This document shows positions 1 through 64,000 of a DNA stretch of 64,000 nt, in pieces. This stretch comes from an uncultured Pelagibacteraceae bacterium (GTDB taxonomy: Bacteria; Pseudomonadota; Alphaproteobacteria; Pelagibacterales; Pelagibacteraceae). The notes beneath the pieces are model-generated. The model was not told the DNA's origin. It did not search any database and saw only the letters and a list, made by a program, of their open reading frames with translations. The stretch covers positions 62,001 through 126,000 of the forward strand of contig CACOQN010000002.1 of the NCBI GenBank assembly GCA_902629285.1, in the 5' to 3' direction. Within the stretch, counting starts at the first letter, position 1. Each line of letters starts with the position of its first letter. Both the position numbers and the translations under genes were made by a program.

Positions 1-513
1 TCTTGTAATAAAATATTCGTAATAATAGCCTTTTAAGGTTTCAGCTTCTTGTTTTTCCTCTGTAGTTGCTCCTTGAAAACTATCTCGAATGACATCTCCA
101 AAGTTCCAACTTTCACCAGTAACAACTTTAAGATTAGTTTTATCTATATCTCTAAAACTGTTGTAACAACTTAGATTAGTATTAAAATAAAAAGAGTCAC
201 TTGGTTGATAATTTTTCCTTGTCAAAGTTCCATTGAATACGGCTGTCTGATTTGCAGGCAAACTTCTCGCTGAAGTATCTCGTTTATGTGTCGCTGTATT
301 CCATGGTCCTAAAAATCTATCAAGAACATATTTTTCACCTTCCAACAATGCTGTTTCAGCAACATAAAATGTTTGTTGGTACTCATCACTATTATTATTA
401 CTTTTATGGTCACCAGCAGAAATTACAATCAATGCACCACCCATCAATGACATTGCTAACATTAAAACTAATGATAAGACTAAAGCAAAACCTTGTTCGT
501 TTTTATTTTTCAT
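1..513 (-). CDS. pilX: PilX-like minor pilin / pilus assembly protein (partial, C-terminus cut by window edge)
   Basis: Reading the minus strand from an ATG at 513-511 gives 171 open codons running off position 1. The N-terminus has a short basic leader ending in Gly (KNEQG) followed by a long hydrophobic helix (FALVLSLVLMLAMSLMGG). A motif resembling the PilX_N signature follows (QQTFYVAETALLEGEKYV, where the family has an 'AAEAALREGE'-like stretch). The start overlaps the stop of the upstream pilW in an ATGA quartet, so the two are translationally coupled. PilX-type minor pilins prime type IV pilus assembly in the inner membrane. The C-terminal part, and any pilY1/pilE beyond, lies outside the window. 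Confidence 0.8.
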   Translation of the reverse strand, partial: MKNKNEQGFALVLSLVLMLAMSLMGGALIVISAGDHKSNNNSDEYQQTFYVAETALLEGEKYVLDRFLGPWNTATHKRDTSARSLPANQTAVFNGTLTRKNYQPSDSFYFNTNLSCYNSFRDIDKTNLKVVTGESWNFGDVIRDSFQGATTEEKQEAETLKGYYYEYFITR

Positions 514-1349
514 TGTAATCCCAGATTTCTTGCATGAGCTGAAACAATAATAGACTCTCTTAAAAATTTATCAGTGTTTGATTTTGTTCTCGAACCATCC
601 ATCATTGCTAATACTTTTCTTAATTTTGAATTTCTAAAAAAAGGTTTTGATGATCTAACTGTTAAAGCAACATCAATTGTTTTAATTGAATATAATTTAT
701 CTTTAGTAGCATTCGTTGGAGTAGGAGGTGGATTAATTAATAAACCTTTATCATCAATAGGATTAAAAACTAAATCTGACACATAATCTAAAACAATTTC
801 TTCGCCATAGGTTTTTGAATTTCCATCTGTTGATGGATCATCCCATTTATTAGATGTTGAATTCCATCCCACCTTAGATTTATAAAGCGCAAATGCTTTA
901 ATGGGTGGAAACTTATTACCTGGTAGTGGTTGAGCTGACTTATCAGGTAATTTTGATGCTTTACATTCATAAGTAATTTTATATCTCTCAAAAACATATC
1001 TTGGTGTTCTGCTACTGTTATAATTTACATCACCATAAACTATTTCTAATTTATCACATGCTGTATTAAAATTTGAGCTTTTGGTAATTATGATAGGTGA
1101 GTGTTCATTTGAAGTTTTAATATTATCATTAAAATATTTAAATCCAGCGTTCCTGATATCTCTTAACATCATTCCAACCACATCTCTTCCTGCAGTTGAA
1201 ATCTTTGCTCGATCGGCAACTTGTGAGTAAGTGTTATTTACAACTTGATAAGAAGTAAACATCGCTGCCATCATCACAACAGAAATTAATATTCCAATTA
1301 AAATTTCTATTAAAGTAACTCCAGCAATTGAATTAAGTTTTTTTTTCAT
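510..1349 (-). CDS. pilW: PilW-like minor pilin
   Basis: 279 residues with a class III (prepilin) signal: basic leader MKKKLNSIAG, then VTLIEILIGILISVVMMAAM with the conserved Glu at mature position 5. The rest is a soluble pilin-like domain with no strong motif. It is the second-to-last visible gene of the minus-strand minor pilin operon, overlapping pilX by four bases and abutting pilV (shared base at 1349). The gene order fimT-pilV-pilW-pilX matches minor-pilin operons of other proteobacteria, which is the main reason for the PilW call. The exact paralogue assignment is less certain than pilin-family membership. Confidence 0.8.
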   Translation of the reverse strand: MKKKLNSIAGVTLIEILIGILISVVMMAAMFTSYQVVNNTYSQVADRAKISTAGRDVVGMMLRDIRNAGFKYFNDNIKTSNEHSPIIITKSSNFNTACDKLEIVYGDVNYNSSRTPRYVFERYKITYECKASKLPDKSAQPLPGNKFPPIKAFALYKSKVGWNSTSNKWDDPSTDGNSKTYGEEIVLDYVSDLVFNPIDDKGLLINPPPTPTNATKDKLYSIKTIDVALTVRSSKPFFRNSKLRKVLAMMDGSRTKSNTDKFLRESIIVSAHARNLGLQ

Positions 1350-1957
1350 TAATGAATTTGAAAATATAAATATTTTTTCTTTGGTTTATTAGAACCTGTG
1401 CTAACATTTACTTCCATTTTACCGAGATACCATTTTTCATAGATACCCGTATTGCCATATCTTTGAGTATTATTATAAGTACAATTGTTTCCTGAAGCTC
1501 TATTATTACAAATATCATAAACTTTTAAAAATTTTGTATCTGAGGTGGTATTCCCTCCCGCACATTTTAATCTTCTTGTTGAGAAACGATCATCCCATTT
1601 TTTAAATTTATTTTGTGCAGCATTGGTAAAAGTTCCAGTTGTCGTCGTTCCTGATGAACAGCTACCCATATTCCAAGATGTTTTTGAGGTATTCTTATTA
1701 GCAAGTAAATAATCCATAAATTTAACGTCCGTTGTTGGAGAATTTGAGTGTTTTTCAGAAATTAAATCCTCTGCAACCATACCTGTTAAAAAAGTTGCCT
1801 TTGTTCGCTCGCCAGAAATATCGATTGATCTCACAGAATACTGGACCATCTGAAACACAGCAACAAAGCCAATACCAATGATTGCCGTAGAGACTAAAGC
1901 CTCTAATAAAGTCATTCCTTTTTCAGATTTTTTATAATCTATTCCAAGCACTTCCAC
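1349..1957 (-). CDS. pilV: PilV-like minor pilin
   Basis: 202 residues. A 14-residue leader ends in Gly (YKKSEKG), followed by MTLLEALVSTAIIGIGFVAV, a typical prepilin helix with Glu5 and the 'LLEALV' wording common in PilV proteins. There are several cysteines in the C-terminal half (for example GSCSSG, LKCAGG, ICNNRASGNNC), which suggests disulfides. The start overlaps the end of the preceding fimT-like gene by 26 bases. It is likely processed by a prepilin peptidase not encoded in this window and forms part of the pilus tip/priming complex. Confidence 0.78.
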   Translation of the reverse strand: MEVLGIDYKKSEKGMTLLEALVSTAIIGIGFVAVFQMVQYSVRSIDISGERTKATFLTGMVAEDLISEKHSNSPTTDVKFMDYLLANKNTSKTSWNMGSCSSGTTTTGTFTNAAQNKFKKWDDRFSTRRLKCAGGNTTSDTKFLKVYDICNNRASGNNCTYNNTQRYGNTGIYEKWYLGKMEVNVSTGSNKPKKKYLYFQIH

Positions 1958-2585
1958 CCCATTTAAATTTACTTATATTACCAAATCTATTCCACTCTAC
2001 CAAGTATGCAGGTTTTTCCAATCCATCAGCTTGGGTTGTGGCACATTTTCCACCAGATTTGTTAGCATTTTCTGTTGTACAAATAATTATATAATTGTTT
2101 GTTAATCTTCCCTCGATTGAAACATTTAATTGTTTAGACAATTTTCCCTCTTTTAAAAAATATCTTGTATCTTTTGAAAAACAAACTGCACCGCTATTAT
2201 TTATATTTGTAGAAACATCATATTTTGAATATTCAACTTGGTGATTTGTCCAGTAGCCTGAATTTACAATTTGGCATGTAACATTCTGACCTGAAGAGTT
2301 TGCTATCGTTGACTCTGTACTTTTTGACATTCCTTTTGAAAAAAATTCTGTAGATGTTCCAGACGGTTTAACCATAAATTGAACAACTGCATAATTTCCT
2401 CTTTGAGCTTGTGTATTTATTGATCTTAACATTGAAGAAACTTTTTCCATTGATCCTCTAATCTCACGATCTTTTCGCCAATCCATAAAGTTTGGATAAC
2501 CTACAGCAGACACCACTGCTACAATTGTAATAACAACTAGTAGTTCTAAAATTGTAAAACCTTTAATGTCCTGCTTTTGCTGCAC
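1932..2585 (-). CDS. fimT: FimT/GspH-like minor pseudopilin
   Basis: 217 residues. The leader MQQKQDIKG precedes FTILELLVVITIVAVVSAVG and then YPNFMDWRKDREIRGSMEKV, the usual GspH/FimT arrangement. Cysteines in the second half may form disulfides. The start lies inside the 3' end of pilT (23-base overlap), so it is probably translated from the same message. FimT-type minor pilins are linked in other bacteria to pilus assembly and DNA binding for natural transformation. No DNA-binding tail could be judged by eye here. Confidence 0.78.
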   Translation of the reverse strand: MQQKQDIKGFTILELLVVITIVAVVSAVGYPNFMDWRKDREIRGSMEKVSSMLRSINTQAQRGNYAVVQFMVKPSGTSTEFFSKGMSKSTESTIANSSGQNVTCQIVNSGYWTNHQVEYSKYDVSTNINNSGAVCFSKDTRYFLKEGKLSKQLNVSIEGRLTNNYIIICTTENANKSGGKCATTQADGLEKPAYLVEWNRFGNISKFKWGGSAWNRL

Positions 2586-3579
2586 CTGGATCTATTTTTC
2601 CTGACTTAACCAATTCTTCTAAAGATTTATCCATAGTAATCATACCATCCCTTACTGCAGTTTGCATGATACTTGGGATTTGGTGAATTTTAGCTTCACG
2701 GATTAAGTTTTGAATTGGTGGAGTACATTTCATTATTTCAAATGCTCCCACACGCCCTTGACCATCTTTTGTTTTTAATAATCTTTGCGTTACTACCATT
2801 TTTAATGAAGTTGATATTTGTGCACGAATTTGTTCTTGTTGCTCAGGGGGAAATACATCAATAATTCTATTAATCGTACTTGGTGCACCACTAGTATGCA
2901 ATGTACCAAAAACTAAATGTCCTGTCTCAGCTGCAGTAAGTGCTAAACTAATTGTTTCTAAATCTCTCATCTCTCCAACTAGAATTACATCAGGATCTTC
3001 CCTTAAAGCTGCTTTTAATGCTGCAGCAAATGATTGAGTTTGTTTCCCAACTTCTCGATGAGAAACAATACTTTGATTATCAGTGTGAATAAATTCAACT
3101 GGGTCTTCTACCGTTATTATATTTGAAGTTCTAGTTTTATTAATTTCATTTACAATCGCAGCAAGAGTTGTTGATTTACCTGATCCAGTTGGACCTGTTA
3201 CTAAAACTAAACCTTTGTGAAAGTCTACAATATCATAAAGAGCTTGCGGTAAATTAAATTGATCCATATCAGGAATTTTACTTTCTACTCTTCTACAAAC
3301 ACATGCAGGACCATTAATTGTTTTATAAAAGTTTGCTCTAAACCTTAATCCACTTAAATTTACTGCTGTATCAAGTTCATGAGTTCGTTCAAATTTTTCT
3401 AATTCCTCCTCATTACAGTTCATTGATAAAAGATCTTTCAAATCTTGAGCTGTAACCATCACTTCTTGAACTTTTATAATTTCACCTGTTGCTCTATAGG
3501 CCAGAGGTGATCCTGCTCTAATGTGAAAGTCTGATATTTTTTTATTATTCTTTGCTAGATCTTCTAATTTTTCAAACAT
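2563..3579 (-). CDS. pilT: Type IV pilus retraction ATPase PilT
   Basis: 338 residues, close to the usual 340-370. Visible in order are an N-terminal PAS-like region, Walker A GPTGSGKST (about residue 129), the Asp box and Walker B around DPDVILVGEMRD, and the His box region (TGHLVFGTLHT). Near the C-terminus is PIQNLIREAK, which resembles the AIRNLIRE retraction motif typical of PilT rather than PilU. PilT hydrolyses ATP to depolymerise pilin, powering twitching and DNA uptake. It heads the minus-strand operon, 120 bases from the divergent pilMN gene, and overlaps the downstream fimT. Confidence 0.92.
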   Translation of the reverse strand: MFEKLEDLAKNNKKISDFHIRAGSPLAYRATGEIIKVQEVMVTAQDLKDLLSMNCNEEELEKFERTHELDTAVNLSGLRFRANFYKTINGPACVCRRVESKIPDMDQFNLPQALYDIVDFHKGLVLVTGPTGSGKSTTLAAIVNEINKTRTSNIITVEDPVEFIHTDNQSIVSHREVGKQTQSFAAALKAALREDPDVILVGEMRDLETISLALTAAETGHLVFGTLHTSGAPSTINRIIDVFPPEQQEQIRAQISTSLKMVVTQRLLKTKDGQGRVGAFEIMKCTPPIQNLIREAKIHQIPSIMQTAVRDGMITMDKSLEELVKSGKIDPGAAKAGH

Positions 3580-3632
3580 AGTGATCTAATAATATAAATT
3601 CAGCATTTTTTGTCACTTTATTTCTCATAAAA

Positions 3633-3667
3633 CCCATTTTGATTAAAATTTATTTTTATTCTAGTAA
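3633..3667 (+). promoter_or_regulatory. Candidate promoter of the pilMN-O-P-Q-B-C operon
   Basis: CCCATTTTGATTA begins at 3633. Its TTGATT (3639-3644) can act as a -35 with TAGTAA (3662-3667) as a weak -10 after 17 bases, placing the start about 25 bases before the ATG at 3700. The CCCATTTTGAT core recurs at 15601 and 24275 in the same position relative to a -10. The whole 120-base gap also carries the pilT start on the other strand. Confidence 0.4.
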
Positions 3668-3699
3668 AAGTTGAGTATAAGCTAAACTGAGAGCTAATT

Positions 3700-5406
3700 A
3701 TGAAAAATCCTTTTGCAAATCTTTTTAAGAAAAAAGTAAAAAGCGATGCACCTGTTCCAAAACCAGAAGCAGGGAATAAAAAAGAGAGTTTCTTTAGCAA
3801 GTTTCTAAAAAACAGATTAGGAAAATCAACCGCAAAAGGAGAGGAGATAATCGGTGTAGAGCTTACACCTAATGAAATTAGATTATCTCAAGTTTCAAAT
3901 AATAAGTCTAATCAATGGGTTTTAGATAAATTTCATGTTCACAAGTTTGAAGGAATACCTTCAGGAGGAACAGTATTAGAAAATCCAGATAAAGTTGCTG
4001 ATGAGTTAAAAATTGCTCTACAAAAATTAAAAATCAATACAACGAATGCTGCAATAGCGATACCTGTTACTAGTGCAATTATAAGAGTTGTGACCGCTCC
4101 ATTAATGACAGACGAAGAGTTAAAAACAGCAATAGAATCTGATTCATTGTGGGAAAATTTAGTTCAGTTAACAGATAATTTGGCTGATTATTCTATTTTT
4201 CATCAAGTAATAAATAGAGACACTACTGGAAATACAATGGATATTTTATTTGTTGCATCCAAACTTTCAGACATCAATAATTATACAGATATAATAAAGA
4301 AGGGTGGATTAAACGCAGTTATCATAGATGTAAAATGTTTTGCATTAAAATCTGCTGTAGACCAAATCAATCAAATAGCTGGTTCAATTGAAGAAAGTAA
4401 TTTAACTGCCGTTTTAGAATTTGGTTTAGATGAAAACTACGTGATGATTTTATATGAAAATAATCCAATCATAACAGATATATTTATTAGAAGCCAAGAT
4501 AGAAAAACTTTAGAGGAAAGCAACAATCAAGAAGAAATGGATGCGTTAGTTAGAAGATATATGACGCAAGTTAAACAAGCCATCCAAGATTTTGAGACAA
4601 AATATGAAAAAAGAATTCGAAATTTAAGAGTAACTTCAAACTTACCTAATGTTGAAGAATATTTAGGAAGTTTTAGAAAAAATATGACTAATACAGGTTA
4701 TCAACTTTTTGATCCTTTTGATGGAATTAAAGTTCCCGCTCAACTTGAAAATGAAATTAATATAAAAAATCGATCTTATTTTTCTACTGTAATGGGTTTA
4801 GCTTTTAGAAAATTAGATGTGTTTGGTTATTATAAATTTGTAACAGCTGTTAAAAATATAAATCTTCTTCCCAACAGAGATAATATGATTGCACAGAAAA
4901 AAGCAAAAGCCGTTTCAAGTTTTGCTTTTAAAGGAGTTGTTGGAATTGTTGCTATAATTTATATAACTTTATTTGGATTTTCTTTTTGGCAAATCACAGA
5001 ATTAAATAAAAAAATTGTTGATTATGATCAGATAGTTCAGGAACATGAACTTAAAACATTAGAAAAAAATAAATATGCTAAAGAAATAGGAGTAATTTTA
5101 AAATCTCTTAAACTCAGCAAATCAATTAAATCAAATAAAACAGTAAGTTTTAGAGTCCTTGCACAAATTGCTTCTGCTGTACCTAAAAGAGTTAAATTTA
5201 AGTCCATTGAATATAATGGTGTAGATCAAATTGTAATAGAAGGGTCAGCATTTAGTGACCAAGATATTCTTAAATTAATTAGTAATTTGAATAATAAAAA
5301 ACTTATTTCTCAAGCATCTTTGGCAAGTATGATTCTTCCAGGTGGCGAACAAGGAACACAACAAATGAAAGGCTTTAGAATAGCCTGTATATTGGAGAGC
5401 ACTTAA
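3700..5406 (+). CDS. pilM: PilM-PilN fusion protein (pilus inner-membrane platform)
   Basis: 568 residues. Residues about 47-385 look like the actin-fold PilM (GVELTPNEIRLSQ, AIPVTSAIIRVV, VLEFGLDENYVMI). At residue 386 the wording NINLLPNRDN, the normal beginning of PilN, appears without a break. It is followed by one membrane helix (about 410-432) and a PilN-like periplasmic domain. PilM and PilN are usually separate proteins of about 350 and 190 residues that bind each other through this same PilN N-terminal peptide, so the fusion would tether the pair permanently. The basic N-terminal 40 residues are an extra extension. The stop overlaps the pilO start by one base. Confidence 0.85.
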   Translation: MKNPFANLFKKKVKSDAPVPKPEAGNKKESFFSKFLKNRLGKSTAKGEEIIGVELTPNEIRLSQVSNNKSNQWVLDKFHVHKFEGIPSGGTVLENPDKVADELKIALQKLKINTTNAAIAIPVTSAIIRVVTAPLMTDEELKTAIESDSLWENLVQLTDNLADYSIFHQVINRDTTGNTMDILFVASKLSDINNYTDIIKKGGLNAVIIDVKCFALKSAVDQINQIAGSIEESNLTAVLEFGLDENYVMILYENNPIITDIFIRSQDRKTLEESNNQEEMDALVRRYMTQVKQAIQDFETKYEKRIRNLRVTSNLPNVEEYLGSFRKNMTNTGYQLFDPFDGIKVPAQLENEINIKNRSYFSTVMGLAFRKLDVFGYYKFVTAVKNINLLPNRDNMIAQKKAKAVSSFAFKGVVGIVAIIYITLFGFSFWQITELNKKIVDYDQIVQEHELKTLEKNKYAKEIGVILKSLKLSKSIKSNKTVSFRVLAQIASAVPKRVKFKSIEYNGVDQIVIEGSAFSDQDILKLISNLNNKKLISQASLASMILPGGEQGTQQMKGFRIACILEST

Positions 5407-6047
5407 TGGACCTTAAAAATATAACAATGTCGGATCTCAAAGCTAAGTTTACAGGAGCTGCTGATAAAAAAACATTAATAAAATTTGGAATTGGATTTGG
5501 AGCAATTATTTTATTTTTAATTATTTATTACGCAATACTTAACCCAATGGTGAAAGAGCGAAAAGTTAAATACGAAGATAAATTATTAAAACAAAACGAA
5601 ATTTCGCAGTTTGAAAATGAAATAATTCAATTTAAAGCAAAAATTAAAAAGCTAAAACCAGAATTTGAAGAAAGTTCAACTTTATTTCACTCAAAGGCAG
5701 AGGTCGAAGATTTATATCAAAGCCTTAGTAGGCACGCAGGTGTCAATGGATTGGTTATTTCAAAAATTGAAAAGAAAAAAGCAATCCCAGTTTTAAAAGA
5801 GGGAATTACTCAACAAGCTGAAAATCTAATTACAAAAGAAATGATCTCTTATTATAAGATACCTGTAGATTATGAGATTAAAGGCAAGTTTCTTGGCTAT
5901 ATAAAGTTCAAAAGAGCTGTATCTAAGCAAAAGAAAATGCTTAACTTTGACAAAGAGACCATAAGTATAGTACAAAACGATTCAACTGGAGCGATAATTG
6001 CTACAGGAGAGTTAACAATAGTAGGATTGCCAAATGAATTTTTTTAG
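5406..6047 (+). CDS. pilO: Type IV pilus inner-membrane protein PilO
   Basis: 213 residues. There is a cytoplasmic N-terminus, one membrane helix around residues 26-46 (FGIGFGAIILFLIIYYAIL), a coiled-coil stretch (residues about 50-95), then a ferredoxin-like periplasmic domain. The topology, size and position directly after PilN and before PilP match PilO, which partners PilN in the alignment subcomplex. It starts on the last base of the pilMN stop (TAATG) and overlaps pilP by 14 bases. Confidence 0.85.
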   Translation: MDLKNITMSDLKAKFTGAADKKTLIKFGIGFGAIILFLIIYYAILNPMVKERKVKYEDKLLKQNEISQFENEIIQFKAKIKKLKPEFEESSTLFHSKAEVEDLYQSLSRHAGVNGLVISKIEKKKAIPVLKEGITQQAENLITKEMISYYKIPVDYEIKGKFLGYIKFKRAVSKQKKMLNFDKETISIVQNDSTGAIIATGELTIVGLPNEFF

Positions 6048-6480
6048 AATTTTATTGGTTTTAATTATAATGATGTTTGCCAATGTAACTTTGGCAGATA
6101 ATCACGATAAAAAAGAAGAGCTTGTAGAGCAGGTAAAAGAAATCACAAAAGAATTGGCTGATGAGGACGAGGTTCCGTTAAACGATCCTTTTGCAGGAAA
6201 TGAAGGAACTAGTTCAACAGCAGGTATACCAGAAGATGAACAAGAAGATGAAATGAGTTTATATAATTTTAAACTTGCAGGTTTAATTTCTGGAAAAGAT
6301 CATAGTTATATTTCTGTTGTAAGTTCAGCTGGTGAGGCAATCACTTTAACATTAGGTCAATATTTAGGAAAAAATCAATTTATAGATCTTAGACTTACAG
6401 AAGCTATTTTCAAAAAAGAAGATGGTAAATATTTAATTTTAAATTTTAACAATCAAATAAGAGAGGCTGATGACTATTAA
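6034..6480 (+). CDS. pilP: Pilus assembly protein PilP
   Basis: 148 residues. An N-terminal signal peptide (hydrophobic core LLVLIIMMFANVTLA) is followed by an acidic linker and a small beta domain (YNFKLAGLISGKDHSYISVV ... ITLTLGQYLGKNQF), the wording seen in PilP family members. PilP links PilNO to the secretin PilQ. Many PilP proteins are lipoproteins, but no lipobox Cys is seen here, so this one may remain membrane-anchored or soluble in the periplasm. It overlaps both neighbours, pilO and pilQ. Confidence 0.8.
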   Translation: MNFFRILLVLIIMMFANVTLADNHDKKEELVEQVKEITKELADEDEVPLNDPFAGNEGTSSTAGIPEDEQEDEMSLYNFKLAGLISGKDHSYISVVSSAGEAITLTLGQYLGKNQFIDLRLTEAIFKKEDGKYLILNFNNQIREADDY

Positions 6481-8029
6481 AAAAATATTTAATTTATCAG
6501 TTGTTCTGATTTTAGGTTTCATTTTAAGTGGTTGTGCTAATTCACAATTTGCAAAAAAATACAATAAACCTTTCAAACACAATACTCCATTAATTAAAAG
6601 TAATGATGTTACCAAAGCAGGTAAATCTGAAATTGCTAAAACATTAGATATGGGGCCAAAGCCAGTCGAAGGTGATACAAGAAAATTAGGCAAAAGAAAA
6701 AAAATATCTTCAGAGGCACAAAGAAATTATTTAATTATCTCTGACAATTTCCCACTACTTAAGCAAAGAGTTACTTTGAAATTCAAAAATTTAGATTTTA
6801 AAGAAACAATGCAGTTGATGGGTAAAATAGGTGAGATTAATGTTTTAGTTGGTGATGAAGTTGCCGGAGTAATATCAGCAGAATTAGTTGATGTTCCTTG
6901 GGATAAAGCATTCCAGGCTTTATTAGATATGAAAAATTATGCATCTGACGTTGATGTTGCGAGTAATTTGATAAGAGTTCATTCACCAGAAACTTTAACA
7001 TCTCAAGAAAACTATAAATCTGAAAGAGCCCAAGCAGTTAAGAAAAAAGTAGAGTTAGAAGATAGTGTAGAGCCAATATATTCAGAAATCTTTAGATTAT
7101 ATTATATTTCACCAGCGCAAGCTAAAGCAACAATTGAAGAGTTGTTTACACAACAATCAGGAGACAGTTCATATACGCCAATTCAAATTACTGAAGAGAT
7201 CACCACAAGATCTATTATTGTAAGAGGAAAAGAAAAAGATTTAGATGTAGTTGATAAGGTTATTAAAGAAATTGATATAAGAACAAAACAAGTCTTAATC
7301 GAAGCATTTATAGTTGAAGCAAATTCAGATTTTGAAAGAGCTTTAGGTACAAGGTTAGGTGGTTATTACAATAAAGGTGGAAGCATAACTGGTGGTGTTG
7401 CAGGTACAAGCAGTGGAAGTGAGGCAGGAACAGATCTAGGTACTGCTGCTGGACTTGGGTCCGCTGCAGATAGTATATCAAACTTTCCAGTTACTGGAGC
7501 AACAAGTGGTATAGGGTTACTTAGAAAAACTACTACAGGCGTTTTAAAAGCTGAGATAACCGCATTAGAAAGCATGGGCATGGGAAAAACCATCTCCAAT
7601 CCAAAAGTTTTTACATTAGATAATCAATTAGCTACAGTCACTCAAGGTGAAGAAATTCCATATCAAACAACATCTGAAGGCACTACTTCTACATCATTTA
7701 AGGAGGCTGCTCTAAAATTGGAGGTAACTCCTAGTATAATTGGTGATGGAAATGTGCTTTTGACTATTAAAGTTAATAATGACACACCAAATAGAGCAAC
7801 AGCTTCTGATGAACCACCAATTAATAAAATGGAAATTGTTACAAAATTATTGGTTGCTGACGGTGATATTGTAGTCATTGGTGGAATTAAGAAAAATGTA
7901 CAATCAAATAGTAAAAACCAAACGCCAGGTGTAGGGAATTTGCCTGTGATAGGTAATCTCTTTAAAGGTAAGGCTAATTCTGATAATCTAGATGAATTAT
8001 TGGTGTTTATTGCACCAAGAATTTTATAA
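6470..8029 (+). CDS. pilQ: PilQ-type secretin, lipoprotein form
   Basis: 519 residues. A signal sequence ends in a lipobox (LILGFILSGC), so the protein is predicted to be a lipoprotein. Residues about 100-170 form an STN-like domain (TLKFKNLDFKETMQLM). An N1/KH-like domain follows (about 200-265), then the secretin barrel with a Gly/Ser-rich gate insert (about 300-345). The C-terminal signature is IGGIKKN, TPGVGNLPVIGNLF, LDELLVFIAPRIL. It lacks the AMIN domains of long PilQ proteins and is closer in layout to MshL/BfpB secretins. It forms the outer-membrane pore of the pilus and shares its last base with the pilB start. Confidence 0.88.
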   Translation: MTIKKIFNLSVVLILGFILSGCANSQFAKKYNKPFKHNTPLIKSNDVTKAGKSEIAKTLDMGPKPVEGDTRKLGKRKKISSEAQRNYLIISDNFPLLKQRVTLKFKNLDFKETMQLMGKIGEINVLVGDEVAGVISAELVDVPWDKAFQALLDMKNYASDVDVASNLIRVHSPETLTSQENYKSERAQAVKKKVELEDSVEPIYSEIFRLYYISPAQAKATIEELFTQQSGDSSYTPIQITEEITTRSIIVRGKEKDLDVVDKVIKEIDIRTKQVLIEAFIVEANSDFERALGTRLGGYYNKGGSITGGVAGTSSGSEAGTDLGTAAGLGSAADSISNFPVTGATSGIGLLRKTTTGVLKAEITALESMGMGKTISNPKVFTLDNQLATVTQGEEIPYQTTSEGTTSTSFKEAALKLEVTPSIIGDGNVLLTIKVNNDTPNRATASDEPPINKMEIVTKLLVADGDIVVIGGIKKNVQSNSKNQTPGVGNLPVIGNLFKGKANSDNLDELLVFIAPRIL

Positions 8030-9777
8030 TGATTAATATTAGTAGAGAGTCAGAAATAAATTTAATTAATATTTTGATTGATCAAGATATTATTTCTGGA
8101 AAAGATTTAATCAATATTAAAAAAGTATCAACTGAGGGACAAAAGTCTCAATTGGATGCGGTATTCGAATTAAATCTTACTGATGAAAATAAAATTTTAG
8201 ACTTATTAGTTAAGGAACAATCATTAGAGGTTGTTGATTTAAGTGCACATTCTGTAACTGAGGAAATTAAATCTGTATTACCCTCAAATTATATTAATAT
8301 GAATTTTATAGCACCATTTAAAATTGAGGGTAAAATTTTACATATTGCAATACCAGATAGCTCTAAACTTAGTTTAATGAGAAATCTTAAAACAATCACT
8401 AAAATGGATATTGAATTACACGCTGCTAAAATTAGTGAGATTTCAGATTTTATTAAAAAACTTCATGCAGATGGTGAAACTACAATGCAATCTATTCAAC
8501 AGAAAAATAAAGAAAAAGTTCAAACTTTTGATTACGATGTAGAAGATAATACTGAAGTATTAAATGAGAAACCTGAAGAAGATATAGAGGCTCTAGAAAA
8601 TGAATCTGAAGTAATTAAATTTTCAACAGCAGTTGTTGCAGAAGCAATTAAATCTGGTGTCTCCGATATTCATATAGAGCCATATAGATTTTCTTCGAGA
8701 GTGAGATATCGATTGGATGGTATTTTACAAGAGCAAGAACAGTTTTCTAAATTTTTACACTCTAATTATGGCGCAGTAGTAACACGTTTTAAAATTATGG
8801 GTAAACTTGATATTGCTGAAAGAAGGTTGCCGCAAGATGGTGCTATACCATTTAAAATAGATGGAAAAGTAGTTGATTTACGTCTTTCAATTTTGCCAAC
8901 GGCAAATAACGAAAGAATTGTTATGCGGGTTTTAAATAAAGATGCAGGAGATATTAGTCTTGAGCAATTAAATTTTGAAGAAACTGATTTAATGAATTTA
9001 AGAAAAGCAATACATGGCACTCAAGGTTTGGTATTAGTAACAGGTCCTACTGGATCAGGAAAAACAACTACTCTTTATAGTATTTTAAAAGAGGTATCCA
9101 AGCCTCATTTAAATATTTTGACTGCAGAAGATCCAGTTGAATATGAATTAGATGGAGTCGGTCAAGTACAGATTAAAGATGATATTGGTTTTAATTTTTC
9201 AACCGCATTAAGATCCTTTTTGAGACAAGACCCTGAAATAATTCTTGTTGGTGAGATGAGGGATAAAGAAACTGTAGATATAGGTTTAAAGGCTGCATTA
9301 ACAGGTCACTTAGTATTTAGTACATTACACACAAATGATGCGCCAAGTACAATCACAAGATTACAAAACATGGGAACACCAGATTATTTAATTAGTGCTG
9401 CTGTCACGTTAGTTTTAGCTCAACGACTTGCAAGAAAAACATGTCCAGATTGCAGAGTTCCTGATGAAGATATTACACCAAAAGCTTTAGCTGATCTTGG
9501 ATTTACAGTTGAACAAGCTTCAAGAGCAAAAGTTCAAAAGGGGAAGGGGTGTCCAAAATGCAAAGATACTGGATACAAAGGAAGAATGGGTATCTATGAA
9601 ATTTTAAATGTTACAAAACCAATTAAAGAAGCTATCTTAAGACAAGCTACTACACCTGAACTTAAAGAAATAGCAACCAACGAAGGTTTTCGAACAATGC
9701 AAGATATGGGTCGTGAAATGATTTTAACAGGAGATTTAAATTTCAGAGAATACGATCGTGTTTTATCAGTGGAGTAG
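8029..9777 (+). CDS. pilB: Type IV pilus extension ATPase PilB
   Basis: 582 residues. The N-terminal MshEN/GspE_N-like domain spans about residues 15-150, followed by a linker and the GspE-type ATPase. Motifs include SDIHIEPY, Walker A GPTGSGKTT (about residue 338), Asp box, Walker B DPEIILVGEMRD, and His box TGHLVFSTLHTND. A zinc-binding pair CPDC...CPKC (about residues 479-512) is typical of PilB/GspE and absent from PilT. It polymerises pilin through PilC. It directly follows pilQ and precedes pilC by five bases. Confidence 0.93.
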   Translation: MINISRESEINLINILIDQDIISGKDLINIKKVSTEGQKSQLDAVFELNLTDENKILDLLVKEQSLEVVDLSAHSVTEEIKSVLPSNYINMNFIAPFKIEGKILHIAIPDSSKLSLMRNLKTITKMDIELHAAKISEISDFIKKLHADGETTMQSIQQKNKEKVQTFDYDVEDNTEVLNEKPEEDIEALENESEVIKFSTAVVAEAIKSGVSDIHIEPYRFSSRVRYRLDGILQEQEQFSKFLHSNYGAVVTRFKIMGKLDIAERRLPQDGAIPFKIDGKVVDLRLSILPTANNERIVMRVLNKDAGDISLEQLNFEETDLMNLRKAIHGTQGLVLVTGPTGSGKTTTLYSILKEVSKPHLNILTAEDPVEYELDGVGQVQIKDDIGFNFSTALRSFLRQDPEIILVGEMRDKETVDIGLKAALTGHLVFSTLHTNDAPSTITRLQNMGTPDYLISAAVTLVLAQRLARKTCPDCRVPDEDITPKALADLGFTVEQASRAKVQKGKGCPKCKDTGYKGRMGIYEILNVTKPIKEAILRQATTPELKEIATNEGFRTMQDMGREMILTGDLNFREYDRVLSVE

Positions 9778-9782
9778 TTTAA

Positions 9783-11024
9783 ATGTCTTCAGAAACTTTT
9801 TCTTACAAAGGTATTTCAGCAGGAAAATATATTGAAGGTGAAATTGAGGCTCTTAATCAGGAAGAAGCTTCATTTAAACTTAAAGAACAAAAAGTAATTA
9901 TTACTAATTTAACAAAAATTAAAAAGAAAAAAGCTGCTAAAGATAAAAAAAAAGGTGGTGGCTTTTCTTTTGGAAAGAAAAAAGTAAAACCTGAGGATGT
10001 TGTAATATTTTCAAAACAATTTGCTACTATGGTTAAGGCAGGCCTGCCAATTCTTAATGTGTTAGGAATGCTGAGAGATCAAATTGAACATCCAACAATG
10101 AAAGAAATTATTGAAGATATAAGAAAAAGCTTGGAAGGTGGAATAACACTCTCAAAATGCTTTGAAAAATATCCACAAATTTTCGACAGTATTTATATAA
10201 ACTTAATTAAAGCAGGTGAGGCTAGTGGTAAGCTTGATGTTTTCTTAATGAAACTAGTAGAGTCTTTGGAAAAAAGAGAAAAAGTTAAAAAGAAAATTAA
10301 AAGTGCACTAACTTATCCAGTAGTTATGTTTACAGTGGCTATTACTGTAATGGTTTTCATGTTAATCAAAGTAGTTCCTGTTTTTGCAGAGATGTATGAA
10401 GGTATGGGTGTTGCTCTTCCAACACCAACGGCTGTAATTATGACAGCTAGTAACTTTATGAGAGGATCAGGAGGCTTAACATTAGGAATTGTTTGTATTT
10501 TGCTGTTTGCAATATTTAAATACACAACTACAAAAATTCCAGCTATTCGCTACAAATGGCATCAAAGAGTTTTAAAAATGCCTGTGTTTGGTGATATGAT
10601 TTTAAAATCATTAATTGCTAGAATTTCACTAATTATGGGTAATTTAAGTTCTGCTGGTGTAAATTTACTTGAGAGTATTGAAATTGCAAAAGCAGTAAGT
10701 AACAATGACGTAGTTACTCTTGCCTTAGAAAATGTAAAAAAAGGCGTTTTTTCAGGAGATACATTAACAAAACTTTTTTTAAAAGAGCCTGTTTTTCCTC
10801 CCACATTTAGTCAATTAATTTCTGTTGGAGAACAAACTGGTAATTTAGATGAAATGTTCACTTCAGTATCAAATTATTATGAAGAAGAGTTTGATACAGC
10901 AGTAGATAACATGTCTAGTTTAATTGAACCAATTATGATTGTATTTATGGGCGGGATGATTGGTGGATTAATGATTGCGATGTATTCTCCAATATTTAAT
11001 GTTGGTGCTATTATTGGTGGTTAA
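9783..11024 (+). CDS. pilC: Type IV pilus platform protein PilC
   Basis: 413 residues, the usual length. It has two T2SSF domains, roughly residues 78-200 (FSKQFATMVKAGLPI is the classic opening) and 280-400. Three hydrophobic segments lie around 170-195, 230-250 and 380-405. The N-terminal 70 residues contain a very Lys-rich linker. PilC transmits ATPase motion to pilin in the inner membrane. It is the last gene of the plus-strand pilus operon; an 82-base gap follows before a small lipoprotein gene. Confidence 0.92.
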   Translation: MSSETFSYKGISAGKYIEGEIEALNQEEASFKLKEQKVIITNLTKIKKKKAAKDKKKGGGFSFGKKKVKPEDVVIFSKQFATMVKAGLPILNVLGMLRDQIEHPTMKEIIEDIRKSLEGGITLSKCFEKYPQIFDSIYINLIKAGEASGKLDVFLMKLVESLEKREKVKKKIKSALTYPVVMFTVAITVMVFMLIKVVPVFAEMYEGMGVALPTPTAVIMTASNFMRGSGGLTLGIVCILLFAIFKYTTTKIPAIRYKWHQRVLKMPVFGDMILKSLIARISLIMGNLSSAGVNLLESIEIAKAVSNNDVVTLALENVKKGVFSGDTLTKLFLKEPVFPPTFSQLISVGEQTGNLDEMFTSVSNYYEEEFDTAVDNMSSLIEPIMIVFMGGMIGGLMIAMYSPIFNVGAIIGG

Positions 11025-11106
11025 AAAAAATCAAATTGGACACATTGATAATCCTTAAATTTAAATAAAACTTTCATTTTTATTAAGATTAGTTAAATAC
11101 CTTGAT

Positions 11107-11400
11107 GTGATTAAAAATTTAAAAATATTAATTATATTTATATTTCTTACGGGGTGTACACAGAGTTTAGCAGTTTTGGGTCCAGCAGTGACCGTTGCAA
11201 CAACTGGAAGTGTTAACCAAGCACTATTGTCAGGAACCTTAAACACAGGTGTTAAACATCAGACAGGAAAAGGTGTAAGTGAACATATGGTTCAATCTTT
11301 AAATGAACCTATAGATTGCTCTATGACAAGCAGCAATGAATTAGCTGAAATGTTTTTTGATGATTATAATAATTTAGATTGTTACTTAGAAAATAATTAA
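11107..11400 (+). CDS. Small lipoprotein of unknown function
   Basis: 97 residues from a GTG start. The signal sequence is ILIIFIFLTGC with a lipobox Cys at about residue 17, so it should be lipidated. The mature part has a Gly/Thr/Val-rich, somewhat hydrophobic segment (VLGPAVTVATTGSVNQALLSG) and two more Cys near the C-terminus (PIDCSM, LDCYLE). I do not recognise the family. It ends four bases into the convergent anti-sigma kinase gene. The position just after pilC hints at an envelope role near the pilus, but nothing in the sequence proves it. Confidence 0.65.
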   Translation: MIKNLKILIIFIFLTGCTQSLAVLGPAVTVATTGSVNQALLSGTLNTGVKHQTGKGVSEHMVQSLNEPIDCSMTSSNELAEMFFDDYNNLDCYLENN

Positions 11401-11831
11401 TTATTTAAATTTTTGGAAAGTATTAGATGGTTGATCCATGGTTTTTCACCTTCTTTAAAAACAACTGCATCCATTATTTGTTGAATAAAAAAAGTTCCTA
11501 AACCACCTGGTTTAATATCGTCGATTTTTCGGTGTCTGATTTTATCTTTTTCAACCGGTCTGCCTTTGTCAAAAAATCCTATTTCAAGATGACCATCACT
11601 AACAGATATTTTTATTTCCATTTTATCTTCAGTTTGTTCATTATTGTAAGCGTGCTTAACAATGTTTTGCGCAGCTTCGGCAATAGCTAAAACTAATTCA
11701 TCTTTTAACTCTTGATTAATATTTAATTTTTCAAAAACTTCTCTGCAGAAAGATCTAACATGCTTAAGATTAGATGAGTTTACCTCAAAATCCCTCTTTT
11801 CATCTACATTAGCTATATGTGATTGTTCCAT
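11397..11831 (-). CDS. RsbW-type anti-sigma factor / serine kinase (HATPase_c_2)
   Basis: 144 residues, the normal length of RsbW/SpoIIAB/BtrW-like kinases. The N-box helix contains Glu52 and Asn56 (LAIAEAAQNIVKHAYN). The G1 region has Asp88 (FFDKGRP) and the G2 region has GGLGTFFIQQIMD (residues 109-121). Such proteins phosphorylate a STAS antagonist and otherwise sequester a sigma factor or other target. It is translated from the same message as the STAS gene, whose stop shares one base with this start (TAATG). The target it inhibits is not identifiable here; no sigma factor gene is in the window. Confidence 0.88.
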   Translation of the reverse strand: MEQSHIANVDEKRDFEVNSSNLKHVRSFCREVFEKLNINQELKDELVLAIAEAAQNIVKHAYNNEQTEDKMEIKISVSDGHLEIGFFDKGRPVEKDKIRHRKIDDIKPGGLGTFFIQQIMDAVVFKEGEKPWINHLILSKNLNN

Positions 11832-12130
11832 TAATCCAAATTTAAGATTTGCTCTAGTTTTGCCATCATAATAACCTTTAGAACTGATTTACTGATTTCT
11901 TTCAGAGTAACTTTTGTTCCAAGCTCCATCGCTTTTTGATGACTTTCAATCAATACAGATATTCCAGAAGAGTCCATGTATTGAACTTCTTTCAAATTTA
12001 AGTGAACTTCTTTCTTAGCCTCAATAAGAGGCATTATAACTTCCTTAGCTTTTTCAGTTACATCCATATCAATTTCACCATCTAGATGAACTGTCGAAAT
12101 ATTTCCTTCTTCTGTAACTTTGTAGGTCAT
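11831..12130 (-). CDS. STAS-domain anti-sigma factor antagonist (RsbV/SpoIIAA-like)
   Basis: 99 residues, a complete single STAS domain. The phosphorylation loop is YMDSSGISVL, with Ser54/Ser55 as the candidate regulatory serines. In partner switching the unphosphorylated STAS protein binds the RsbW-like kinase and frees its target; a PP2C phosphatase reverses the kinase. The kinase is the next gene. The only PP2C phosphatases in the window are the two ammonium-transporter fusions at 13.4-18.2 kb on the opposite strand. It is divergent from the first pilin gene across a 145-base gap. Confidence 0.9.
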   Translation of the reverse strand: MTYKVTEEGNISTVHLDGEIDMDVTEKAKEVIMPLIEAKKEVHLNLKEVQYMDSSGISVLIESHQKAMELGTKVTLKEISKSVLKVIMMAKLEQILNLD

Positions 12131-12184
12131 AATGCCCTTTATTTCTCAATTTTTTAGTAAAATCAATAAAAATACAATCTATGA

Positions 12185-12214
12185 TTGACCCAAAATGATT
12201 AATTGCATTATATT
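12185..12214 (+). promoter_or_regulatory. Candidate sigma70-type promoter of the pilin genes
   Basis: TTGACC (12185-12190) and TATATT (12209-12214) are separated by 18 bases, predicting a start near 12221 and a leader of about 55 bases. The leader ends in a purine-rich ribosome site (AGAGG) before the ATG at 12276. The spacer contains a near-palindrome AATG...CATT that could be an operator. The same gap must hold the promoter of the divergent STAS-kinase pair. Confidence 0.45.
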
Positions 12215-12275
12215 ATTAAATACTATTAAATTATATACAGTTTAAAATTATTACAAAATAAAAGAGGTTTTAAAT

Positions 12276-12740
12276 ATGAGAAATAAAAAGAATAAAGGTT
12301 TTACATTAATTGAGCTACTAGTTGTTGTAGCAATTATCGGAATTCTTGCAGCTGTTGGTGTTGTTGCTTACTCAGGTTACACAGCAGGTGCTAAAAAACA
12401 AGCAGCTAATTCTAATCAAGCAGCAGTTACTAAATACGTCGCGGCTGAAGTACAAAAATGTAATATAGGTGAATCCTCTGCTATGGGTGGAGAATTAAAT
12501 TGCAGCGGTAAAACTGGTAAGACAGTTACTGAAGCGGCAGTTAAAGCATTGGTGGATTTTAAAGATCCATATAACACTTCAGAGAAAGCTGTAAAAGAAG
12601 GTAGTGATTATTCAAAAGATGGCAATGCTGGAACAACATTCATTGGATATTCAAGTAATACAATTACAATTGGAACTTGCATTGAAGAGAAATGTAGTAC
12701 TGCAGCAAGTCAAAAAACTAACACTGTAGTAGTAGAGTAA
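12276..12740 (+). CDS. pilA: Type IV major-pilin-like protein (PilA/PilE family)
   Basis: 154 residues. The leader MRNKKNKG is followed by FTLIELLVVVAIIGILAAVG, the textbook type IVa prepilin N-terminus with cleavage after Gly8 and Glu5 in the mature protein. The globular part has four Cys (QKCNIG, LNCSG, GTCIEEKC), allowing two disulfides including a C-terminal D-loop. Of the two adjacent pilins this one has the stronger ribosome site and promoter, so it is the better candidate for the major subunit. The second pilin starts 22 bases downstream. Confidence 0.85.
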   Translation: MRNKKNKGFTLIELLVVVAIIGILAAVGVVAYSGYTAGAKKQAANSNQAAVTKYVAAEVQKCNIGESSAMGGELNCSGKTGKTVTEAAVKALVDFKDPYNTSEKAVKEGSDYSKDGNAGTTFIGYSSNTITIGTCIEEKCSTAASQKTNTVVVE

Positions 12741-12762
12741 TAATTTAATACTCTTTTATTTT

Positions 12763-13176
12763 ATGACTACTAAAAGCTCAGGGTTTACACTCATTGAGCT
12801 TTTAGTGGTTGTTGCAATTCTAGGAATTATAGCTGCAATCGGTATTACAAGTTACAACGGTTATGTATCAGGTGCGAAAAGAAAATCAGCAGAAAATGTT
12901 ATGCAGCAAATTTCTTTAGGACAAACTGAATATTATTCAGATAATGGAATGTATTATATGAATAGTACAAGCACCAATTGCACCCCTTCATCATCAACAT
13001 CTACTGCAATAGAGACCAACTTGTTAGGTGGATCTGATAACATTACTCCAGAAATGGGATATGAATTATGTATTTCTAACGATGCCTCAAATTACAAAAT
13101 AACAGCTAAAGAAACTGACGGAAATTGTCAGGTTACATTGACCGCTTTAAATGTAACTGCAAGACAAAACTGCTAA
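12763..13176 (+). CDS. Type IV pilin, PilE-like
   Basis: 137 residues. The very short leader MTTKSSG precedes FTLIELLVVVAILGIIAAIG. The next segment (GAKRKSAENVMQQISLGQTEYYSDNG) is typical of PilE-type minor or alternative pilins. Four Cys lie in the second half, with the last residue itself a Cys (RQNC). It follows the other pilin by 22 bases and precedes a small membrane-protein gene by 10 bases, so co-transcription is likely. Whether it is a major or a minor subunit cannot be told from sequence alone. Confidence 0.82.
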   Translation: MTTKSSGFTLIELLVVVAILGIIAAIGITSYNGYVSGAKRKSAENVMQQISLGQTEYYSDNGMYYMNSTSTNCTPSSSTSTAIETNLLGGSDNITPEMGYELCISNDASNYKITAKETDGNCQVTLTALNVTARQNC

Positions 13177-13186
13177 TAATTTACCA

Positions 13187-13435
13187 ATGAACTTTGAGGA
13201 AATTAAAAAGTTTTTATCAAAAATTAAGGAAATTGATTTAACAAATAAATCAAAAATCTATTTAACAGCTAGTTTAGTATGGATCATTTTTATTGGTTAT
13301 CTTACTTGGTGGAATGGTCTAAAAAGTTTTGCTTTAGATAAAAGCTTTAGATGGGATGAGTGGTTTTGGTTTGGAATAGTTCCAGCTTTAGCACCTTATA
13401 TTTTTTACTTTATCTGGAGAAAAAAAGATGAGTAA
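13187..13435 (+). CDS. Small two-helix membrane protein of unknown function
   Basis: 82 residues. After a charged N-terminal helix (IKKFLSKIKEIDL) there are two likely membrane segments (LTASLVWIIFIGYLTWW and EWFWFGIVPALAPYIFYFIW), Trp-rich, with a charged C-terminal tail. I do not recognise a family. It sits between the pilin genes (10 bases upstream) and the first Amt-phosphatase gene (3 bases downstream), so it is probably in the same transcript and may be an accessory of one of them. Confidence 0.6.
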   Translation: MNFEEIKKFLSKIKEIDLTNKSKIYLTASLVWIIFIGYLTWWNGLKSFALDKSFRWDEWFWFGIVPALAPYIFYFIWRKKDE

Positions 13436-13438
13436 AAT

Positions 13439-15592
13439 ATGGATAATGTAGACTTGGACTCAGTAAAATCATTTATTGATACTCTTTGGGTTATAGATTG
13501 TGCAATCTTAGTATTTATTATGCAAGCAGGTTTCATGTGTATGGAAACTGGTCTTTCAAGGCATAAAAATAGCATTAACGTAGCTCTTAAGAATGCAGCT
13601 GACTTTGGTGTTGCAGTTGTAATTTTTTGGTTTTTTGGTTTTGGTTTAATGTTTGGAACCAGTTGGAATGGCATAATAGGAACTGATCTATTTTTCTTTA
13701 AAACGGACAACGCAGAATATATGACTTATTTTGTATTCCAGGCTATGTTTGTTGCAACTGCTGCAACAATTGTTTCAGGTGCAGTAGCTGAAAGAATGAA
13801 ATTTAATGGTTATTTAATCATTACAATTCTTGCAACAGGTATAATTTATCCAATAGTTGGTCACTGGGCTTGGTCATCTAGCTATTTAAATAAAATGAAT
13901 GATGCTGTAACGCAGCTATTAGCAGTTACAGGCAATCTTAAAACTACTGGTTGGTTAACTGACATGGGCTTTGTTGATTTTGCGGGAAGTACAATAGTTC
14001 ACTCTGTTGGAGGGTGGATAGCTTTAGCAGCTGTTTTAATTTTAGGTCCTAGAATTGGTAAATATTCTGAGGCAAATAAAGGAAAATTTACTGGTTCAAG
14101 TTTTCCATTAGCAGTTTTGGGTACATTGATATTATGGTTTGGATGGTTTGGCTTTAATGGTGGGAGTAACGGAGCAATGGATGAAACGGTTCCATTAATT
14201 TTGATTAATACTTTTCTCTCAGCAGCATTTGGTTTGTTAACAGGTCTTGGTATTTCATTTGTATTATTTAAAAAACCAGATCCATATTATGTTATACTAG
14301 GCCCACTTGCTGGACTAGTGTCAATAACAGCTGGATGTAATACCATGACATCAGTAACAGCTATATTTGTTGGTATGATCGGGGCAATGATATCTATTTT
14401 CGTAAATGAGGTTTTAGAAAAATATGAGATAGATGATGTCGTTGGTGCTGTGCCTGTTCACCTAGCGTCTGGTATATGGGGAACTTTAGCAGTTGGATTA
14501 TTTGGTGATTTGGAATTAATAGATACAGGATTAACAAGATTAGAGCAAATCAAAGTTCAGTTGATCGGCGTAGTTTCAATTGGTGCTTTTGCTTTTTTTG
14601 GATCTTTTATTCTTTTAAAGATTTTAAATTATTTTTATCCTTTAAGAGTAAGTCCTTTACAGGAAGAACTTGGACTAAATATTGCAGAGCATAACGCAAC
14701 ATCTGTTGAGCATGATTTAATTAAAATTTTAGAAAAACAATCTGATAGTGGAGATTTAACTATAAGAGGACCACAAGATCCTTTTACAGCAGGTGGAGTT
14801 ATAGGATTGTATTATAATAAACTGATGAACAAATTAGAGAAGAGTGAAACAGAAAAGAAAATTTGGCGTGATAGAATTTCTAACGAAGTAAAACTTGCGG
14901 TAAAAGTTCAAGAAAATTTTTTACCAAAAAGAAATTTAGAAAATTATCCCGTTCATGGAATCAATTTAGCTGCAAGAGAAGTATCAGGAGATTTTTTTAG
15001 TTTTTACCCTCATAATGACAGTGTTTATTTTATAATTGCTGACGTTGCCGGAAAAGGTATTCATGCAGGAATGGTTATGGCTAAGGCATCAACATTATTT
15101 GAAATTATGTCTAGAGATAAAGTGGACCCAGATGAAATGATGTTTCATATGAATAACGATTTGTATTTAACAAAAACAGGTGGAATGTTTGTAACTTGCA
15201 TATTAGGTGAATACAATACAATCACAGATGAAATAAGGTGGGTCAATGGAGGACATCAACCAGCAGTTATTAGAAATGAAAACGGTGAATACAAACAATT
15301 TGAGAGCAACTCGCCTCCAATGGGTGTTGTTCCTCAAAAAGATAAATCAGTGTACCATGTAAACAAAACAAAATTAAATGGTCATAGATTTTATGCTTTT
15401 ACCGATGGTTTATCTGAAAGTGAAAATGAAAATGGCAAAGAAATAGGTATTGAAGGTTCAGTTCAATTAATTGAAAAGAATTTTAATACTGATCCAAAGA
15501 AACAACTTTCTGAAATTACAAAAGCTGTGGTAAAAGCCGCAGGTAATAATAAATTAAGTGACGATTTGACCTTGATCTCAATTGGAAAATAA
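13439..15592 (+). CDS. Ammonium transporter (Amt) fused to SpoIIE/RsbU-type PP2C phosphatase, copy 1
   Basis: 717 residues. Residues about 10-400 form a complete Amt channel: QAGFMCMETGLSR, FVATAATIVSGAVAER, Asp180, and the twin pore histidines His188 (VHSVGG) and His341 (VHLASGIWG). A linker follows (about 405-490; LGLNIAEHNATS, then a coiled coil). Residues about 490-717 are a PP2C/SpoIIE domain with all metal-binding acids present: Asp518 (SGDFF), Asp535 (ADVAGKG), Asp656 (FTDGLSE), Asp708/709 (SDDLTLI). Inference: ammonium binding or transport in the membrane sets phosphatase activity towards a phosphorylated STAS protein, such as the one encoded at 11831-12130. A scavenging transporter with an inactive tail is the alternative, but the intact catalytic residues argue against it. 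Confidence 0.93.
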   Translation: MDNVDLDSVKSFIDTLWVIDCAILVFIMQAGFMCMETGLSRHKNSINVALKNAADFGVAVVIFWFFGFGLMFGTSWNGIIGTDLFFFKTDNAEYMTYFVFQAMFVATAATIVSGAVAERMKFNGYLIITILATGIIYPIVGHWAWSSSYLNKMNDAVTQLLAVTGNLKTTGWLTDMGFVDFAGSTIVHSVGGWIALAAVLILGPRIGKYSEANKGKFTGSSFPLAVLGTLILWFGWFGFNGGSNGAMDETVPLILINTFLSAAFGLLTGLGISFVLFKKPDPYYVILGPLAGLVSITAGCNTMTSVTAIFVGMIGAMISIFVNEVLEKYEIDDVVGAVPVHLASGIWGTLAVGLFGDLELIDTGLTRLEQIKVQLIGVVSIGAFAFFGSFILLKILNYFYPLRVSPLQEELGLNIAEHNATSVEHDLIKILEKQSDSGDLTIRGPQDPFTAGGVIGLYYNKLMNKLEKSETEKKIWRDRISNEVKLAVKVQENFLPKRNLENYPVHGINLAAREVSGDFFSFYPHNDSVYFIIADVAGKGIHAGMVMAKASTLFEIMSRDKVDPDEMMFHMNNDLYLTKTGGMFVTCILGEYNTITDEIRWVNGGHQPAVIRNENGEYKQFESNSPPMGVVPQKDKSVYHVNKTKLNGHRFYAFTDGLSESENENGKEIGIEGSVQLIEKNFNTDPKKQLSEITKAVVKAAGNNKLSDDLTLISIGK

Positions 15593-15600
15593 TATTTCCC

Positions 15601-15636
15601 CCCATTTTGATCTTATTTATAATGCAAGTTTAAACT
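15601..15636 (+). promoter_or_regulatory. Candidate promoter of the HMA protein / second Amt-phosphatase
   Basis: CCCATTTTGATC at 15601-15612 contains a -35-like TTGATC (15607-15612); TAAACT (15631-15636) lies 18 bases further on. The leader to the ATG at 15674 carries a good ribosome site (TGAGGA). The CCCATTTTGAT element is shared with the promoters proposed at 3633 and 24275. Confidence 0.4.
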
Positions 15637-15673
15637 TTAAATGGTAAATTTTCTTAAAAGAAATGAGGATTAA

Positions 15674-16003
15674 ATGTTCAGAAAAATATTACTAACAATA
15701 GGTTTTCTTTTATTTAGCACTAACTTGTTTGCAGCACAAACTCAGATTGCACAAGTAAATGGCATGATGTGCATCAAGTGTCAAAAAATGGTAACTGAAG
15801 CATTACAAAAGGCTTGTCCGGATGCAACTGTTAAAGTTTCTTGGCCAGAGGGTGTCGCTGTATCTTCTTTTGCGGATAAGTCAAATTTATCTGAGGATGA
15901 ATACAAAAATGCTATTTTAGGAACTGGATTTGAAGTTGTTAAAGTAATTAGTGTTGATGGAATAATTACTGACGCTGAAGAAGCAAGAAAACTTGTAGAC
16001 TAA
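15674..16003 (+). CDS. Periplasmic heavy-metal-associated (HMA) domain protein
   Basis: 109 residues. The signal peptide is ILLTIGFLLFSTNLFA, followed by an HMA-like fold. Its metal loop is NGMMCIKCQKM, a CxxC (Cys33 and Cys36 approximately) in the position of the MTCxxC of MerP/CopZ-type proteins. The remaining ferredoxin-like part (TVKVSWPEGVAVSSF) fits the family. It probably binds Cu or another soft metal in the periplasm. It lies 8 bases upstream of the second Amt-phosphatase and is unusual company for an ammonium transporter; it may be a periplasmic partner of the sensor or simply a co-transcribed gene. Confidence 0.78.
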   Translation: MFRKILLTIGFLLFSTNLFAAQTQIAQVNGMMCIKCQKMVTEALQKACPDATVKVSWPEGVAVSSFADKSNLSEDEYKNAILGTGFEVVKVISVDGIITDAEEARKLVD

Positions 16004-16011
16004 AAAATTTT

Positions 16012-18249
16012 ATGACTGTAGCTGAACTCCAAATTTTGGTTGATAAGCTACAGTCTAAAATAAGTCAATTAGAACTCACCAGCAAAGGTGCAATCAAAGC
16101 AACAGAATTTAGATTAGAAGCTGTTCTTCAGGCAAATTTAGATACATTTTGGTTATTAATCTGTGCCATACTAGTTTTTTTGATGCAAGCAGGATTTATG
16201 TGTCTTGAGTCTGGTTTATCAAGAAATAAAAATAATATTAATGTAGCTTTAAAAAATATAACTGACTTTGGAATTGCTGTAGTTACTTTTTGGGCTTTTG
16301 GATTTGCACTAATGTACGGAACTAGTGTGATGGGTTTATTTGGTAATAAGTTTTACTTTTTTACTACAAAAGTAGCTGGTTATCAGACATATTTTGTCTT
16401 TCAAGCCATGTTCGTTGCAACAGCAGCAACTATAATTTCAGGTGCGGTAGCTGAAAGACTTAAATTTTTCTCATATGTTATTATTACGTTTGTAACATCG
16501 GGCATCATATATCCGATAGTTGGACATTGGGCTTGGGCTTTTGATTTTTCTAATCCAGAGGTTAAATTTGGATGGCTTGGTAAAATGGGTTATTTAGATT
16601 TTGCAGGTGCATCGGTTGTTCATTCTGTGGGTGGTTGGGTTGCTTTAGCGGTATTATTAATTATTGGAAGTAGAACTGGTAGGTTTAGAAAAGATAAGGA
16701 TAAAAAACTATTTCAGGGAAGTAATACTCCGATGGCTGCACTTGGAGCCTTAATTTTATGGTTTGGATGGTTTGGATTTAATGGAGGTGCAAATGGTGCA
16801 ATGGATTTAAAAATCCCTTTAATATTAATTAATACATTTTTATCTGCGTCTTTTGGGTTAATTTTTTCAAGTGTAATGGGCGTCATTGTTATGAAAAAAC
16901 CCGAACCATTATTCATGATTACTGGACCTTTAGCTGGATTAGTTTCAATTACAGCTAGCTGTGCATACGTAAATCCTTCTGAAGCAATATATATCGGAGC
17001 TATTGGAGGAATATTATCTGGCTCAACAATTATTTTGTTAGAAAAATTAAAAATTGACGATGTTGTAAGTGCTATACCTGTTCATTTAGTTGGAGGTATT
17101 TGGGGAACATTATCAGTTGCTATTTTTGGTGATTTTGAAATGATGGGATTAGAAAAATCAAGGATAGAACAATTAACAATACAAATAATAGGTACATTTA
17201 GTATTGGAGGATTTTGTTTTATAGCATCATTTGTAATTTTCAAATTAATAAATTATGTTTTTCCTCTTAGAGTTGGTAAAATCCAAGAGGAGCTAGGTTT
17301 AAATATTTCAGAGCACAATGCTTCAACGGATACCCATGAATTACTTGAAGTTCTAAAAAATCAAGCAAGTACTGAAGATTATTCATTAAGAGCACCTCAA
17401 GATCCATTTACTGATAGTGGAATTATCGGCACACAGTATAATTTCTTGATGGAAAAATTGGAGCAAAGTGAAAAACAAAAAAATAAATGGAAAAATAGAG
17501 TCTCATCTGAAATTAAACTAGCTATGAATGTTCAAAAACGATTGATGCCAAATAGAGATTTGTCTAATTACCCAATTTTTGGATTAAATATTCCAGCTAG
17601 AGAAATTTCAGGAGATTTTTATGATTTTTATCTACATGACGATCAAGTTTATTTTACATTGTCAGATGTTTCTGGAAAAGGAGTTAATGCTGGAATGGTA
17701 ATGGCTAAAGCAATCACATTGTTTAAAATTTTTTCACGATTAAAGTTTAAACCAAATGAAATTTTGCTTGAAATGAACAATGACCTTAAAGAAACAAATC
17801 CCCCTGGCACTTTTGTGACCTCAATAGTAGGATGTTATAATGTTAAAACAGATATAATTGAAATTGCAAATGCAGGTCATCAACCAGCATTATTAAAAAA
17901 AGGTAATAACTTTTTAGAATATCCATCATCATCTACTCCTCTTGGTATAACTAAGCAAACAGATCAAAGTGTTTATAAACTTGACTCTTTTAAGTTAGAT
18001 GGAGGAAGAATTTATTGTTTTACTGACGGTTTTTCAGAATGTTTAGATGAAAACAAAAAGGAAATTGGTATAGAGGGAGTTAAAAAACTATTATCTAAAC
18101 ATCAAAATTCCTCTTTACAAAAAGAACTTGAAAATTCAACTGAAGAAATAAGAATTAAAAGCCTTAAAAAAGGCTATAAAGAAACTGGAATAAGAGAAAA
18201 TAATAATATTTTAGATGATGATTTAACTATAATCGGGATTGGTTACTAA
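16012..18249 (+). CDS. Ammonium transporter (Amt) fused to SpoIIE/RsbU-type PP2C phosphatase, copy 2
   Basis: 745 residues, a full-length paralogue of the fusion at 13439-15592. It has an extra N-terminal helix (residues 1-40) that looks like a short coiled coil. The Amt part keeps Asp196, His204 (VHSVGG) and His358 (VHLVGGIWG). The linker again reads LGLNISEHNAS and PQDPFT. The phosphatase keeps Asp535 (SGDFY), Asp552 (SDVSGKG), Asp672 (FTDGFSE) and Asp736/737 (DDDLTII). A 20-residue insertion before the last motif (about 712-732) is absent from copy 1. Two divergent copies suggest two affinities or two STAS targets rather than recent duplication. Confidence 0.93.
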   Translation: MTVAELQILVDKLQSKISQLELTSKGAIKATEFRLEAVLQANLDTFWLLICAILVFLMQAGFMCLESGLSRNKNNINVALKNITDFGIAVVTFWAFGFALMYGTSVMGLFGNKFYFFTTKVAGYQTYFVFQAMFVATAATIISGAVAERLKFFSYVIITFVTSGIIYPIVGHWAWAFDFSNPEVKFGWLGKMGYLDFAGASVVHSVGGWVALAVLLIIGSRTGRFRKDKDKKLFQGSNTPMAALGALILWFGWFGFNGGANGAMDLKIPLILINTFLSASFGLIFSSVMGVIVMKKPEPLFMITGPLAGLVSITASCAYVNPSEAIYIGAIGGILSGSTIILLEKLKIDDVVSAIPVHLVGGIWGTLSVAIFGDFEMMGLEKSRIEQLTIQIIGTFSIGGFCFIASFVIFKLINYVFPLRVGKIQEELGLNISEHNASTDTHELLEVLKNQASTEDYSLRAPQDPFTDSGIIGTQYNFLMEKLEQSEKQKNKWKNRVSSEIKLAMNVQKRLMPNRDLSNYPIFGLNIPAREISGDFYDFYLHDDQVYFTLSDVSGKGVNAGMVMAKAITLFKIFSRLKFKPNEILLEMNNDLKETNPPGTFVTSIVGCYNVKTDIIEIANAGHQPALLKKGNNFLEYPSSSTPLGITKQTDQSVYKLDSFKLDGGRIYCFTDGFSECLDENKKEIGIEGVKKLLSKHQNSSLQKELENSTEEIRIKSLKKGYKETGIRENNNILDDDLTIIGIGY

Positions 18250-18379
18250 TAATAAATTAACCACATTATCTATTAAAATTTTAAAAAAACACGTATTTTT
18301 GCCAAATGTCGCATATGAATTGCCCATTTTGGACATCAGCAATATATATTAATTGAACTAGACATGTTTTACTAATCTT

Positions 18380-18652
18380 ATGAGTACAGAAAGCTTAAAT
18401 AGAACATCTAAATCTATAGAGACCCCATCTCAAATTAATAACACAAATAATGTTGTTGAATTAGATGTTCTTAAGCCAGGAGTTAATACTTTTGAAACTT
18501 CAGTAAATACTAAACAAGTGGCTAAAAGAGTTAACATAGAGGTTTTAAAGCAAAGGCTATATGAAGAGAAGAAAAAAGAGAAGGTAAAAAGAACAATTAT
18601 TCTTTCCTCTGTCATTGTTTCGTTGGGTGCTCTTACAATGTTAACTTACTAA
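18380..18652 (+). CDS. Small tail-anchored membrane protein, unknown function
   Basis: 90 residues. It is soluble, polar and Asn/Thr-rich up to about residue 50, then a basic/charged helix (RLYEEKKKEKVKR), and ends in one C-terminal membrane segment (TIILSSVIVSLGALTML). The C-terminal half resembles that of the 69-residue protein at 36244-36453 (VNI..L...R then a basic run then a membrane tail), so the two appear to be members of one small family. Function unknown. The last 12 bases overlap the convergent dehydrogenase gene. The 130-base upstream gap contains CCCATTTTGG at 18323 and an imperfect inverted repeat (CCAAATG...CATTTTGG) at 18302-18332. Confidence 0.7.
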   Translation: MSTESLNRTSKSIETPSQINNTNNVVELDVLKPGVNTFETSVNTKQVAKRVNIEVLKQRLYEEKKKEKVKRTIILSSVIVSLGALTMLTY

Positions 18653-19645
18653 GTTTTCTAAATCTTTCTTAATAATATCTGATATAAAAATTTCTTTTTT
18701 TGAATTATTTTTATACCTATTAAATTTATTTTGGCCTGGGTACATTATTTCTTTAATTCCTTTTATCTTAGGTAGCTTTTTGATCGTTCTAATATTATCT
18801 TGTATTCTTTGATTAAAATTTTTTTGAAATAAATTTGCTTTAAATGTTATGAATAAATGTCCAATATTTTGAGGTCCCGAAAAATCATCAAACGGATCCT
18901 TAACTCTTCCCGCGTGATTTCCTCCAGTTAATACACCACTTAAAATGTCTACCATCCAAGCAAGACCTGATCCTCTAAAACCTGCGATTGGTAATTGAAC
19001 TCCAGCTAAAGCTTTTTTTGCATTAGTTGTTGGTTTACCAAATTTATCTAACGCAACACCAGCAGGAATTTTTTGATTGTTTCTTGCTGCAACTCTTATC
19101 TTTCCTCTATTAATCATAGAAATTGAAGTATCTAATATAAACGGAATTTTAGAGCCAGAAGGGGAGCCAAAACAAATTGGATTAGTTCCAAATAAAGTCT
19201 TTAATGCACCGTGAGGCGCAACTGCTGGTGGAGCATTTGTATATATCATTGTGATTAAATTTTTTTTAACTGCTTGTTCTGCATAGTAACCAGATAAACC
19301 ATAGTGACCACTATTTTTAACTGCTACCATCCCAATTCCAGTTTTTTGCGCATGCTTGATTGCAATTTTAATTCCAAGATCAGCAGCAACAAATCCAATA
19401 CAATTATTTGCATCTATATGTGAAATAGACTGTGAAATTTTCTTAATCTTAATTTTTGGTTTTGGGTTAATTAATTTTTTAGAAATTCGATCACAGTACA
19501 TTTTTAGTCTAGATAAACCATGTCCATAAGCACCTACAAGCTCAGCGTTTATTAATGCATTTGTTGATATAGATGCATCATTTTTACTTAATCCAAATTT
19601 CTGAAATATTTTATTTATAATTTTTTTAGTTTGAGTTATTTTCAT
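18641..19645 (-). CDS. Malate/L-lactate dehydrogenase family (Ldh_2) NAD(P)-dependent oxidoreductase
   Basis: 334 residues, the usual length of the MDH2/YlbC/ComC-like family (not the classical Rossmann LDH/MDH). Family signatures visible are YGHGLSRL near residue 55, GMVAVKNSGHYGLSGYY around 110, PPAVAPHG, and FRGSGLAWMVDILSGVLTG. Members reduce 2-oxoacids such as malate, lactate, ureidoglycolate or sulfolactate. A (2R)-3-sulfolactate role would fit the taurine/sulfonate genes 8 kb away, but that is speculation. It is convergent with and slightly overlaps the tail-anchored protein gene. Confidence 0.85.
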   Translation of the reverse strand: MKITQTKKIINKIFQKFGLSKNDASISTNALINAELVGAYGHGLSRLKMYCDRISKKLINPKPKIKIKKISQSISHIDANNCIGFVAADLGIKIAIKHAQKTGIGMVAVKNSGHYGLSGYYAEQAVKKNLITMIYTNAPPAVAPHGALKTLFGTNPICFGSPSGSKIPFILDTSISMINRGKIRVAARNNQKIPAGVALDKFGKPTTNAKKALAGVQLPIAGFRGSGLAWMVDILSGVLTGGNHAGRVKDPFDDFSGPQNIGHLFITFKANLFQKNFNQRIQDNIRTIKKLPKIKGIKEIMYPGQNKFNRYKNNSKKEIFISDIIKKDLENLVS

Positions 19646-19662
19646 AATTTCAAGAATTATTA

Positions 19663-20559
19663 TTATACATCAATCCATTCTTTGAATTGTTCTTTATTTT
19701 TTTGAATATATTTGGGCATTTTATCTAATCCTATTGTTTGTAATTTAAACTCCTTACCAAATTTAAACTCAGAACTTTTAGCTTTATGATCATATAAAAT
19801 AACCTTTCTTTTAACTAAATCTTCGATATCAGATATACTTTTCCCTGTTTCTTTAAATTCTTGATGATCTTCAGAATTTGTTAATTTGGAATAGATATCA
19901 TCAATTTTTTTTAGCTGACTAAAATGCCAACCTCCGTCATTTATAATTTTTACATCTGTATATTTTGTTTTTGAAAAAAATGTGTCAAATCTTAAAAAAT
20001 TATACTTTTTTGTCTTGGTATTTCTCAACCATTCAAAATTTATAAGATCTTTTTTTTTGCATGCTTTTGTTCCATACCATTCATAACGATCACACAATAA
20101 GTTAAATTTATAATAAAATAATTTTTGTTTAAAAAAGATTAGTTTATTGTTGATTGTATTTAGTTTAGCATCATCTAAATTTGGTATTTCATCGTTATCG
20201 CTATAAAAAATCAAATCATTGTCACTTGCATCAGTAATTCCCTCGTTTATAAAATTTCTTTGATAGGCAATCCTGTTGATAGCATTAATCCTTGCGTAAC
20301 TTGAATCTTCTTTAATATTTTTGTTAGCTGAGGTTTGATAAATTAAATTTTCAGGCTCATGATCAATTTTAAGATAAATAATTTTGTGCTTAAATTTCTC
20401 AAAATTGGCAATATTAAAATTAAATTTTTTCTTTTTTCCGCTGTGTGAAAAAGCTGACTCACAAATGACAAATTTGTCAACAAAAGGGTCTAGGACATTA
20501 AATCTTACATCTAAAATAAAATTTTCGTCATAAAATGTTGTACAGTCAAATATTCTCAT
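19663..20559 (-). CDS. Family 17 glycosyltransferase
   Basis: 298 residues. The opening (IFDCTTFYDENFILDVRFNVLDPFVDKFVICES) and the acidic site (YSDNDEIPN, around residue 120) are typical of Glyco_transf_17 proteins, related to beta-1,4-GlcNAc transferases. In bacteria these act on surface polysaccharide or lipopolysaccharide. No signal peptide or membrane helix is seen, so it is cytosolic. It lies 17 bases upstream of the dehydrogenase gene and is divergent from the oxygenase gene. It is very Lys/Asn-rich, in line with extreme AT bias. Confidence 0.78.
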   Translation of the reverse strand: MRIFDCTTFYDENFILDVRFNVLDPFVDKFVICESAFSHSGKKKKFNFNIANFEKFKHKIIYLKIDHEPENLIYQTSANKNIKEDSSYARINAINRIAYQRNFINEGITDASDNDLIFYSDNDEIPNLDDAKLNTINNKLIFFKQKLFYYKFNLLCDRYEWYGTKACKKKDLINFEWLRNTKTKKYNFLRFDTFFSKTKYTDVKIINDGGWHFSQLKKIDDIYSKLTNSEDHQEFKETGKSISDIEDLVKRKVILYDHKAKSSEFKFGKEFKLQTIGLDKMPKYIQKNKEQFKEWIDV

Positions 20560-20610
20560 ATATATAAAAAACTATGTTGTCTATTTATACCTTTTAATCA
20601 ATATAATTGT

Positions 20611-21396
20611 ATGAATTTAAATTCGTTTATTAATACTAAAAAGTTTATCAAGTCTCTTAAAAATTTTAGTAAAAAAAAGCCTTTTCCCTATGTAGTTATT
20701 GATAATTTTTTGAAAAAAGATATTGCCTTAAAAGTAAAAAAAAATTTTCAAAAATTAGAGGATAAAAAACTTTGGAATTACAATAATTTTTGTGAAGTGA
20801 AAAAAGCCACAGATAATTGGAATTTTTTTTCAGCAGAAACCTACCAATTACTTCTTAATTTAAATTCTGAGAATTTTTTATCAAATATTAGAAAACCCTT
20901 AAAAATGAAAAGTCTTTATCCAGATTATGGATTAAACGGTGGAGGTTTACATTTGATGAAAGACAAAGGTATTTTAAACCCACATTTAGATTATGTAATC
21001 CATCCAAAGCTCAATCTTGTAAGGAAATTTAATTTAATTATTTTTTTTAATACAAATTGGAAAAAAAGTAATGGTGGAGAATTGTGCCTTTACGAAGATA
21101 ATAAGACAAATAAAGAAATTCCAGGAAAACAAATTGTAAAAATTTTTCCAAAATTTAATAGGGCAGTCTTTTTTGATACTTCATTAAGAAGTTGGCATGG
21201 AGTAAACAAAGTAAATAAAAATGTTAGAAAGAGTATGGCGGTTTATTATTTAATTGATAAAACAAAAAAAGCAGAAAAAAGATTTAAAGCATTATATTCT
21301 CCTTTAAAAAATCAATTGCGAGATAAAAAAGTATTAAAATTTATTAAACTTAGATCAAATCTTAAAACCTCATCCAAAGTATCAAAATTAAAATAA
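20611..21396 (+). CDS. 2-oxoglutarate/Fe(II)-dependent oxygenase, prolyl-4-hydroxylase-like fold
   Basis: 261 residues. The jelly-roll metal site is visible: HxD in NPHLDYV (about residues 129-131), the distal His in SWHGVNK (about 196), and the 2-oxoglutarate Arg in RKSMAVYY about 10 residues later. FNTNWKKSNGGELCLYED is the usual strand between them. Substrate unknown; relatives next to glycosyltransferases often modify surface sugars or proteins. It is divergent from the GT17 gene by 51 bases. A 120-base spacer without a recognisable element separates it from the convergent epoxide hydrolase. Confidence 0.8.
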   Translation: MNLNSFINTKKFIKSLKNFSKKKPFPYVVIDNFLKKDIALKVKKNFQKLEDKKLWNYNNFCEVKKATDNWNFFSAETYQLLLNLNSENFLSNIRKPLKMKSLYPDYGLNGGGLHLMKDKGILNPHLDYVIHPKLNLVRKFNLIIFFNTNWKKSNGGELCLYEDNKTNKEIPGKQIVKIFPKFNRAVFFDTSLRSWHGVNKVNKNVRKSMAVYYLIDKTKKAEKRFKALYSPLKNQLRDKKVLKFIKLRSNLKTSSKVSKLK

Positions 21397-21516
21397 TTTT
21401 GACCTTTATCTATTACGTTAAGGATTTGTTTTTGGTAATCTTAATAATTCTACAGATCATAAAATTATTCAAAAAACACAAGAATATATATTGAAATTTA
21501 TTTTCAGTAGAAAATT

Positions 21517-22674
21517 CTATTTAAATATTTTTATATCTTTGTTAAAAAAATTTTTTACATCATTTATTAATAAATTTGGTACCTCCAAAGCAGCAAAATG
21601 CCCACCTTTGGAAAATTTTTTCCATCTTTTAATATTAAAAATTCTGTTCACATATGATTTTGGTGGCCATCTAAGCATTTCTTTTGGGAATTCTGCTATT
21701 GCAGTTGGAACTTTTATTTTTTTAAAATTTTTTGGAAAAGATCGGCCACCTTCTTTTCTTCTTCCAAAATATATCCAAGTAGCTGTATTAAAGCTCTTGG
21801 TAACTATATAGATCATTACGTTTGATATTAATTCATCATTTGAATATGTTTTTTCAATCCTACCTTTTTTAAGGTCCGACCAACCATGAAATTTTTCTAA
21901 AATCCATGCTGCAGTTCCCACTGGACTGTCAATCATTGAATAAGATAAGGTTTGAGGTTTCGTTGCTTGTTGAGTTCTGTATCCTTCCTGCATTATTTGA
22001 TCAAAATTAAATTTTTTTTCCCATTTTTTTTCTTTAATATTTTTTGGCCCTTTAGGATGTCTAATCGGTAAGCAATTAATATGGATTCCTTTACAATTTT
22101 TTGAACTATCAAAACCAATCCATGATGCAATAGTTGCTCCCCAATCTCCACCTTGCACAGCATAATTTGTATAATTTAGATTTTTAACCATAAATTTATT
22201 TAGTATTTTGCCAATCTTTCTAGGACCTAAAGCTTTTTTAATTGGAGTGGAAAAACCAAATCCTGGTAATGAAGGAACAATAACATCAAACCCATCTTCA
22301 ATTTTTCCACCAAATTTTTCAGGATGAGCAAGTCTTGGGATGATATCAAAAAATTCAATTACACTGCCTGGCCATCCATGTAAAAGCAATAGCGGTCTAG
22401 ATTTAGGATTTTTACTTTTTTCTTTTATAAAATGTATATTTATACCATCAACATTAGTTTTATAATTTTTAAAAGAGTTAATTTTGTTTTCAAACTTTTT
22501 CCAATTATATTTTGAAACCCAATATTTTGAAATTTTTTTTAGAAATTTATAATTAGTTCCATATTCCCATCCATTTACATTTTGCATCATCTTCCATGGG
22601 TAGTTTTTTACTTTTTTATAGATATTATTAAGTGTGCTATTAGGCACACTTATTTTGTATGGTTTGATCATCAA
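21517..22674 (-). CDS. Epoxide hydrolase (EHN domain, alpha/beta hydrolase)
   Basis: 385 residues, the length of microsomal-type epoxide hydrolases. An N-terminal EHN domain (about 1-105; NGWEYGTNYKFLKKI) precedes the alpha/beta-hydrolase core. The oxyanion motif is LLHGWPGS (about residue 122), the nucleophile elbow is VQGGDWGATI with the nucleophilic Asp, and the C-terminal catalytic His is in KGGHFAALEVP. It would open epoxides to diols. It shares an operon-like arrangement with the aldehyde dehydrogenase upstream (adjacent, no gap), suggesting a detoxification or catabolic module. The physiological substrate is unknown. Confidence 0.87.
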   Translation of the reverse strand: MMIKPYKISVPNSTLNNIYKKVKNYPWKMMQNVNGWEYGTNYKFLKKISKYWVSKYNWKKFENKINSFKNYKTNVDGINIHFIKEKSKNPKSRPLLLLHGWPGSVIEFFDIIPRLAHPEKFGGKIEDGFDVIVPSLPGFGFSTPIKKALGPRKIGKILNKFMVKNLNYTNYAVQGGDWGATIASWIGFDSSKNCKGIHINCLPIRHPKGPKNIKEKKWEKKFNFDQIMQEGYRTQQATKPQTLSYSMIDSPVGTAAWILEKFHGWSDLKKGRIEKTYSNDELISNVMIYIVTKSFNTATWIYFGRRKEGGRSFPKNFKKIKVPTAIAEFPKEMLRWPPKSYVNRIFNIKRWKKFSKGGHFAALEVPNLLINDVKNFFNKDIKIFK

Positions 22675-24162
22675 TTAATTATGACTTATCCAAATTGTTT
22701 TTGTTTGAAGAAATGAATTTAAAGCTTCAGTTCCTTGATCTCTACTTAGAGAACCAGATTGCTTATAACCTCCAAATGGAGTTTTAATATCTCCTTCTGA
22801 AAAAGTATTCACTGATACAGTTCCACAAGGTAGACTTTTAGATAAATGAAATGCTCTGTTTATATCTTGAGTGAACACACTCGCATGTAATCCGTATTTA
22901 GAATTACTAGCAATTTTTAAGGCTTCTTCATCATTTTTAACAGTTAAAACACCAAGAACTGGTCCAAATATTTCTTCTTGAGCGATTGTCATATTTTCTT
23001 TTAATCCGTCGAATAAAGTTGGCTTTGCATAAAAACCTTTTTGTTTTTCATTTGAAACTCCTCCTGATAAAAGTTTTGCTCCTTCATCTATTCCTTTTTG
23101 AATATATCCATCGACAGTTTGTAAATGGCCTTTTGAAATCATAGATCCCATATTTGATTTTAAATCTAATGGATCTCCTACTTTTAACTTTTTAACTTTT
23201 TTAATAATTTTGTCTAAAAATTCATCTTTAACTTTTTTATGAACTATCTGTCTCATATTTGCTGAACAGTTTTGTCCACCATTCCAAAATGCAGAATTCA
23301 TTGCATTATCTATTAAATCATCAGTAATTTTGGCATCCTCTAAAACAATAAATGGACTTTTTCCTCCCATTTCTAATGCAACAGGTTTTAAATTACTCTC
23401 ACTTGAATATTTTAAAAAATAACCTCCTACTTCAGTTGAACCTGTGAACGAAACTGCATCAACATCTTTGTGTCGACCTAAAGCTTCACCAACATCACCA
23501 TAACCTGGAAGTACATTTAAAACTCCATCTGGTATCCCAGCTTCTTTTCCAATTTGAGCAACTCTAATTGCTGTGAGAGGCGTATCTTCTGCAGGCTTAA
23601 TGATTACTGAACAACCAGCTGCAAGAGCAGGTGCCATTTTCCATACAGCCATCATTAAAGGAAAGTTCCAGGGAACAATTCCAGCAACAACCCCTATTGG
23701 TTCTTTAACGATTAAACTAGTGATTGATGGCTCTGTCGGACCAACTTTTCCAAATACTTTATCAATTAATTCTCCATACCATTGAAAATGCATTGGCGCA
23801 TCATTTGCAACTTCATTAATACAATCCGTGATAAGTTTACCTGTATCAACACTTTCTAAAACTGAATTTTCCTCACCATGTTTTCTAAGTAATTCAGCAA
23901 ATTTTAATAAAACTTCCTTTCTATGTTCAGGTGAGCTTTTAGACCAAACTCCACTATTAAAAGCTTTTCTTGAAACTTTAACTGCTAAGTTAACATCTTT
24001 GTGATTACATTTTGCAACAGCACAAAGTTTTTTACCATTTGCAGGATTGATTGTTTCAAATTTTTTACCATCAATAGCATTTACATATTTGCCATTGATA
24101 AATGCTCTTCCTTCAAATTTAAGTTTACTGGCTATTACTTTATATTTGTTACCTGAACTCAT
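22675..24162 (-). CDS. NAD(P)-dependent aldehyde dehydrogenase
   Basis: 495 residues, normal ALDH length. Motifs include VPWNFPLMMAVWKMAPALAAG, the NAD-site FTGSTEVGG, catalytic Glu in LEMGGKSPF, catalytic Cys in NGGQNCSANMR, and C-terminal KTPFGGYKQSGSLSRDQG. The C-terminal pattern resembles gamma-glutamyl-aminobutyraldehyde / PuuC-like dehydrogenases, so an amino-aldehyde substrate is plausible. It forms a two-gene unit with the epoxide hydrolase and is divergent from the TRAP transporter across a 221-base gap with an inverted repeat. Confidence 0.88.
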   Translation of the reverse strand: MSSGNKYKVIASKLKFEGRAFINGKYVNAIDGKKFETINPANGKKLCAVAKCNHKDVNLAVKVSRKAFNSGVWSKSSPEHRKEVLLKFAELLRKHGEENSVLESVDTGKLITDCINEVANDAPMHFQWYGELIDKVFGKVGPTEPSITSLIVKEPIGVVAGIVPWNFPLMMAVWKMAPALAAGCSVIIKPAEDTPLTAIRVAQIGKEAGIPDGVLNVLPGYGDVGEALGRHKDVDAVSFTGSTEVGGYFLKYSSESNLKPVALEMGGKSPFIVLEDAKITDDLIDNAMNSAFWNGGQNCSANMRQIVHKKVKDEFLDKIIKKVKKLKVGDPLDLKSNMGSMISKGHLQTVDGYIQKGIDEGAKLLSGGVSNEKQKGFYAKPTLFDGLKENMTIAQEEIFGPVLGVLTVKNDEEALKIASNSKYGLHASVFTQDINRAFHLSKSLPCGTVSVNTFSEGDIKTPFGGYKQSGSLSRDQGTEALNSFLQTKTIWISHN

Positions 24163-24200
24163 AAAATTTTCCTATAAATTGAATTTATTTTATTTATAAA

Positions 24201-24227
24201 TTTAGTCTAAGATACCTTGAGACTAAA
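24201..24227. repeat. Inverted repeat in the aldehyde dehydrogenase / TRAP divergent gap
   Basis: TTTAGTCT (24201-24208) and AGACTAAA (24220-24227) form a perfect 8-base inverted repeat with an 11-base centre. It lies in the 221-base gap between two divergently transcribed units, about 40 bases upstream of the aldehyde dehydrogenase start. A dimeric repressor operator or a leader hairpin are both possible. No regulator gene is adjacent. Confidence 0.45.
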
Positions 24228-24274
24228 ATAAATATATTTACTATCAAATTATTAATACAACTTTTAATTGTAAT

Positions 24275-24310
24275 CCCATTTTGATTAGAGAATTTTTTTT
24301 TGTGTATACT
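24275..24310 (+). promoter_or_regulatory. Candidate promoter of the TRAP transporter operon
   Basis: CCCATTTTGATTA (24275-24287) includes TTGATT (24281-24286) as -35; TATACT (24305-24310) is 18 bases further on, a good -10. This predicts a leader of roughly 65 bases to the dctP ATG at 24384, which is preceded by a strong GAGGAGAG ribosome site. The 13-base CCCATTTTGATTA is identical to that at 3633-3645. Confidence 0.55.
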
Positions 24311-24383
24311 TGCATTGGAAACTTAATTAGGCTTAAATTAATTTAAATTGATAATTTAAACTAACTAAGAGGAGAGAAGTAAA

Positions 24384-25424
24384 ATGTTTATTAAAACAAT
24401 TAGCAAGACACTTATTAAAGTGATTGCAATTATTTTCTTTGCACAAGCTGCTTATGCAGAAATAACTCTTAAGCTTGGAACTACTGGTAGATTGGGTATG
24501 CCGATTGGTGACGCAATAGATCAGGCGTTGATACCAGCTATGGAGAAAGCATCTGGTGGCAAGATGAAAATTGAGCCACATTATCAAAGAAGCTTATGTG
24601 CAGAGCAAAAATGCGGTGAACAAGCCAACCAAGGACTTATAGCATTGTGGACTAGTTCTACTGCAAACTATGGTAACTTTGGGCCTGAATTAGCAATCTT
24701 CGATTTGCCTTTTATTTTCAAATCACTAGAGGATGCTAAAAGAATATCTGATGAATGGTTAGCTGAAAGACAGTGTAAACTAGCTCTTGAGAATGCTGGT
24801 CACATTTGCCTTTCTGTATACTCAAGTGGAGGATTTAGACAGCTTGGAAATGCAACTAAACCTGTTCATGAACCAGATGATATGAAAGGACTTAAGTGGA
24901 GAACTACTAAAAGTCCAGTTGAATTCATGCTAGTTAAAAATTGGGGTGCAACACCAACGCCTTATGACTGGAGTCAATTATATCAAGGTCTTCAATCAGG
25001 TGTTGTTGAAGGTCAGTATGTTGCTAGTCCATGGCAGCATGTCGCAAAACTTCATGAAGTTGCAAAATATTTCACTGAGATCGGAGGAATGTGGTCTGGA
25101 AATATTTTAGCGATGGATGCTAAACAGTACAATGCATTGTCTGACCAACAAAGAAAATGGTTACACGAAGCAGCTGATGCTTATGGAGAAAAAGTAAACG
25201 AGTTGGATAACGCTTGGATTAAAAATGGTGAAGATGCAATTAAAGCGTCTGCAAAAGAGTGGTATGTACCAACAGAAGCGGAAATGACTAAGTGGAGAGC
25301 AGGTGCAATCGGTGCTTGGTTAGATGCTAAGGGTACTTTTGAACCAGAAGTAGCTAAAAGAGTACTTTTAGAACAAGGTATGGATGGATTTGTAGCTCAG
25401 TTAGAGAAAGCTGGAGCTTTATAA
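24384..25424 (+). CDS. dctP: TRAP transporter substrate-binding protein (DctP family)
   Basis: 346 residues. A signal peptide ends near AQAAYA, followed by a DctP fold. The ligand-contacting Arg region is MKGLKWRTTKSPVE (about residue 172) and the second signature is WSQLYQGLQSGVVEGQ. Two Cys close together (LCAEQKC) may form a disulfide near the entrance. It captures an organic acid-type solute in the periplasm for the DctQM permease. The substrate cannot be read from sequence. It is separated from dctM by 90 bases with a strong hairpin. All nine Arg codons are AGA, unlike the two permease genes that follow. Confidence 0.9.
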   Translation: MFIKTISKTLIKVIAIIFFAQAAYAEITLKLGTTGRLGMPIGDAIDQALIPAMEKASGGKMKIEPHYQRSLCAEQKCGEQANQGLIALWTSSTANYGNFGPELAIFDLPFIFKSLEDAKRISDEWLAERQCKLALENAGHICLSVYSSGGFRQLGNATKPVHEPDDMKGLKWRTTKSPVEFMLVKNWGATPTPYDWSQLYQGLQSGVVEGQYVASPWQHVAKLHEVAKYFTEIGGMWSGNILAMDAKQYNALSDQQRKWLHEAADAYGEKVNELDNAWIKNGEDAIKASAKEWYVPTEAEMTKWRAGAIGAWLDAKGTFEPEVAKRVLLEQGMDGFVAQLEKAGAL

Positions 25425-25445
25425 ATCTTCAAAAAAAACTATGTG

Positions 25446-25482
25446 AAGACCATTTAGTTCTATTTTAGAATTAGATGGTCTT
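25446..25482 (+). terminator. Intercistronic hairpin after dctP (mRNA stabiliser or partial terminator)
   Basis: Bases 25446-25462 pair with 25466-25482 in a roughly 17-bp stem (two G-U pairs) with a 3-base loop. No T-run follows, so it is more likely to protect the upstream dctP message or attenuate than to terminate fully. Comparable hairpins follow the other two binding-protein genes in the window. Confidence 0.6.
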
Positions 25483-25514
25483 TACCAAAAAAAAATCATA
25501 ACTTATTAATATTT

Positions 25515-26798
25515 ATGGAAAGTATTATTTTACTCGTAGTACTCCTTTTTCTAATTCTATTAGGAGCTCCAATTGGCTTTATATTAATACTGATTCCATT
25601 TGTTTATATTCTACTCACGGACGCGGTACCCCTTGTTTTAATTCCTAGTCAGATGTTTACCGCCATAGACTCAGTTCCATTGACCGCTATTGCATTTTTT
25701 ATGTTAACTGGTGAGTTAATGACAAGTGCAACAATCACTGACCGTTTAGTTGCTTTGAGTAGGGCATTAATTGGACGTATACGAGGGGGGTTGGCCCAAG
25801 TAAATGTTTTGGTAAGTATGTTTTTTGCTGGCATGAATGGATCTGTTGTAGCAGATACCGCAACAGTTGGAGCATTAGTTTTACCAGCAATGAAGAAAGC
25901 AGGTTATCCCGCTGCATTTTCAGCTGCTGTTACAGGAGTAAGTTCCACTATAGGAGGGATTATTCCACCTAGCATCATGATGATTGTTCTTGCTAATGCA
26001 ACTGAGATTTCGATTGCAGCATTATTTGCAGCTGGAATTATACCAGGGATTTTGATTGGTGTTGTGATAATGGTAATCAACCATTACTTTGCAGTTAAAT
26101 ATAATTTCGAGCGTAGCGATGAACCATTCTCAGTACGTCGAGCTGGTAAAGAATTATATCGTTCTTCATTTGCTCTTTTAATACCTTTAGTTTTAGTGGG
26201 TTCAGTAATGGGAGGTGTCGCATCTGTTGTTGAGGCAGGAGCCATCACTGCTTTGGTTGCATTGTTTACAGGTGTATTTGTTTATCGAACTATCAAATGG
26301 AAAGATTGTACAGGAGCTTTTCGACGAGCATTCCGTAATTCAGCAATGGTTTTTATTATAATAGCTGCTTCAGGACCTTTTAGTTGGTTGCTTACTTCTC
26401 TTGGTGCAATTGGTGATCTAGAAGCTTGGCTTTTAGGCTTAGCGGATTCTCCTATATTATTTATTTTAGCTTTAATACTATTCATTTTTCTTCTTGGAAC
26501 TGTAATGGACTCAGCAGTTAACATTATCATTGTTGGTCCAGTGCTTGTAAATGTTATGTCTCAAGCAGGCTTTCCTGAGGTACAAGCGGCGATGGTTGTA
26601 ATAGTAGGATTTTTGATAGGATCAGTTACACCACCTGTTGGTGTTGCTTACTTTACCTCTGCAACAATAGCGCAAGTGCGTCTTGAAAAGGTTGCTATTG
26701 CATTAATTCCTTATCTTGTTGGTCTTTTTTTACTTTTATTTTTTATTCTTATTGTACCAGAACTAACAATGTTTCTTCCAAACTTATTGAGTAATTAA
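25515..26798 (+). CDS. dctM: TRAP transporter large permease (DctM family)
   Basis: 427 residues with about 12 hydrophobic segments and family signatures FFAGMNGSVVADTATVG, GVSSTIGGIIPPSIMM and SVTPPVGVAYF. It uses a Na+ gradient to import the DctP ligand. Order P-M-Q is the reverse of the more common P-Q-M. Arginine codons are atypical for this region: 12 of 13 are CGN and none is AGA. The last base of the stop is the first base of dctQ (TAATG). Confidence 0.92.
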   Translation: MESIILLVVLLFLILLGAPIGFILILIPFVYILLTDAVPLVLIPSQMFTAIDSVPLTAIAFFMLTGELMTSATITDRLVALSRALIGRIRGGLAQVNVLVSMFFAGMNGSVVADTATVGALVLPAMKKAGYPAAFSAAVTGVSSTIGGIIPPSIMMIVLANATEISIAALFAAGIIPGILIGVVIMVINHYFAVKYNFERSDEPFSVRRAGKELYRSSFALLIPLVLVGSVMGGVASVVEAGAITALVALFTGVFVYRTIKWKDCTGAFRRAFRNSAMVFIIIAASGPFSWLLTSLGAIGDLEAWLLGLADSPILFILALILFIFLLGTVMDSAVNIIIVGPVLVNVMSQAGFPEVQAAMVVIVGFLIGSVTPPVGVAYFTSATIAQVRLEKVAIALIPYLVGLFLLLFFILIVPELTMFLPNLLSN

Positions 26799-27307
26799 TG
26801 ATAAAATTTTTAAACAGTATTGATCGTTTTATTCATCGTACGTTGGAAGCTATGTGCTCACTCTTGTTGGCTGCTATGGTTGGTTTCACCCTTTACAATG
26901 TTACAATGCGATATGTTTTTAATAACCCTCCTGTTTGGGGGGATTTGCTAACAGTTTTAAGTAATATATGGTTGATGTTTATAGCACTTTCTCTAACAGC
27001 AAGAGATAATGAACATGTAGCTTTAAATTTAATTTATGAAAAATTACCAGAGAGAGTTTCATTATACATACGACAGTTCTGGAAAATTATGATTATGATA
27101 ATTGGTGTAGTCTTAATAATTTATGGAATTGAACTTGTAGAGGGTATGCGAGGGAAGTATTGGGAAATGTGGTATTTAGAAATTAGTATGCAAGGTATTG
27201 AGTTCAAACCAAATTATATGCCCAAAAAATATGCAGTTGCTATCCTACCTCTAGCTGGATTTTTGACTACCATTGGTGCTGCTATTGGTTTTATAAAAAA
27301 GGTCTAA
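26798..27307 (+). CDS. dctQ: TRAP transporter small permease (DctQ family)
   Basis: 169 residues with four membrane helices and family wording (NVTMRYVFNNPPVWGDLL, LSLTARDNEHVALNLIYEKLP). It pairs with DctM in the inner membrane. Five of seven Arg codons are CGN, as in dctM and unlike most genes here, hinting that dctM and dctQ share a separate recent origin from dctP. It ends 21 bases from the convergent tauC gene. Confidence 0.88.
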   Translation: MIKFLNSIDRFIHRTLEAMCSLLLAAMVGFTLYNVTMRYVFNNPPVWGDLLTVLSNIWLMFIALSLTARDNEHVALNLIYEKLPERVSLYIRQFWKIMIMIIGVVLIIYGIELVEGMRGKYWEMWYLEISMQGIEFKPNYMPKKYAVAILPLAGFLTTIGAAIGFIKKV

Positions 27308-27328
27308 TTCTTTAAATAACGTTTCCTC

Positions 27329-29254
27329 TTAACCTTTGCCTCTCCAAGGAATAGTCTTATCTATAATTTTTCTTAAAGATATATCAAATAAAAGACCCAG
27401 CAGACCCATTATGAAAATTGTTATCCAAATAACCTCATACTGAAAGTATTTTTTTGCAACATTTTCAACAAAACCAATACCAGTTGTACCTGCTAGAAAC
27501 TCTGCTGCAACAAGTGTTCCCCAGCACATACCAACGGCAACTCTAATTCCTGTAAGAATTTCAGGAAGTGAGTTAGGAAAAATCACATATCTTAAAATTT
27601 GTTTTTTAGTAGCTCCTAATGAATGTGCAGCATGTATTTTTGAAAGCTGTGTTCCTGATGCACCAGCTCTTGCAGAAATAATCATAATTGAAAGTGAGAC
27701 CATGAATAATAAAAATATTTTACCTGTATTATCTATTCCAAGAACTGAAATGATCAATGGCGCCCAAGCTAACGGTGGAACAGGTCTGTATAATTCGATT
27801 AAGGGATCAAAGAATCCTTTAGCAAATCTATTTAGACCCATGAACAACCCTAATGGCACCCCAATAAGAATTCCAAAAACCAATCCTAAAAATACCCTCA
27901 AGAATGAGTCCCATATATGTCCATATGGAACAGGTACTTTAAATAATTTAAAATCACCCGTAACAACTTTTAACACATTGCTTTTAAAGTTTTCTTTTAC
28001 AATACCGTCTTTTGTATGCACTGGATATTCACCAGGTAATATATCTGCTATCCAATCAGGTAAAATAAATCCTATCATTTTACTAACATCAACCATCTCA
28101 ATCCATAAAAGAGGAATATTTTTATAGCCAACACTTGGCTTTGACATAAGTATGAATTTATTAAAAGTATCAGATGGTTTTGGTAGCCATCTTCCTGATC
28201 CTTGTTCTGAACATGTGGGCCCACTTGCAACAATTGTTCCAGCTGGGAATAAAAGAATATCTATTAATCTTAATCCAGCCTGTTCTTTATTTTGTAATTC
28301 ATCAAATTCAATAATTGCAGCCTGCATTTCATTTAATGCATTAGGAGGGTATATACTTGCGAACTCTATTCTTCTTGCAATTTTAACAATGTTCTTAGCA
28401 TAATCGGATGCAATTTCCTGATTATCATCTAAATTTTTTCTATAAGCTTTAATATCATCTTTAAGTTGTTTTATTGTATTTTTAAACTGAGGATTATGAT
28501 TTCTTAGTTTAAAAAATTGATCATTTATAAGTTTTAGTTCAGCAGCTGCTGCATGAAATTTTAAACCTTTGTTCGTTTGGGGTGCAGTTGGTATTTCAAT
28601 AGTGTTTTCAATTGTACCGGTTCCAGAATCTATAGTTGTAATGCCCCAACCACCTTGTTCATCAATTAGTTTTTGTCTTTCATTTTTTTCAGCATCAGTT
28701 TCGAAGGGATAATCTTTCTTTTGAAAATTTAAGCTCAGAAGTTTTATTTCTTCTGTCATTTCTTTTATTTTAATTTTGGTTTCCATTTCCATTAGCTCTT
28801 CACTAGTTAAGAATGGAATTAATTCTGAAGTTCTATTGATATAACTTACTAGAATTGTTTTTTGTTGATCATTTAAATCTGATGATCCATTTATTTCATT
28901 AGCAATTTTTTTAAGATTTTTGTTCTCAATTTTTATAATTGATGTGCTTTTGAACTCTCTTTCTTCAATTGGGAATTGATATTTTAAACCTAATAACGAC
29001 TCATTGATTTTAGCAACCTGGCACAATTCATTTGCTGATTTTGGATAAAAACCTTTTGCTATATCCCACGAATAATAAAGCCATAACATCAGAATTGCAC
29101 TAGTTCCAACTATTACCCAGTGTGTTCCACCTTTTGCTCTTTCTGGATTACCAAAAACAGCATCAACTTTTTCAGTTCTAATTAATCTTCTTCCATAAAG
29201 AATACAACCAACGACAGCTACGATAATTAATATTGTTACAAGTTGAGTTAACAT
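27329..29254 (-). CDS. tauC: Taurine/sulfonate-type ABC permease TauC with very long N-terminal extension
   Basis: 641 residues, whereas TauC/SsuC permeases are about 250-280. The ABC permease domain spans about residues 440-641 with the EAA loop AAHSLGATKKQILRYVIFP (about 542-560). The first 430 residues carry two predicted membrane helices (about 5-22 and 46-63), then a roughly 320-residue charged, partly coiled-coil segment (about 100-330) with Cys348 nearby. The extension presumably lies in the periplasm and could dock TauA or the substrate. No stop or frame change separates extension and permease, so it reads as a real fusion. It begins on the last base of tauB (TAATG). Confidence 0.88.
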   Translation of the reverse strand: MLTQLVTILIIVAVVGCILYGRRLIRTEKVDAVFGNPERAKGGTHWVIVGTSAILMLWLYYSWDIAKGFYPKSANELCQVAKINESLLGLKYQFPIEEREFKSTSIIKIENKNLKKIANEINGSSDLNDQQKTILVSYINRTSELIPFLTSEELMEMETKIKIKEMTEEIKLLSLNFQKKDYPFETDAEKNERQKLIDEQGGWGITTIDSGTGTIENTIEIPTAPQTNKGLKFHAAAAELKLINDQFFKLRNHNPQFKNTIKQLKDDIKAYRKNLDDNQEIASDYAKNIVKIARRIEFASIYPPNALNEMQAAIIEFDELQNKEQAGLRLIDILLFPAGTIVASGPTCSEQGSGRWLPKPSDTFNKFILMSKPSVGYKNIPLLWIEMVDVSKMIGFILPDWIADILPGEYPVHTKDGIVKENFKSNVLKVVTGDFKLFKVPVPYGHIWDSFLRVFLGLVFGILIGVPLGLFMGLNRFAKGFFDPLIELYRPVPPLAWAPLIISVLGIDNTGKIFLLFMVSLSIMIISARAGASGTQLSKIHAAHSLGATKKQILRYVIFPNSLPEILTGIRVAVGMCWGTLVAAEFLAGTTGIGFVENVAKKYFQYEVIWITIFIMGLLGLLFDISLRKIIDKTIPWRGKG

Positions 29255-30051
29255 TAATTATCTTTCCCCATTATCTCTTCTTCCATATTCCAAATCATGG
29301 ATAAAATTTCTTCTCTTGTAGATGAAAATTCTTTATTTTTTTTAATTTCTCTTAAGTCTTGTGTAAGACCCATTTCTGCAAATGGAAGATTATACTCTTT
29401 ATGTATACGACCTGGTCTTGGTGCCATTACATATAATCTCTCTCCAAGTAATAATGCTTCTTCAACAGAGTGTGTAATTAAGATGATTGTTTTTCCAGTT
29501 TCCTTCCAAATCTTTAAAACTAAAGACTGCATCTTTTCTCTTGTTAAAGCGTCTAATGCACCTAATGGCTCATCCATTAAAATTAAGTCAGGATCATTGA
29601 TTAGACATCTTGCAAGCGCAACTCTTTGCTGCATACCACCTGATAACTGATAAGTTGGAGTGTTACCAAAACCTTTAAGTCCAACTATATCTAACCATTC
29701 ATCAACTCTTTTTTTTGTAACTTCTGGATCTTCTTTTTTCATCCTGAGCCCAAAGTTTACGTTTTCAGCAACAGTCAACCATTCAAACAAAGCACCTTGT
29801 TGAAAAACCATTCCTCTCTCGACACCAGGTCCATCAATTTCATTATTGTTTAGTGTTATTTTCCCTGAAGTAGGTCTTAAAAATCCAGCAGTAATATTAA
29901 GTAAAGTTGTTTTTCCACATCCAGATGGTCCAAGAACTGTAAGTAATTCTCCTTTTTTAAGAGTAAAACTCACATCTTTTAATGCATGAACTGTTTCTCC
30001 TTTTGGAGTTTTAAAAATCATATTTAGATTTTGAGAAACGAGATCGCTCAT
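29254..30051 (-). CDS. tauB: Taurine/sulfonate-type ABC transporter ATPase TauB
   Basis: 265 residues, a single ABC ATPase. Walker A is LGPSGCGKTTL (about residue 39), the ABC signature is LSGGMQQRVALAR, Walker B is LILMDEPLGALD, and the switch is ITHSVEEAL. The family wording (RPTSGKITLNNNEIDGPGVERGMVFQ) is typical of nitrate/sulfonate/taurine importers. It drives import through TauC. It is separated from tauA by 85 bases that contain a terminator-like hairpin. Confidence 0.9.
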   Translation of the reverse strand: MSDLVSQNLNMIFKTPKGETVHALKDVSFTLKKGELLTVLGPSGCGKTTLLNITAGFLRPTSGKITLNNNEIDGPGVERGMVFQQGALFEWLTVAENVNFGLRMKKEDPEVTKKRVDEWLDIVGLKGFGNTPTYQLSGGMQQRVALARCLINDPDLILMDEPLGALDALTREKMQSLVLKIWKETGKTIILITHSVEEALLLGERLYVMAPRPGRIHKEYNLPFAEMGLTQDLREIKKNKEFSSTREEILSMIWNMEEEIMGKDN

Positions 30052-30076
30052 AAATTCTTTATATTAGAAATTTTAT

Positions 30077-30115
30077 AAAAAAAATAGGCACCAATTAAAA
30101 TAATCGGTGCCTATT
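30077..30115 (-). terminator. Hairpin with T-run between tauA and tauB (partial terminator / stabiliser)
   Basis: Bases 30083-30096 and 30102-30115 form a 14-position stem with one mismatch (core AATAGGCACC / GGTGCCTATT). On the minus strand it is followed by a run of about six further T residues (30082-30077), so it looks like an intrinsic terminator. Since tauB and tauC follow without a clear new promoter, partial readthrough giving excess TauA over the permease is likely. Confidence 0.65.
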
Positions 30116-30136
30116 AAAAGTTTTAAACCCTTAAAA

Positions 30137-31078
30137 TTATAAAGGTAAGAAACTTGTATCTACAGATCCTCCTGGAGTTCCCATACCTTTTAGGAAACCA
30201 TCAAGATTACCACTCGTCATAGATTGCTTAGTTTCCTCTGGCGTTAAAAATTTGAAACCACTTAAAGTGTCTTTCATATCTGCAACTTTCATTTCAGAAG
30301 CTTTTGCCATAGAATTCAAGTCAGCTTTACCAGCTTTGTATCTTGCATTAGCTTCATGAGTTACTTCTATGAAAGTTCTTAACATACCTGGGTTTTCTTT
30401 CATGAATTTATCTGTAACAGATGTGATATCTATACCTAAGATACCAGCTGCTCTAGCTTCATCTACAGTTAAAAGTCTTGATCCAACGGCAGTTGCTGCT
30501 TTGATAGAGTTACCACCAAATAAACAAGCCATTACAACATCACCGCTAACTAATGCAGCAGCACCTTCTTCAGGGTCCATTTGGATAATATCCATTTTAC
30601 CTCTATCAGCTCCAACAACTTTCATACTTTCATCAAAAACGTATTCAGCCATTGTTCCTAATGGAACAGCAACTTTTTTACCCTCTAATTCAGTAGCATT
30701 AGCTTTAGTGATTCCTGATGCGTTAGATGTAACACAAGTAGTTCCACCCATGCCGTATTCCATTGCGATATCAACTAATTTGATTGGTGCATTAGATTTT
30801 ACAGCATTGATAAACGGTACTAATCCTTGTGAGTAAGAAATATCAATATCTCCTGCTAACATAGCATCAGTCATTGCTCCACCGTTTGTGAAGTTTGTCC
30901 ATTTTACTGGAACACCAAGAGCTTTAGCAAAATTCTTTTTCTGCATGTCCTCTAGATTTGGGCTTGGCCATTCTAGAAAGTATGCAACTCTAACCTCTTT
31001 TGCAGCTGAATTAGCAACTGATATTGATAGGTTAAGTGCAAGAATTGATCCTAGAATAAAACTTAGTATTTTTTTCAT
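30137..31078 (-). CDS. tauA: Taurine-type ABC transporter periplasmic binding protein TauA
   Basis: 313 residues. The signal peptide is ILSFILGSILALNLSISVANSA, followed by a binding protein of the NMT1/SsuA/TauA class (VRVAYFLEWPSPN, then WTNFTNGGAMTDAMLAGDIDISYSQG). EGKKVAVPLGTMAEYV and the two-domain layout fit taurine-binding relatives. Assignment to taurine rests on the neighbouring tpa and ald genes as well as family. It is divergent from tpa across a 191-base gap with an inverted repeat. Confidence 0.87.
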   Translation of the reverse strand: MKKILSFILGSILALNLSISVANSAAKEVRVAYFLEWPSPNLEDMQKKNFAKALGVPVKWTNFTNGGAMTDAMLAGDIDISYSQGLVPFINAVKSNAPIKLVDIAMEYGMGGTTCVTSNASGITKANATELEGKKVAVPLGTMAEYVFDESMKVVGADRGKMDIIQMDPEEGAAALVSGDVVMACLFGGNSIKAATAVGSRLLTVDEARAAGILGIDITSVTDKFMKENPGMLRTFIEVTHEANARYKAGKADLNSMAKASEMKVADMKDTLSGFKFLTPEETKQSMTSGNLDGFLKGMGTPGGSVDTSFLPL

Positions 31079-31108
31079 TTATTCCCCTATGTTTAATTAA
31101 TTAAATTA

Positions 31109-31130
31109 TCGATATTTAAATTCATATCGA
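31109..31130. repeat. Inverted repeat in the tauA / tpa divergent gap
   Basis: TCGATAT (31109-31115) and ATATCGA (31124-31130) form a perfect 7-base inverted repeat with an 8-base AT-rich centre. It lies 31 bases upstream of the tauA start on the minus strand, where it could be an operator or part of the leader. A TTGACA-like -35 on the minus strand (31175-31180) with TATGTT (31154-31159) is a possible tauA promoter, though the 15-base spacing is short. Confidence 0.4.
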
Positions 31131-31269
31131 GCCCGAAGTAAAATAAAAAAAGAAACATATACAATCTTTGGTTGTGTCAATTATGTGGTAGTTAATCCAT
31201 TTATTTTAGTCTAAAGAAGATTTACAATTAGTCTTTAATAGAAATTAAAATATTTAAGAAAGAAATTAT

Positions 31270-32616
31270 ATGAGTACACAAAATAAAACAGCAATCCCAA
31301 ATTCTTTAAATGAGCATTGGATGCCATTTACATCTAATAAAGATTTTAAAGAAAACCCAAGATTAATTGTTGAAGCAAAAGGTGTATATTTAAAAAATCA
31401 TCAAGGAAAAACCCAGATTGATGCAAGTTCAGGACTATTTTGTAATCCTTTAGGTCATGGTAGAGAGGAAATTATAAATGCAATAACTAATCAATTAAAA
31501 ACTTTAGATTATTGTCAACCATTTCAACAAGGCTTTGGAGGATCATTTGAATTAGCTACAAGAATTTCAAAACATACTCCAGGAAATCTAAACAGAATGT
31601 TTTACACTATTTGCGGTTCAACTGCTGTTGAGACTGCAATTAAAATTGCAATTGCTTATCATAGAGCAAGAGGTGACAGTCAAAGATTTAGATTTGTTGG
31701 CAGGGAAAGAGGTTACCACGGTATGAATATTGGTGCAACTTCAGTAGGGGGTATGGTTAATAATGTCAAAACATTTGCAAGTGTTTTGATGCCAGGCGTT
31801 GTTCATATGAGGCATACGCATTTACCAGAGCATAAATTTATAAGTGGCCAACCTGAAACAGGAGTCGAGCTTGCAGAAGATTTAGAGAGAATTTGTATGA
31901 ATTTTGGAGCTGAAAATATTGCAGCTTGCATAGTAGAACCTATAGCCGGATCAACTGGCACACTTGTTCCACCAAAGGGATACTTGCAAAGATTGAGAGA
32001 AATTTGTGATAAGCATGGGATACTTTTAATTTTTGATGAAGTAATTACAGGATGGGGAAGAACAGGATCAGCATTTGCATCACAAGAATATGGTGTTACA
32101 CCAGATATGATGACAATGGCAAAAGCCACAACAAATGGTATAAGTCCTATGGGAGTTGTTGCATGTAAAGAAGATATTTATGATGCAATTGCAGAAAATG
32201 CTCCAAAAGGAACAATAGAATTATTTCATGGATATACTTATTCAGGAATACCAATTTCTGTGGCCGCTGGCTTAGCTGTTCAAGACATAATTGAAAAGGA
32301 TGATATTTTTAACAGAGCTAAAAATTTGTCACCTTACTTCCAAGAGGGATTAATGTCTTTAAAAGATATTGATGTTGTTGACAACATCAGAGGTTATGGA
32401 ATGATGGGTGGAATTGACATGGTCATGGATAAAAAACCAGGGGCAGCAGGTTTTACTTGTTTTAAACATTGTTATGAAGCTGGTGTAAATTTCAAAGCTA
32501 CAGGAGACTGTTTAATAATTGCACCTATGTTTATTTGTGAAAAAAAACATATTGATGAGATAATTGAAAAACTTCGAACTGGAATAACAAATTACGCAAA
32601 AAGTAAAAAGAATTAA
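31270..32616 (+). CDS. tpa: Taurine:pyruvate aminotransferase
   Basis: 448 residues, a class III PLP aminotransferase. Motifs are CGSTAVETAIKIA, the PLP aspartate in LLIFDEVITGWGRTG, and the Schiff-base Lys in MMTMAKATTNG. The N-terminal NEHWMPFTSNKDFKENPRLI resembles Tpa and other omega-amino-acid:pyruvate enzymes. Together with divergent tauABC and downstream ald, the simplest role is taurine + pyruvate to sulfoacetaldehyde + alanine. No sulfoacetaldehyde acetyltransferase is in the window, so the fate of the sulfoacetaldehyde is open. Confidence 0.87.
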   Translation: MSTQNKTAIPNSLNEHWMPFTSNKDFKENPRLIVEAKGVYLKNHQGKTQIDASSGLFCNPLGHGREEIINAITNQLKTLDYCQPFQQGFGGSFELATRISKHTPGNLNRMFYTICGSTAVETAIKIAIAYHRARGDSQRFRFVGRERGYHGMNIGATSVGGMVNNVKTFASVLMPGVVHMRHTHLPEHKFISGQPETGVELAEDLERICMNFGAENIAACIVEPIAGSTGTLVPPKGYLQRLREICDKHGILLIFDEVITGWGRTGSAFASQEYGVTPDMMTMAKATTNGISPMGVVACKEDIYDAIAENAPKGTIELFHGYTYSGIPISVAAGLAVQDIIEKDDIFNRAKNLSPYFQEGLMSLKDIDVVDNIRGYGMMGGIDMVMDKKPGAAGFTCFKHCYEAGVNFKATGDCLIIAPMFICEKKHIDEIIEKLRTGITNYAKSKKN

Positions 32617-32625
32617 TTTTCGTTT

Positions 32626-33744
32626 ATGAAAATTGGGGTTCCAAAAGAAATAAAACCACAAGAAAATAGAATTGGTTTAACCCCAGAGAGTGTAAAAACT
32701 CTAGTATCAGAAGGCCATGAAGTAATTGTTGAAAATAATGGTGGTTTTGAAGCTGGATTTGAAAATGAACAATATTTAAATGCAGGTGCAAAAATTTCAA
32801 GTTCTGCATCAGATATTTTTAACGACTCCGAAATCATCGTAAAAGTTAAAGAGCCACAAAAAGTTGAAGTGGACATGATTAGGGAAAATCAAATTGTTTA
32901 CACTTATTTACATTTAGCTGCAGCAAAAGAATTGACAGAGGGGTTAATAAAGTCAAAGAGTATTAACATTGCGTATGAAACTGTGACAGATGATAATGGT
33001 AGATTGCCTTTATTAGCACCAATGAGTGCAGTCGCTGGCAGAATGTCAGTACAAGCTGGAGCTCATTGTTTAGAAAAAAACCAAAAAGGGCGGGGTCTTT
33101 TATTAGGTGGAGCACCAGGAGTAGCAGGTGGAACAGTCGTTATATTAGGAGGTGGAGTAGTTGGAGAAAATGCGGCTGTAATTGCAACTGGAATGCAAGC
33201 GAAAGTTCATATTGTTGATAAATCTGAAGCAAGACTTAAACAATTAGTGCAAATATTTGGGGATAAAATTATTCCAGAACAAAGTGATAAAACAGATCTA
33301 AACAAATTAGTATCTATGGCAGACTTATTAGTTGGTGGTGTTTTGATACCCGGTGCAGAAGCACCAAAATTAATAACTAAGGATATGTTAAAATTAATGA
33401 AAAGAGGTTCTGTAATTGTCGACGTAGCAATTGACCAGGGCGGGTGTGTTGAAACCAGTAAACCAACTACTCATGGTGAACCAACTTATATTGTTGATGA
33501 TGTTGTTCATTATTGTGTAGCAAATATGCCAGGTGGAGTTCCTAGGACTTCAACATTAGCATTAAACAAAGCAACATTACCATTTTTAGTGAAGCTTGCT
33601 AACAAAGGTTATCAAAAAGCTCTAGGTGAGGACAAAAATTTTTTAGCAGGACTCAATGTTCACAAAGGACATGTGACTTATAAAGCAGTTGCAGATGTAT
33701 TTGGACACCCATATCTTGATCCAGGAGATGCAATCAAAAATTAA
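32626..33744 (+). CDS. ald: Alanine dehydrogenase
   Basis: 372 residues. The opening MKIGVPKEIKPQENRIGLTPESV, APMSAVAGRMSVQAGAHCLEK and the Rossmann motif VVILGGGVVGENAAVIATGM are diagnostic of Ald. It oxidises L-alanine to pyruvate and ammonium with NAD+. Nine bases after tpa, it would regenerate the pyruvate consumed by transamination and release taurine nitrogen as ammonium. This is the standard tpa-ald pairing. Confidence 0.93.
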   Translation: MKIGVPKEIKPQENRIGLTPESVKTLVSEGHEVIVENNGGFEAGFENEQYLNAGAKISSSASDIFNDSEIIVKVKEPQKVEVDMIRENQIVYTYLHLAAAKELTEGLIKSKSINIAYETVTDDNGRLPLLAPMSAVAGRMSVQAGAHCLEKNQKGRGLLLGGAPGVAGGTVVILGGGVVGENAAVIATGMQAKVHIVDKSEARLKQLVQIFGDKIIPEQSDKTDLNKLVSMADLLVGGVLIPGAEAPKLITKDMLKLMKRGSVIVDVAIDQGGCVETSKPTTHGEPTYIVDDVVHYCVANMPGGVPRTSTLALNKATLPFLVKLANKGYQKALGEDKNFLAGLNVHKGHVTYKAVADVFGHPYLDPGDAIKN

Positions 33745-33748
33745 ATAA

Positions 33749-36193
33749 ATGAAAAAAAAACTACCAACAAGCACAAAAGTTGTTGTTATTGGCGGTGGAG
33801 TGGTTGGTTGTTCTGTGGCTTACCATTTAGCGAAGTTTGGTTGGAAAGACACAATTCTATTAGAAAGAGATCAATTAACATCAGGAACAACTTGGCACGC
33901 CGCAGGTTTAGTAAGTCAATTAGGCCCCTCAGCAGCAATTACAAAAATAAGAAAATATACTTTAGATTTGTATAAAGAACTTGAGAAAAAAGTCGATCAT
34001 TCAGCTGGTTTAAGATTAAATGGTGCTCTTTCAATTGCACAAAATAAAGGAAGATGGCAGGAACTACAAAGACAAGCAACTACTGCACAACTTTACGACG
34101 TTGATGTAAGAATTTTGAGCAAAGATCAAATTAAAAAAGATTATCCTATTATTAATACTGAAGAAGTAATAGGTGGAATATTAATGCCAGGAGATGGAGC
34201 AGCAGACCCTTCAGGTGTTACACACATGCTTGCTAAAGGAGCAAAAATGGAAGGTGCTCAGATTTTTGAAAAATCACCGGTGGATGAAATTTTAACAAAA
34301 GGAGGAAAGATTTCTGGAGTAAAAGTTAATGGTCAAAAAATTGACTGTGAATATATTGTTTTAGCTTCAGGGATGTGGTCTAGACAAATTGGTGAAAAAG
34401 CAGGAGTTAGTATTCCACTTTATCCTGCAGAACATTTTTATATAATAACAGAGCCAATTGAAAATTTATCAAAAACTCTACCTGTTATTAGAGATTTTGA
34501 TAATCGAACTTATATTAAAGAGGATGCTGGCAAAATATTAGTTGGAATTTTTGAAGGAAATTCCATTCCTGCTTGGGATAAAACTAACAAAGTACCAGAA
34601 GATTTTTCATTTGGTGAGTTTCAGGAAAATTTTGAACATTTTGAACCTTATTTAGCATCTGCCATAGATAGATTTCCAATTTTAGAAAAAACAGGTATTA
34701 GGAAATTTTTTTCAGGTCCAGAATCTTTTACACCAGATACAAATACTTTATTAGGAGAGGTTTCAGAGATTAAAAACTTTTTTGTTTGTTGTGGATTAAA
34801 TAGTATTGGAATAGGAAGTGGAGGTGGAGTTGGAAAAGTTACTGCAGAATGGTTAATGAATGGTCATATTAATGAAGATATTTTTAATTATGACATTAAA
34901 AGATTTCAGAAATTTCACTCAGATTTAGGATTTATTAAAAAGAGAATAACTGAATCTCTTGGTGATTTGTATGGAATGCATTGGCCATATAAACAACATA
35001 AAACTTCAAGAAATATAAAAATACTTCCACATCATGATAATTTAAAAAGTTTTGGAGCTTGCTTTGGTGTATCAGGTGGATATGAAAGACCAATGTGGTT
35101 TGCACTTGATGGAGAAAAAGCAGAATATAAGTATAGTTATAACTATCAAAATTGGTATCCATCTGTTGAGTACGAAACAAACAATACAGTTAAAAATGTT
35201 GGTCTATTTGACTTAACACCTTTTTCCAAATTTGAAATTAAATCAGATAAAGCTCATGATGAATTACAAAAAATTTGTACATCAAATATTAAGCATAAAA
35301 TTGGTAAGTGCACTTATACACATATGTTAAATAAAGATGGTGGTATTGAAACTGACTTAACAGTTGTTTGCATAGATCACAATCATTTTAGAATAATAAG
35401 CTCTGCTGCAACAAGAGAAAGAGACAAATTTCATATAAAAAAACATTTGTCTAATGATGTAGAGTTAAAAGATGTAACTGATGATTATTGTGTTTTTGGA
35501 CTATTTGGTCCTAAGAGTAGATTATTAATGCAAAAATTAAGTACAGATGATTTTAGTAAAGAAAATTTTAAATTTGCAACTTCTAAATATATTAATATTG
35601 AAAGAAAAAAAATTTGGATACAAAGATTATCCTATGTTGGTGAGCTTGGTTACGAATTATATATAAAAAATAAAGATGCAAAAAGTATATATGAAAAAAT
35701 TATAGAAGAGGGGAAAATTTTCAATCTATCTAATTGTGGAATGCATGCACTGGATACAATGAGAATGGAAAGTGGTTTTTTGCATTGGGGACACGATATA
35801 TCACCTGAAGAAAATCAATATCAGGCAGGTCTAGAATTTACTATTAGTTACAAAAAACAAATTAATTTTATTGGAAAAGGAGCTTTGGAAAAAATTAAGA
35901 ATAAAAAACAAGATCGAAAATTTTCAATGTTTGTCCTTAAAGAAAATAAACCTGGAAAACCATTACTCCTTCATGATGAACCCATCTATTTAGGTGATAA
36001 AATTATAGGTAGAACTACTTCTGGTAATTATTCATTTAATTATAAAAAAAACTTAGCTTTTGGCTATATTAATAGCGAGATAGTAAATAAAAAATCAAAA
36101 GATCAGAGGTTTTATATAGAAATTGAAAAAATTAAATATTCAACGGAATTACTCGAAAAGCCTCTTAAAAATACAGATTTCAAAACAAGTTAA
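33749..36193 (+). CDS. Dimethylglycine/sarcosine-dehydrogenase-like flavoenzyme with folate-binding GCV_T domain
   Basis: 814 residues. The N-terminal DAO-type FAD domain has VVVIGGGVVGCSVAYHLA (residues 10-27) and TSGTTWHAAGL with His50 at the position used for covalent FAD attachment in dimethylglycine dehydrogenase. An FAO_M-like middle region is followed by a C-terminal aminomethyltransferase (GCV_T) domain from about residue 420 (VGLFDLTPFSKFEI, GELGYELYI, MDTMRMESGFLHWG-like). Such enzymes demethylate N-methylamines to formaldehyde or methylene-THF. Four bases after ald in the taurine operon, a methylated taurine or glycine substrate are both conceivable. Confidence 0.85.
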   Translation: MKKKLPTSTKVVVIGGGVVGCSVAYHLAKFGWKDTILLERDQLTSGTTWHAAGLVSQLGPSAAITKIRKYTLDLYKELEKKVDHSAGLRLNGALSIAQNKGRWQELQRQATTAQLYDVDVRILSKDQIKKDYPIINTEEVIGGILMPGDGAADPSGVTHMLAKGAKMEGAQIFEKSPVDEILTKGGKISGVKVNGQKIDCEYIVLASGMWSRQIGEKAGVSIPLYPAEHFYIITEPIENLSKTLPVIRDFDNRTYIKEDAGKILVGIFEGNSIPAWDKTNKVPEDFSFGEFQENFEHFEPYLASAIDRFPILEKTGIRKFFSGPESFTPDTNTLLGEVSEIKNFFVCCGLNSIGIGSGGGVGKVTAEWLMNGHINEDIFNYDIKRFQKFHSDLGFIKKRITESLGDLYGMHWPYKQHKTSRNIKILPHHDNLKSFGACFGVSGGYERPMWFALDGEKAEYKYSYNYQNWYPSVEYETNNTVKNVGLFDLTPFSKFEIKSDKAHDELQKICTSNIKHKIGKCTYTHMLNKDGGIETDLTVVCIDHNHFRIISSAATRERDKFHIKKHLSNDVELKDVTDDYCVFGLFGPKSRLLMQKLSTDDFSKENFKFATSKYINIERKKIWIQRLSYVGELGYELYIKNKDAKSIYEKIIEEGKIFNLSNCGMHALDTMRMESGFLHWGHDISPEENQYQAGLEFTISYKKQINFIGKGALEKIKNKKQDRKFSMFVLKENKPGKPLLLHDEPIYLGDKIIGRTTSGNYSFNYKKNLAFGYINSEIVNKKSKDQRFYIEIEKIKYSTELLEKPLKNTDFKTS

Positions 36194-36198
36194 ATATA

Positions 36199-36220
36199 TT
36201 CAATTAGATTGAAATTTTTT
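36199..36220 (+). terminator. Weak intrinsic terminator after the taurine operon
   Basis: TTCAAT (36199-36204) and ATTGAA (36208-36213) pair around a 3-base loop and are followed by T6 (36215-36220). The stem is short and AT-rich, so termination may be partial. It lies just downstream of the flavoenzyme stop and upstream of the small tail-anchored gene. Confidence 0.4.
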
Positions 36221-36243
36221 CTAAACCCTGCTTAAATTGGTTT

Positions 36244-36453
36244 GTGAAAAAAGAGATACATAATATAAATCAAGTTAATAATGATTTTGAAGCAAACAAC
36301 GATTTAAAAAAAGATAAAATTAAAACAACCAATGTAAATATTTTGCTTAATAGGGTTAGGTTAGATCAAAAAAGAACTCTTAGAAAAAAAATTATTTTTT
36401 CCCTTCTCTTAATAAGTGCAATAGGTAGTTTGGCATCTTATTTTAGTATTTAG
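36244..36453 (+). CDS. Small tail-anchored membrane protein, unknown function
   Basis: 69 residues. There is a polar Asn/Lys/Asp-rich first half, a basic segment (RVRLDQKRTLRKK), then a single C-terminal membrane helix (IIFSLLLISAIGSLASYF). It resembles the C-terminal half of the 90-residue protein at 18380-18652. Codon usage and composition match the neighbours. The gene stands alone between the taurine operon and the tRNA, 65 bases upstream of the latter. Function unknown; translation is likely but not certain. Confidence 0.6.
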   Translation: MKKEIHNINQVNNDFEANNDLKKDKIKTTNVNILLNRVRLDQKRTLRKKIIFSLLLISAIGSLASYFSI

Positions 36454-36475
36454 TTAATTCATAAAAAAAAGTTTA

Positions 36476-36503
36476 TTGAAACAATAATGATTTATATTAT
36501 AAG
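36476..36503 (+). promoter_or_regulatory. Candidate promoter of tRNA-Met
   Basis: TTGAAA (36476-36481) and TATAAG (36498-36503) with 16 bases between them; the predicted start is about 10 bases before the tRNA 5' end at 36519. No other promoter is apparent before the phosphoribosyltransferase gene downstream. Confidence 0.45.
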
Positions 36504-36518
36504 TCACTTATTAATTAT

Positions 36519-36595
36519 GGCGGGGTAGCTCAGTTGGTTAGAGCGCGGGACTCATAAGCCCGAGGTCAGTGGTTCGATCCCACTTCCCGCTACCA
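36519..36595 (+). tRNA. tRNA-Met (anticodon CAU)
   Basis: 77 bases including an encoded 3' CCA (36593-36595). The acceptor stem GGCGGGG pairs with TCCCGCT (G-U at both ends), the D-arm GCTC/GAGC is intact, and the anticodon loop is CTCATAA with CAT at 36553-36555. The T-arm contains GGTTCGATCC. The loop-closing position of the anticodon stem is an A-G mismatch. It resembles alphaproteobacterial elongator tRNA-Met rather than initiator (no C1-A72 mismatch); a lysidine-modified tRNA-Ile2 is the alternative for a CAU anticodon. Confidence 0.92.
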
Positions 36596-36607
36596 TATAT
36601 TATTAAA

Positions 36608-37123
36608 ATGAAAGACATTTATATCAGCTGGGAAGATTATCATAGGAAAATAGAGCAACTAGCTAAAAAAGTTTATGAAGATAATTGTAAATTTAATCAA
36701 ATTATATGTATTGCAAAAGGTGGATTAAGGGTCGGAGATGTTTTTAGTAGGCTATTCAATGTTCCGTTGGCTATATTGTCAGTTGAATCTTATCACGGTA
36801 ATAGTGATGATATTAAAAACCAGCAAGGACAATTTACATTTTCAAGAGATTTAGCTAAAACGACTCCAAATTTAGGATCTCATGTTTTATTAGTTGATGA
36901 TCTTGCCGATTCTGGAAAAACTTTAACAAAAAGTATAAAATGGATGGAACTATTTTACGGATTTTATTTAGAGGAAAAAATAAAAACAGCAGTAATTTGG
37001 CATAAATCAACTTCAGCATTTAAACCAGACTATTGTGTCGATTATCTAGAGAATTCTCCATGGATACATATGCCCTTTGAAAAATATGAGACGACTAATA
37101 TAAAAGATTTTAAATTTGAGTAA
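36608..37123 (+). CDS. Purine phosphoribosyltransferase (Gpt/XPRT-like)
   Basis: 171 residues from the ATG at 36608; an in-frame start further upstream would lie inside the tRNA and is not credible. The PRPP loop is VLLVDDLADSGKT (about residues 99-111), with ICIAKGGLRVGDVFSRL near the N-terminus and SVESYHG as in COG2236/xanthine-guanine phosphoribosyltransferases. It salvages guanine, xanthine or hypoxanthine. The ATG is 12 bases after the tRNA CCA with no ribosome site, so the message is probably released by tRNA 3' processing. It is convergent with guaC. Confidence 0.85.
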   Translation: MKDIYISWEDYHRKIEQLAKKVYEDNCKFNQIICIAKGGLRVGDVFSRLFNVPLAILSVESYHGNSDDIKNQQGQFTFSRDLAKTTPNLGSHVLLVDDLADSGKTLTKSIKWMELFYGFYLEEKIKTAVIWHKSTSAFKPDYCVDYLENSPWIHMPFEKYETTNIKDFKFE

Positions 37124-37141
37124 TTTTTAAAAAATTAAATT

Positions 37142-38176
37142 TTATTTAATAAGACTGTCGTTAAATTGATTTGATACTCTTACAAATGTTGTACACTTGC
37201 TGAGTTGTTTTAATGAAGGAGCTCCTACATATGTACAACTACTTCTTACACCACCAAGAATATTTAGAACTGTATCATTTATTTTACCTCTATACTTTAC
37301 CCTTACTTTTCTTCCCTCACTACTTCTATAGTCCGAAAGTCCACCATAATGTTTTTTATTTGCTATCTCAGAACTAGATCCGTAAAATTCTATGTACTTT
37401 TGTCCATTAACTTTGACTATTTTACCATTTCCTTCATCATGTCCAGCTAACATACCACCAAGCATAACAAAATCTGCACCGCCACCAAAACCTTTTGCAA
37501 CATCACCTGGACAAGTACAACCACCATCAGCTATTACATGTGCTCCAAGTCCATGTGCAGCATCAGCACATTCAATCACAGCACTTAATTGAGGGTAACC
37601 CACACCGGTTTGAAGTCTTGTTGTGCAAACACTTCCCGGTCCTATACCAACCTTGACAATATCTGCCCCACTTAAAACCAGCTCTTGTGTCATGTCTGCT
37701 GTAACAACATTTCCAGCGATAATAGTTTTTGTAGGATATTTATCCCTAACAGATTTTACAAAATTTGTGAAATGTTCTGTGTATCCATTAGCTACATCAA
37801 TACAAATAAATTTAAAAAAACTAAACTCTTTTAATACTTTATCAAGATTTTGAAAGTCTTCTTTTTTTATACCTACACTTAAAGCAATATTTGGATAAAT
37901 TTTTTTTATATTTTTGTTTTGTTTTATTTTTTTTACATCATGTTGTTTTGTTAAACTTGTTATCATTCCAAAATCATTTAGTTTCTCAGCAATACTTAAC
38001 TCTCCAACACCATCCATATTAGCTGCCATTATAGGAATTCCAGACCATTCATTTTTACTGTACTTGAACCTGTAAGTTCTCAATAAATTAACGTCTTTAC
38101 GACTCTTTAGAGTGCTTCTTTTGGGCCTAAACAAGACATCTGAATAATCTAATTTTAGTTCTTCTTCAATTCTCAT
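37142..38176 (-). CDS. guaC: GMP reductase
   Basis: 344 residues. The catalytic loop [19 protein letters not shown] and the following [23 protein letters not shown] and [22 protein letters not shown] match GuaC closely. The length and absence of CBS domains separate it from IMP dehydrogenase. It reduces GMP to IMP with NADPH, balancing guanine and adenine nucleotides. It is convergent with the purine phosphoribosyltransferase gene, 18 bases apart, so two purine-salvage genes sit together. Confidence 0.9.
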
Positions 38177-38237
38177 ATTTGTAAGGTTATAATTATAACA
38201 ATGAATTTCAAATTAATTTATTACTTGTGGATAAGTT

Positions 38238-38954
38238 TTAATTAGATTTATTACTTAATATTTTCTTCAATTTTAAAGTGTTCATTGTCTGCCTGGGTGG
38301 CAATTTTGATTTCTTATTTAACTTTATTTTTTTAATTTTTGTATTGTGTGATTTTGCAAATAAGTAAACAGATTGTGACTTTCCACCAACATTAATAATT
38401 CCTTTTTGATTAATAAGTAGTGGAAGTAACTCTACTACTTCCTCATGAAACATAAAATTTGTAAGTAAATTTGAATAAGCTTTTTTATATTTAAAAGGCT
38501 TTTCAGTCATGGTTAATCTTAATACTAGCGAATTTTCATACATTCTTACTGCACACTCGCCTCCAAGTTTTGACAAGCCATAATTATTAAATGGTTTTAC
38601 AGGATCGTGTTCATAATAATTACCTTTTTTACCCTCATAAACATAGCCTGTAGAAAAATAAATTAATTTAATATTATTTTTTTTACATACTTTAGTAATA
38701 TTCGATGTACCGATAATATTAAGATCAATACTTTTAATAATATTTTTCTCATGAATTTTCATTGGTCTTGAAAGACCAGCACAATGCAAAATTATTTTTG
38801 GTTTAATTTTTTTTATGATTTTATTCAATGAATTAATACTTAAAATATTACATTCTTTTTTGTTTGCAAAATAAAGATTTAATTTTTTATTTTTAGATTT
38901 TAATATTTTTGCAAATCTTCCTTCACCACCTGTAACTAAAATCATATTTTTCAT
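38238..38954 (-). CDS. rmlD: dTDP-4-dehydrorhamnose reductase-like sugar reductase (RmlD family)
   Basis: 238 residues, shorter than the usual 290. The Rossmann start is VTGGEGRFAKIL and the SDR catalytic pair is in YGLSKLGGECAVRM (YxxxK). The substrate-binding C-terminal part appears reduced. Position immediately after rmlC, with a four-base overlap, supports the last step of dTDP-L-rhamnose synthesis. A related 6-deoxy-4-keto sugar product is possible given the truncation. A start three codons further on (38945) is also possible. Confidence 0.72.
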   Translation of the reverse strand: MKNMILVTGGEGRFAKILKSKNKKLNLYFANKKECNILSINSLNKIIKKIKPKIILHCAGLSRPMKIHEKNIIKSIDLNIIGTSNITKVCKKNNIKLIYFSTGYVYEGKKGNYYEHDPVKPFNNYGLSKLGGECAVRMYENSLVLRLTMTEKPFKYKKAYSNLLTNFMFHEEVVELLPLLINQKGIINVGGKSQSVYLFAKSHNTKIKKIKLNKKSKLPPRQTMNTLKLKKILSNKSN

Positions 38955-39478
38955 TTTAAATAGATTTTTTTATAATTTAAAAAAGAAATTCCTTTTTTAT
39001 CTTTTTGTGACAAGATTTTTTTTTGTAATGGCCAATTTATTTTTAAATATTTATCATTAACATTAATTGTAACTTCATTATTTTTTTCTCTATATTTTGT
39101 ACAACTATAAATAATATAATTTTCTTTTTCTAAACATTGAAATCCATGTGCAAAACCTTCAGGTATATATATAGAGTTAGAATTTGCTTCGCTTAATATA
39201 CATTTAAAAACTTTACCAAAAGTTTTGGAATTTTTCCTCAAATCAAGGGCAACATCGAATATTTTCCCTTTAATTACTGTTACAAATTTACCTTGGGAAT
39301 TTTTACTTTGGATATGTAATCCTCTAATTACGTTTTTCTTAGAATAAGACATTACTAAAAAAGGGAATTTTTTTTTAATATTACTCTCTTTTTTTATTTC
39401 TTTAAAGTAACCTCTTTTATCCCAGTGTCTTTTTTGTTTAATTAATAAAAGATCTTTAAATTTTGTCTTAACAGTCAC
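38951..39478 (-). CDS. rmlC: dTDP-4-dehydrorhamnose 3,5-epimerase (RmlC family)
   Basis: 175 residues. KRHWDKRGYFKEI, NVIRGLHIQSKNSQGKFV and VTVIKGKIFDVALDLRKNS give the RmlC cupin with its catalytic His in GLHIQ; IPEGFAHGFQCLE is the second signature. It epimerises dTDP-4-keto-6-deoxyglucose at C3 and C5. It is third in the rmlB-A-C-D operon and shares a base with the rmlA stop. Confidence 0.85.
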   Translation of the reverse strand: MTVKTKFKDLLLIKQKRHWDKRGYFKEIKKESNIKKKFPFLVMSYSKKNVIRGLHIQSKNSQGKFVTVIKGKIFDVALDLRKNSKTFGKVFKCILSEANSNSIYIPEGFAHGFQCLEKENYIIYSCTKYREKNNEVTINVNDKYLKINWPLQKKILSQKDKKGISFLNYKKIYLK

Positions 39479-40344
39479 TATGATATTATCCGTTTAAGAT
39501 ATTTTGAGTACTCACAATTTCCATAAAATCGAATTGATTGAATAATTGATTTTTTTGTTATCCAGTTATTATTTAATGATATTTCCTCTAGACAAGCTAT
39601 CTTAAAACCTTGAAGATTTTCAATTGATGATACAAAATTACTAGTTTTATAAAAATCTTCTATAGATCCAGTATCCAGCCAAGCACCACCCCTACCAATA
39701 AATTCTGCCGAGAGCTGCTTTTTCTTTTTATATTTATTTAATAAATCAACAATTTCTAATTCATTTCTTCTTGATGGTTTCAATTCTTTTGCAAATTTAA
39801 TAACTTTGTTATCAAAAAAATATAGTCCAGTTATTGCCAATTTTGATCTAGGTTTTTTTGGTTTTTCTTTCAGAGAAAGAATTTTTTTACCATTTACACT
39901 TGCGACACCAAATTTTTCAGGATTAGAAACTTTATGAAGAACTACTTTTGCACCATTTTTGATTTTAACACATTCATAAAGCATTTTACTTAAGGATTGT
40001 CCGTAAAAAAAATTATCTCCTAAAATCATTGCAACACTATCATTTTTAATGAAGTTTTTTCCTAATATAAATGCATCAGGTAACCCCCTTGGTTTATCTT
40101 GTTCGATATAATTAATTTTCATTCCAAACCTTTTTCCATCTGGAATTAATTTTTTGTACTGATCTAATTGTCCCTTATTTACAATTATTAAAACATTCCT
40201 TATTTTTGCCAACATAAGAATTGATAAAGGGTAAAATATTAATGGTTTATCATATATGGGTAGAAGTTGTTTATTCACCGCCTTAGTTAAAGGGCTCATC
40301 CTAGTTCCCATTCCACCTGCAAGAATTATTCCTTTTGTAATCAT
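39478..40344 (-). CDS. rmlA: Glucose-1-phosphate thymidylyltransferase
   Basis: 288 residues. The nucleotide loop GGMGTRMSPLTKAVNKQLLPIYDKP, MILGDNFFYG, and the product-binding region (EKPKKPRSKLAITGLYFFDN, GRGGAWLDTGS) are diagnostic of RmlA. It joins dTTP and glucose-1-phosphate. It overlaps rmlB by four bases and feeds dTDP-glucose to it. Confidence 0.93.
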   Translation of the reverse strand: MITKGIILAGGMGTRMSPLTKAVNKQLLPIYDKPLIFYPLSILMLAKIRNVLIIVNKGQLDQYKKLIPDGKRFGMKINYIEQDKPRGLPDAFILGKNFIKNDSVAMILGDNFFYGQSLSKMLYECVKIKNGAKVVLHKVSNPEKFGVASVNGKKILSLKEKPKKPRSKLAITGLYFFDNKVIKFAKELKPSRRNELEIVDLLNKYKKKKQLSAEFIGRGGAWLDTGSIEDFYKTSNFVSSIENLQGFKIACLEEISLNNNWITKKSIIQSIRFYGNCEYSKYLKRIIS

Positions 40345-41354
40345 TTATTACCTAATCTTTTTAAAATATCATTTTTGTGGATTGTTTTATAATAATCTAA
40401 ATTTTCTTTATACCAATTAAATGTTAACTTAATACCTTTTTTAAAATTTGTTTCTGCTTTCCAATTTAATTTTTTTTTGATTTTATTGCTATTTAAAGCA
40501 TATCTAACATCATGACCTGGTCGATCTTCAACATAGTTAATTTTTACTTTATCTCCTATTTTAATTATTTTTTTTGAATAATTTAAAAGGTTTTTACAAA
40601 CCTCTATATTGGTCAGATTTTTATTTGATCCAATATTGTAAAAATTGCCTAATTTTCCTCTCTTAAATATCTTAAATAAAGCATCACAATGATCTTTTAC
40701 ATATATCCATTCTCTTGAATTTCTACCTTTGCCATAGATTGGCAAAGATTTATTATTTAAAATATTATAAATTAATTTAGGTATTAATTTTTCTGGATGT
40801 TGTTTTGGCCCATAATTATTTGAGCAGTTAGTTATTATTGCTGGTATATTATAAGTTCTAATATAAGAGCTGACTAAATGATCAGATGCGGCTTTACTAG
40901 CAGCATATGGTGAGCTTGGTTTATAAGGGTAATTTTCAGATGTTCTTCCATTTAAAATATCCCCGTATACCTCATCTGTAGATATGTGAATAAGTTTTGA
41001 AGAATATTTTTTAGAATATTTTTTAAAGCATTCTAACAAATTATAAACACCAAGAATATTACTTTGGATAAAAGCTTCAGGATTATCTATAGACCTATCT
41101 ACGTGAGTCTCTGCAGCTAAATTAAATATAGCTATAGGTTTATATTTATTAAAAATATTTTTAAGTTTTTTATTATTAATGTCACATTTTATGAATTTGT
41201 ATCGCTTAGTAAATTTAAACTCCTTCACATTGTAAAAATTCGAGGAGTAAGAAATTTTATCTATATTAACTACAAAATAATTTTTTTTAATCAGTAGATC
41301 AATTAAATTACTTCCAATAAAACCTAAACCTCCGGTAACAACTATTTTTTTCAT
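40341..41354 (-). CDS. rmlB: dTDP-glucose 4,6-dehydratase
   Basis: 337 residues. The NAD motif is VTGGLGFIGSNLIDLL, the dehydratase motif is HISTDEVYGD, and the catalytic Tyr-Lys is in YAASKAASDHLV. NNYGPKQHPEKLIPK and GRNSREWIYVKDHCDA are further RmlB signatures. It is the first gene of the rhamnose operon, divergent from the GT2 glycosyltransferase by 59 bases. Confidence 0.94.
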   Translation of the reverse strand: MKKIVVTGGLGFIGSNLIDLLIKKNYFVVNIDKISYSSNFYNVKEFKFTKRYKFIKCDINNKKLKNIFNKYKPIAIFNLAAETHVDRSIDNPEAFIQSNILGVYNLLECFKKYSKKYSSKLIHISTDEVYGDILNGRTSENYPYKPSSPYAASKAASDHLVSSYIRTYNIPAIITNCSNNYGPKQHPEKLIPKLIYNILNNKSLPIYGKGRNSREWIYVKDHCDALFKIFKRGKLGNFYNIGSNKNLTNIEVCKNLLNYSKKIIKIGDKVKINYVEDRPGHDVRYALNSNKIKKKLNWKAETNFKKGIKLTFNWYKENLDYYKTIHKNDILKRLGNK

Positions 41355-41413
41355 TAATTAAATTATTTTTACATTAGTAAAAAGTATTAGTATAGTTCAT
41401 TTAAACAACACTT

Positions 41414-42304
41414 ATGTCAATATCTAGGCAAAATTTATCAGTCGTCATTGTTAGTTTTATGAGTGATGAAGTAATACACGACTGTATAAAATCAATACCA
41501 AAAGATATCAATATTATAGTTGTTGACAACTCAGGAAATCAAAATTTCAAATCAAAAATAGAGAAAAATTATAAAAACGCCAAATGTATTTTATCATTAG
41601 AAAATTTAGGCATGGGTGCTGGAAATAATTTAGGTTTAAAGAATTGTGATACTGACTATGCTTTAATTTTAAATCCAGATGTAATTTTAGAAAATAATAC
41701 TATAGATGAATTAATAATTGCATCAAATAAAATTGATTCTTTTGGAATAATTGCTCCACTTATAAATTCAGATACTAATTTAAACTACAAGTTAATTGAT
41801 AAAAAAATAAATATAGATTTAAATAATCCATTCAAAGTAAGGAGTGTTGACGGTTTTGCAATGCTTTTAAATGTAAAAAAATTAAATCAAATAGATAGTT
41901 TTAAAAACTTTAAATTTTTTGATGAAAATATTTTTCTATATTTAGAAAATGATGATTTGTGTAAAAGATTGATTCAAAATAACGAAAATATTTTTATTGT
42001 ACCTAAGTCTAAAATTAATCATCTAGGTGCTAAAGCTGTAAGTTTTAAATTTTCAGATTCAATTGAGCTTTCAAGAAATTGGCATTGGATTTGGTCTAAA
42101 TTTTATTTTAATAAAAAACATAGCAATTACCTGTCGGCTTTAATTTATGGTTTTCCATCTTTTTTTTCTGCTATTTTAAAATATATTTTTTATTTGATAA
42201 CTTTAAATTCTAAGAGGAGAGCAGTATATTTACATAGAGCTTTAGGATATTTAAATGCTGCTATTGGTAAAAAATCTTATTACAGACCAAATATCAAAAT
42301 TTAG
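41414..42304 (+). CDS. Family 2 glycosyltransferase, rhamnosyltransferase-like
   Basis: 296 residues. GT-A fold: VVIVSFMSDEVIHDCIKSIP, VVDNSGN, NLGMGAGNNLGLKNCDTDYALILNPD (the NPD acts as the DxD equivalent), and a C-terminal FDENIFLYLENDDLCKRL typical of WbbL-like rhamnosyltransferases. A hydrophobic segment near residues 245-265 may attach it to the membrane. Divergent position next to rmlBACD suggests it uses dTDP-rhamnose. It overlaps the convergent apt gene by four bases. Confidence 0.82.
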   Translation: MSISRQNLSVVIVSFMSDEVIHDCIKSIPKDINIIVVDNSGNQNFKSKIEKNYKNAKCILSLENLGMGAGNNLGLKNCDTDYALILNPDVILENNTIDELIIASNKIDSFGIIAPLINSDTNLNYKLIDKKINIDLNNPFKVRSVDGFAMLLNVKKLNQIDSFKNFKFFDENIFLYLENDDLCKRLIQNNENIFIVPKSKINHLGAKAVSFKFSDSIELSRNWHWIWSKFYFNKKHSNYLSALIYGFPSFFSAILKYIFYLITLNSKRRAVYLHRALGYLNAAIGKKSYYRPNIKI

Positions 42305-42828
42305 TGTCCAGGAAAATTAATTAAATTTTCAACTTGATATTTTTTTTTAATTAAATTATCAGATCCACCAAGATCAAATAAGTTAATTACAAAAATAAAA
42401 GCTGCAACCTTACCATTTGAAATTTCGACAAGTTTTGCAGCTGCTTCTGCTGTTCCTCCTGTAGCAATTAGGTCATCAATGATTAAAATTGAGTCTTTGT
42501 CATCTATAGAATCTTTATGAACCTCTATCGTAGCAGTTCCATATTCTAGTTCAAAATCAATTGAATGTACTTCTGCTGGTAACTTATCTTTTTTTCTTAA
42601 CATTATGAAAGGTTTTTTTAAGATGTAAGAAACAGCAGAGGCAAAGACAAAACCTCTAGACTCTATCGCTGCTATCTTAGTGAAATTAAACTTTTTTGAT
42701 CTTTCAACTATTTGATTTATAGTCTCAGCAAAGGCATTTTCGTTCTTAATTAACGTGGTAATATCTCTAAATAAAATCCCTTTTTTGGGATAATCAGGTA
42801 TTGATCTAATATAATCTTTTAGGTTCAT
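42301..42828 (-). CDS. apt: Adenine phosphoribosyltransferase
   Basis: 175 residues. The start LKDYIRSIPDYPKKGILFRDITTL, AAIESRGFVFASAVSYIL and the PRPP loop SILIIDDLIATGGTAEAAAKL are classic Apt. It converts adenine and PRPP to AMP. Adenine is released by the methylthioadenosine phosphorylase route, whose gene is divergent and only 41 bases away, so the two form one salvage unit. Confidence 0.94.
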   Translation of the reverse strand: MNLKDYIRSIPDYPKKGILFRDITTLIKNENAFAETINQIVERSKKFNFTKIAAIESRGFVFASAVSYILKKPFIMLRKKDKLPAEVHSIDFELEYGTATIEVHKDSIDDKDSILIIDDLIATGGTAEAAAKLVEISNGKVAAFIFVINLFDLGGSDNLIKKKYQVENLINFPGH

Positions 42829-42869
42829 AATAGTTAATTATAAAAGTATAAATAAATAAATTTTTAATT

Positions 42870-43742
42870 ATGACAACTAATAAATTAGCTATTATAGGTG
42901 GAAGTGGCCTTTATGATGTTGAAGAATTTAAAGATAGAGAATTACTTAATTTAAATACTCCATGGGGCAAACCATCAGACCAAATTTTAAAAACAAACTA
43001 CAACGATAAAGAGGTATATTTTTTACCCAGACATGGAAGAGGTCATTATGTTTCTCCATCTAATATTAACTTTAGAGCTAATATAGATGCTCTTAAGCAG
43101 TTAGGTGTTACAGATATTGTGTCTGTTTCTGCAGTTGGATCTCTTAAAGAAAATTTACCTCCAGGTAAATTTGTTATTGTCGATCAATTTATTGATAGGA
43201 CTTTTGTAAGAAAAAAGACTTTTTTTGATGATGAAATAGTTGCTCATGTATCTATGGCTCATCCAACTTCAAAAGGACTGATGAATGCATGTGAGGAGTC
43301 AATTAAAAAAGCAAATATAGATTACCAAAGAAATGGAACCTATATTGTTATGGAAGGCCCACAATTTTCAACATTAGCAGAATCTAATTTATATAGATCA
43401 TGGAAAGCTGATGTGATTGGAATGACTAATATGCCTGAGGCAAAACTCGCAAGAGAGGCTGAAATAAGATACGCATCAGTTTCGATGGTTACAGATTTTG
43501 ATTGTTGGCATCCTGATCATAAAAATGTTGATGTTCAACAAGTAATAAAGGTTCTTTTAGGTAATGCTGAAAAAGCCAAGATCATGATTAAAAATTTGAT
43601 AGATAATTTTGAAAATCATATAGATTCAAATGATCCTACTAATAATTGTTTAGATGTAGCAATAATAACTGCTCCAGAAAAAAGAACTCAAAAAACAAAA
43701 GAAAAGCTTAAAACTATAGCTGGTAGAGTTTTGTTTAAATGA
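42870..43742 (+). CDS. mtnP: S-methyl-5'-thioadenosine phosphorylase
   Basis: 290 residues, the family length. LAIIGGSGLYDVEEF, FLPRHGRGHYVSPSNINFRANI, VMEGPQFSTLAESNLYRSW and GMTNMPEAKLAREAEI are MTAP signatures. It splits methylthioadenosine with phosphate into adenine and methylthioribose-1-phosphate. It is the first gene of a five-gene unit ending with speD-speE, the source of methylthioadenosine. Confidence 0.93.
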   Translation: MTTNKLAIIGGSGLYDVEEFKDRELLNLNTPWGKPSDQILKTNYNDKEVYFLPRHGRGHYVSPSNINFRANIDALKQLGVTDIVSVSAVGSLKENLPPGKFVIVDQFIDRTFVRKKTFFDDEIVAHVSMAHPTSKGLMNACEESIKKANIDYQRNGTYIVMEGPQFSTLAESNLYRSWKADVIGMTNMPEAKLAREAEIRYASVSMVTDFDCWHPDHKNVDVQQVIKVLLGNAEKAKIMIKNLIDNFENHIDSNDPTNNCLDVAIITAPEKRTQKTKEKLKTIAGRVLFK

Positions 43743-43757
43743 AATAAATTTATTAAT

Positions 43758-44831
43758 ATGAGAATAGATGGTAAAGAATATAGAACAATTTGGTATGAGA
43801 AAAATGTTGTTAAGATAATTAATCAAACCAAGCTTCCACATCGTTTCATTATTAAAGAACTTAGAACTGTAAACGATGCTATTAATGCTATTAAAACAAT
43901 GGAAGTAAGAGGTGCGCCATTAATTGGGGGGACTGCTGCATATGGAGTTGTTCTAGCAATTACAGAAAAAAAAGAACCCGATTTTATTAAAGAAAGTGCA
44001 GAAGAATTGATTCAAGCTAGGCCTACAGCTATAAATTTAAAGTGGGCTGTAGATCGAATGATGAAAAAAATATCTGGAATTAATAGTGATCAAATTTTAG
44101 ATGTAGCTTTAAATGAAGCTAAAGATATATGCGATGAAGATGAAAAGTTTTGTAAAGAAATTGGTATTAATGGATTAAAAATTATTGAGGAAATTTATAA
44201 TAAAAAAAAAGATATAGTAAATATTCTTACCCATTGTAATGCTGGCTGGTTAGCAACTATTAATTGGGGAACAGCAACTTCACCTATATATCATGCGCAT
44301 AAAAAAGGGATACCCGTGCATATATGGGTAGATGAAACAAGACCAAGAAACCAAGGAGCAAATTTAACTTCATATGAATTAAACGAGGAAGGAGTTCCAA
44401 ACACTATTATAGCTGATAACACTGGTGGAATTTTAATGCAAAGAGGTGAAGTAGATATATGTATTGTTGGAACAGATAGAACTTTATCAAATGGTGATGT
44501 TTGTAACAAAATTGGTACTTATCTTAAAGCACTTGCTGCTTATGATAACAACGTTCCTTTTTATGTTGCACTCCCAAGTTCAACAATAGATTGGGATACT
44601 AAAGATGTAAATGATATTCCAATAGAGGAAAGAAACTCAGAGGAATTATCTCATATTGATGGTGTTGATGAAAATAATCAAATTAAGAAAGTTTTAATTT
44701 ATCCCCATAAAAGTAAGTCAATGAATTTAGCTTTTGATGTTACACCTGCAAAATATGTTACAGGTTTAATTACAGAAAGAGGTATCACAGAAGCATCCAC
44801 AGAAGGGTTAAAAAAATTATTTATTAAGTAG
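43758..44831 (+). CDS. mtnA: S-methyl-5-thioribose-1-phosphate isomerase
   Basis: 357 residues. MEVRGAPLIGGTAAYG, the catalytic Cys in LTHCNAGWLAT and the catalytic Asp in VGTDRTLSNGDVCNKIGTY identify MtnA (as opposed to the homologous eIF2B proteins). It makes methylthioribulose-1-phosphate. The following mtnB/C/D genes of the classical methionine salvage are absent here; a class II aldolase is present instead two genes on. Confidence 0.93.
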   Translation: MRIDGKEYRTIWYEKNVVKIINQTKLPHRFIIKELRTVNDAINAIKTMEVRGAPLIGGTAAYGVVLAITEKKEPDFIKESAEELIQARPTAINLKWAVDRMMKKISGINSDQILDVALNEAKDICDEDEKFCKEIGINGLKIIEEIYNKKKDIVNILTHCNAGWLATINWGTATSPIYHAHKKGIPVHIWVDETRPRNQGANLTSYELNEEGVPNTIIADNTGGILMQRGEVDICIVGTDRTLSNGDVCNKIGTYLKALAAYDNNVPFYVALPSSTIDWDTKDVNDIPIEERNSEELSHIDGVDENNQIKKVLIYPHKSKSMNLAFDVTPAKYVTGLITERGITEASTEGLKKLFIK

Positions 44832-44835
44832 ATTT

Positions 44836-45813
44836 ATGGTAGCTGTAAAAATGGTGGAAATTACTAGAAGTGGTGAGATAGAAAGTACTCATCAGGGTGT
44901 GGCAGTGTTAATTAATTCATCAGGAAATATTTTAGAGGAGTGGGGGAATTCAGAAATAAATATATATCCTAGATCAGCATTAAAACCAATTCAAACTCTA
45001 AATCTTTACAAGGACGGTATAGCAGACACAATGAATCTCACGGAAGAACAAATAGCAATTACAACAGCATCACATCATGCTGAAAAATTTCATTTAGATA
45101 TTATTTCTAGCTGGTTGAAAAAAATTAACATTAATGAAGAAGATCTTTCATGTGGTCATGATTGGCCTTTGAATTTAGAGGATAAATTTAACGCAAAATT
45201 TCAATTTAAAAATAAAAGAAAAATATATCATAATTGCTCAGGAAAGCATTGTGGACACTTGGCAGTATGTATGCACAAAAATTTAACAGTAGAAAATTAC
45301 CAAAAAAAAACTCATCCAATACAAAAAGATTTGATTAAATTAATAGAAAATTTGTCAGAGTATAAAATAAAAAACATTGGAATTGATGGTTGTACTTTAC
45401 CAAACCCTTTTATGCCTTTAAGAAAATTTGCATTGGCAGCATCTCAATTAACAGATAGTAAAAAGTTAAATGAAAATGGTGACATTGCAAAAAAAATTTT
45501 TAATTCATGTGTAAATTTTCCTGAAATAACTGGAGGTGCAAATAGTGTAAATTGCATATTAACGAAACTTTCAAAAAAAAAAATATTCTTTAAAAATGGT
45601 GCAGAAGGGATATTTTTAGCTCTAATACCTGAGATAAGATCTGCATTAGTAGTTAAGATTTTAGATGGAGCAGCAAGAGCAGCTGAAATTGCTATTGCAG
45701 GATTGATATCTAAATTAAATATCATAGATGAAAAAGAGTTAGCAAATTTTAAATCAACTGAAGTAATAAATTCTACGGGTCAAAAAATAGGAAAAATGCG
45801 ATTTGTATTATAA
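44836..45813 (+). CDS. Class 3 (Rhizobium-type, zinc) L-asparaginase
   Basis: 325 residues, Asparaginase_II family. The tandem Ser47-Lys50 pair (YPRSALKPIQ) and the metal/active-site residues Cys134 and Lys137 (NCSGKHCGH) and Cys186 (IDGCTLPNPF) match the inducible rhizobial enzyme. It hydrolyses asparagine to aspartate and ammonium in the known members. Its place between mtnA and an aldolase (shared base at 45813) is unexpected; another amide substrate is possible. An alternative ATG five codons in would shorten the start. Confidence 0.82.
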   Translation: MVAVKMVEITRSGEIESTHQGVAVLINSSGNILEEWGNSEINIYPRSALKPIQTLNLYKDGIADTMNLTEEQIAITTASHHAEKFHLDIISSWLKKININEEDLSCGHDWPLNLEDKFNAKFQFKNKRKIYHNCSGKHCGHLAVCMHKNLTVENYQKKTHPIQKDLIKLIENLSEYKIKNIGIDGCTLPNPFMPLRKFALAASQLTDSKKLNENGDIAKKIFNSCVNFPEITGGANSVNCILTKLSKKKIFFKNGAEGIFLALIPEIRSALVVKILDGAARAAEIAIAGLISKLNIIDEKELANFKSTEVINSTGQKIGKMRFVL

Positions 45814-46448
45814 TGATAAGTAAAATTAAAAATGAAATAATAAAGTATTCAAAAATGTTAAATAGCAGGAAACTTTCTGCTCTAAGGTCTGGTAATATTT
45901 CTGTAAGATATAAGGATGGCTTCTTAATTACACCATCAGGTAAAAAATATTCTACTTTAAAAAATATAGATATTGTTTTTGTTTCAATGAATGGAAAGTT
46001 TGATAAAAAAAAAGGCATTCCATCGTCAGAATGGAAATTTCATCAGGATATTTATAAAAATAGAAAAGAAGCAAAAGCAGTTGTTCATGCACACTCAGCA
46101 AATGCAACAGCTGTTTCTACTCACAAGAGAGGAATTCCAGCATTTCACTACATGGTTGCGATGGCTGGAGGTCACAATATCAAATGTGCAAAATATGCAA
46201 CATTTGGAACTAGAGATTTATCAAAAAATATTTTGAAAGCTTTAATAGGAAGAAAAGCTTGTTTAATTGCAAATCACGGCCAGATTGCATTTGAGGAAAA
46301 TTTGTCTAAAGCGTTTGAACTTGCTGAAGAGGTTGAAAATATATCGCTTCAGTATATAACGAGCCTTAAATTGGGTAAGCCAAAGATTCTTTCATTAAAA
46401 GAAATGAAAAAAGTTTTATCCAAAGCGAAGAATTATAAAAGAGGCTAG
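45813..46448 (+). CDS. Class II aldolase/adducin family protein, candidate methylthioribulose-1-phosphate aldolase
   Basis: 211 residues. The zinc site is HAH in AVVHAHSANATAVS plus a third His in IANHGQIAF, and the catalytic Glu is in PSSEWKFHQ. LRSGNISVRYKDGFLITPSG is the family opening. Fuculose-phosphate aldolases, MtnB dehydratases and the aldolase of the methylthioadenosine 'DHAP shunt' all belong here. Following mtnP and mtnA, cleavage of methylthioribulose-1-phosphate to dihydroxyacetone phosphate and methylthioacetaldehyde is the preferred inference; MtnB is the alternative. Confidence 0.82.
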   Translation: MISKIKNEIIKYSKMLNSRKLSALRSGNISVRYKDGFLITPSGKKYSTLKNIDIVFVSMNGKFDKKKGIPSSEWKFHQDIYKNRKEAKAVVHAHSANATAVSTHKRGIPAFHYMVAMAGGHNIKCAKYATFGTRDLSKNILKALIGRKACLIANHGQIAFEENLSKAFELAEEVENISLQYITSLKLGKPKILSLKEMKKVLSKAKNYKRG

Positions 46449-46451
46449 TTA

Positions 46452-47492
46452 ATGACTAAAGTTGGTGAACATATCACTCTAGATATCATTGGTACATCAA
46501 AAGAATATGATCCCTCTGTATTTGAAAAAATAATTCATGATATTGCAAAAGCTGCAAAAGTAACAATTCTCAATATATCTAAATATAAATTTGAGCCTCA
46601 GGGCTTCACCATTCTTGCTTTGTTAGCTGAAAGCCATATTAGTTTTCATACATTTCCAGAAAAAGGAATTATTAGTTTTGATTTCTTCACATGTGGTAAT
46701 GTTAGTCCTTCAGTAGCTATAGATATTATTAAAAAAGAATTTGCCCATAAAAGAATTGTTAAAAAAGAGTTTAATAGAGATACAAAATCTCTTTATCATG
46801 ACATTTATAGTTCACCTGGTTTACAAAAATCTTATGTTGTAAATGATGTTTTGGAAGATTTTAAATCTAAAGTTGGACAACATATTGAAATTTTAGATTT
46901 AGAGCAATTTGGAAAATCATTATTTATTGATGGAGAAATTCAAGTAGCTGCAACCGATGAGCATTTATACAGTTCAACTTTTGTAAGCTCTGGACTTAAT
47001 TTGAATCAGATTAATGAAAGAGCCGCTATTATAGGTGGTGGAGACGGTGGTGTTGCAAGAGAATGTATTTCAAAAAATTTTAATTTTATAGATTGGTATG
47101 AGTTAGATCCTGAGGTTGTAGAAGTTTGCAATAAACACCTTGGAGATATTGGAAAAAAAGCCACAGAAAAAAATTCTGTTAAATGTGTTTGGGGTGATGC
47201 ATTTGAAAGCATTAAATCAGTAGGAGATGATACTTATGATCATATCTTTGTTGATCTTAACGATGATCAGTTTTGCATAGATTTAGCAGCCAAAAATATG
47301 GAATCTTTAGTAAGAATTCTAAAACCTAAAGGAGTTATCACTGCTCAAGTTGGAAGTCAGGATAAAAAACCACAACAGGTTGAAAATTGGTTGAATGTGT
47401 TTAATCAAAATTTTGGCAATACAAAATTATCGCGAGTTTACATACCTAGTTTTGATTGTTCTTGGAATTTCTCTTCTTCTATAAACCATTAA
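46452..47492 (+). CDS. speD: S-adenosylmethionine decarboxylase - spermidine synthase fusion (SpeD-SpeE)
   Basis: 346 residues. Residues about 1-115 are a bacterial AdoMet decarboxylase with the self-cleavage pair Glu60-Ser61 (AESHISFHTFPEKG) and Cys81 (FFTCG). Residues about 120-346 are an aminopropyltransferase: IDGEIQVAATDEHLY, GGGDGG (196-201 approximately), ELDPEVVE, and catalytic Asp268 and Asp271 (VDLNDD). The fused enzyme makes decarboxylated AdoMet and passes it to the transferase, giving spermidine and methylthioadenosine. The common YHE after the DE motif is YSS here, so acceptor specificity may differ. It closes the MTA-salvage operon. Confidence 0.92.
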   Translation: MTKVGEHITLDIIGTSKEYDPSVFEKIIHDIAKAAKVTILNISKYKFEPQGFTILALLAESHISFHTFPEKGIISFDFFTCGNVSPSVAIDIIKKEFAHKRIVKKEFNRDTKSLYHDIYSSPGLQKSYVVNDVLEDFKSKVGQHIEILDLEQFGKSLFIDGEIQVAATDEHLYSSTFVSSGLNLNQINERAAIIGGGDGGVARECISKNFNFIDWYELDPEVVEVCNKHLGDIGKKATEKNSVKCVWGDAFESIKSVGDDTYDHIFVDLNDDQFCIDLAAKNMESLVRILKPKGVITAQVGSQDKKPQQVENWLNVFNQNFGNTKLSRVYIPSFDCSWNFSSSINH

Positions 47493-47550
47493 TTTTCTTT
47501 TTTATTATCTAAAATTGTGAAATAATTGTTTTAAATTTAAGGAGATAATA

Positions 47551-48402
47551 ATGAATATATTTAAAAAAACTATTTTAACAGTTCTAGCTTCATTATTTGT
47601 TATCGGGAATGTATACGCTGACAAAATAAAAATTGGAACTGAAGGTGCTTATCCTCCATGGAACTCTAAAGATGCCTCAGGTAATCTTATTGGTTTTGAG
47701 GTTGAATTAGCAAAAGAACTTTGTGTAATAATGAAACATGAATGTACAATTGTTGAGCAAGATTGGGATGGAATGATACCAGCGTTATTGATGAGAAAAT
47801 TTGATGCTATTATGGCTGGTATGTCAATTACTGCTGAAAGACAAAAAACAATTACTTTTTCACAAGGTTATGCTGATGAAGTAGCTTCTCTTGCAGTAAT
47901 GAAAGGTTCAAGTTTAGAGGGCATGGATACACCAGAAGGTATCAATTTATCTTTAGGTGGATCTGATGTTAAAAAAGCTTTAAAAACTCTAACAGGCGCA
48001 TTATCAGGAAAAACTGTTTGTACACAAACAGGAACTATTCATCAAAACTTTTTAGAATCTGGTGATGTTGGAAGCGTTAATGTAAGAACTTACAAAACTC
48101 AAGATGAGGTTAATTTAGATTTAACTTCTGGTAGATGTGATGTTGCATTAGCAGCAGCTGTTGCATTTACAGATTACGCAGACAAATCAGGTGAATCAGT
48201 TGTTCTAGTTGGACCAACTTTTTCAGGTGGTGCATTCGGTAATGGTGTAGGTGTTGGAATCAGACAAGGTGGAGATGATGCAATTGGAAAAAGAGATGCT
48301 AAACTCCTTAAAGATTTCAATAAGGCAATTGATAAAGCTCGAAAAAAAGGAATTATTAGCAAACTAGCTATAAAACACTTCGGTTTCGACGCATCTATGT
48401 AA
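47551..48402 (+). CDS. Amino-acid ABC transporter periplasmic binding protein (HisJ/OccT-like)
   Basis: 283 residues. A signal peptide ends around NVYA, followed by KIKIGTEGAYPPWNSKDASGNLIGFEVELAKELC, the standard SBP_bac_3 opening, then EQDWDGMIPALLMRKFDAIMAGMSIT. Specificity for Arg/ornithine/octopine-like cationic amino acids is suggested by similarity of wording only. It has a strong ribosome site (AAGGAGAT). Two permease genes follow after a hairpin; no ATPase gene is nearby. Confidence 0.9.
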   Translation: MNIFKKTILTVLASLFVIGNVYADKIKIGTEGAYPPWNSKDASGNLIGFEVELAKELCVIMKHECTIVEQDWDGMIPALLMRKFDAIMAGMSITAERQKTITFSQGYADEVASLAVMKGSSLEGMDTPEGINLSLGGSDVKKALKTLTGALSGKTVCTQTGTIHQNFLESGDVGSVNVRTYKTQDEVNLDLTSGRCDVALAAAVAFTDYADKSGESVVLVGPTFSGGAFGNGVGVGIRQGGDDAIGKRDAKLLKDFNKAIDKARKKGIISKLAIKHFGFDASM

Positions 48403-48414
48403 TAATTTCAGATC

Positions 48415-48442
48415 TGGCGACTATAATATTATATAGTCGCCA
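48415..48442 (+). terminator. Intercistronic hairpin after the amino-acid binding-protein gene
   Basis: TGGCGACTATA (48415-48425) and TATAGTCGCCA (48432-48442) form a perfect 11-bp stem with a 6-base loop, the strongest GC-containing hairpin in the area. No T-run follows, so it likely protects the upstream message from 3' exonucleases or partially blocks transcription, raising binding protein relative to permease. Confidence 0.65.
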
Positions 48443-48448
48443 ATCTAT

Positions 48449-49141
48449 ATGGAACTTTTAGCATTCGGCAAAACAGGTTGGGGTGATGAATTGTTTTATG
48501 CCACTTTAATGACAATAGCTGTTTCTGTAACAGCGATGTTAGTGGGATTTATATTTGCATTAATTTTTACTCCGCTAAAACTTTCTAAATATAAATCTTT
48601 AAATCTTATTGGAAATTTTTATACAACAGTTATTCGAGGAGTGCCCGAACTTTTAGTAATTTACCTTTTCTTTTTTGGAGGAAGTGGTGCAATAATGTAT
48701 GTTGCATCAATTTTTGGTTATTATGAATATATAGAAATTAATGCGTTTATTACAGGCTCAATGGCAATTGGAATTATTTCTGGTGCTTATTCAACTGAAG
48801 TATTTCGAGGTGCAATACAATCTATAGATAAAGGTCAATTTGAAGCCGCTAAAGTTTTAGGTATTAATAAATATGGTCAATTTTACAAAATAATTTTACC
48901 TCAAATGTTGAGATTAGCCATTCCTAATTTAAGCAACGTTTGGCAAATAACTTTAAAAGATACATCTCTTATTTCAGTAACTGGTTTAGTTGAGATCATG
49001 AGGCAATCTTATATAGCAGCAGGTTCAACAAGAGATCCTTTATTCTTTTATTCATTTGCTGCAGTTTTATATTTATTACTTACTTACGTGAGTATGAAGC
49101 TAATTAATAAGTTAGAAGTAAGGTATAGTAGAGGGTATTAA
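48449..49141 (+). CDS. Amino-acid ABC transporter permease (HisQ/ArtQ-like)
   Basis: 230 residues, about five membrane helices. It has the His/Glu/Gln/Arg/opine permease signature (TTVIRGVPELLVIYLFFFGG) and the EAA loop (FEAAKVLGINKYGQFYKIILP). It forms one half of the membrane channel for the binding protein upstream. The ATG starts six bases after the hairpin. Its stop shares a base with the next permease (TAATG). Confidence 0.9.
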   Translation: MELLAFGKTGWGDELFYATLMTIAVSVTAMLVGFIFALIFTPLKLSKYKSLNLIGNFYTTVIRGVPELLVIYLFFFGGSGAIMYVASIFGYYEYIEINAFITGSMAIGIISGAYSTEVFRGAIQSIDKGQFEAAKVLGINKYGQFYKIILPQMLRLAIPNLSNVWQITLKDTSLISVTGLVEIMRQSYIAAGSTRDPLFFYSFAAVLYLLLTYVSMKLINKLEVRYSRGY

Positions 49142-49815
49142 TGGATTTTGATTTAATGATAACTAGCTTTCCTAAACTTTTGGGAGCAACAGTTATTACT
49201 TTAAAATTATTATCAGCATCATTATTTTTTGGATTATTCCTGGGTCTTTTCTTTGCAATTCTAAGATTAAATAATAACATATTTATTAATAAATTTGCTT
49301 ATGGATATTCATATATATTTAGAGGAACACCTTTATTAGTCCAAATTTTCATTATTTATTTTGGTTTAGGACAAATTGAATATTTAAGAACAACATTTTT
49401 GTGGATTATTTTAAAAGAACCTTATTGGTGCGCAATAATTGCTTTTACCTTAAATACTGGCGCATATACCTCTGAAATTTTAAGATCAGCGTTTCAAACA
49501 ATTAAACCAGGTATTATTGAAGCTGGAAAAAGCCTAGGCATATCAAACAAAATAATTTTTTATAAAATTCAAATTCCAATTGCTATTAGGCAATCATTAC
49601 CTGCGTATGGAAATGAAATCATATTAATGATGAAAGGAACCTCTTTAGCAAGCACAGTAACTTTAATGGATTTGACTGGTGTTGCTAAATATATTATTTC
49701 AACAACTTTTAAACCAATAGAAGTATTTATTGTTGCAGGTGGAATTTATTTATTTATGACTTTTATTATTCATAACGTAATAAAATATTTAGAGAAAAAG
49801 TATAGCTTTCAATAA
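49141..49815 (+). CDS. Amino-acid ABC transporter permease (HisM/ArtM-like)
   Basis: 224 residues, five membrane helices. YIFRGTPLLVQIFIIYFGLGQIE and the EAA loop IEAGKSLGISNKIIFYKIQIP are typical HisM-class features. It dimerises with the preceding permease. The cognate ATPase is not in the window and is presumably encoded elsewhere or shared. The following oxygenase gene begins five bases later and may be co-transcribed. Confidence 0.9.
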   Translation: MDFDLMITSFPKLLGATVITLKLLSASLFFGLFLGLFFAILRLNNNIFINKFAYGYSYIFRGTPLLVQIFIIYFGLGQIEYLRTTFLWIILKEPYWCAIIAFTLNTGAYTSEILRSAFQTIKPGIIEAGKSLGISNKIIFYKIQIPIAIRQSLPAYGNEIILMMKGTSLASTVTLMDLTGVAKYIISTTFKPIEVFIVAGGIYLFMTFIIHNVIKYLEKKYSFQ

Positions 49816-49820
49816 TAGCA

Positions 49821-50609
49821 ATGTTTTTATCAGAGCAACAAATTAGAGATTATCAAAACGACGGTGTGATAATAATTAAAGATGCATTTAAAGATTGGAT
49901 TGAGCCACTTAGAAAAGGATTTCAAAATGTTTTAGATAATCCAAGTAAGCATGGGAGAGAAAATGTAACTGACGAAAATGGCAGATTTTTTGAGGATTAT
50001 TGTAATTGGGAAAGAATAAAAGAATTTAAAAATTGTATATTTAATTCAACTGGTGCTCAAATAGTTGCTGAAGCGACTAACTCCAAAGCTATACAAATTT
50101 TTCATGAACATATTTTTATCAAGGATCCAGGTACTTACAAAGAAACTCCTTGGCATCAAGATATGCCTTATTATTGTGTAGATGGCAATGATACAGGAAG
50201 TTTTTGGATCCCATTAGATGAAGTTGATGAGAAAAATAATATTAGATTAATTTTAGGTTCTCATAAATGGTCAAAGTTAATTAGACCTACGAAATGGTCA
50301 AATAACCAGTCTTGGTATAAGGATGATAGTTCTTTTATGGATTTACCTCCAATAGAAGAATTTGAAAAAAAAATTTTAATACCAGAATTAAAATTAGGTG
50401 ATGCAGTTCTGTTTAACTTTAAAACAGTTCATGGATCAACAGGTAATAATAGTTCAAAATCTAGAAGAGCTTTTTCAATGAGATTTATAGGTGATGATGT
50501 TAAATACATTGATAGAGGTGGACCAACTTCTCCACCTTTCGATAATATTAATTTAAAAAATGGAAGTTTAATGAGAGAAGATTGGTTTCCAAAAATTTTT
50601 CATAATTAA
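49821..50609 (+). CDS. Phytanoyl-CoA dioxygenase (PhyH) family 2-oxoglutarate oxygenase
   Basis: 262 residues. The Fe(II) site is HQD in TPWHQDMPYY (about residues 112-114) with distal His in TVHGSTGNN and the 2-oxoglutarate Arg in SRRAFSMRF. IFHEHIFIKDPGT is a common PhyH feature. Family members hydroxylate diverse small molecules (phytanoyl-CoA, ectoine, others). Since it immediately follows an amino-acid importer, an imported amino acid or betaine is a plausible substrate, but this is inference. Confidence 0.85.
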   Translation: MFLSEQQIRDYQNDGVIIIKDAFKDWIEPLRKGFQNVLDNPSKHGRENVTDENGRFFEDYCNWERIKEFKNCIFNSTGAQIVAEATNSKAIQIFHEHIFIKDPGTYKETPWHQDMPYYCVDGNDTGSFWIPLDEVDEKNNIRLILGSHKWSKLIRPTKWSNNQSWYKDDSSFMDLPPIEEFEKKILIPELKLGDAVLFNFKTVHGSTGNNSSKSRRAFSMRFIGDDVKYIDRGGPTSPPFDNINLKNGSLMREDWFPKIFHN

Positions 50610-50619
50610 TATTCATATA

Positions 50620-51213
50620 ATGGAATTATTATATTTTATTATAGCTAGTTTCTTAGTTGTTATTGTTCCTGGACCAACTGTAAGTTTAATAATTGCAAAT
50701 TCTTTAAAATCAGGTGTTAGGGCAGGTCTATTAAATATTTTAGGAACTCAGTTTGGTGTGTTACTCTTAATTTTTTTATTAGCTCTTGGTTTTAAATTTA
50801 TTTCTCCCTTTGTGGATCAAATTATTAAAATATTTAGAATTTTTGGTGCAATTTATTTAATTATTCTAGGAATTGTTGCGTTTAAATCAAAAATAAATGT
50901 AAAAAATGATCAGGCTGAAAAATACGATAAACGATTTATTCTGCAGGGATTTATCGTAATATTAACTAATCCTAAAATTTTTTTATTTCTTGGATCATTT
51001 TTACCTCAGTTCATAAGTTTAGAACATTCAATAAGCTCTCAAATAATCTATTTTGGTTTGTTGTTTATCCTTGTAGCTACGATTTTTGATAGTTGTTATG
51101 CATTAATTTTTGGTAAATTTAGAAATTTGATTGCAAATAAGTACTTAAAAATATTAAATTTAATTGGCGGATCAATATTAATTTTAGTTGGTTTTTGGCT
51201 ACTTTTTGATTAA
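50620..51213 (+). CDS. LysE/RhtB family amino-acid exporter
   Basis: 197 residues with about six membrane helices. The opening FLVVIVPGPTVSLIIANSLKSGVRAGLLNILGTQFG and the later QGFIVILTNPKIFLFLGSFLPQFI are LysE-family signatures. It probably exports amino acids or similar metabolites. It lies 10 bases after the PhyH oxygenase and converges with the DUF6165-like gene one base later. Confidence 0.87.
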   Translation: MELLYFIIASFLVVIVPGPTVSLIIANSLKSGVRAGLLNILGTQFGVLLLIFLLALGFKFISPFVDQIIKIFRIFGAIYLIILGIVAFKSKINVKNDQAEKYDKRFILQGFIVILTNPKIFLFLGSFLPQFISLEHSISSQIIYFGLLFILVATIFDSCYALIFGKFRNLIANKYLKILNLIGGSILILVGFWLLFD

Positions 51214-51214
51214 T

Positions 51215-51604
51215 TTAATAACTAGTATATTCTTTAATTTCCTTAATTTTTGACCCAGTGTGATTATTTATTTCTAGTTTAATTTTTGCTCGATCATCAT
51301 TTAAAAAATGAACATCTCTGGATAGTTTTATAAATTTCTCACCAAAATCTTTATTTTTCTCACAATCTCTTTTGTCATCCTCTATAACCCAAAGTTTGGT
51401 ATTAATATTCTTCAGTTCTTGAAATAATTGTTCAAGTTTGTCGTCAGATTGAACATTTTTTTCTACTTGATCTTTTAGAATCGAATGTTCATTATCTATA
51501 AAATTTAGTTTTTCAGGATCTTTAATTTTTTCTTTTTTAATTTCTAGGATTGAAATTTTGTCTAAAAGTTCGCCTACCGAAACTTCTACTATAATTTTAT
51601 TCAT
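51215..51604 (-). CDS. DUF6165-like conserved hypothetical protein
   Basis: 129 residues, mostly helical and charged. VEVSVGELLDKISILEIKKEKIKDPEKL and the FIKLSRDVHFLNDDRAKIKLEINN segment recall small proteins found next to lipopolysaccharide glycosyltransferases, which I know as DUF6165. No catalytic motif is apparent. It is divergent from the heptosyltransferase-like gene with a 32-base gap, supporting a role around surface glycan synthesis. Confidence 0.68.
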   Translation of the reverse strand: MNKIIVEVSVGELLDKISILEIKKEKIKDPEKLNFIDNEHSILKDQVEKNVQSDDKLEQLFQELKNINTKLWVIEDDKRDCEKNKDFGEKFIKLSRDVHFLNDDRAKIKLEINNHTGSKIKEIKEYTSY

Positions 51605-51636
51605 TAAATCTTATACTATGTTAAATTGTTAAAATT

Positions 51637-52578
51637 ATGTCTAATATTTTAATAATTAAACATGGATCTTTAGGGGATATAGCTCAAGCATGTGGTGCAA
51701 TTCAAGACATTTCTGAAAATCATAAGGAAGATCAAATTCATCTGCTTACTACTGAACCATATTTTGATCTATTTAAAAAAAATCCATATATCTCAAAGGT
51801 TATTTTAGATAAGCGATTATCAAGATTAAACCTGATTTATTTATATTCATTGATGAAAAGCATAAAAAAATATAATTTTTCAAAAGTATATGACCTACAG
51901 AACTCTAGTAGGACAACTTTTTACAAAAAAATTTTATTTCCCAAAGCAACAAAAGATACTTGGTCATCTACAGAAACAACATTGCCAGAAGGAACTAAAA
52001 AACAAGATTTTGATAAAGACTCTGTTTTATCTAGATTTGATTATCAATTAAAAAGCTCGGGTATAGATACCAATAATACCTTAAGCCCTGATTTTTCTTG
52101 GAGTCCGTCAGACATATTTCAAATTAAAAATTATTATCAATTAGATAAATATATTCTTATATTTCCTTTCTGTTCACCTCATTTAATATCAAAGAAATGG
52201 CCTTATTATAATGAGTTAATTTCCATGATTAATGAAAAATCAGATAATAAATTAAAAGTAGTTATTGCACCTGGACCTGGTGAAATAGAAGAGTCATCAA
52301 AAATTAACGCTCTCTGTATTTTAGATAATGGCAAAGCTTTAGATATTTCACAGTTAGCAGCATTAATTAAAGATAGCTCATTTGTTGTTGCAAATGATAC
52401 TGGACCTGCGCATATGACAGCACACTTAGGATCAAAAGGAATCGCTTTATTTGGATCTCATACAACTCCCCATAAAGTAAGTATTGAAAGAGAAAACTTT
52501 AAGGCAATTCAAGTACCTGAATTATCAAAACTGACAGCAGAAAAAGTTTTTGAAAGAGTATCCAAAATTATTTTTTAA
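51637..52578 (+). CDS. Family 9 glycosyltransferase (heptosyltransferase-like)
   Basis: 313 residues. ILIIKHGSLGDIAQACGAIQDI is the WaaC/WaaF-type start, and VVANDTGPAHMTAHLGSKGIALFGSHTTP the C-terminal donor-binding motif of GT9. It acts in the cytosol on lipid A-core or a related surface glycan. It overlaps the convergent DMT transporter gene by four bases. Confidence 0.87.
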   Translation: MSNILIIKHGSLGDIAQACGAIQDISENHKEDQIHLLTTEPYFDLFKKNPYISKVILDKRLSRLNLIYLYSLMKSIKKYNFSKVYDLQNSSRTTFYKKILFPKATKDTWSSTETTLPEGTKKQDFDKDSVLSRFDYQLKSSGIDTNNTLSPDFSWSPSDIFQIKNYYQLDKYILIFPFCSPHLISKKWPYYNELISMINEKSDNKLKVVIAPGPGEIEESSKINALCILDNGKALDISQLAALIKDSSFVVANDTGPAHMTAHLGSKGIALFGSHTTPHKVSIERENFKAIQVPELSKLTAEKVFERVSKIIF

Positions 52579-53465
52579 TTTTTAATATCTATACTCTTTC
52601 TAATTATTTCTTTTTCTAATTTCATTTCTCTATAAGAAATAATTAAAACTCCTAAAAAAATTACACTTGCACCAATCCATGTAAATAGATCAGGTGTTTC
52701 ATTAAAGACATAGAATCCTATCAAAGAGGCAAATACTAGACTTAGAAAGGAATAGGGTTGTGTCACGCTAACATCTACTAATTTATAAGCGTGATTAATA
52801 CAAAGATGTAACAATGTACCAAATAAACCTCCAAAAAATAAATAAATCAAAGTTTGTAAATCAGGCGTTTGCCAATGAAATAATGCAATAATGAAACTAA
52901 AAAATGTCATATAGGTGTATCCATAAGATAAAATTGTGATTGAACTATCATCTTTAGCGATACTTTTTGTAATTATAATCACTACTGACCACATAAAAGA
53001 TGAAGCTAGTGCCATATAAACTCCGATGGAGATATCAATTATTCCTGGTCTTAAAATTATCAGCATACCAATAAATCCTAAAACTAGGGCAAAACTTCTG
53101 TATACATAGATTTTTTCTCCAAGAAATAAGACAGCCAATATTGTTACCAAGAAAGGAACAACAAAAGAAATTGCTGTAGCTTTTTCAATTGGCATCATAA
53201 ATAAAGCTGAGAAATATAAAAGCATTGAAGGTAAGTTTAAAAAAGCTCTAAAAAAATGTTTTTTATGATGAATCGTTTTGAAAACTGTAAACTTAGATTT
53301 TAATATATATGGTAAAATAATTAGAAAACCAAATAAAAATCTAAAAAATCCTGCAACGTAAACATTAACTTCTTCTTGAGCTAATTTTAGAAATGTAAGC
53401 ATTAATGTTCCAAATAATACTGAGGCCACAATTAAAAAAATTGCTAATTTATTCTTTGAAATCAA
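52575..53465 (-). CDS. DMT-superfamily (EamA) transporter
   Basis: 296 residues with ten hydrophobic segments and two EamA repeats (VAGFFRFLFGFLIILPY in the first; VTQPYSFLSLVFASLIGFYVFNETPD in the second). It is probably a metabolite exporter or importer; the substrate is unknown. It overlaps the downstream end of the GT4 gene by four bases on the same strand, forming a minus-strand run of three genes. Confidence 0.85.
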   Translation of the reverse strand: MISKNKLAIFLIVASVLFGTLMLTFLKLAQEEVNVYVAGFFRFLFGFLIILPYILKSKFTVFKTIHHKKHFFRAFLNLPSMLLYFSALFMMPIEKATAISFVVPFLVTILAVLFLGEKIYVYRSFALVLGFIGMLIILRPGIIDISIGVYMALASSFMWSVVIIITKSIAKDDSSITILSYGYTYMTFFSFIIALFHWQTPDLQTLIYLFFGGLFGTLLHLCINHAYKLVDVSVTQPYSFLSLVFASLIGFYVFNETPDLFTWIGASVIFLGVLIISYREMKLEKEIIRKSIDIKN

Positions 53466-54544
53466 TTTAATATCTTCTTGTATTTTTCGATTGTTTTAGA
53501 CCATTGAAATTTATTGACAAATTCTTTTGCATTTTTTCCAAGTTCTAAATATTTTTTATTATTTAACATTGAATTGATTGAGGAATAAATGTCATCAAGA
53601 TTGTTTCCATCACAAATAAGACCAGTTTCTTCATGGATAATAGCATCTACTGCACCACCATCTTTACCTCCAATTGATGGAATACCGTATTGTGCAGCCT
53701 CAACATACGCTATGCCAAAACCTTCAATTGATTTTTTATGGATTATAGACGGCATCACGAAAATATTTGACTTTGCAACTAAAGCGTTTTTTAGATCATT
53801 ACTTATGTCCTTGAAAAACATAACCTGAGCCTCAAGATCTAGCTCTTTTACAAGTTTTTTTATATTTTCCTCCTCATCTCCATATCCAACGCAAATATAA
53901 ACGATGTCAGGATAAATTTGTTTTAAATTTCTTAGAGCCATTACTATTTTTTCGTGATTTTTACGTTTATCGAATCTTGAAACAGTAATTAGTCTTGGAT
54001 TTTTAACTTTAAGTATACTTTCAACTTTATCTAAAGTTTTTTTATTTAATTCTTCAGCAGGATCTACACCTGGATTTATTACAATTACTTTATTTGCATT
54101 AACCCCATGTTCTATTGCAAGATTTTTTGTAAACTGAGAATTTGCTATTACTTTATCAACATTATTTAAAACATTAATAACTCTTTTATTTTGACCTGAA
54201 CCCTTAGGATGATTGATTTCTTTACCATGAATTAAACAATATTTTTTTTTAGATGTTTTAATAAGTTCTAAACTTTTCCAATGGTCGGCAATAATACCAT
54301 CTATTTTATTTGCTTTGATATATTCGTTGATTAATTGTGCTTTTCTATATTTTCTAAGTAATTTTATTCCACCAACTCTTTCAATTGAAAAGGATGCCTG
54401 TTCGTCAAATTCCTTATGTTCATTAATATAATCTGCAAAAACTTTAATCATAAAGTTTTTGGATAACTCTTTTGATAGACCCCACATTAAATTTTGCATA
54501 CCACCAAGCTCAGGTGGGAATGATCTAGTAATAATAAGATACAT
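53462..54544 (-). CDS. Family 4 glycosyltransferase
   Basis: 360 residues, GT-B fold. ITRSFPPELGGMQNLMWGLSKEL is the N-terminal acceptor domain opening, NPGVDPAEE lies mid-protein, and IHKKSIEGFGIAYVEAAQYGIPSIGGKDGGAVDAI carries the EX7E donor motif (E...E). No membrane helices. It is likely part of surface polysaccharide assembly with the GT9 gene nearby. It starts on the last base of the thioredoxin-like gene. Confidence 0.87.
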   Translation of the reverse strand: MYLIITRSFPPELGGMQNLMWGLSKELSKNFMIKVFADYINEHKEFDEQASFSIERVGGIKLLRKYRKAQLINEYIKANKIDGIIADHWKSLELIKTSKKKYCLIHGKEINHPKGSGQNKRVINVLNNVDKVIANSQFTKNLAIEHGVNANKVIVINPGVDPAEELNKKTLDKVESILKVKNPRLITVSRFDKRKNHEKIVMALRNLKQIYPDIVYICVGYGDEEENIKKLVKELDLEAQVMFFKDISNDLKNALVAKSNIFVMPSIIHKKSIEGFGIAYVEAAQYGIPSIGGKDGGAVDAIIHEETGLICDGNNLDDIYSSINSMLNNKKYLELGKNAKEFVNKFQWSKTIEKYKKILN

Positions 54545-55098
54545 TAATCATGCTTCCACTTAATACCGCAGCCCGCACTTGGTATTTGATCTTTAGGACC
54601 TTTACCTGTTTCAGCTATTTGTTTCATAGCTGTTAAAAGTTCACTCTCTCCCTCTTTGACTGGAATAAATTTCTTAAGCTCTCTTAGTCTTCCTCTGTAT
54701 TGAAGTTCTAAGTTTTTATTATACCCAAAGAAATCTGGAGTACACACAGCATCATATGCTTTAGCAATTTCTTGAGTTTCATCGTGTAAATATGGAAAAT
54801 TAAAATTACGCTCATTAGAAAATTTAATCATGTTATCAAATGAGTCATCTGGATAATTAACAAAGTCGTTTGAGCATATTGCTACTGTTTTGATACCAAT
54901 TTTTTTTAATTCAGTGCAATCTTCAACTAATTCTTTCGTAATTGCTTTTACATATGGACAATGATTACAAATGAACATGATCAAAGTTCCATTTTCACCT
55001 TTGATATCATTTAAGGAGAGAATTTTATTATCAGTGGATTTTAATTCAAATGGAATAGCTTTTTGACCAAAATCACATATTGGAGTTTGTATAGGCAT
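54544..55098 (-). CDS. Thioredoxin-fold (AhpC/TSA-like) redox protein
   Basis: 184 residues. FICNHCPYVKAI gives a CxxC at the start of a helix (about Cys48 and Cys51), in the RedoxAS/AhpC-TSA-like family with the typical CTPDFFGYN cis-Pro region and a conserved C-terminal PSAGCGIKW. No signal peptide, so cytosolic. It likely acts as a peroxiredoxin or disulfide reductase. It is divergent from the gamma-carbonic-anhydrase gene with a 19-base gap. Confidence 0.82.
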   Translation of the reverse strand: MPIQTPICDFGQKAIPFELKSTDNKILSLNDIKGENGTLIMFICNHCPYVKAITKELVEDCTELKKIGIKTVAICSNDFVNYPDDSFDNMIKFSNERNFNFPYLHDETQEIAKAYDAVCTPDFFGYNKNLELQYRGRLRELKKFIPVKEGESELLTAMKQIAETGKGPKDQIPSAGCGIKWKHD

Positions 55099-55117
55099 AA
55101 TGTAAAATATATAGATT

Positions 55118-55630
55118 ATGTTTTACGATTTAAAAGATAAAAAACCAAAAAACTCTGGCGAAAATTGGGTAGCTCCTAATGCAACAATAATAGGAGATGT
55201 TACTTTAGAAAAAAATACAAGTATTTGGTTTAACGCTGTTTTAAGAGGGGATATTGAAAATATTCTTATAGGAGAAGGATCTAATGTTCAGGATGGAAGT
55301 GTTTTACACACAGACCCTGGATGTCCCTTGAAAGTTGGAAAAAATGTTACAATTGGTCACTTAGTAATGCTTCACGGGTGCACTATTGGAGACAATAGTT
55401 TAATTGGCATAGGTGCAGTCATCTTAAATAAAGCTAATATCGGAAAAAATTGTATTATTGGAGCTAAAGCCTTAATTACAGAAAATAAAGTTATACCTGA
55501 CAATTCTTTAGTTGTTGGCTCTCCAGGTAAAGTAATTAGAGAAGTTACAGAGGAAGAAAAAAAAGCAGTTTTTGAAAATACAAAACATTATCAAGACAAT
55601 TGGAAAAATTACTCGAAATCAATTTTCTAG
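55118..55630 (+). CDS. Gamma-class carbonic anhydrase-like hexapeptide protein
   Basis: 170 residues of left-handed beta-helix repeats. IWFNAVLRGDIENILIGEGSNVQDGSVLH and the metal-binding histidines in KNVTIGHLVMLHGCTIGDNS (the GH...LHG pattern) fit the YrdA/CaiE/PaaY family. It may hydrate CO2 or bind zinc with another hydrolytic role. It precedes the EamA gene by 19 bases. Confidence 0.87.
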   Translation: MFYDLKDKKPKNSGENWVAPNATIIGDVTLEKNTSIWFNAVLRGDIENILIGEGSNVQDGSVLHTDPGCPLKVGKNVTIGHLVMLHGCTIGDNSLIGIGAVILNKANIGKNCIIGAKALITENKVIPDNSLVVGSPGKVIREVTEEEKKAVFENTKHYQDNWKNYSKSIF

Positions 55631-55649
55631 GTATATTTAATTTAAATTA

Positions 55650-56570
55650 ATGACTAGACACCCACATCATTTTAAAATTGCTTTTGCTTTAGCTTTTTCA
55701 GCTGGGTCTTGGGGAATTTATTGGTTACCACAAAGAATACTTGTTGAAGGTGGTCTTACAGGTGGATGGGGGACTATTGCTCAAATGATAATAGGATTTT
55801 TAATATTATTACCAATAGCTATTTGGAGGTTAATTAAAAAAAAAGAAACTGGATTAGAGCTACCGGTCACTGGTTTACTAGTTGGTGGTGGTTTCATTTG
55901 TTATGCTCTAAGTTTTCTTTTAACTGACGTTGTACGAGCATTAATATTATTTTACATGACGCCAATTTGGACAACAATATTTGAAATATTATTTCTAAAA
56001 AAAAGACCTGGTTTAGAAAGAGTACTTACTTTGGGATTAGCTCTTGGTGGTTTATGGATTGTTTTTAGTAAACAAACTATTATACCCCTTCCAGAAAATG
56101 CAGGAGATTGGTTAGCGTTAGTAGGTGGTGCAATATTTGCTGGTGGAATGATAAGACTTGAAGTTATTAAAACTGATGGTGTATTTCCAATTGTATTTTC
56201 TTTTTTTTTCTATGGAGCTTTATTTAATATAGTTACTGGATTTTTTTTAGTTGATTACCTAGGAGAAATGCCTGCAATTGAGTCTTTCATTTCAATGTCC
56301 TCTTTTTTATTAGTAATATCTGTTTTTTATTTTATTCCTACAGCAATAGTAATACTCTGGGCTCCAAGTAAATTAGGTGCAGGCTTATGTTCAATTCTTT
56401 TTCTTGCAGAAATTGTTGTTGGAGTAATAAGTTCAGGTATGCTTACAAACGAACCATTTGGTTGGAGAGAAATAGTGGGGAGCTCTTTGATAGTTTTAGG
56501 AGGAATTTTAGCAGTTGTACTTGCTCCTAAAGAAGAAAAATTAATAAATTCAAATATTACAAATGTGTAA
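55650..56570 (+). CDS. DMT-superfamily (EamA) transporter
   Basis: 306 residues with ten membrane segments. LAFSAGSWGIYWLPQRILVEGGLTG and the second repeat's ILFLAEIVVGVISSGMLTNEPFGWREIVGSSLIVLGG are EamA features. It is not closely similar in wording to the other EamA protein at 52575-53465. Substrate unknown. It is followed after 28 bases by a gene with an AGGAG ribosome site. Confidence 0.85.
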   Translation: MTRHPHHFKIAFALAFSAGSWGIYWLPQRILVEGGLTGGWGTIAQMIIGFLILLPIAIWRLIKKKETGLELPVTGLLVGGGFICYALSFLLTDVVRALILFYMTPIWTTIFEILFLKKRPGLERVLTLGLALGGLWIVFSKQTIIPLPENAGDWLALVGGAIFAGGMIRLEVIKTDGVFPIVFSFFFYGALFNIVTGFFLVDYLGEMPAIESFISMSSFLLVISVFYFIPTAIVILWAPSKLGAGLCSILFLAEIVVGVISSGMLTNEPFGWREIVGSSLIVLGGILAVVLAPKEEKLINSNITNV

Positions 56571-56598
56571 AAAACAATTTTTTATATAGGAGAAAACA

Positions 56599-56889
56599 AT
56601 GCCAGCAGGATACGTTATAGCACAGCTAAAAATTACAAACCCTGAAAATTATAAAGAATATGTGGAAAAAGTTACACCACTAGTAAAAAAATTTGGTGGA
56701 GAATTTTTGGTAAGGGCTGGCGAATTTCAAATTTTCGATGGAGAAACAAAATTTCCTAGAATCATTGTTCTTAAATTTCCTAGTTATGAAAAAGCATTAG
56801 AATGGTATAATTCTGATGAGTACAAACCAATAAAACAAATAAGACTAGATAATTCTAAGGGTACAAATATAATTATTAAAGGTGTATGA
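56599..56889 (+). CDS. DUF1330 family protein
   Basis: 96 residues. GYVIAQLKITNPENYKEYVEKVTPLVKKFGGEFLVRAG and FPSYEKALEWYNSDEYKPIKQIR are characteristic of DUF1330, a dimeric ferredoxin-like alpha/beta-barrel fold with no assigned activity. The protein is cytosolic and complete. It overlaps the next gene by four bases (ATGA), so the two are coupled. Confidence 0.88.
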   Translation: MPAGYVIAQLKITNPENYKEYVEKVTPLVKKFGGEFLVRAGEFQIFDGETKFPRIIVLKFPSYEKALEWYNSDEYKPIKQIRLDNSKGTNIIIKGV

Positions 56890-57812
56890 AAAAAATATTT
56901 TTAATTTTTATCGCTTTAGTTTTTTATTCCACCTCAGGCGTTGCTGTTGAAAAATTTAAATTCAAATATAACTTGCATGAAAATTTACCAAAGAAATGGG
57001 TTACTGAATTCAGTAATATAATGAATATTGTTCAAGAAGTTTTGCCCATAAATGAGAACACCAACCATTGGGTCAAGAATAATATGACATTGATGAATAT
57101 GAAACAGGGCTATGGAATGGATATTTATGCATGGAAAAGTACAAAAAATCCTTTTCCAGAAAAGCGTGCTAATATGAAGTACTCAGGTCTTGAAGGAATT
57201 AATTCACCTGCACCATGGGTCCAATTAGACATTAATCCAAACGATTTAAAAAGTTCAGTAAATAAAATTCGTACTTACTCTGTTGTTGTGCATGAGTATT
57301 TTCACGTTTATCAAAGAGCACTTTCTCATGACAAAATTTTAGATAGAAACTCTCCAAAATGGTTATTCGAGGGGGGTGCTAAAGTTTTAGAGGAGATTTA
57401 TTTAAAGCAATATTATAAAAAATACCTTTTAAAAAATGATCTTAAGCAAAGTGATAATTGGAGCATTAAAAGGGTTTCCAAAGAACCTAAATTATATGAA
57501 AAATATAGTACATCACCACAAAAAAAAGGATTTGATAACAATTACTCAGGCTCTGCATTCATAGTTCTGGTTCTAGTTAACGAGTTAAAAAAAAATAATA
57601 TTTCTGAAGAAAAAGCATTTGAGTTGGTTTTTAGAGAATTCTGGATACATAGGGGTAAGCAACCTCAGGGTTGGAATTGGCAACCATCTTTTAAAAATAC
57701 TTTTGGAATGACTGTACCTGAATTTTACGAAAGATTAAGTAAATACAAAAGAAAAGATCTTAAAAAAATACTCCCAAGTAAGTCATTAAAGATACAGGAT
57801 ATTTTTAGCTAA
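56886..57812 (+). CDS. Secreted protein with HExxH motif, putative zinc peptidase
   Basis: 308 residues. The signal peptide is IFLIFIALVFYSTSGVAV. The sequence VVHEYFHVYQRAL (about residues 138-150) contains HEYFH, a gluzincin-type zinc-binding helix, and KWLFEGGAKVLEE about 28 residues later supplies a second Glu as in basic secretory/gluzincin peptidases. GFDNNYSGSAFIVLVLV follows. I recognise no exact family. It is likely periplasmic or secreted; peptidase activity is inferred from the motif only. Confidence 0.7.
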   Translation: MKKIFLIFIALVFYSTSGVAVEKFKFKYNLHENLPKKWVTEFSNIMNIVQEVLPINENTNHWVKNNMTLMNMKQGYGMDIYAWKSTKNPFPEKRANMKYSGLEGINSPAPWVQLDINPNDLKSSVNKIRTYSVVVHEYFHVYQRALSHDKILDRNSPKWLFEGGAKVLEEIYLKQYYKKYLLKNDLKQSDNWSIKRVSKEPKLYEKYSTSPQKKGFDNNYSGSAFIVLVLVNELKKNNISEEKAFELVFREFWIHRGKQPQGWNWQPSFKNTFGMTVPEFYERLSKYKRKDLKKILPSKSLKIQDIFS

Positions 57813-57823
57813 AATCAAATCTA

Positions 57824-58027
57824 TTAATTAAATAAGAGATCATTGACTGAATAAACTATTAATCCAATTATTATTATAAATAAAATTAAAAAAGTTAATT
57901 GTCCCCTTAACTTTGATTTAATTTTGGTTTTACCCTCTTTAAATTTTTTAAAATGAATACTCCCAAATCTCATTACAGCTAATCCCAGGATAATTAAAAA
58001 TGCTGTGAATATGTATCCAGTAACCAT
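57824..58027 (-). CDS. Small two-helix membrane protein
   Basis: 67 residues with two membrane segments (IFTAFLIILGLAVMRFGS and LTFLILFIIIIGLIVYSV) separated by a basic loop (KKFKEGKTKIKSKLRG). No family recognised. It directly follows the flavin-barrel gene with no gap on the same strand, which supports it being a real gene. Function unknown. Confidence 0.55.
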   Translation of the reverse strand: MVTGYIFTAFLIILGLAVMRFGSIHFKKFKEGKTKIKSKLRGQLTFLILFIIIIGLIVYSVNDLLFN

Positions 58028-58627
58028 TTATGGCACTAGCCAATTATCTTTATTATTTTCTAAATCAAATCTTGCTCTACGGTGACCTTTAGCTGCTAAA
58101 TAAAGCCACTCTATAGATTTAATTTTGCACTGAATTACAGTAAAATTTTTGTAACCTTCTTCACTTTGTTCTTTAGTATAATCGAAATTATCAAGCTCTG
58201 GTTTTAATCCAGAGGTTGGAATATCAGATTCCGTTCCAGGTCCATTATCAACTAAATAGCATTTTCTAGATATGTGCTGAGTTTTAGACCAAGATTCTTT
58301 GGTAATATCATTTTGATGGTTAATAACACATTCCACTTTTAATCTTACCTGTATTTTTTCATCTTTATCATAAAATAACATGGCAGCATTTTTATTAGCT
58401 TTTATTTTTTCAATTTTATCTGATCTTATATCGCTGTGAAATTGTATAAGATTATTTGTTTGATCTGATTTTCTCAAAACGACTATTCTTCCATCAATAT
58501 CATTTTGATTTCCACAGGCAAATACTGGAATCCTGAATGGTGAACTTCGGTCCTTAACAGCATTATCTAGTAATGACCAAATTTTTTTCTTAATTTCTGA
58601 GAAATCCTCATAGTATGAGGGTTGCAT
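58028..58627 (-). CDS. FMN-binding split-barrel protein (pyridoxamine 5'-phosphate oxidase-like)
   Basis: 199 residues. RIPVFACGNQNDIDGRIVVLRK, FHSDIRSDKIEKIKANKNAAMLFYDKDEKIQVRL and the C-terminal IEWLYLAAKGHRRARFDL match the PNPOx-like family of the Alr4036 type. It probably binds FMN; PLP synthesis is not assured, as the canonical PdxH C-terminal motif is not obvious. It lies next to the 3-hydroxyacid dehydrogenase gene on the same strand. Confidence 0.83.
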   Translation of the reverse strand: MQPSYYEDFSEIKKKIWSLLDNAVKDRSSPFRIPVFACGNQNDIDGRIVVLRKSDQTNNLIQFHSDIRSDKIEKIKANKNAAMLFYDKDEKIQVRLKVECVINHQNDITKESWSKTQHISRKCYLVDNGPGTESDIPTSGLKPELDNFDYTKEQSEEGYKNFTVIQCKIKSIEWLYLAAKGHRRARFDLENNKDNWLVP

Positions 58628-58628
58628 A

Positions 58629-59498
58629 TTACTTCCTAAATCTTTTAATTAAACTTGAAGTATCCCATCTATTACCTTTCATCTCCTGAATTTCTCCGTA
58701 ATATTTATCCACTATTTCAGTGATAGGTAATAATGATCCATTATTTTTAGCCTCATCCATAGCAATTTTTAAATCTTTTCTCATCCAATCTACTGCAAAA
58801 CCAAAATCAAATTTATCGTCAATCATTGTTTTATATCTATTTTCCATTTGCCATGATTGTGCTGCTCCTTTTGAAATAACTTCAATTACGTCTTCCATAT
58901 TTAATCCAGCTTTCATACCGAAATTTATACCCTCTGACAAACCTTGAACTAATCCAGCAATGCAAATTTGATTAACCATTTTTGCTAGCTGACCACTACC
59001 TGCTGATCCTAACAGCTTCATTTTTTTGCTATAACAATCAATTTTATCTTTTGCTTTATTAAAATCAGAATGATCACCTCCAATCATCACAGTTAGAGCA
59101 CCGTTTTCTGCTCCAGCCTGACCACCAGAGACTGGCGCATCTAATGAACCAAAACCATTTTTCTTTGCATATTCATAAATTTCTCTAGCAATTGTTGCTG
59201 AGGCTGTAGTGTTGTCTATGTAAACTGAATTTTTTTGTATGGTTTTAAAAGCACCATTTTCTCCAAAAGTTACTTCTCTTAAATCGTTATCATTACCAAC
59301 ACATGTAAAAATATATTCAGCATCCTTTGCTGCTTCTGCTGGTGTTTCTGCCATTTTACCATTGTATTCGCTTACCCATTTTTCTGCTTTTGATTTTGTT
59401 CTATTAAAAACAGTTACATTATGGCCACCTTTTGATATATAACCAGCCATTGGATAGCCCATAACACCAAGACCTATGAAAGCAACATTACAAGTCAT
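58629..59498 (-). CDS. 3-hydroxyisobutyrate dehydrogenase family beta-hydroxyacid dehydrogenase
   Basis: 289 residues. GLGVMGYPMAGYI (NAD(P) binding), DAPVSGGQAGAENGALTVMIGG (substrate binding) and the catalytic Lys in GQLAKMVNQI are family signatures. Members act on 3-hydroxyisobutyrate, tartronate semialdehyde or related acids; which one cannot be told here. It heads a three-gene minus-strand unit and is divergent from the MFS gene by 11 bases. Confidence 0.88.
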   Translation of the reverse strand: MTCNVAFIGLGVMGYPMAGYISKGGHNVTVFNRTKSKAEKWVSEYNGKMAETPAEAAKDAEYIFTCVGNDNDLREVTFGENGAFKTIQKNSVYIDNTTASATIAREIYEYAKKNGFGSLDAPVSGGQAGAENGALTVMIGGDHSDFNKAKDKIDCYSKKMKLLGSAGSGQLAKMVNQICIAGLVQGLSEGINFGMKAGLNMEDVIEVISKGAAQSWQMENRYKTMIDDKFDFGFAVDWMRKDLKIAMDEAKNNGSLLPITEIVDKYYGEIQEMKGNRWDTSSLIKRFRK

Positions 59499-59509
59499 AA
59501 TTTTTTTCT

Positions 59510-60715
59510 ATGTTTAAAAGTTTAAGTTTAAAAGTAATTCTATTTGGGTTTATCTTTACATTTTTTTCAAGCTTTGGACAGAGTTTTTTTCTAGGATTGT
59601 TTAATTCAAGCATTAGAGATGCCTTATCAATAACACATGGACAATTTGGCTCAATTTATGCTTCTGCTACTTTATTAAGTAGCATTACTCTAGTTTGGAT
59701 TGGAAAAAAAATTGATGATGTAAATATTTTAAAATTTGCATCTTATGTAATTATTTTTCTATCTGCTTCATGTTTTGTATTTTCTAAAATTTCATCTGTT
59801 ATTTTTTTATTTATAGGAATTTTTTTAATGCGTTTGGCTGGTCAGGGTTTATCAAGTCATACAGCTACAACAACTATATCTCGTTTTTTTGAAAAAAATA
59901 GAGGTAGGGCTTTAAGTACAGCTTGGTTAGGACTATCATTAGCTGAATTTATAATGCCAGTTTTAATTGTTTTTTTATTATTTTTTATAGAATGGAGAAA
60001 TATTTGGGTTTCTATTTCTATTATAGTTATACTTGTTTTACCTGCTGTAACTTATGTTTTAGTAAAAGAAGTTAAACTCGATACGAGAGAAGATTCTAAA
60101 ATTGAAGACAGTAATCGAGAAATTAAACAATGGAAAAGGATAGAAGTTTTAAAAGATTATAGATTTTATATAATTTGTATGACGATGTTAGCAATGCCAT
60201 GGATTGCAACTGGCTCTTTTGTTTACCAATCTTTCATCACTTCTTCTAAAGAGTGGGGACCTTATGTGATAGCACAATCGTTTATGGCATACTCAATTTT
60301 ATCAGTAATAACTCTTTTTATATCTGGATTTTTAATTGATAAATTTTCAAGCAGAAAATTACTTATTTATATGAATATCCCACTATTTTTTTCTACTATA
60401 GTTCTCTATTATTTTGATGCCTCGTTTTCCTCTTTTGTATTTTTTGGTTTGTTGGGTGTTACTAACGGGTTAGCAAATGTACTTGGTTCCTCAACTTGGG
60501 CTGAGATTTACGGTGTAAAGTTTATTGGGTCTATAAAAGCATTAACTACAGCATTAATGGTATTTGCTACCGCTTTTGGTACAGCTTTATTCGGTTTTTT
60601 GATCGATAATGGTTTCACAATTGAACAAATTGCTGTTGTTTCTGGTACCTATATTTTTGGTTCAATTGTTCTTCTTTATTTGATTAAAAATAAGCTAAAT
60701 CCTCATTATTTATAA
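59510..60715 (+). CDS. Major facilitator superfamily transporter
   Basis: 401 residues with 12 hydrophobic segments. LTHGQFGSIYASATLLSS and the A-like motif region GKKIDDVNILKFASYV after helix 2, then FLIDKFSSRKLLIYM after helix 8, fit MFS. The fold is clear; the substrate (perhaps a monocarboxylate) is not. It is divergent from the hydroxyacid dehydrogenase by 11 bases and lies 43 bases upstream of rpoZ. Confidence 0.86.
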   Translation: MFKSLSLKVILFGFIFTFFSSFGQSFFLGLFNSSIRDALSITHGQFGSIYASATLLSSITLVWIGKKIDDVNILKFASYVIIFLSASCFVFSKISSVIFLFIGIFLMRLAGQGLSSHTATTTISRFFEKNRGRALSTAWLGLSLAEFIMPVLIVFLLFFIEWRNIWVSISIIVILVLPAVTYVLVKEVKLDTREDSKIEDSNREIKQWKRIEVLKDYRFYIICMTMLAMPWIATGSFVYQSFITSSKEWGPYVIAQSFMAYSILSVITLFISGFLIDKFSSRKLLIYMNIPLFFSTIVLYYFDASFSSFVFFGLLGVTNGLANVLGSSTWAEIYGVKFIGSIKALTTALMVFATAFGTALFGFLIDNGFTIEQIAVVSGTYIFGSIVLLYLIKNKLNPHYL

Positions 60716-60758
60716 AATAGCTCTTGATTTTTTAAAGTTCACTGTGTAGATACTCCGC

Positions 60759-61295
60759 ATGGCCAGAGTAACTGTAGAAGATTGCATAGATAAAGTGGAA
60801 AGTCCTTACGAATTGGTACTTGTTGCTAAAGAAAGAGCTACTCAACTTAACGCAGGTATTGAACCAACTATTGATAGAGATAATGATAAAAATACAGTTA
60901 TTTCTTTAAGAGAAATTGCAGAGGAAAAAATTAAAGTTTCAGATTTAACAGAGAGTGCAGTCTACAAACTAAGAAAACATGTTGAGCAAGTTGATGATGC
61001 TGCTGAGGATGATGAAGAAATCGGTGACGATTTTGAAAATTTATATAAAGGTGAAATATCCAAAAGCGGAACTCCAATTTTACCATCTAAAAGAGCAAGA
61101 AAAACTCCTGAGAAAATTCAGGTAACAAAAGAAGATTTAGCTGAGTTATCTGAAACAGCAACAGCTGACATTGATAATTCAGTGGGTGAGGAAACAATGA
61201 ATGAGCAAGGTGAAGTTTCTTTAGACGAGGTATCAGAGTCAGAAAATCAAGAAGCAGATACATCTGCAGAAGACACAGAAGCTTCAAACTCATAA
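60759..61295 (+). CDS. rpoZ: RNA polymerase omega subunit with long acidic C-terminal tail
   Basis: 178 residues. MARVTVEDCIDKVESPYELVLVAKERATQL and the conserved VISLREIAEEKI identify omega (normally 60-130 residues). Residues about 80-178 are an Asp/Glu/Ser-rich low-complexity tail with a short basic patch (LPSKRARKTPEKIQ, about 111-124). Omega assists assembly of beta prime. The extension could be a flexible interaction tail and is common in length variation among alphaproteobacteria. It is followed 22 bases later by dusA. Confidence 0.9.
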   Translation: MARVTVEDCIDKVESPYELVLVAKERATQLNAGIEPTIDRDNDKNTVISLREIAEEKIKVSDLTESAVYKLRKHVEQVDDAAEDDEEIGDDFENLYKGEISKSGTPILPSKRARKTPEKIQVTKEDLAELSETATADIDNSVGEETMNEQGEVSLDEVSESENQEADTSAEDTEASNS

Positions 61296-61317
61296 AAAAA
61301 TAATATAAGGTAATACC

Positions 61318-62310
61318 ATGAATAGGAAAGTATCAGTTGCTCCTATGATGGATTGCACAGATCGTCATGAACGATATTTTCTAAGATTAATATCCAAAAA
61401 CATTCTTCTTTACACCGAAATGATAGTTGATGAAGCTATAAATAGAGGAGATAAAAAAAAGCTATTAGAGTTTAATGTAAACGAGAAACCTGTAGCACTC
61501 CAACTTGGAGGTTCATCACCAAAACTTTTAAGTGAAGCTACTAAAGTAGGTGAAGATTTTGGTTATGATGAAATTAATCTAAACTTGGGTTGTCCAAGTA
61601 AAAAAGTTGAAAAAAATAGATTTGGTGCTTGTTTAATGAAAGAACCAAATTTAGTAGCAGATTGTCTAAGCAAAATGCAATCAGTAACAAAACTACCAGT
61701 AACAATTAAAACAAGAATTGGTTACGATGATGTAGAAGATTATGAAAATTTACATAGTTTTATTTCTACTTTAAAAGCAACCGGAGTTAAAACTTTCATC
61801 ATTCATGCAAGAAAAGCAATGTTAGGTAAATTTACTCCTAAACAAAATTTAAATATTCCACCATTAAAATATGTTTATGTACATAGATTAAAAGAAGATT
61901 TTCCTAATGAAGAGATCATCATTAATGGAGGAATAACTTCAGTGGATGAAATAATACCTCATTTAGAAAAAACTGATGGTGTAATGATTGGTAGGGCTGC
62001 ATATCATACACCTTATTTACTTGCAGATATTGAAAGAGAAATATTTAATAATGATGATGTTCCGAGTAGACAAGATGTAATTGCACAACTTATTCCTTAT
62101 GTTAAAGAAGAATTAAAAAAAGGAACAAGATTAAATCAAATCATGAGACATACTCTTGGTTTATTTCATGGTCAAACGGGTGCAAGTTATTGGAAAAGGT
62201 ACTTAAGTGAAAACATGTGTGTAAGAGATGCTGATGTGAAAAAAATTGATCACATTATGGATAAAATTAAATACAAAAATATTGATACTAGAGTAGGGCA
62301 GTCTGCTTAA
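61318..62310 (+). CDS. dusA: tRNA-dihydrouridine synthase A
   Basis: 330 residues. VAPMMDCTDRHERYFLRLIS, LQLGGSSPKLLSEATKVGEDFGYDEINLNLGCPS, and the catalytic Cys region (NRFGACLMKEP) identify DusA, which reduces U20/U20a in tRNA using FMN. HARKAMLGKFTPKQNLNIPPLKY is also DusA-like. It forms an apparent operon with rpoZ. Confidence 0.92.
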   Translation: MNRKVSVAPMMDCTDRHERYFLRLISKNILLYTEMIVDEAINRGDKKKLLEFNVNEKPVALQLGGSSPKLLSEATKVGEDFGYDEINLNLGCPSKKVEKNRFGACLMKEPNLVADCLSKMQSVTKLPVTIKTRIGYDDVEDYENLHSFISTLKATGVKTFIIHARKAMLGKFTPKQNLNIPPLKYVYVHRLKEDFPNEEIIINGGITSVDEIIPHLEKTDGVMIGRAAYHTPYLLADIEREIFNNDDVPSRQDVIAQLIPYVKEELKKGTRLNQIMRHTLGLFHGQTGASYWKRYLSENMCVRDADVKKIDHIMDKIKYKNIDTRVGQSA

Positions 62311-62350
62311 TTCAATTATAACAAACGAATATAGTTATATTATTCTTTTG

Positions 62351-63136
62351 ATGGCTTTAACAGCTATTCCAGTTGGTTTTGTTGCTGGTCTGTTTGGAAT
62401 TGGTGGTGGATTAATCACTGTACCATTTCTATATTTTATATTTGGTTCTCTCGAAATTGATCCTCAATATATAATGCACCTAGCAGTTGGAACTTCTTTT
62501 GCAATAATAATACCCACATCTACGGTTTCAGTATTTACACATAATAAATTTAAGGCTGTTGATTTTGATATTGTTAAAAACTACGGTTTATTTGTTGTAC
62601 TAGGTGTGGTTGTTGGAACTATTTTTGCATCTTCTTTAAAAACAAAATCTCTAGTTTTATTTTTCTCTGTAATGATTTTATTTTTAGGAATTTACTTATT
62701 ATTAATAAAAGAGAAGGAACAAAACATAATTGTTAAGATGAAATTACACTTAAAAGTAATTCTTGGTTTTCTTGTTGGGTTTATATCTGCTCCTATGGGT
62801 ATAGGAGGAGCAGTAATGAATGTTCCTATTCTTAAGTTTTTTGGTTATTCAATAAATAAAGCTATAGGAAGTGCAGCAGCTATAGGTTTTTTAATTTCAC
62901 TATTTGGAGCAATAGGTTTTTTAATTTCAGGAAATTATTTAAATTCCAATCTTCCACTTAGTATTGGTTTTATAAATGTCCCTGCATTTCTAATTTTTAT
63001 ACCTATTACGACATTTATGGCCAGAATAGGAGCTAAAACAGTTCACAGTATTGATAAAAATAAAATTAGTAAGTTTTTTGGAATTTTTCTTTTAGTGGTA
63101 TCACTTAAGTTTTTTTACGAATATTTAAAGTTGTAA
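62351..63136 (+). CDS. TauE/SafE family sulfite/sulfonate exporter-like protein
   Basis: About 261 residues from the ATG at 62351 (a TTG one codon earlier is also possible), with seven or eight membrane helices. GFVAGLFGIGGGLITVPFLYFI and the repeat GFLVGFISAPMGIGGAVMNVPIL are TauE/SafE signatures. Family members export sulfite, sulfoacetate or other anions. A link to the taurine genes at 27-36 kb is possible but they are 26 kb apart. It follows dusA by 40 bases. Confidence 0.86.
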   Translation: MALTAIPVGFVAGLFGIGGGLITVPFLYFIFGSLEIDPQYIMHLAVGTSFAIIIPTSTVSVFTHNKFKAVDFDIVKNYGLFVVLGVVVGTIFASSLKTKSLVLFFSVMILFLGIYLLLIKEKEQNIIVKMKLHLKVILGFLVGFISAPMGIGGAVMNVPILKFFGYSINKAIGSAAAIGFLISLFGAIGFLISGNYLNSNLPLSIGFINVPAFLIFIPITTFMARIGAKTVHSIDKNKISKFFGIFLLVVSLKFFYEYLKL

Positions 63137-63141
63137 AATGT

Positions 63142-63179
63142 AAAAAAAAGAGGTGACTTCAGTCTCCCTCCATCACCTC
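63142..63179 (-). terminator. Intrinsic terminator of the minus-strand transcript
   Basis: GAGGTGA (63179-63173, read on the minus strand) pairs with TCACCTC (63156-63150) around a 16-base loop and is followed by a run of eight T residues (63149-63142). On the plus strand the hairpin is not followed by T residues, so it works towards the minus strand, away from the coiled-coil gene and towards the end of the tauE-like gene. Confidence 0.7.
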
Positions 63180-63225
63180 ACAATTAATCTTAGGTGATTC
63201 TCATAAAATCTATAAACACTTAATA
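63142..63225 (-). ncRNA. Candidate minus-strand small RNA in the tauE-like / coiled-coil intergenic region
   Basis: On the minus strand, TTGACA (63262-63257) and AATACA/TACATT (about 63239-63232) look like a sigma70 promoter. About 85 bases downstream a 7-8 bp hairpin is followed by eight T residues, a convincing intrinsic terminator. In the RNA a central AGGTGA (63178-63173) can pair either with TCACCT upstream (63197-63192) or with the identical TCACCT of the terminator (63156-63151), so two mutually exclusive folds exist. A very short reading frame (ATG then three codons) is present. No known RNA family is recognised. Confidence 0.5.
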
Positions 63226-63339
63226 GTTGTAAATGTATTTTATTAATTAATATTATTGTCAACAATCTAAAGTTGTACTAAAAACTCAATTTAGCCACAC
63301 ATTATATTTAGTATTTAAGTTTAATTGATACTTTAAAAT

Positions 63340-64000
63340 ATGGTTTCAATAAAAAACATTAATAAAAAGTTTAAAAAAAATTTATTTGATCCAATAGATA
63401 AAACAAAAAGTAAATTCTCCTCGTTTTTAAAAAATTATAAAAAAAATAAGATTAAAAAAGATCTAGCGTTACAAAAACAATTAGAAAAAGAAAAAAAAAG
63501 AGAGTTACTTTTAGAAAAAAAATTAGCAATAAAAGCAAAACAAAATGAATTAAAAGAAGAGAAAAAAAAAATTCTTTTTCAAAAAAAACTAATCATTGAA
63601 AATGAGAAGCAAGAAAAAAAAAATGAAGAAAAAAGACAAAAAATAGAAGCTCAAAGGATAAAAATTGAAAAGAAAAAAATTAAAGATGAAGAAACTAGAA
63701 AAATTAGAGAGGAAGCAAGAAAGCTTAAGCAGGAAGATTTAAGGCTCAAGATGCTTGAGAGACAAAGAATTAGAGAGGAAAATATTAAAATTAAAGAGGA
63801 AAAATTAAAAAATCAAGAACTTGAAGCTCAAAAAAGAAGAGATGAAAAAGAAAAGGAAAGACAAGAGAAATTAAGATTAAAAGAAATTGAAAAAAACAAT
63901 AGACTGGAAGAAGAACAAAGATTAAGAGAAGCAGCCAGAAAACTTGAATATGAACAAAAAAAACTCAAAGAAATGGAACAAAGATTAAGAGATCTTGAAA
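63340..64000 (+). CDS. Lys/Glu/Arg-rich long coiled-coil protein (partial, C-terminus outside window)
   Basis: An ATG at 63340 opens 220 codons with no stop up to the window end. After a basic N-terminus (SIKNINKKFKKNLFDPIDKT) the sequence is almost entirely Lys, Glu, Arg, Gln, Leu and Ile in heptad-like spacing from about residue 45, predicting one long charged alpha-helix or coiled coil. No membrane segment is visible in this part. The coding strand is very purine-rich. Similar helices occur in TolA-like, cytoskeletal or nucleoid-associated proteins; no specific family is assigned. Confidence 0.72.
   Translation, partial: MVSIKNINKKFKKNLFDPIDKTKSKFSSFLKNYKKNKIKKDLALQKQLEKEKKRELLLEKKLAIKAKQNELKEEKKKILFQKKLIIENEKQEKKNEEKRQKIEAQRIKIEKKKIKDEETRKIREEARKLKQEDLRLKMLERQRIREENIKIKEEKLKNQELEAQKRRDEKEKERQEKLRLKEIEKNNRLEEEQRLREAARKLEYEQKKLKEMEQRLRDLE

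Follow-up and report, generated by a model that had tools for sequence, protein, structure and literature searches.

Among known systems are bacterial trans-acting small RNAs that have an intrinsic terminator, and hairpins of the lambda boxB type, whose GNRA-like loops are bound by N. Conserved intergenic RNAs of SAR11 bacteria, to which the element reported here is similar in kind, appear in passages of Meyer 2009 (PMC2704228) and Stav 2019 (PMC6429828), and those passages do not describe it. It was found in a 64 000-nucleotide stretch of DNA from an uncultured Pelagibacteraceae bacterium, referred to below as the window. As judged from sequence comparison, it appears to be a small RNA gene of SAR11 bacteria that stands by itself on the minus strand; it combines a 5' box, the motif GAATC and a covarying 3' hairpin, occurs in many genomes and is mostly present in one copy per genome. 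On balance we think it likely that the hairpin of this RNA docks a host factor that phages also exploit.

The gap and the candidate small RNA gene

The gap is flanked by a gene of the TauE family (62348-63136, plus strand) and by a lysine-rich open frame that begins at 63340 on the same strand. This frame (63340-63999) is rich in lysine and glutamate and runs off the window; a Pfam search with it gave no match, and its relatives adjoin the RNA in many genomes. The features considered here are as follows, in window coordinates.

62348..63136, plus strand: convergent TauE-family gene (PF01925, 3.5e-45)
63142..63149, minus strand: T8, directly 3' of the hairpin in the window sequence
63143..63231, minus strand: proposed small RNA gene of about 89 nt, a conserved block in relatives, with inferred ends
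63150..63179, minus strand: terminal hairpin, stem GAGGTGA/TCACCTC, 96.8 % of cells paired, six of seven pairs changed on both sides
63161..63168, minus strand: invariant tip GGGAGACT, in 94/94 host homologues and 17/17 aligned host and phage hairpins
63192..63197, minus strand: upstream TCACCT, present in the window sequence and in 1/94 homologues
63196..63200, minus strand: invariant GAATC, 94/94 homologues
63217..63231, minus strand: conserved 5' box, here TACAACTATTAAGTG, from the alignment of 94; not retained in L011 and L052-L054
63239..63244, minus strand: -10-like AATAAA (in 22/64 non-redundant homologues [GTA]ATAA stands at a single fixed offset)
63257..63262, minus strand: TTGACA, present in the window sequence and not conserved

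The minus-strand hairpin and T8 that a sequence-only reading had reported are both present (63179-63150 and 63149-63142), and the transcript would indeed end close to the convergent TauE-family gene, with five bases between the T8 and the gene end at 63136. That reading had also proposed a TTGACA promoter. The hexamer exists at 63262-63257, but a promoter role is not borne out: a scan of the gap gave no sigma-70-like site on the minus strand, and relatives keep the -10-like AATAAA but not TTGACA. Transcription may instead start near 63231, from AATAAA, and would end at the T8. The 46-nt hairpin stretch was more stable than its own shuffles (z -2.65, 2/200); the 89-nt RNA as a whole was not (z -0.87, 40/200). 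No family in Rfam 15 reached its gathering threshold, the best weak match being AniS (21.5 bits against 50, E 0.11).

Homologues, structure and strand

Of 41 genomes compared with the gap DNA, 17 gave a match, and 15 of the 17 carry the element over a span of about 63142-63231. A covariance model (R1) gave matches in 160 of the 297 genomes of the order, with a single copy in 157, and the RNA was absent from the other 137. A second model (R2) found it in 94 of 154 genomes that were at least 90 % complete, spread over three of 11 genera, and in three of 385 genomes of a class-wide sample, all of them in the genus of the window. R1 was built from 14 sequences and R2 from 94 rows, and both recover their own seed rows by construction; alignment A3 omits L011 and so holds 14 of 15 rows. 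A stem-loop pattern gave at least 120 stretches in named genomes, and the 80 titled matches listed were all Pelagibacteraceae, Pelagibacterales or Pelagibacter; the window is accordingly taken to be SAR11 DNA. A model of the hairpin only again matched 94/154 SAR11 genomes, with two copies in two genomes, so that no further host site was seen.

For the homologue alignment 93 loci were supplied, the loci fetched being part of the R1 matches in the 297 genomes. Omitted from L001-L109 were L001 (the window), L013, L031, L034, L039, L040, L042, L043 and L045-L048 as near-duplicates or extras, and L016-L019 as other matches. Redundancy was reduced to 64 rows for the mutual-information, -10-box/competing-helix and strand-asymmetry analyses. 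L066 has two copies of the RNA (1008-1103 and 1488-1583), and second copies with altered tips occur at L144 4324-4420 and L143 2284-2378. Diverged tips in RNA-less genomes were considered and rejected: GGGAGACTGA was seen in only two of 22 genomes without the RNA, and by eye neither instance sits in a hairpin.

Stem cells were paired in 96.8 % of cases in the 94 homologues, against 84.2 % in shuffles, and an unguided mutual-information screen of the 64 non-redundant rows returned stem pairs as its top three signals. Signals at 10-73 and 10-16, which might have indicated further helices, look phylogenetic and were set aside. The tip GGGAGACU was identical in all 94 homologues. In the predicted fold an internal loop leads to a GAGA tetraloop of the GNRA type that sits on two pairs (GG/CU); the G-C pair that closes GAGA was present in the minimum-energy fold of 92/94 homologues and the stem in 93/94, the window being the exception. 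The covariation check on related genomes that had been suggested for this gap gave compensatory changes, with six of the seven stem pairs changed on both sides. The element is a conserved RNA structure outside coding genes, as expected of an intergenic small RNA gene.

The sequence-only reading had placed two mutually exclusive helices here, with the logic of a terminator/antiterminator switch. Within the window the alternative helix does compete: TCACCT at 63197-63192 can pair with AGGTGA, does so in the minimum-energy fold and leaves the stem a pair probability of 0.40. This pairing is essentially peculiar to the window, however. TCACCT occurs upstream in 1/94 homologues, a weaker ATCACTT helix is found in seven close relatives, and the hairpin is displaced in the predicted fold of 1/94, the window alone; the competing-helix score threshold was reached by 10/94 homologues, compared with 5.1 % of shuffles. 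The downstream neighbour was convergent in 93/94 rows according to an open-frame finder, which leaves no sense gene downstream for a switch to control. The homologue alignment thus contradicts the switch, which has next to no probability and was rejected, and by that alignment the rival helix with TCACCT is an oddity of the window genome. The other option of a relic of an attenuated leader is likewise not supported, as neither attenuator feature, a conserved competing helix or a regulated sense gene downstream, was found.

Strand was indicated by several features. A run of four Ts within 10 nt 3' of the stem was present in 63/94 homologues, against 3/94 on the opposite strand, and was missing in 31/94. 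The inner six stem pairs contained 31 G-U cells versus one A-C cell; the outermost pair points to the opposite strand, with no G-U and 12 A-C cells. The upstream neighbour either has the same strand, being pgm or a short lipoprotein-like frame, or is a divergent gene, as in the window; in the last case the RNA cannot be a 3' UTR, so that it cannot always be one. In some genomes of a second genus tRNA-Ser lies upstream of the RNA (two of three such loci scanned), namely a same-strand tRNA-Ser gene with the RNA at its 3' side in L072 (1147-1236) and L074 (918-1007). Among seven tauE loci from genomes without the RNA, four (L150, L152-L154) have the tauE and pgm stops about 10 bases apart or less, pgm having been recognized by eye from its C-terminus.

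The element might be merely an intrinsic terminator, either of the minus-strand pgm or common to the convergent genes, as the hairpin with its T8 and the convergent stop that adjoins it in many rows would suggest. We consider this unlikely, given that the tip and GAATC are invariant, that a third of the homologues (31/94) lack the T4 run and that the upstream gene is divergent in many rows. The option of a regulatory small RNA, which had also been raised from the sequence, is well supported by the homologues in many genomes, the compensatory changes, the strand-specific T-run and the contexts in which the upstream gene points away.

Two further genomes bear on earlier descriptions: G046 is presumably HTCC1062 and G012, which carries the RNA as an R1 match, is presumably HIMB5. 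The copy in G046 (1142940-1143036) lies within the gap 1142870-1143031 except for its last five bases. In the part of Meyer 2009 available, Table 1 assigns no RNA to this HTCC1062 gap, which had 29 BLAST hits and fell below the cut of 200 (PMC2704228). Stav 2019 refers to an sRNA of HIMB5 and to two candidates of high rank (PMC6429828), and since G012 has the RNA an earlier listing there is possible; the main text of that paper nowhere mentions phage. Searches of open-access literature found nothing on the hairpin element in phages.

The hairpin in phages

The stem-loop pattern scan revealed the same hairpin, between genes and in the sense direction, in at least 120 viral contigs. Among the 120 viral matches listed, the flanking genes were a phrog_2402-like gene and primase in 48, amidase and primase-helicase in 38, and capsid and tail protein in 25, with one flank alone recognized in three and none in six; flanks were searched on the strand of the hairpin only, with reference proteins from the same contigs. 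In 17 of these 120 matches the hairpin falls within an open frame of its own strand that spans 100 codons or more from stop to stop; such a frame may be the next gene extended in the upstream direction. By BLAST, the capsid/tail type was linked to 31 phage records, of which 26 are named Pelagibacter phages and five are uncultured; for the amidase/primase type there were 23 records, from 13 Pelagibacter phages, one uncultured phage and nine Pasteurella phages. When six host and 11 phage hairpins were aligned, the 8-mer GGGAGACT was invariant and all seven pairs changed on both sides.

Thirteen pelagiphage records were scanned, eight of them whole, two nearly whole and three partial (HTVC022P, HTVC027P and HTVC023P). 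The GGGAGACT hairpin was present in nine, HTVC019P, HTVC201P, HTVC021P, HTVC022P (partial), HTVC031P, HTVC109P, HTVC011P, HTVC027P (partial) and the T4-like HTVC008M, in which it is weaker (E 0.013). Seven of these nine phages went into model R3, which leaves HTVC022P and HTVC008M as its independent finds. No such hairpin was found in HTVC010P, HTVC200P, HTVC119P or the scanned part of HTVC023P, nor in P-SSP7, Syn5 or T7, the Syn5 match (E 3.2) being at chance level. GGGAGACT was the most widespread 8-mer hairpin loop in the pelagiphage records (8/13), a count that, like the others, does not represent independent events because the phages are partly relatives. Other recurrent hairpin loops were TAGAAATA and AACACAGA, each in six of the 13 records (L405-L422), and a weaker GGGAGACC hairpin lies within the RNA polymerase gene of HTVC019P and HTVC022P.

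The tip resembles the T7 start GGGAGA, and a phage promoter was therefore considered; it was rejected, since the stems show covariation and the host and HTVC008M have the tip as well. With regard to the terminator, the annotated T7 Tphi lies between capsid and tail gene, which is the site of the hairpin in some pelagiphages, but most hairpins among the 120 viral matches listed are without a T-run.

On the strand opposite to the hairpin, phage DNA at L405 8946-9019 (HTVC019P) and L168 8138-8211 has an adjacent tRNA-Cys sequence, possibly an attachment site. This neighbour in HTVC019P, together with an inverted repeat that is mostly single copy and shared with phages, could suggest that the element acts as DNA, for instance as a site of binding or recombination. 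That the T-run is asymmetric, that the inner stem pairs include G-U and that the flanking phage genes lie on the strand of the hairpin (the only strand searched) make this very improbable.

Candidate partner and comparison with known systems

Hfq, ProQ and CsrA were each found in none of the 10 genomes searched. On this sample of 10, an Hfq- or ProQ-dependent small RNA and a Csr/Rsm sponge were rejected. SAR11 cells have few regulators according to a published abstract, and in combination with the 0/10 counts a conserved small RNA points to an unrecognized partner.

Pairing of the tip with mRNA targets would agree with the small RNA architecture and with a tip that is conserved and purine-rich. 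The search for complements argues against it. The 9-mer complement gave 30 sites in 10 genomes, against 35 for the reversed pattern, with the RNA itself counted; three sites were common to two genomes each, and only the RNA itself to more. The 8-mer complement AGTCTCCC gave 22 sites in four genomes (G042, G043, G046 and G050) against 48 for the reversed pattern, which is an unmatched control for this count, and again only the RNA was common. The tip is, moreover, predicted to be closed, and we regard such pairing as decidedly unlikely.

A closed tip that never varies, carried on a stem that changes freely, would fit a hairpin on which a protein docks. The closed tip, the failure to find Hfq, CsrA or ProQ in the 10 genomes and the lack of a tip complement, other than the RNA itself, common to more than two genomes together favour a SAR11 RNA-binding factor. 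In the proposed small RNA, the hairpin capped by the GAGA tetraloop would dock an RNA-binding factor of the host that is none of Hfq, ProQ and CsrA, whilst the 5' half of the RNA would carry the regulatory contact. Phages, for their part, would have put this docking hairpin ahead of their primase or tail genes, and in that way would recruit the factor or titrate it. Since the unchanging tip is found in the hairpins of both bacterium and phage, the two may share one partner molecule. The wider reading, in which a single docking hairpin is displayed both by the small RNA of the host and by mRNAs from several kinds of its phages and either the phages hijack the factor or the host RNA withholds it, is held tentatively, as possible rather than probable. 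If true, it would mark a point in an RNA-level arms race in one of the most abundant bacterial groups of the ocean. The pelagiphage hairpin offers a way to ask how pelagiphages use host RNA machinery, and the 30-nt hairpin is a possible bait for fishing the partner factor.

The candidate gene is similar to those of trans-acting small RNAs in being short and intergenic, with its own promoter-like box and a 3' hairpin and T-run, but differs in that neither Hfq nor ProQ was found in the 10 genomes searched, in its invariant tip and in a hairpin common to phages. The hairpins of HTVC031P and HTVC109P occupy the same position as Tphi of T7, with capsid and tail genes on either side; unlike Tphi, the pelagiphage hairpin has a conserved tip and usually no T-run, and in other pelagiphages it precedes the primase. 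With lambda-type boxB it shares small size, a fixed tip of the GNRA type and a variable stem, whereas the SAR11 hairpin occurs in the host as well and in several kinds of phage.
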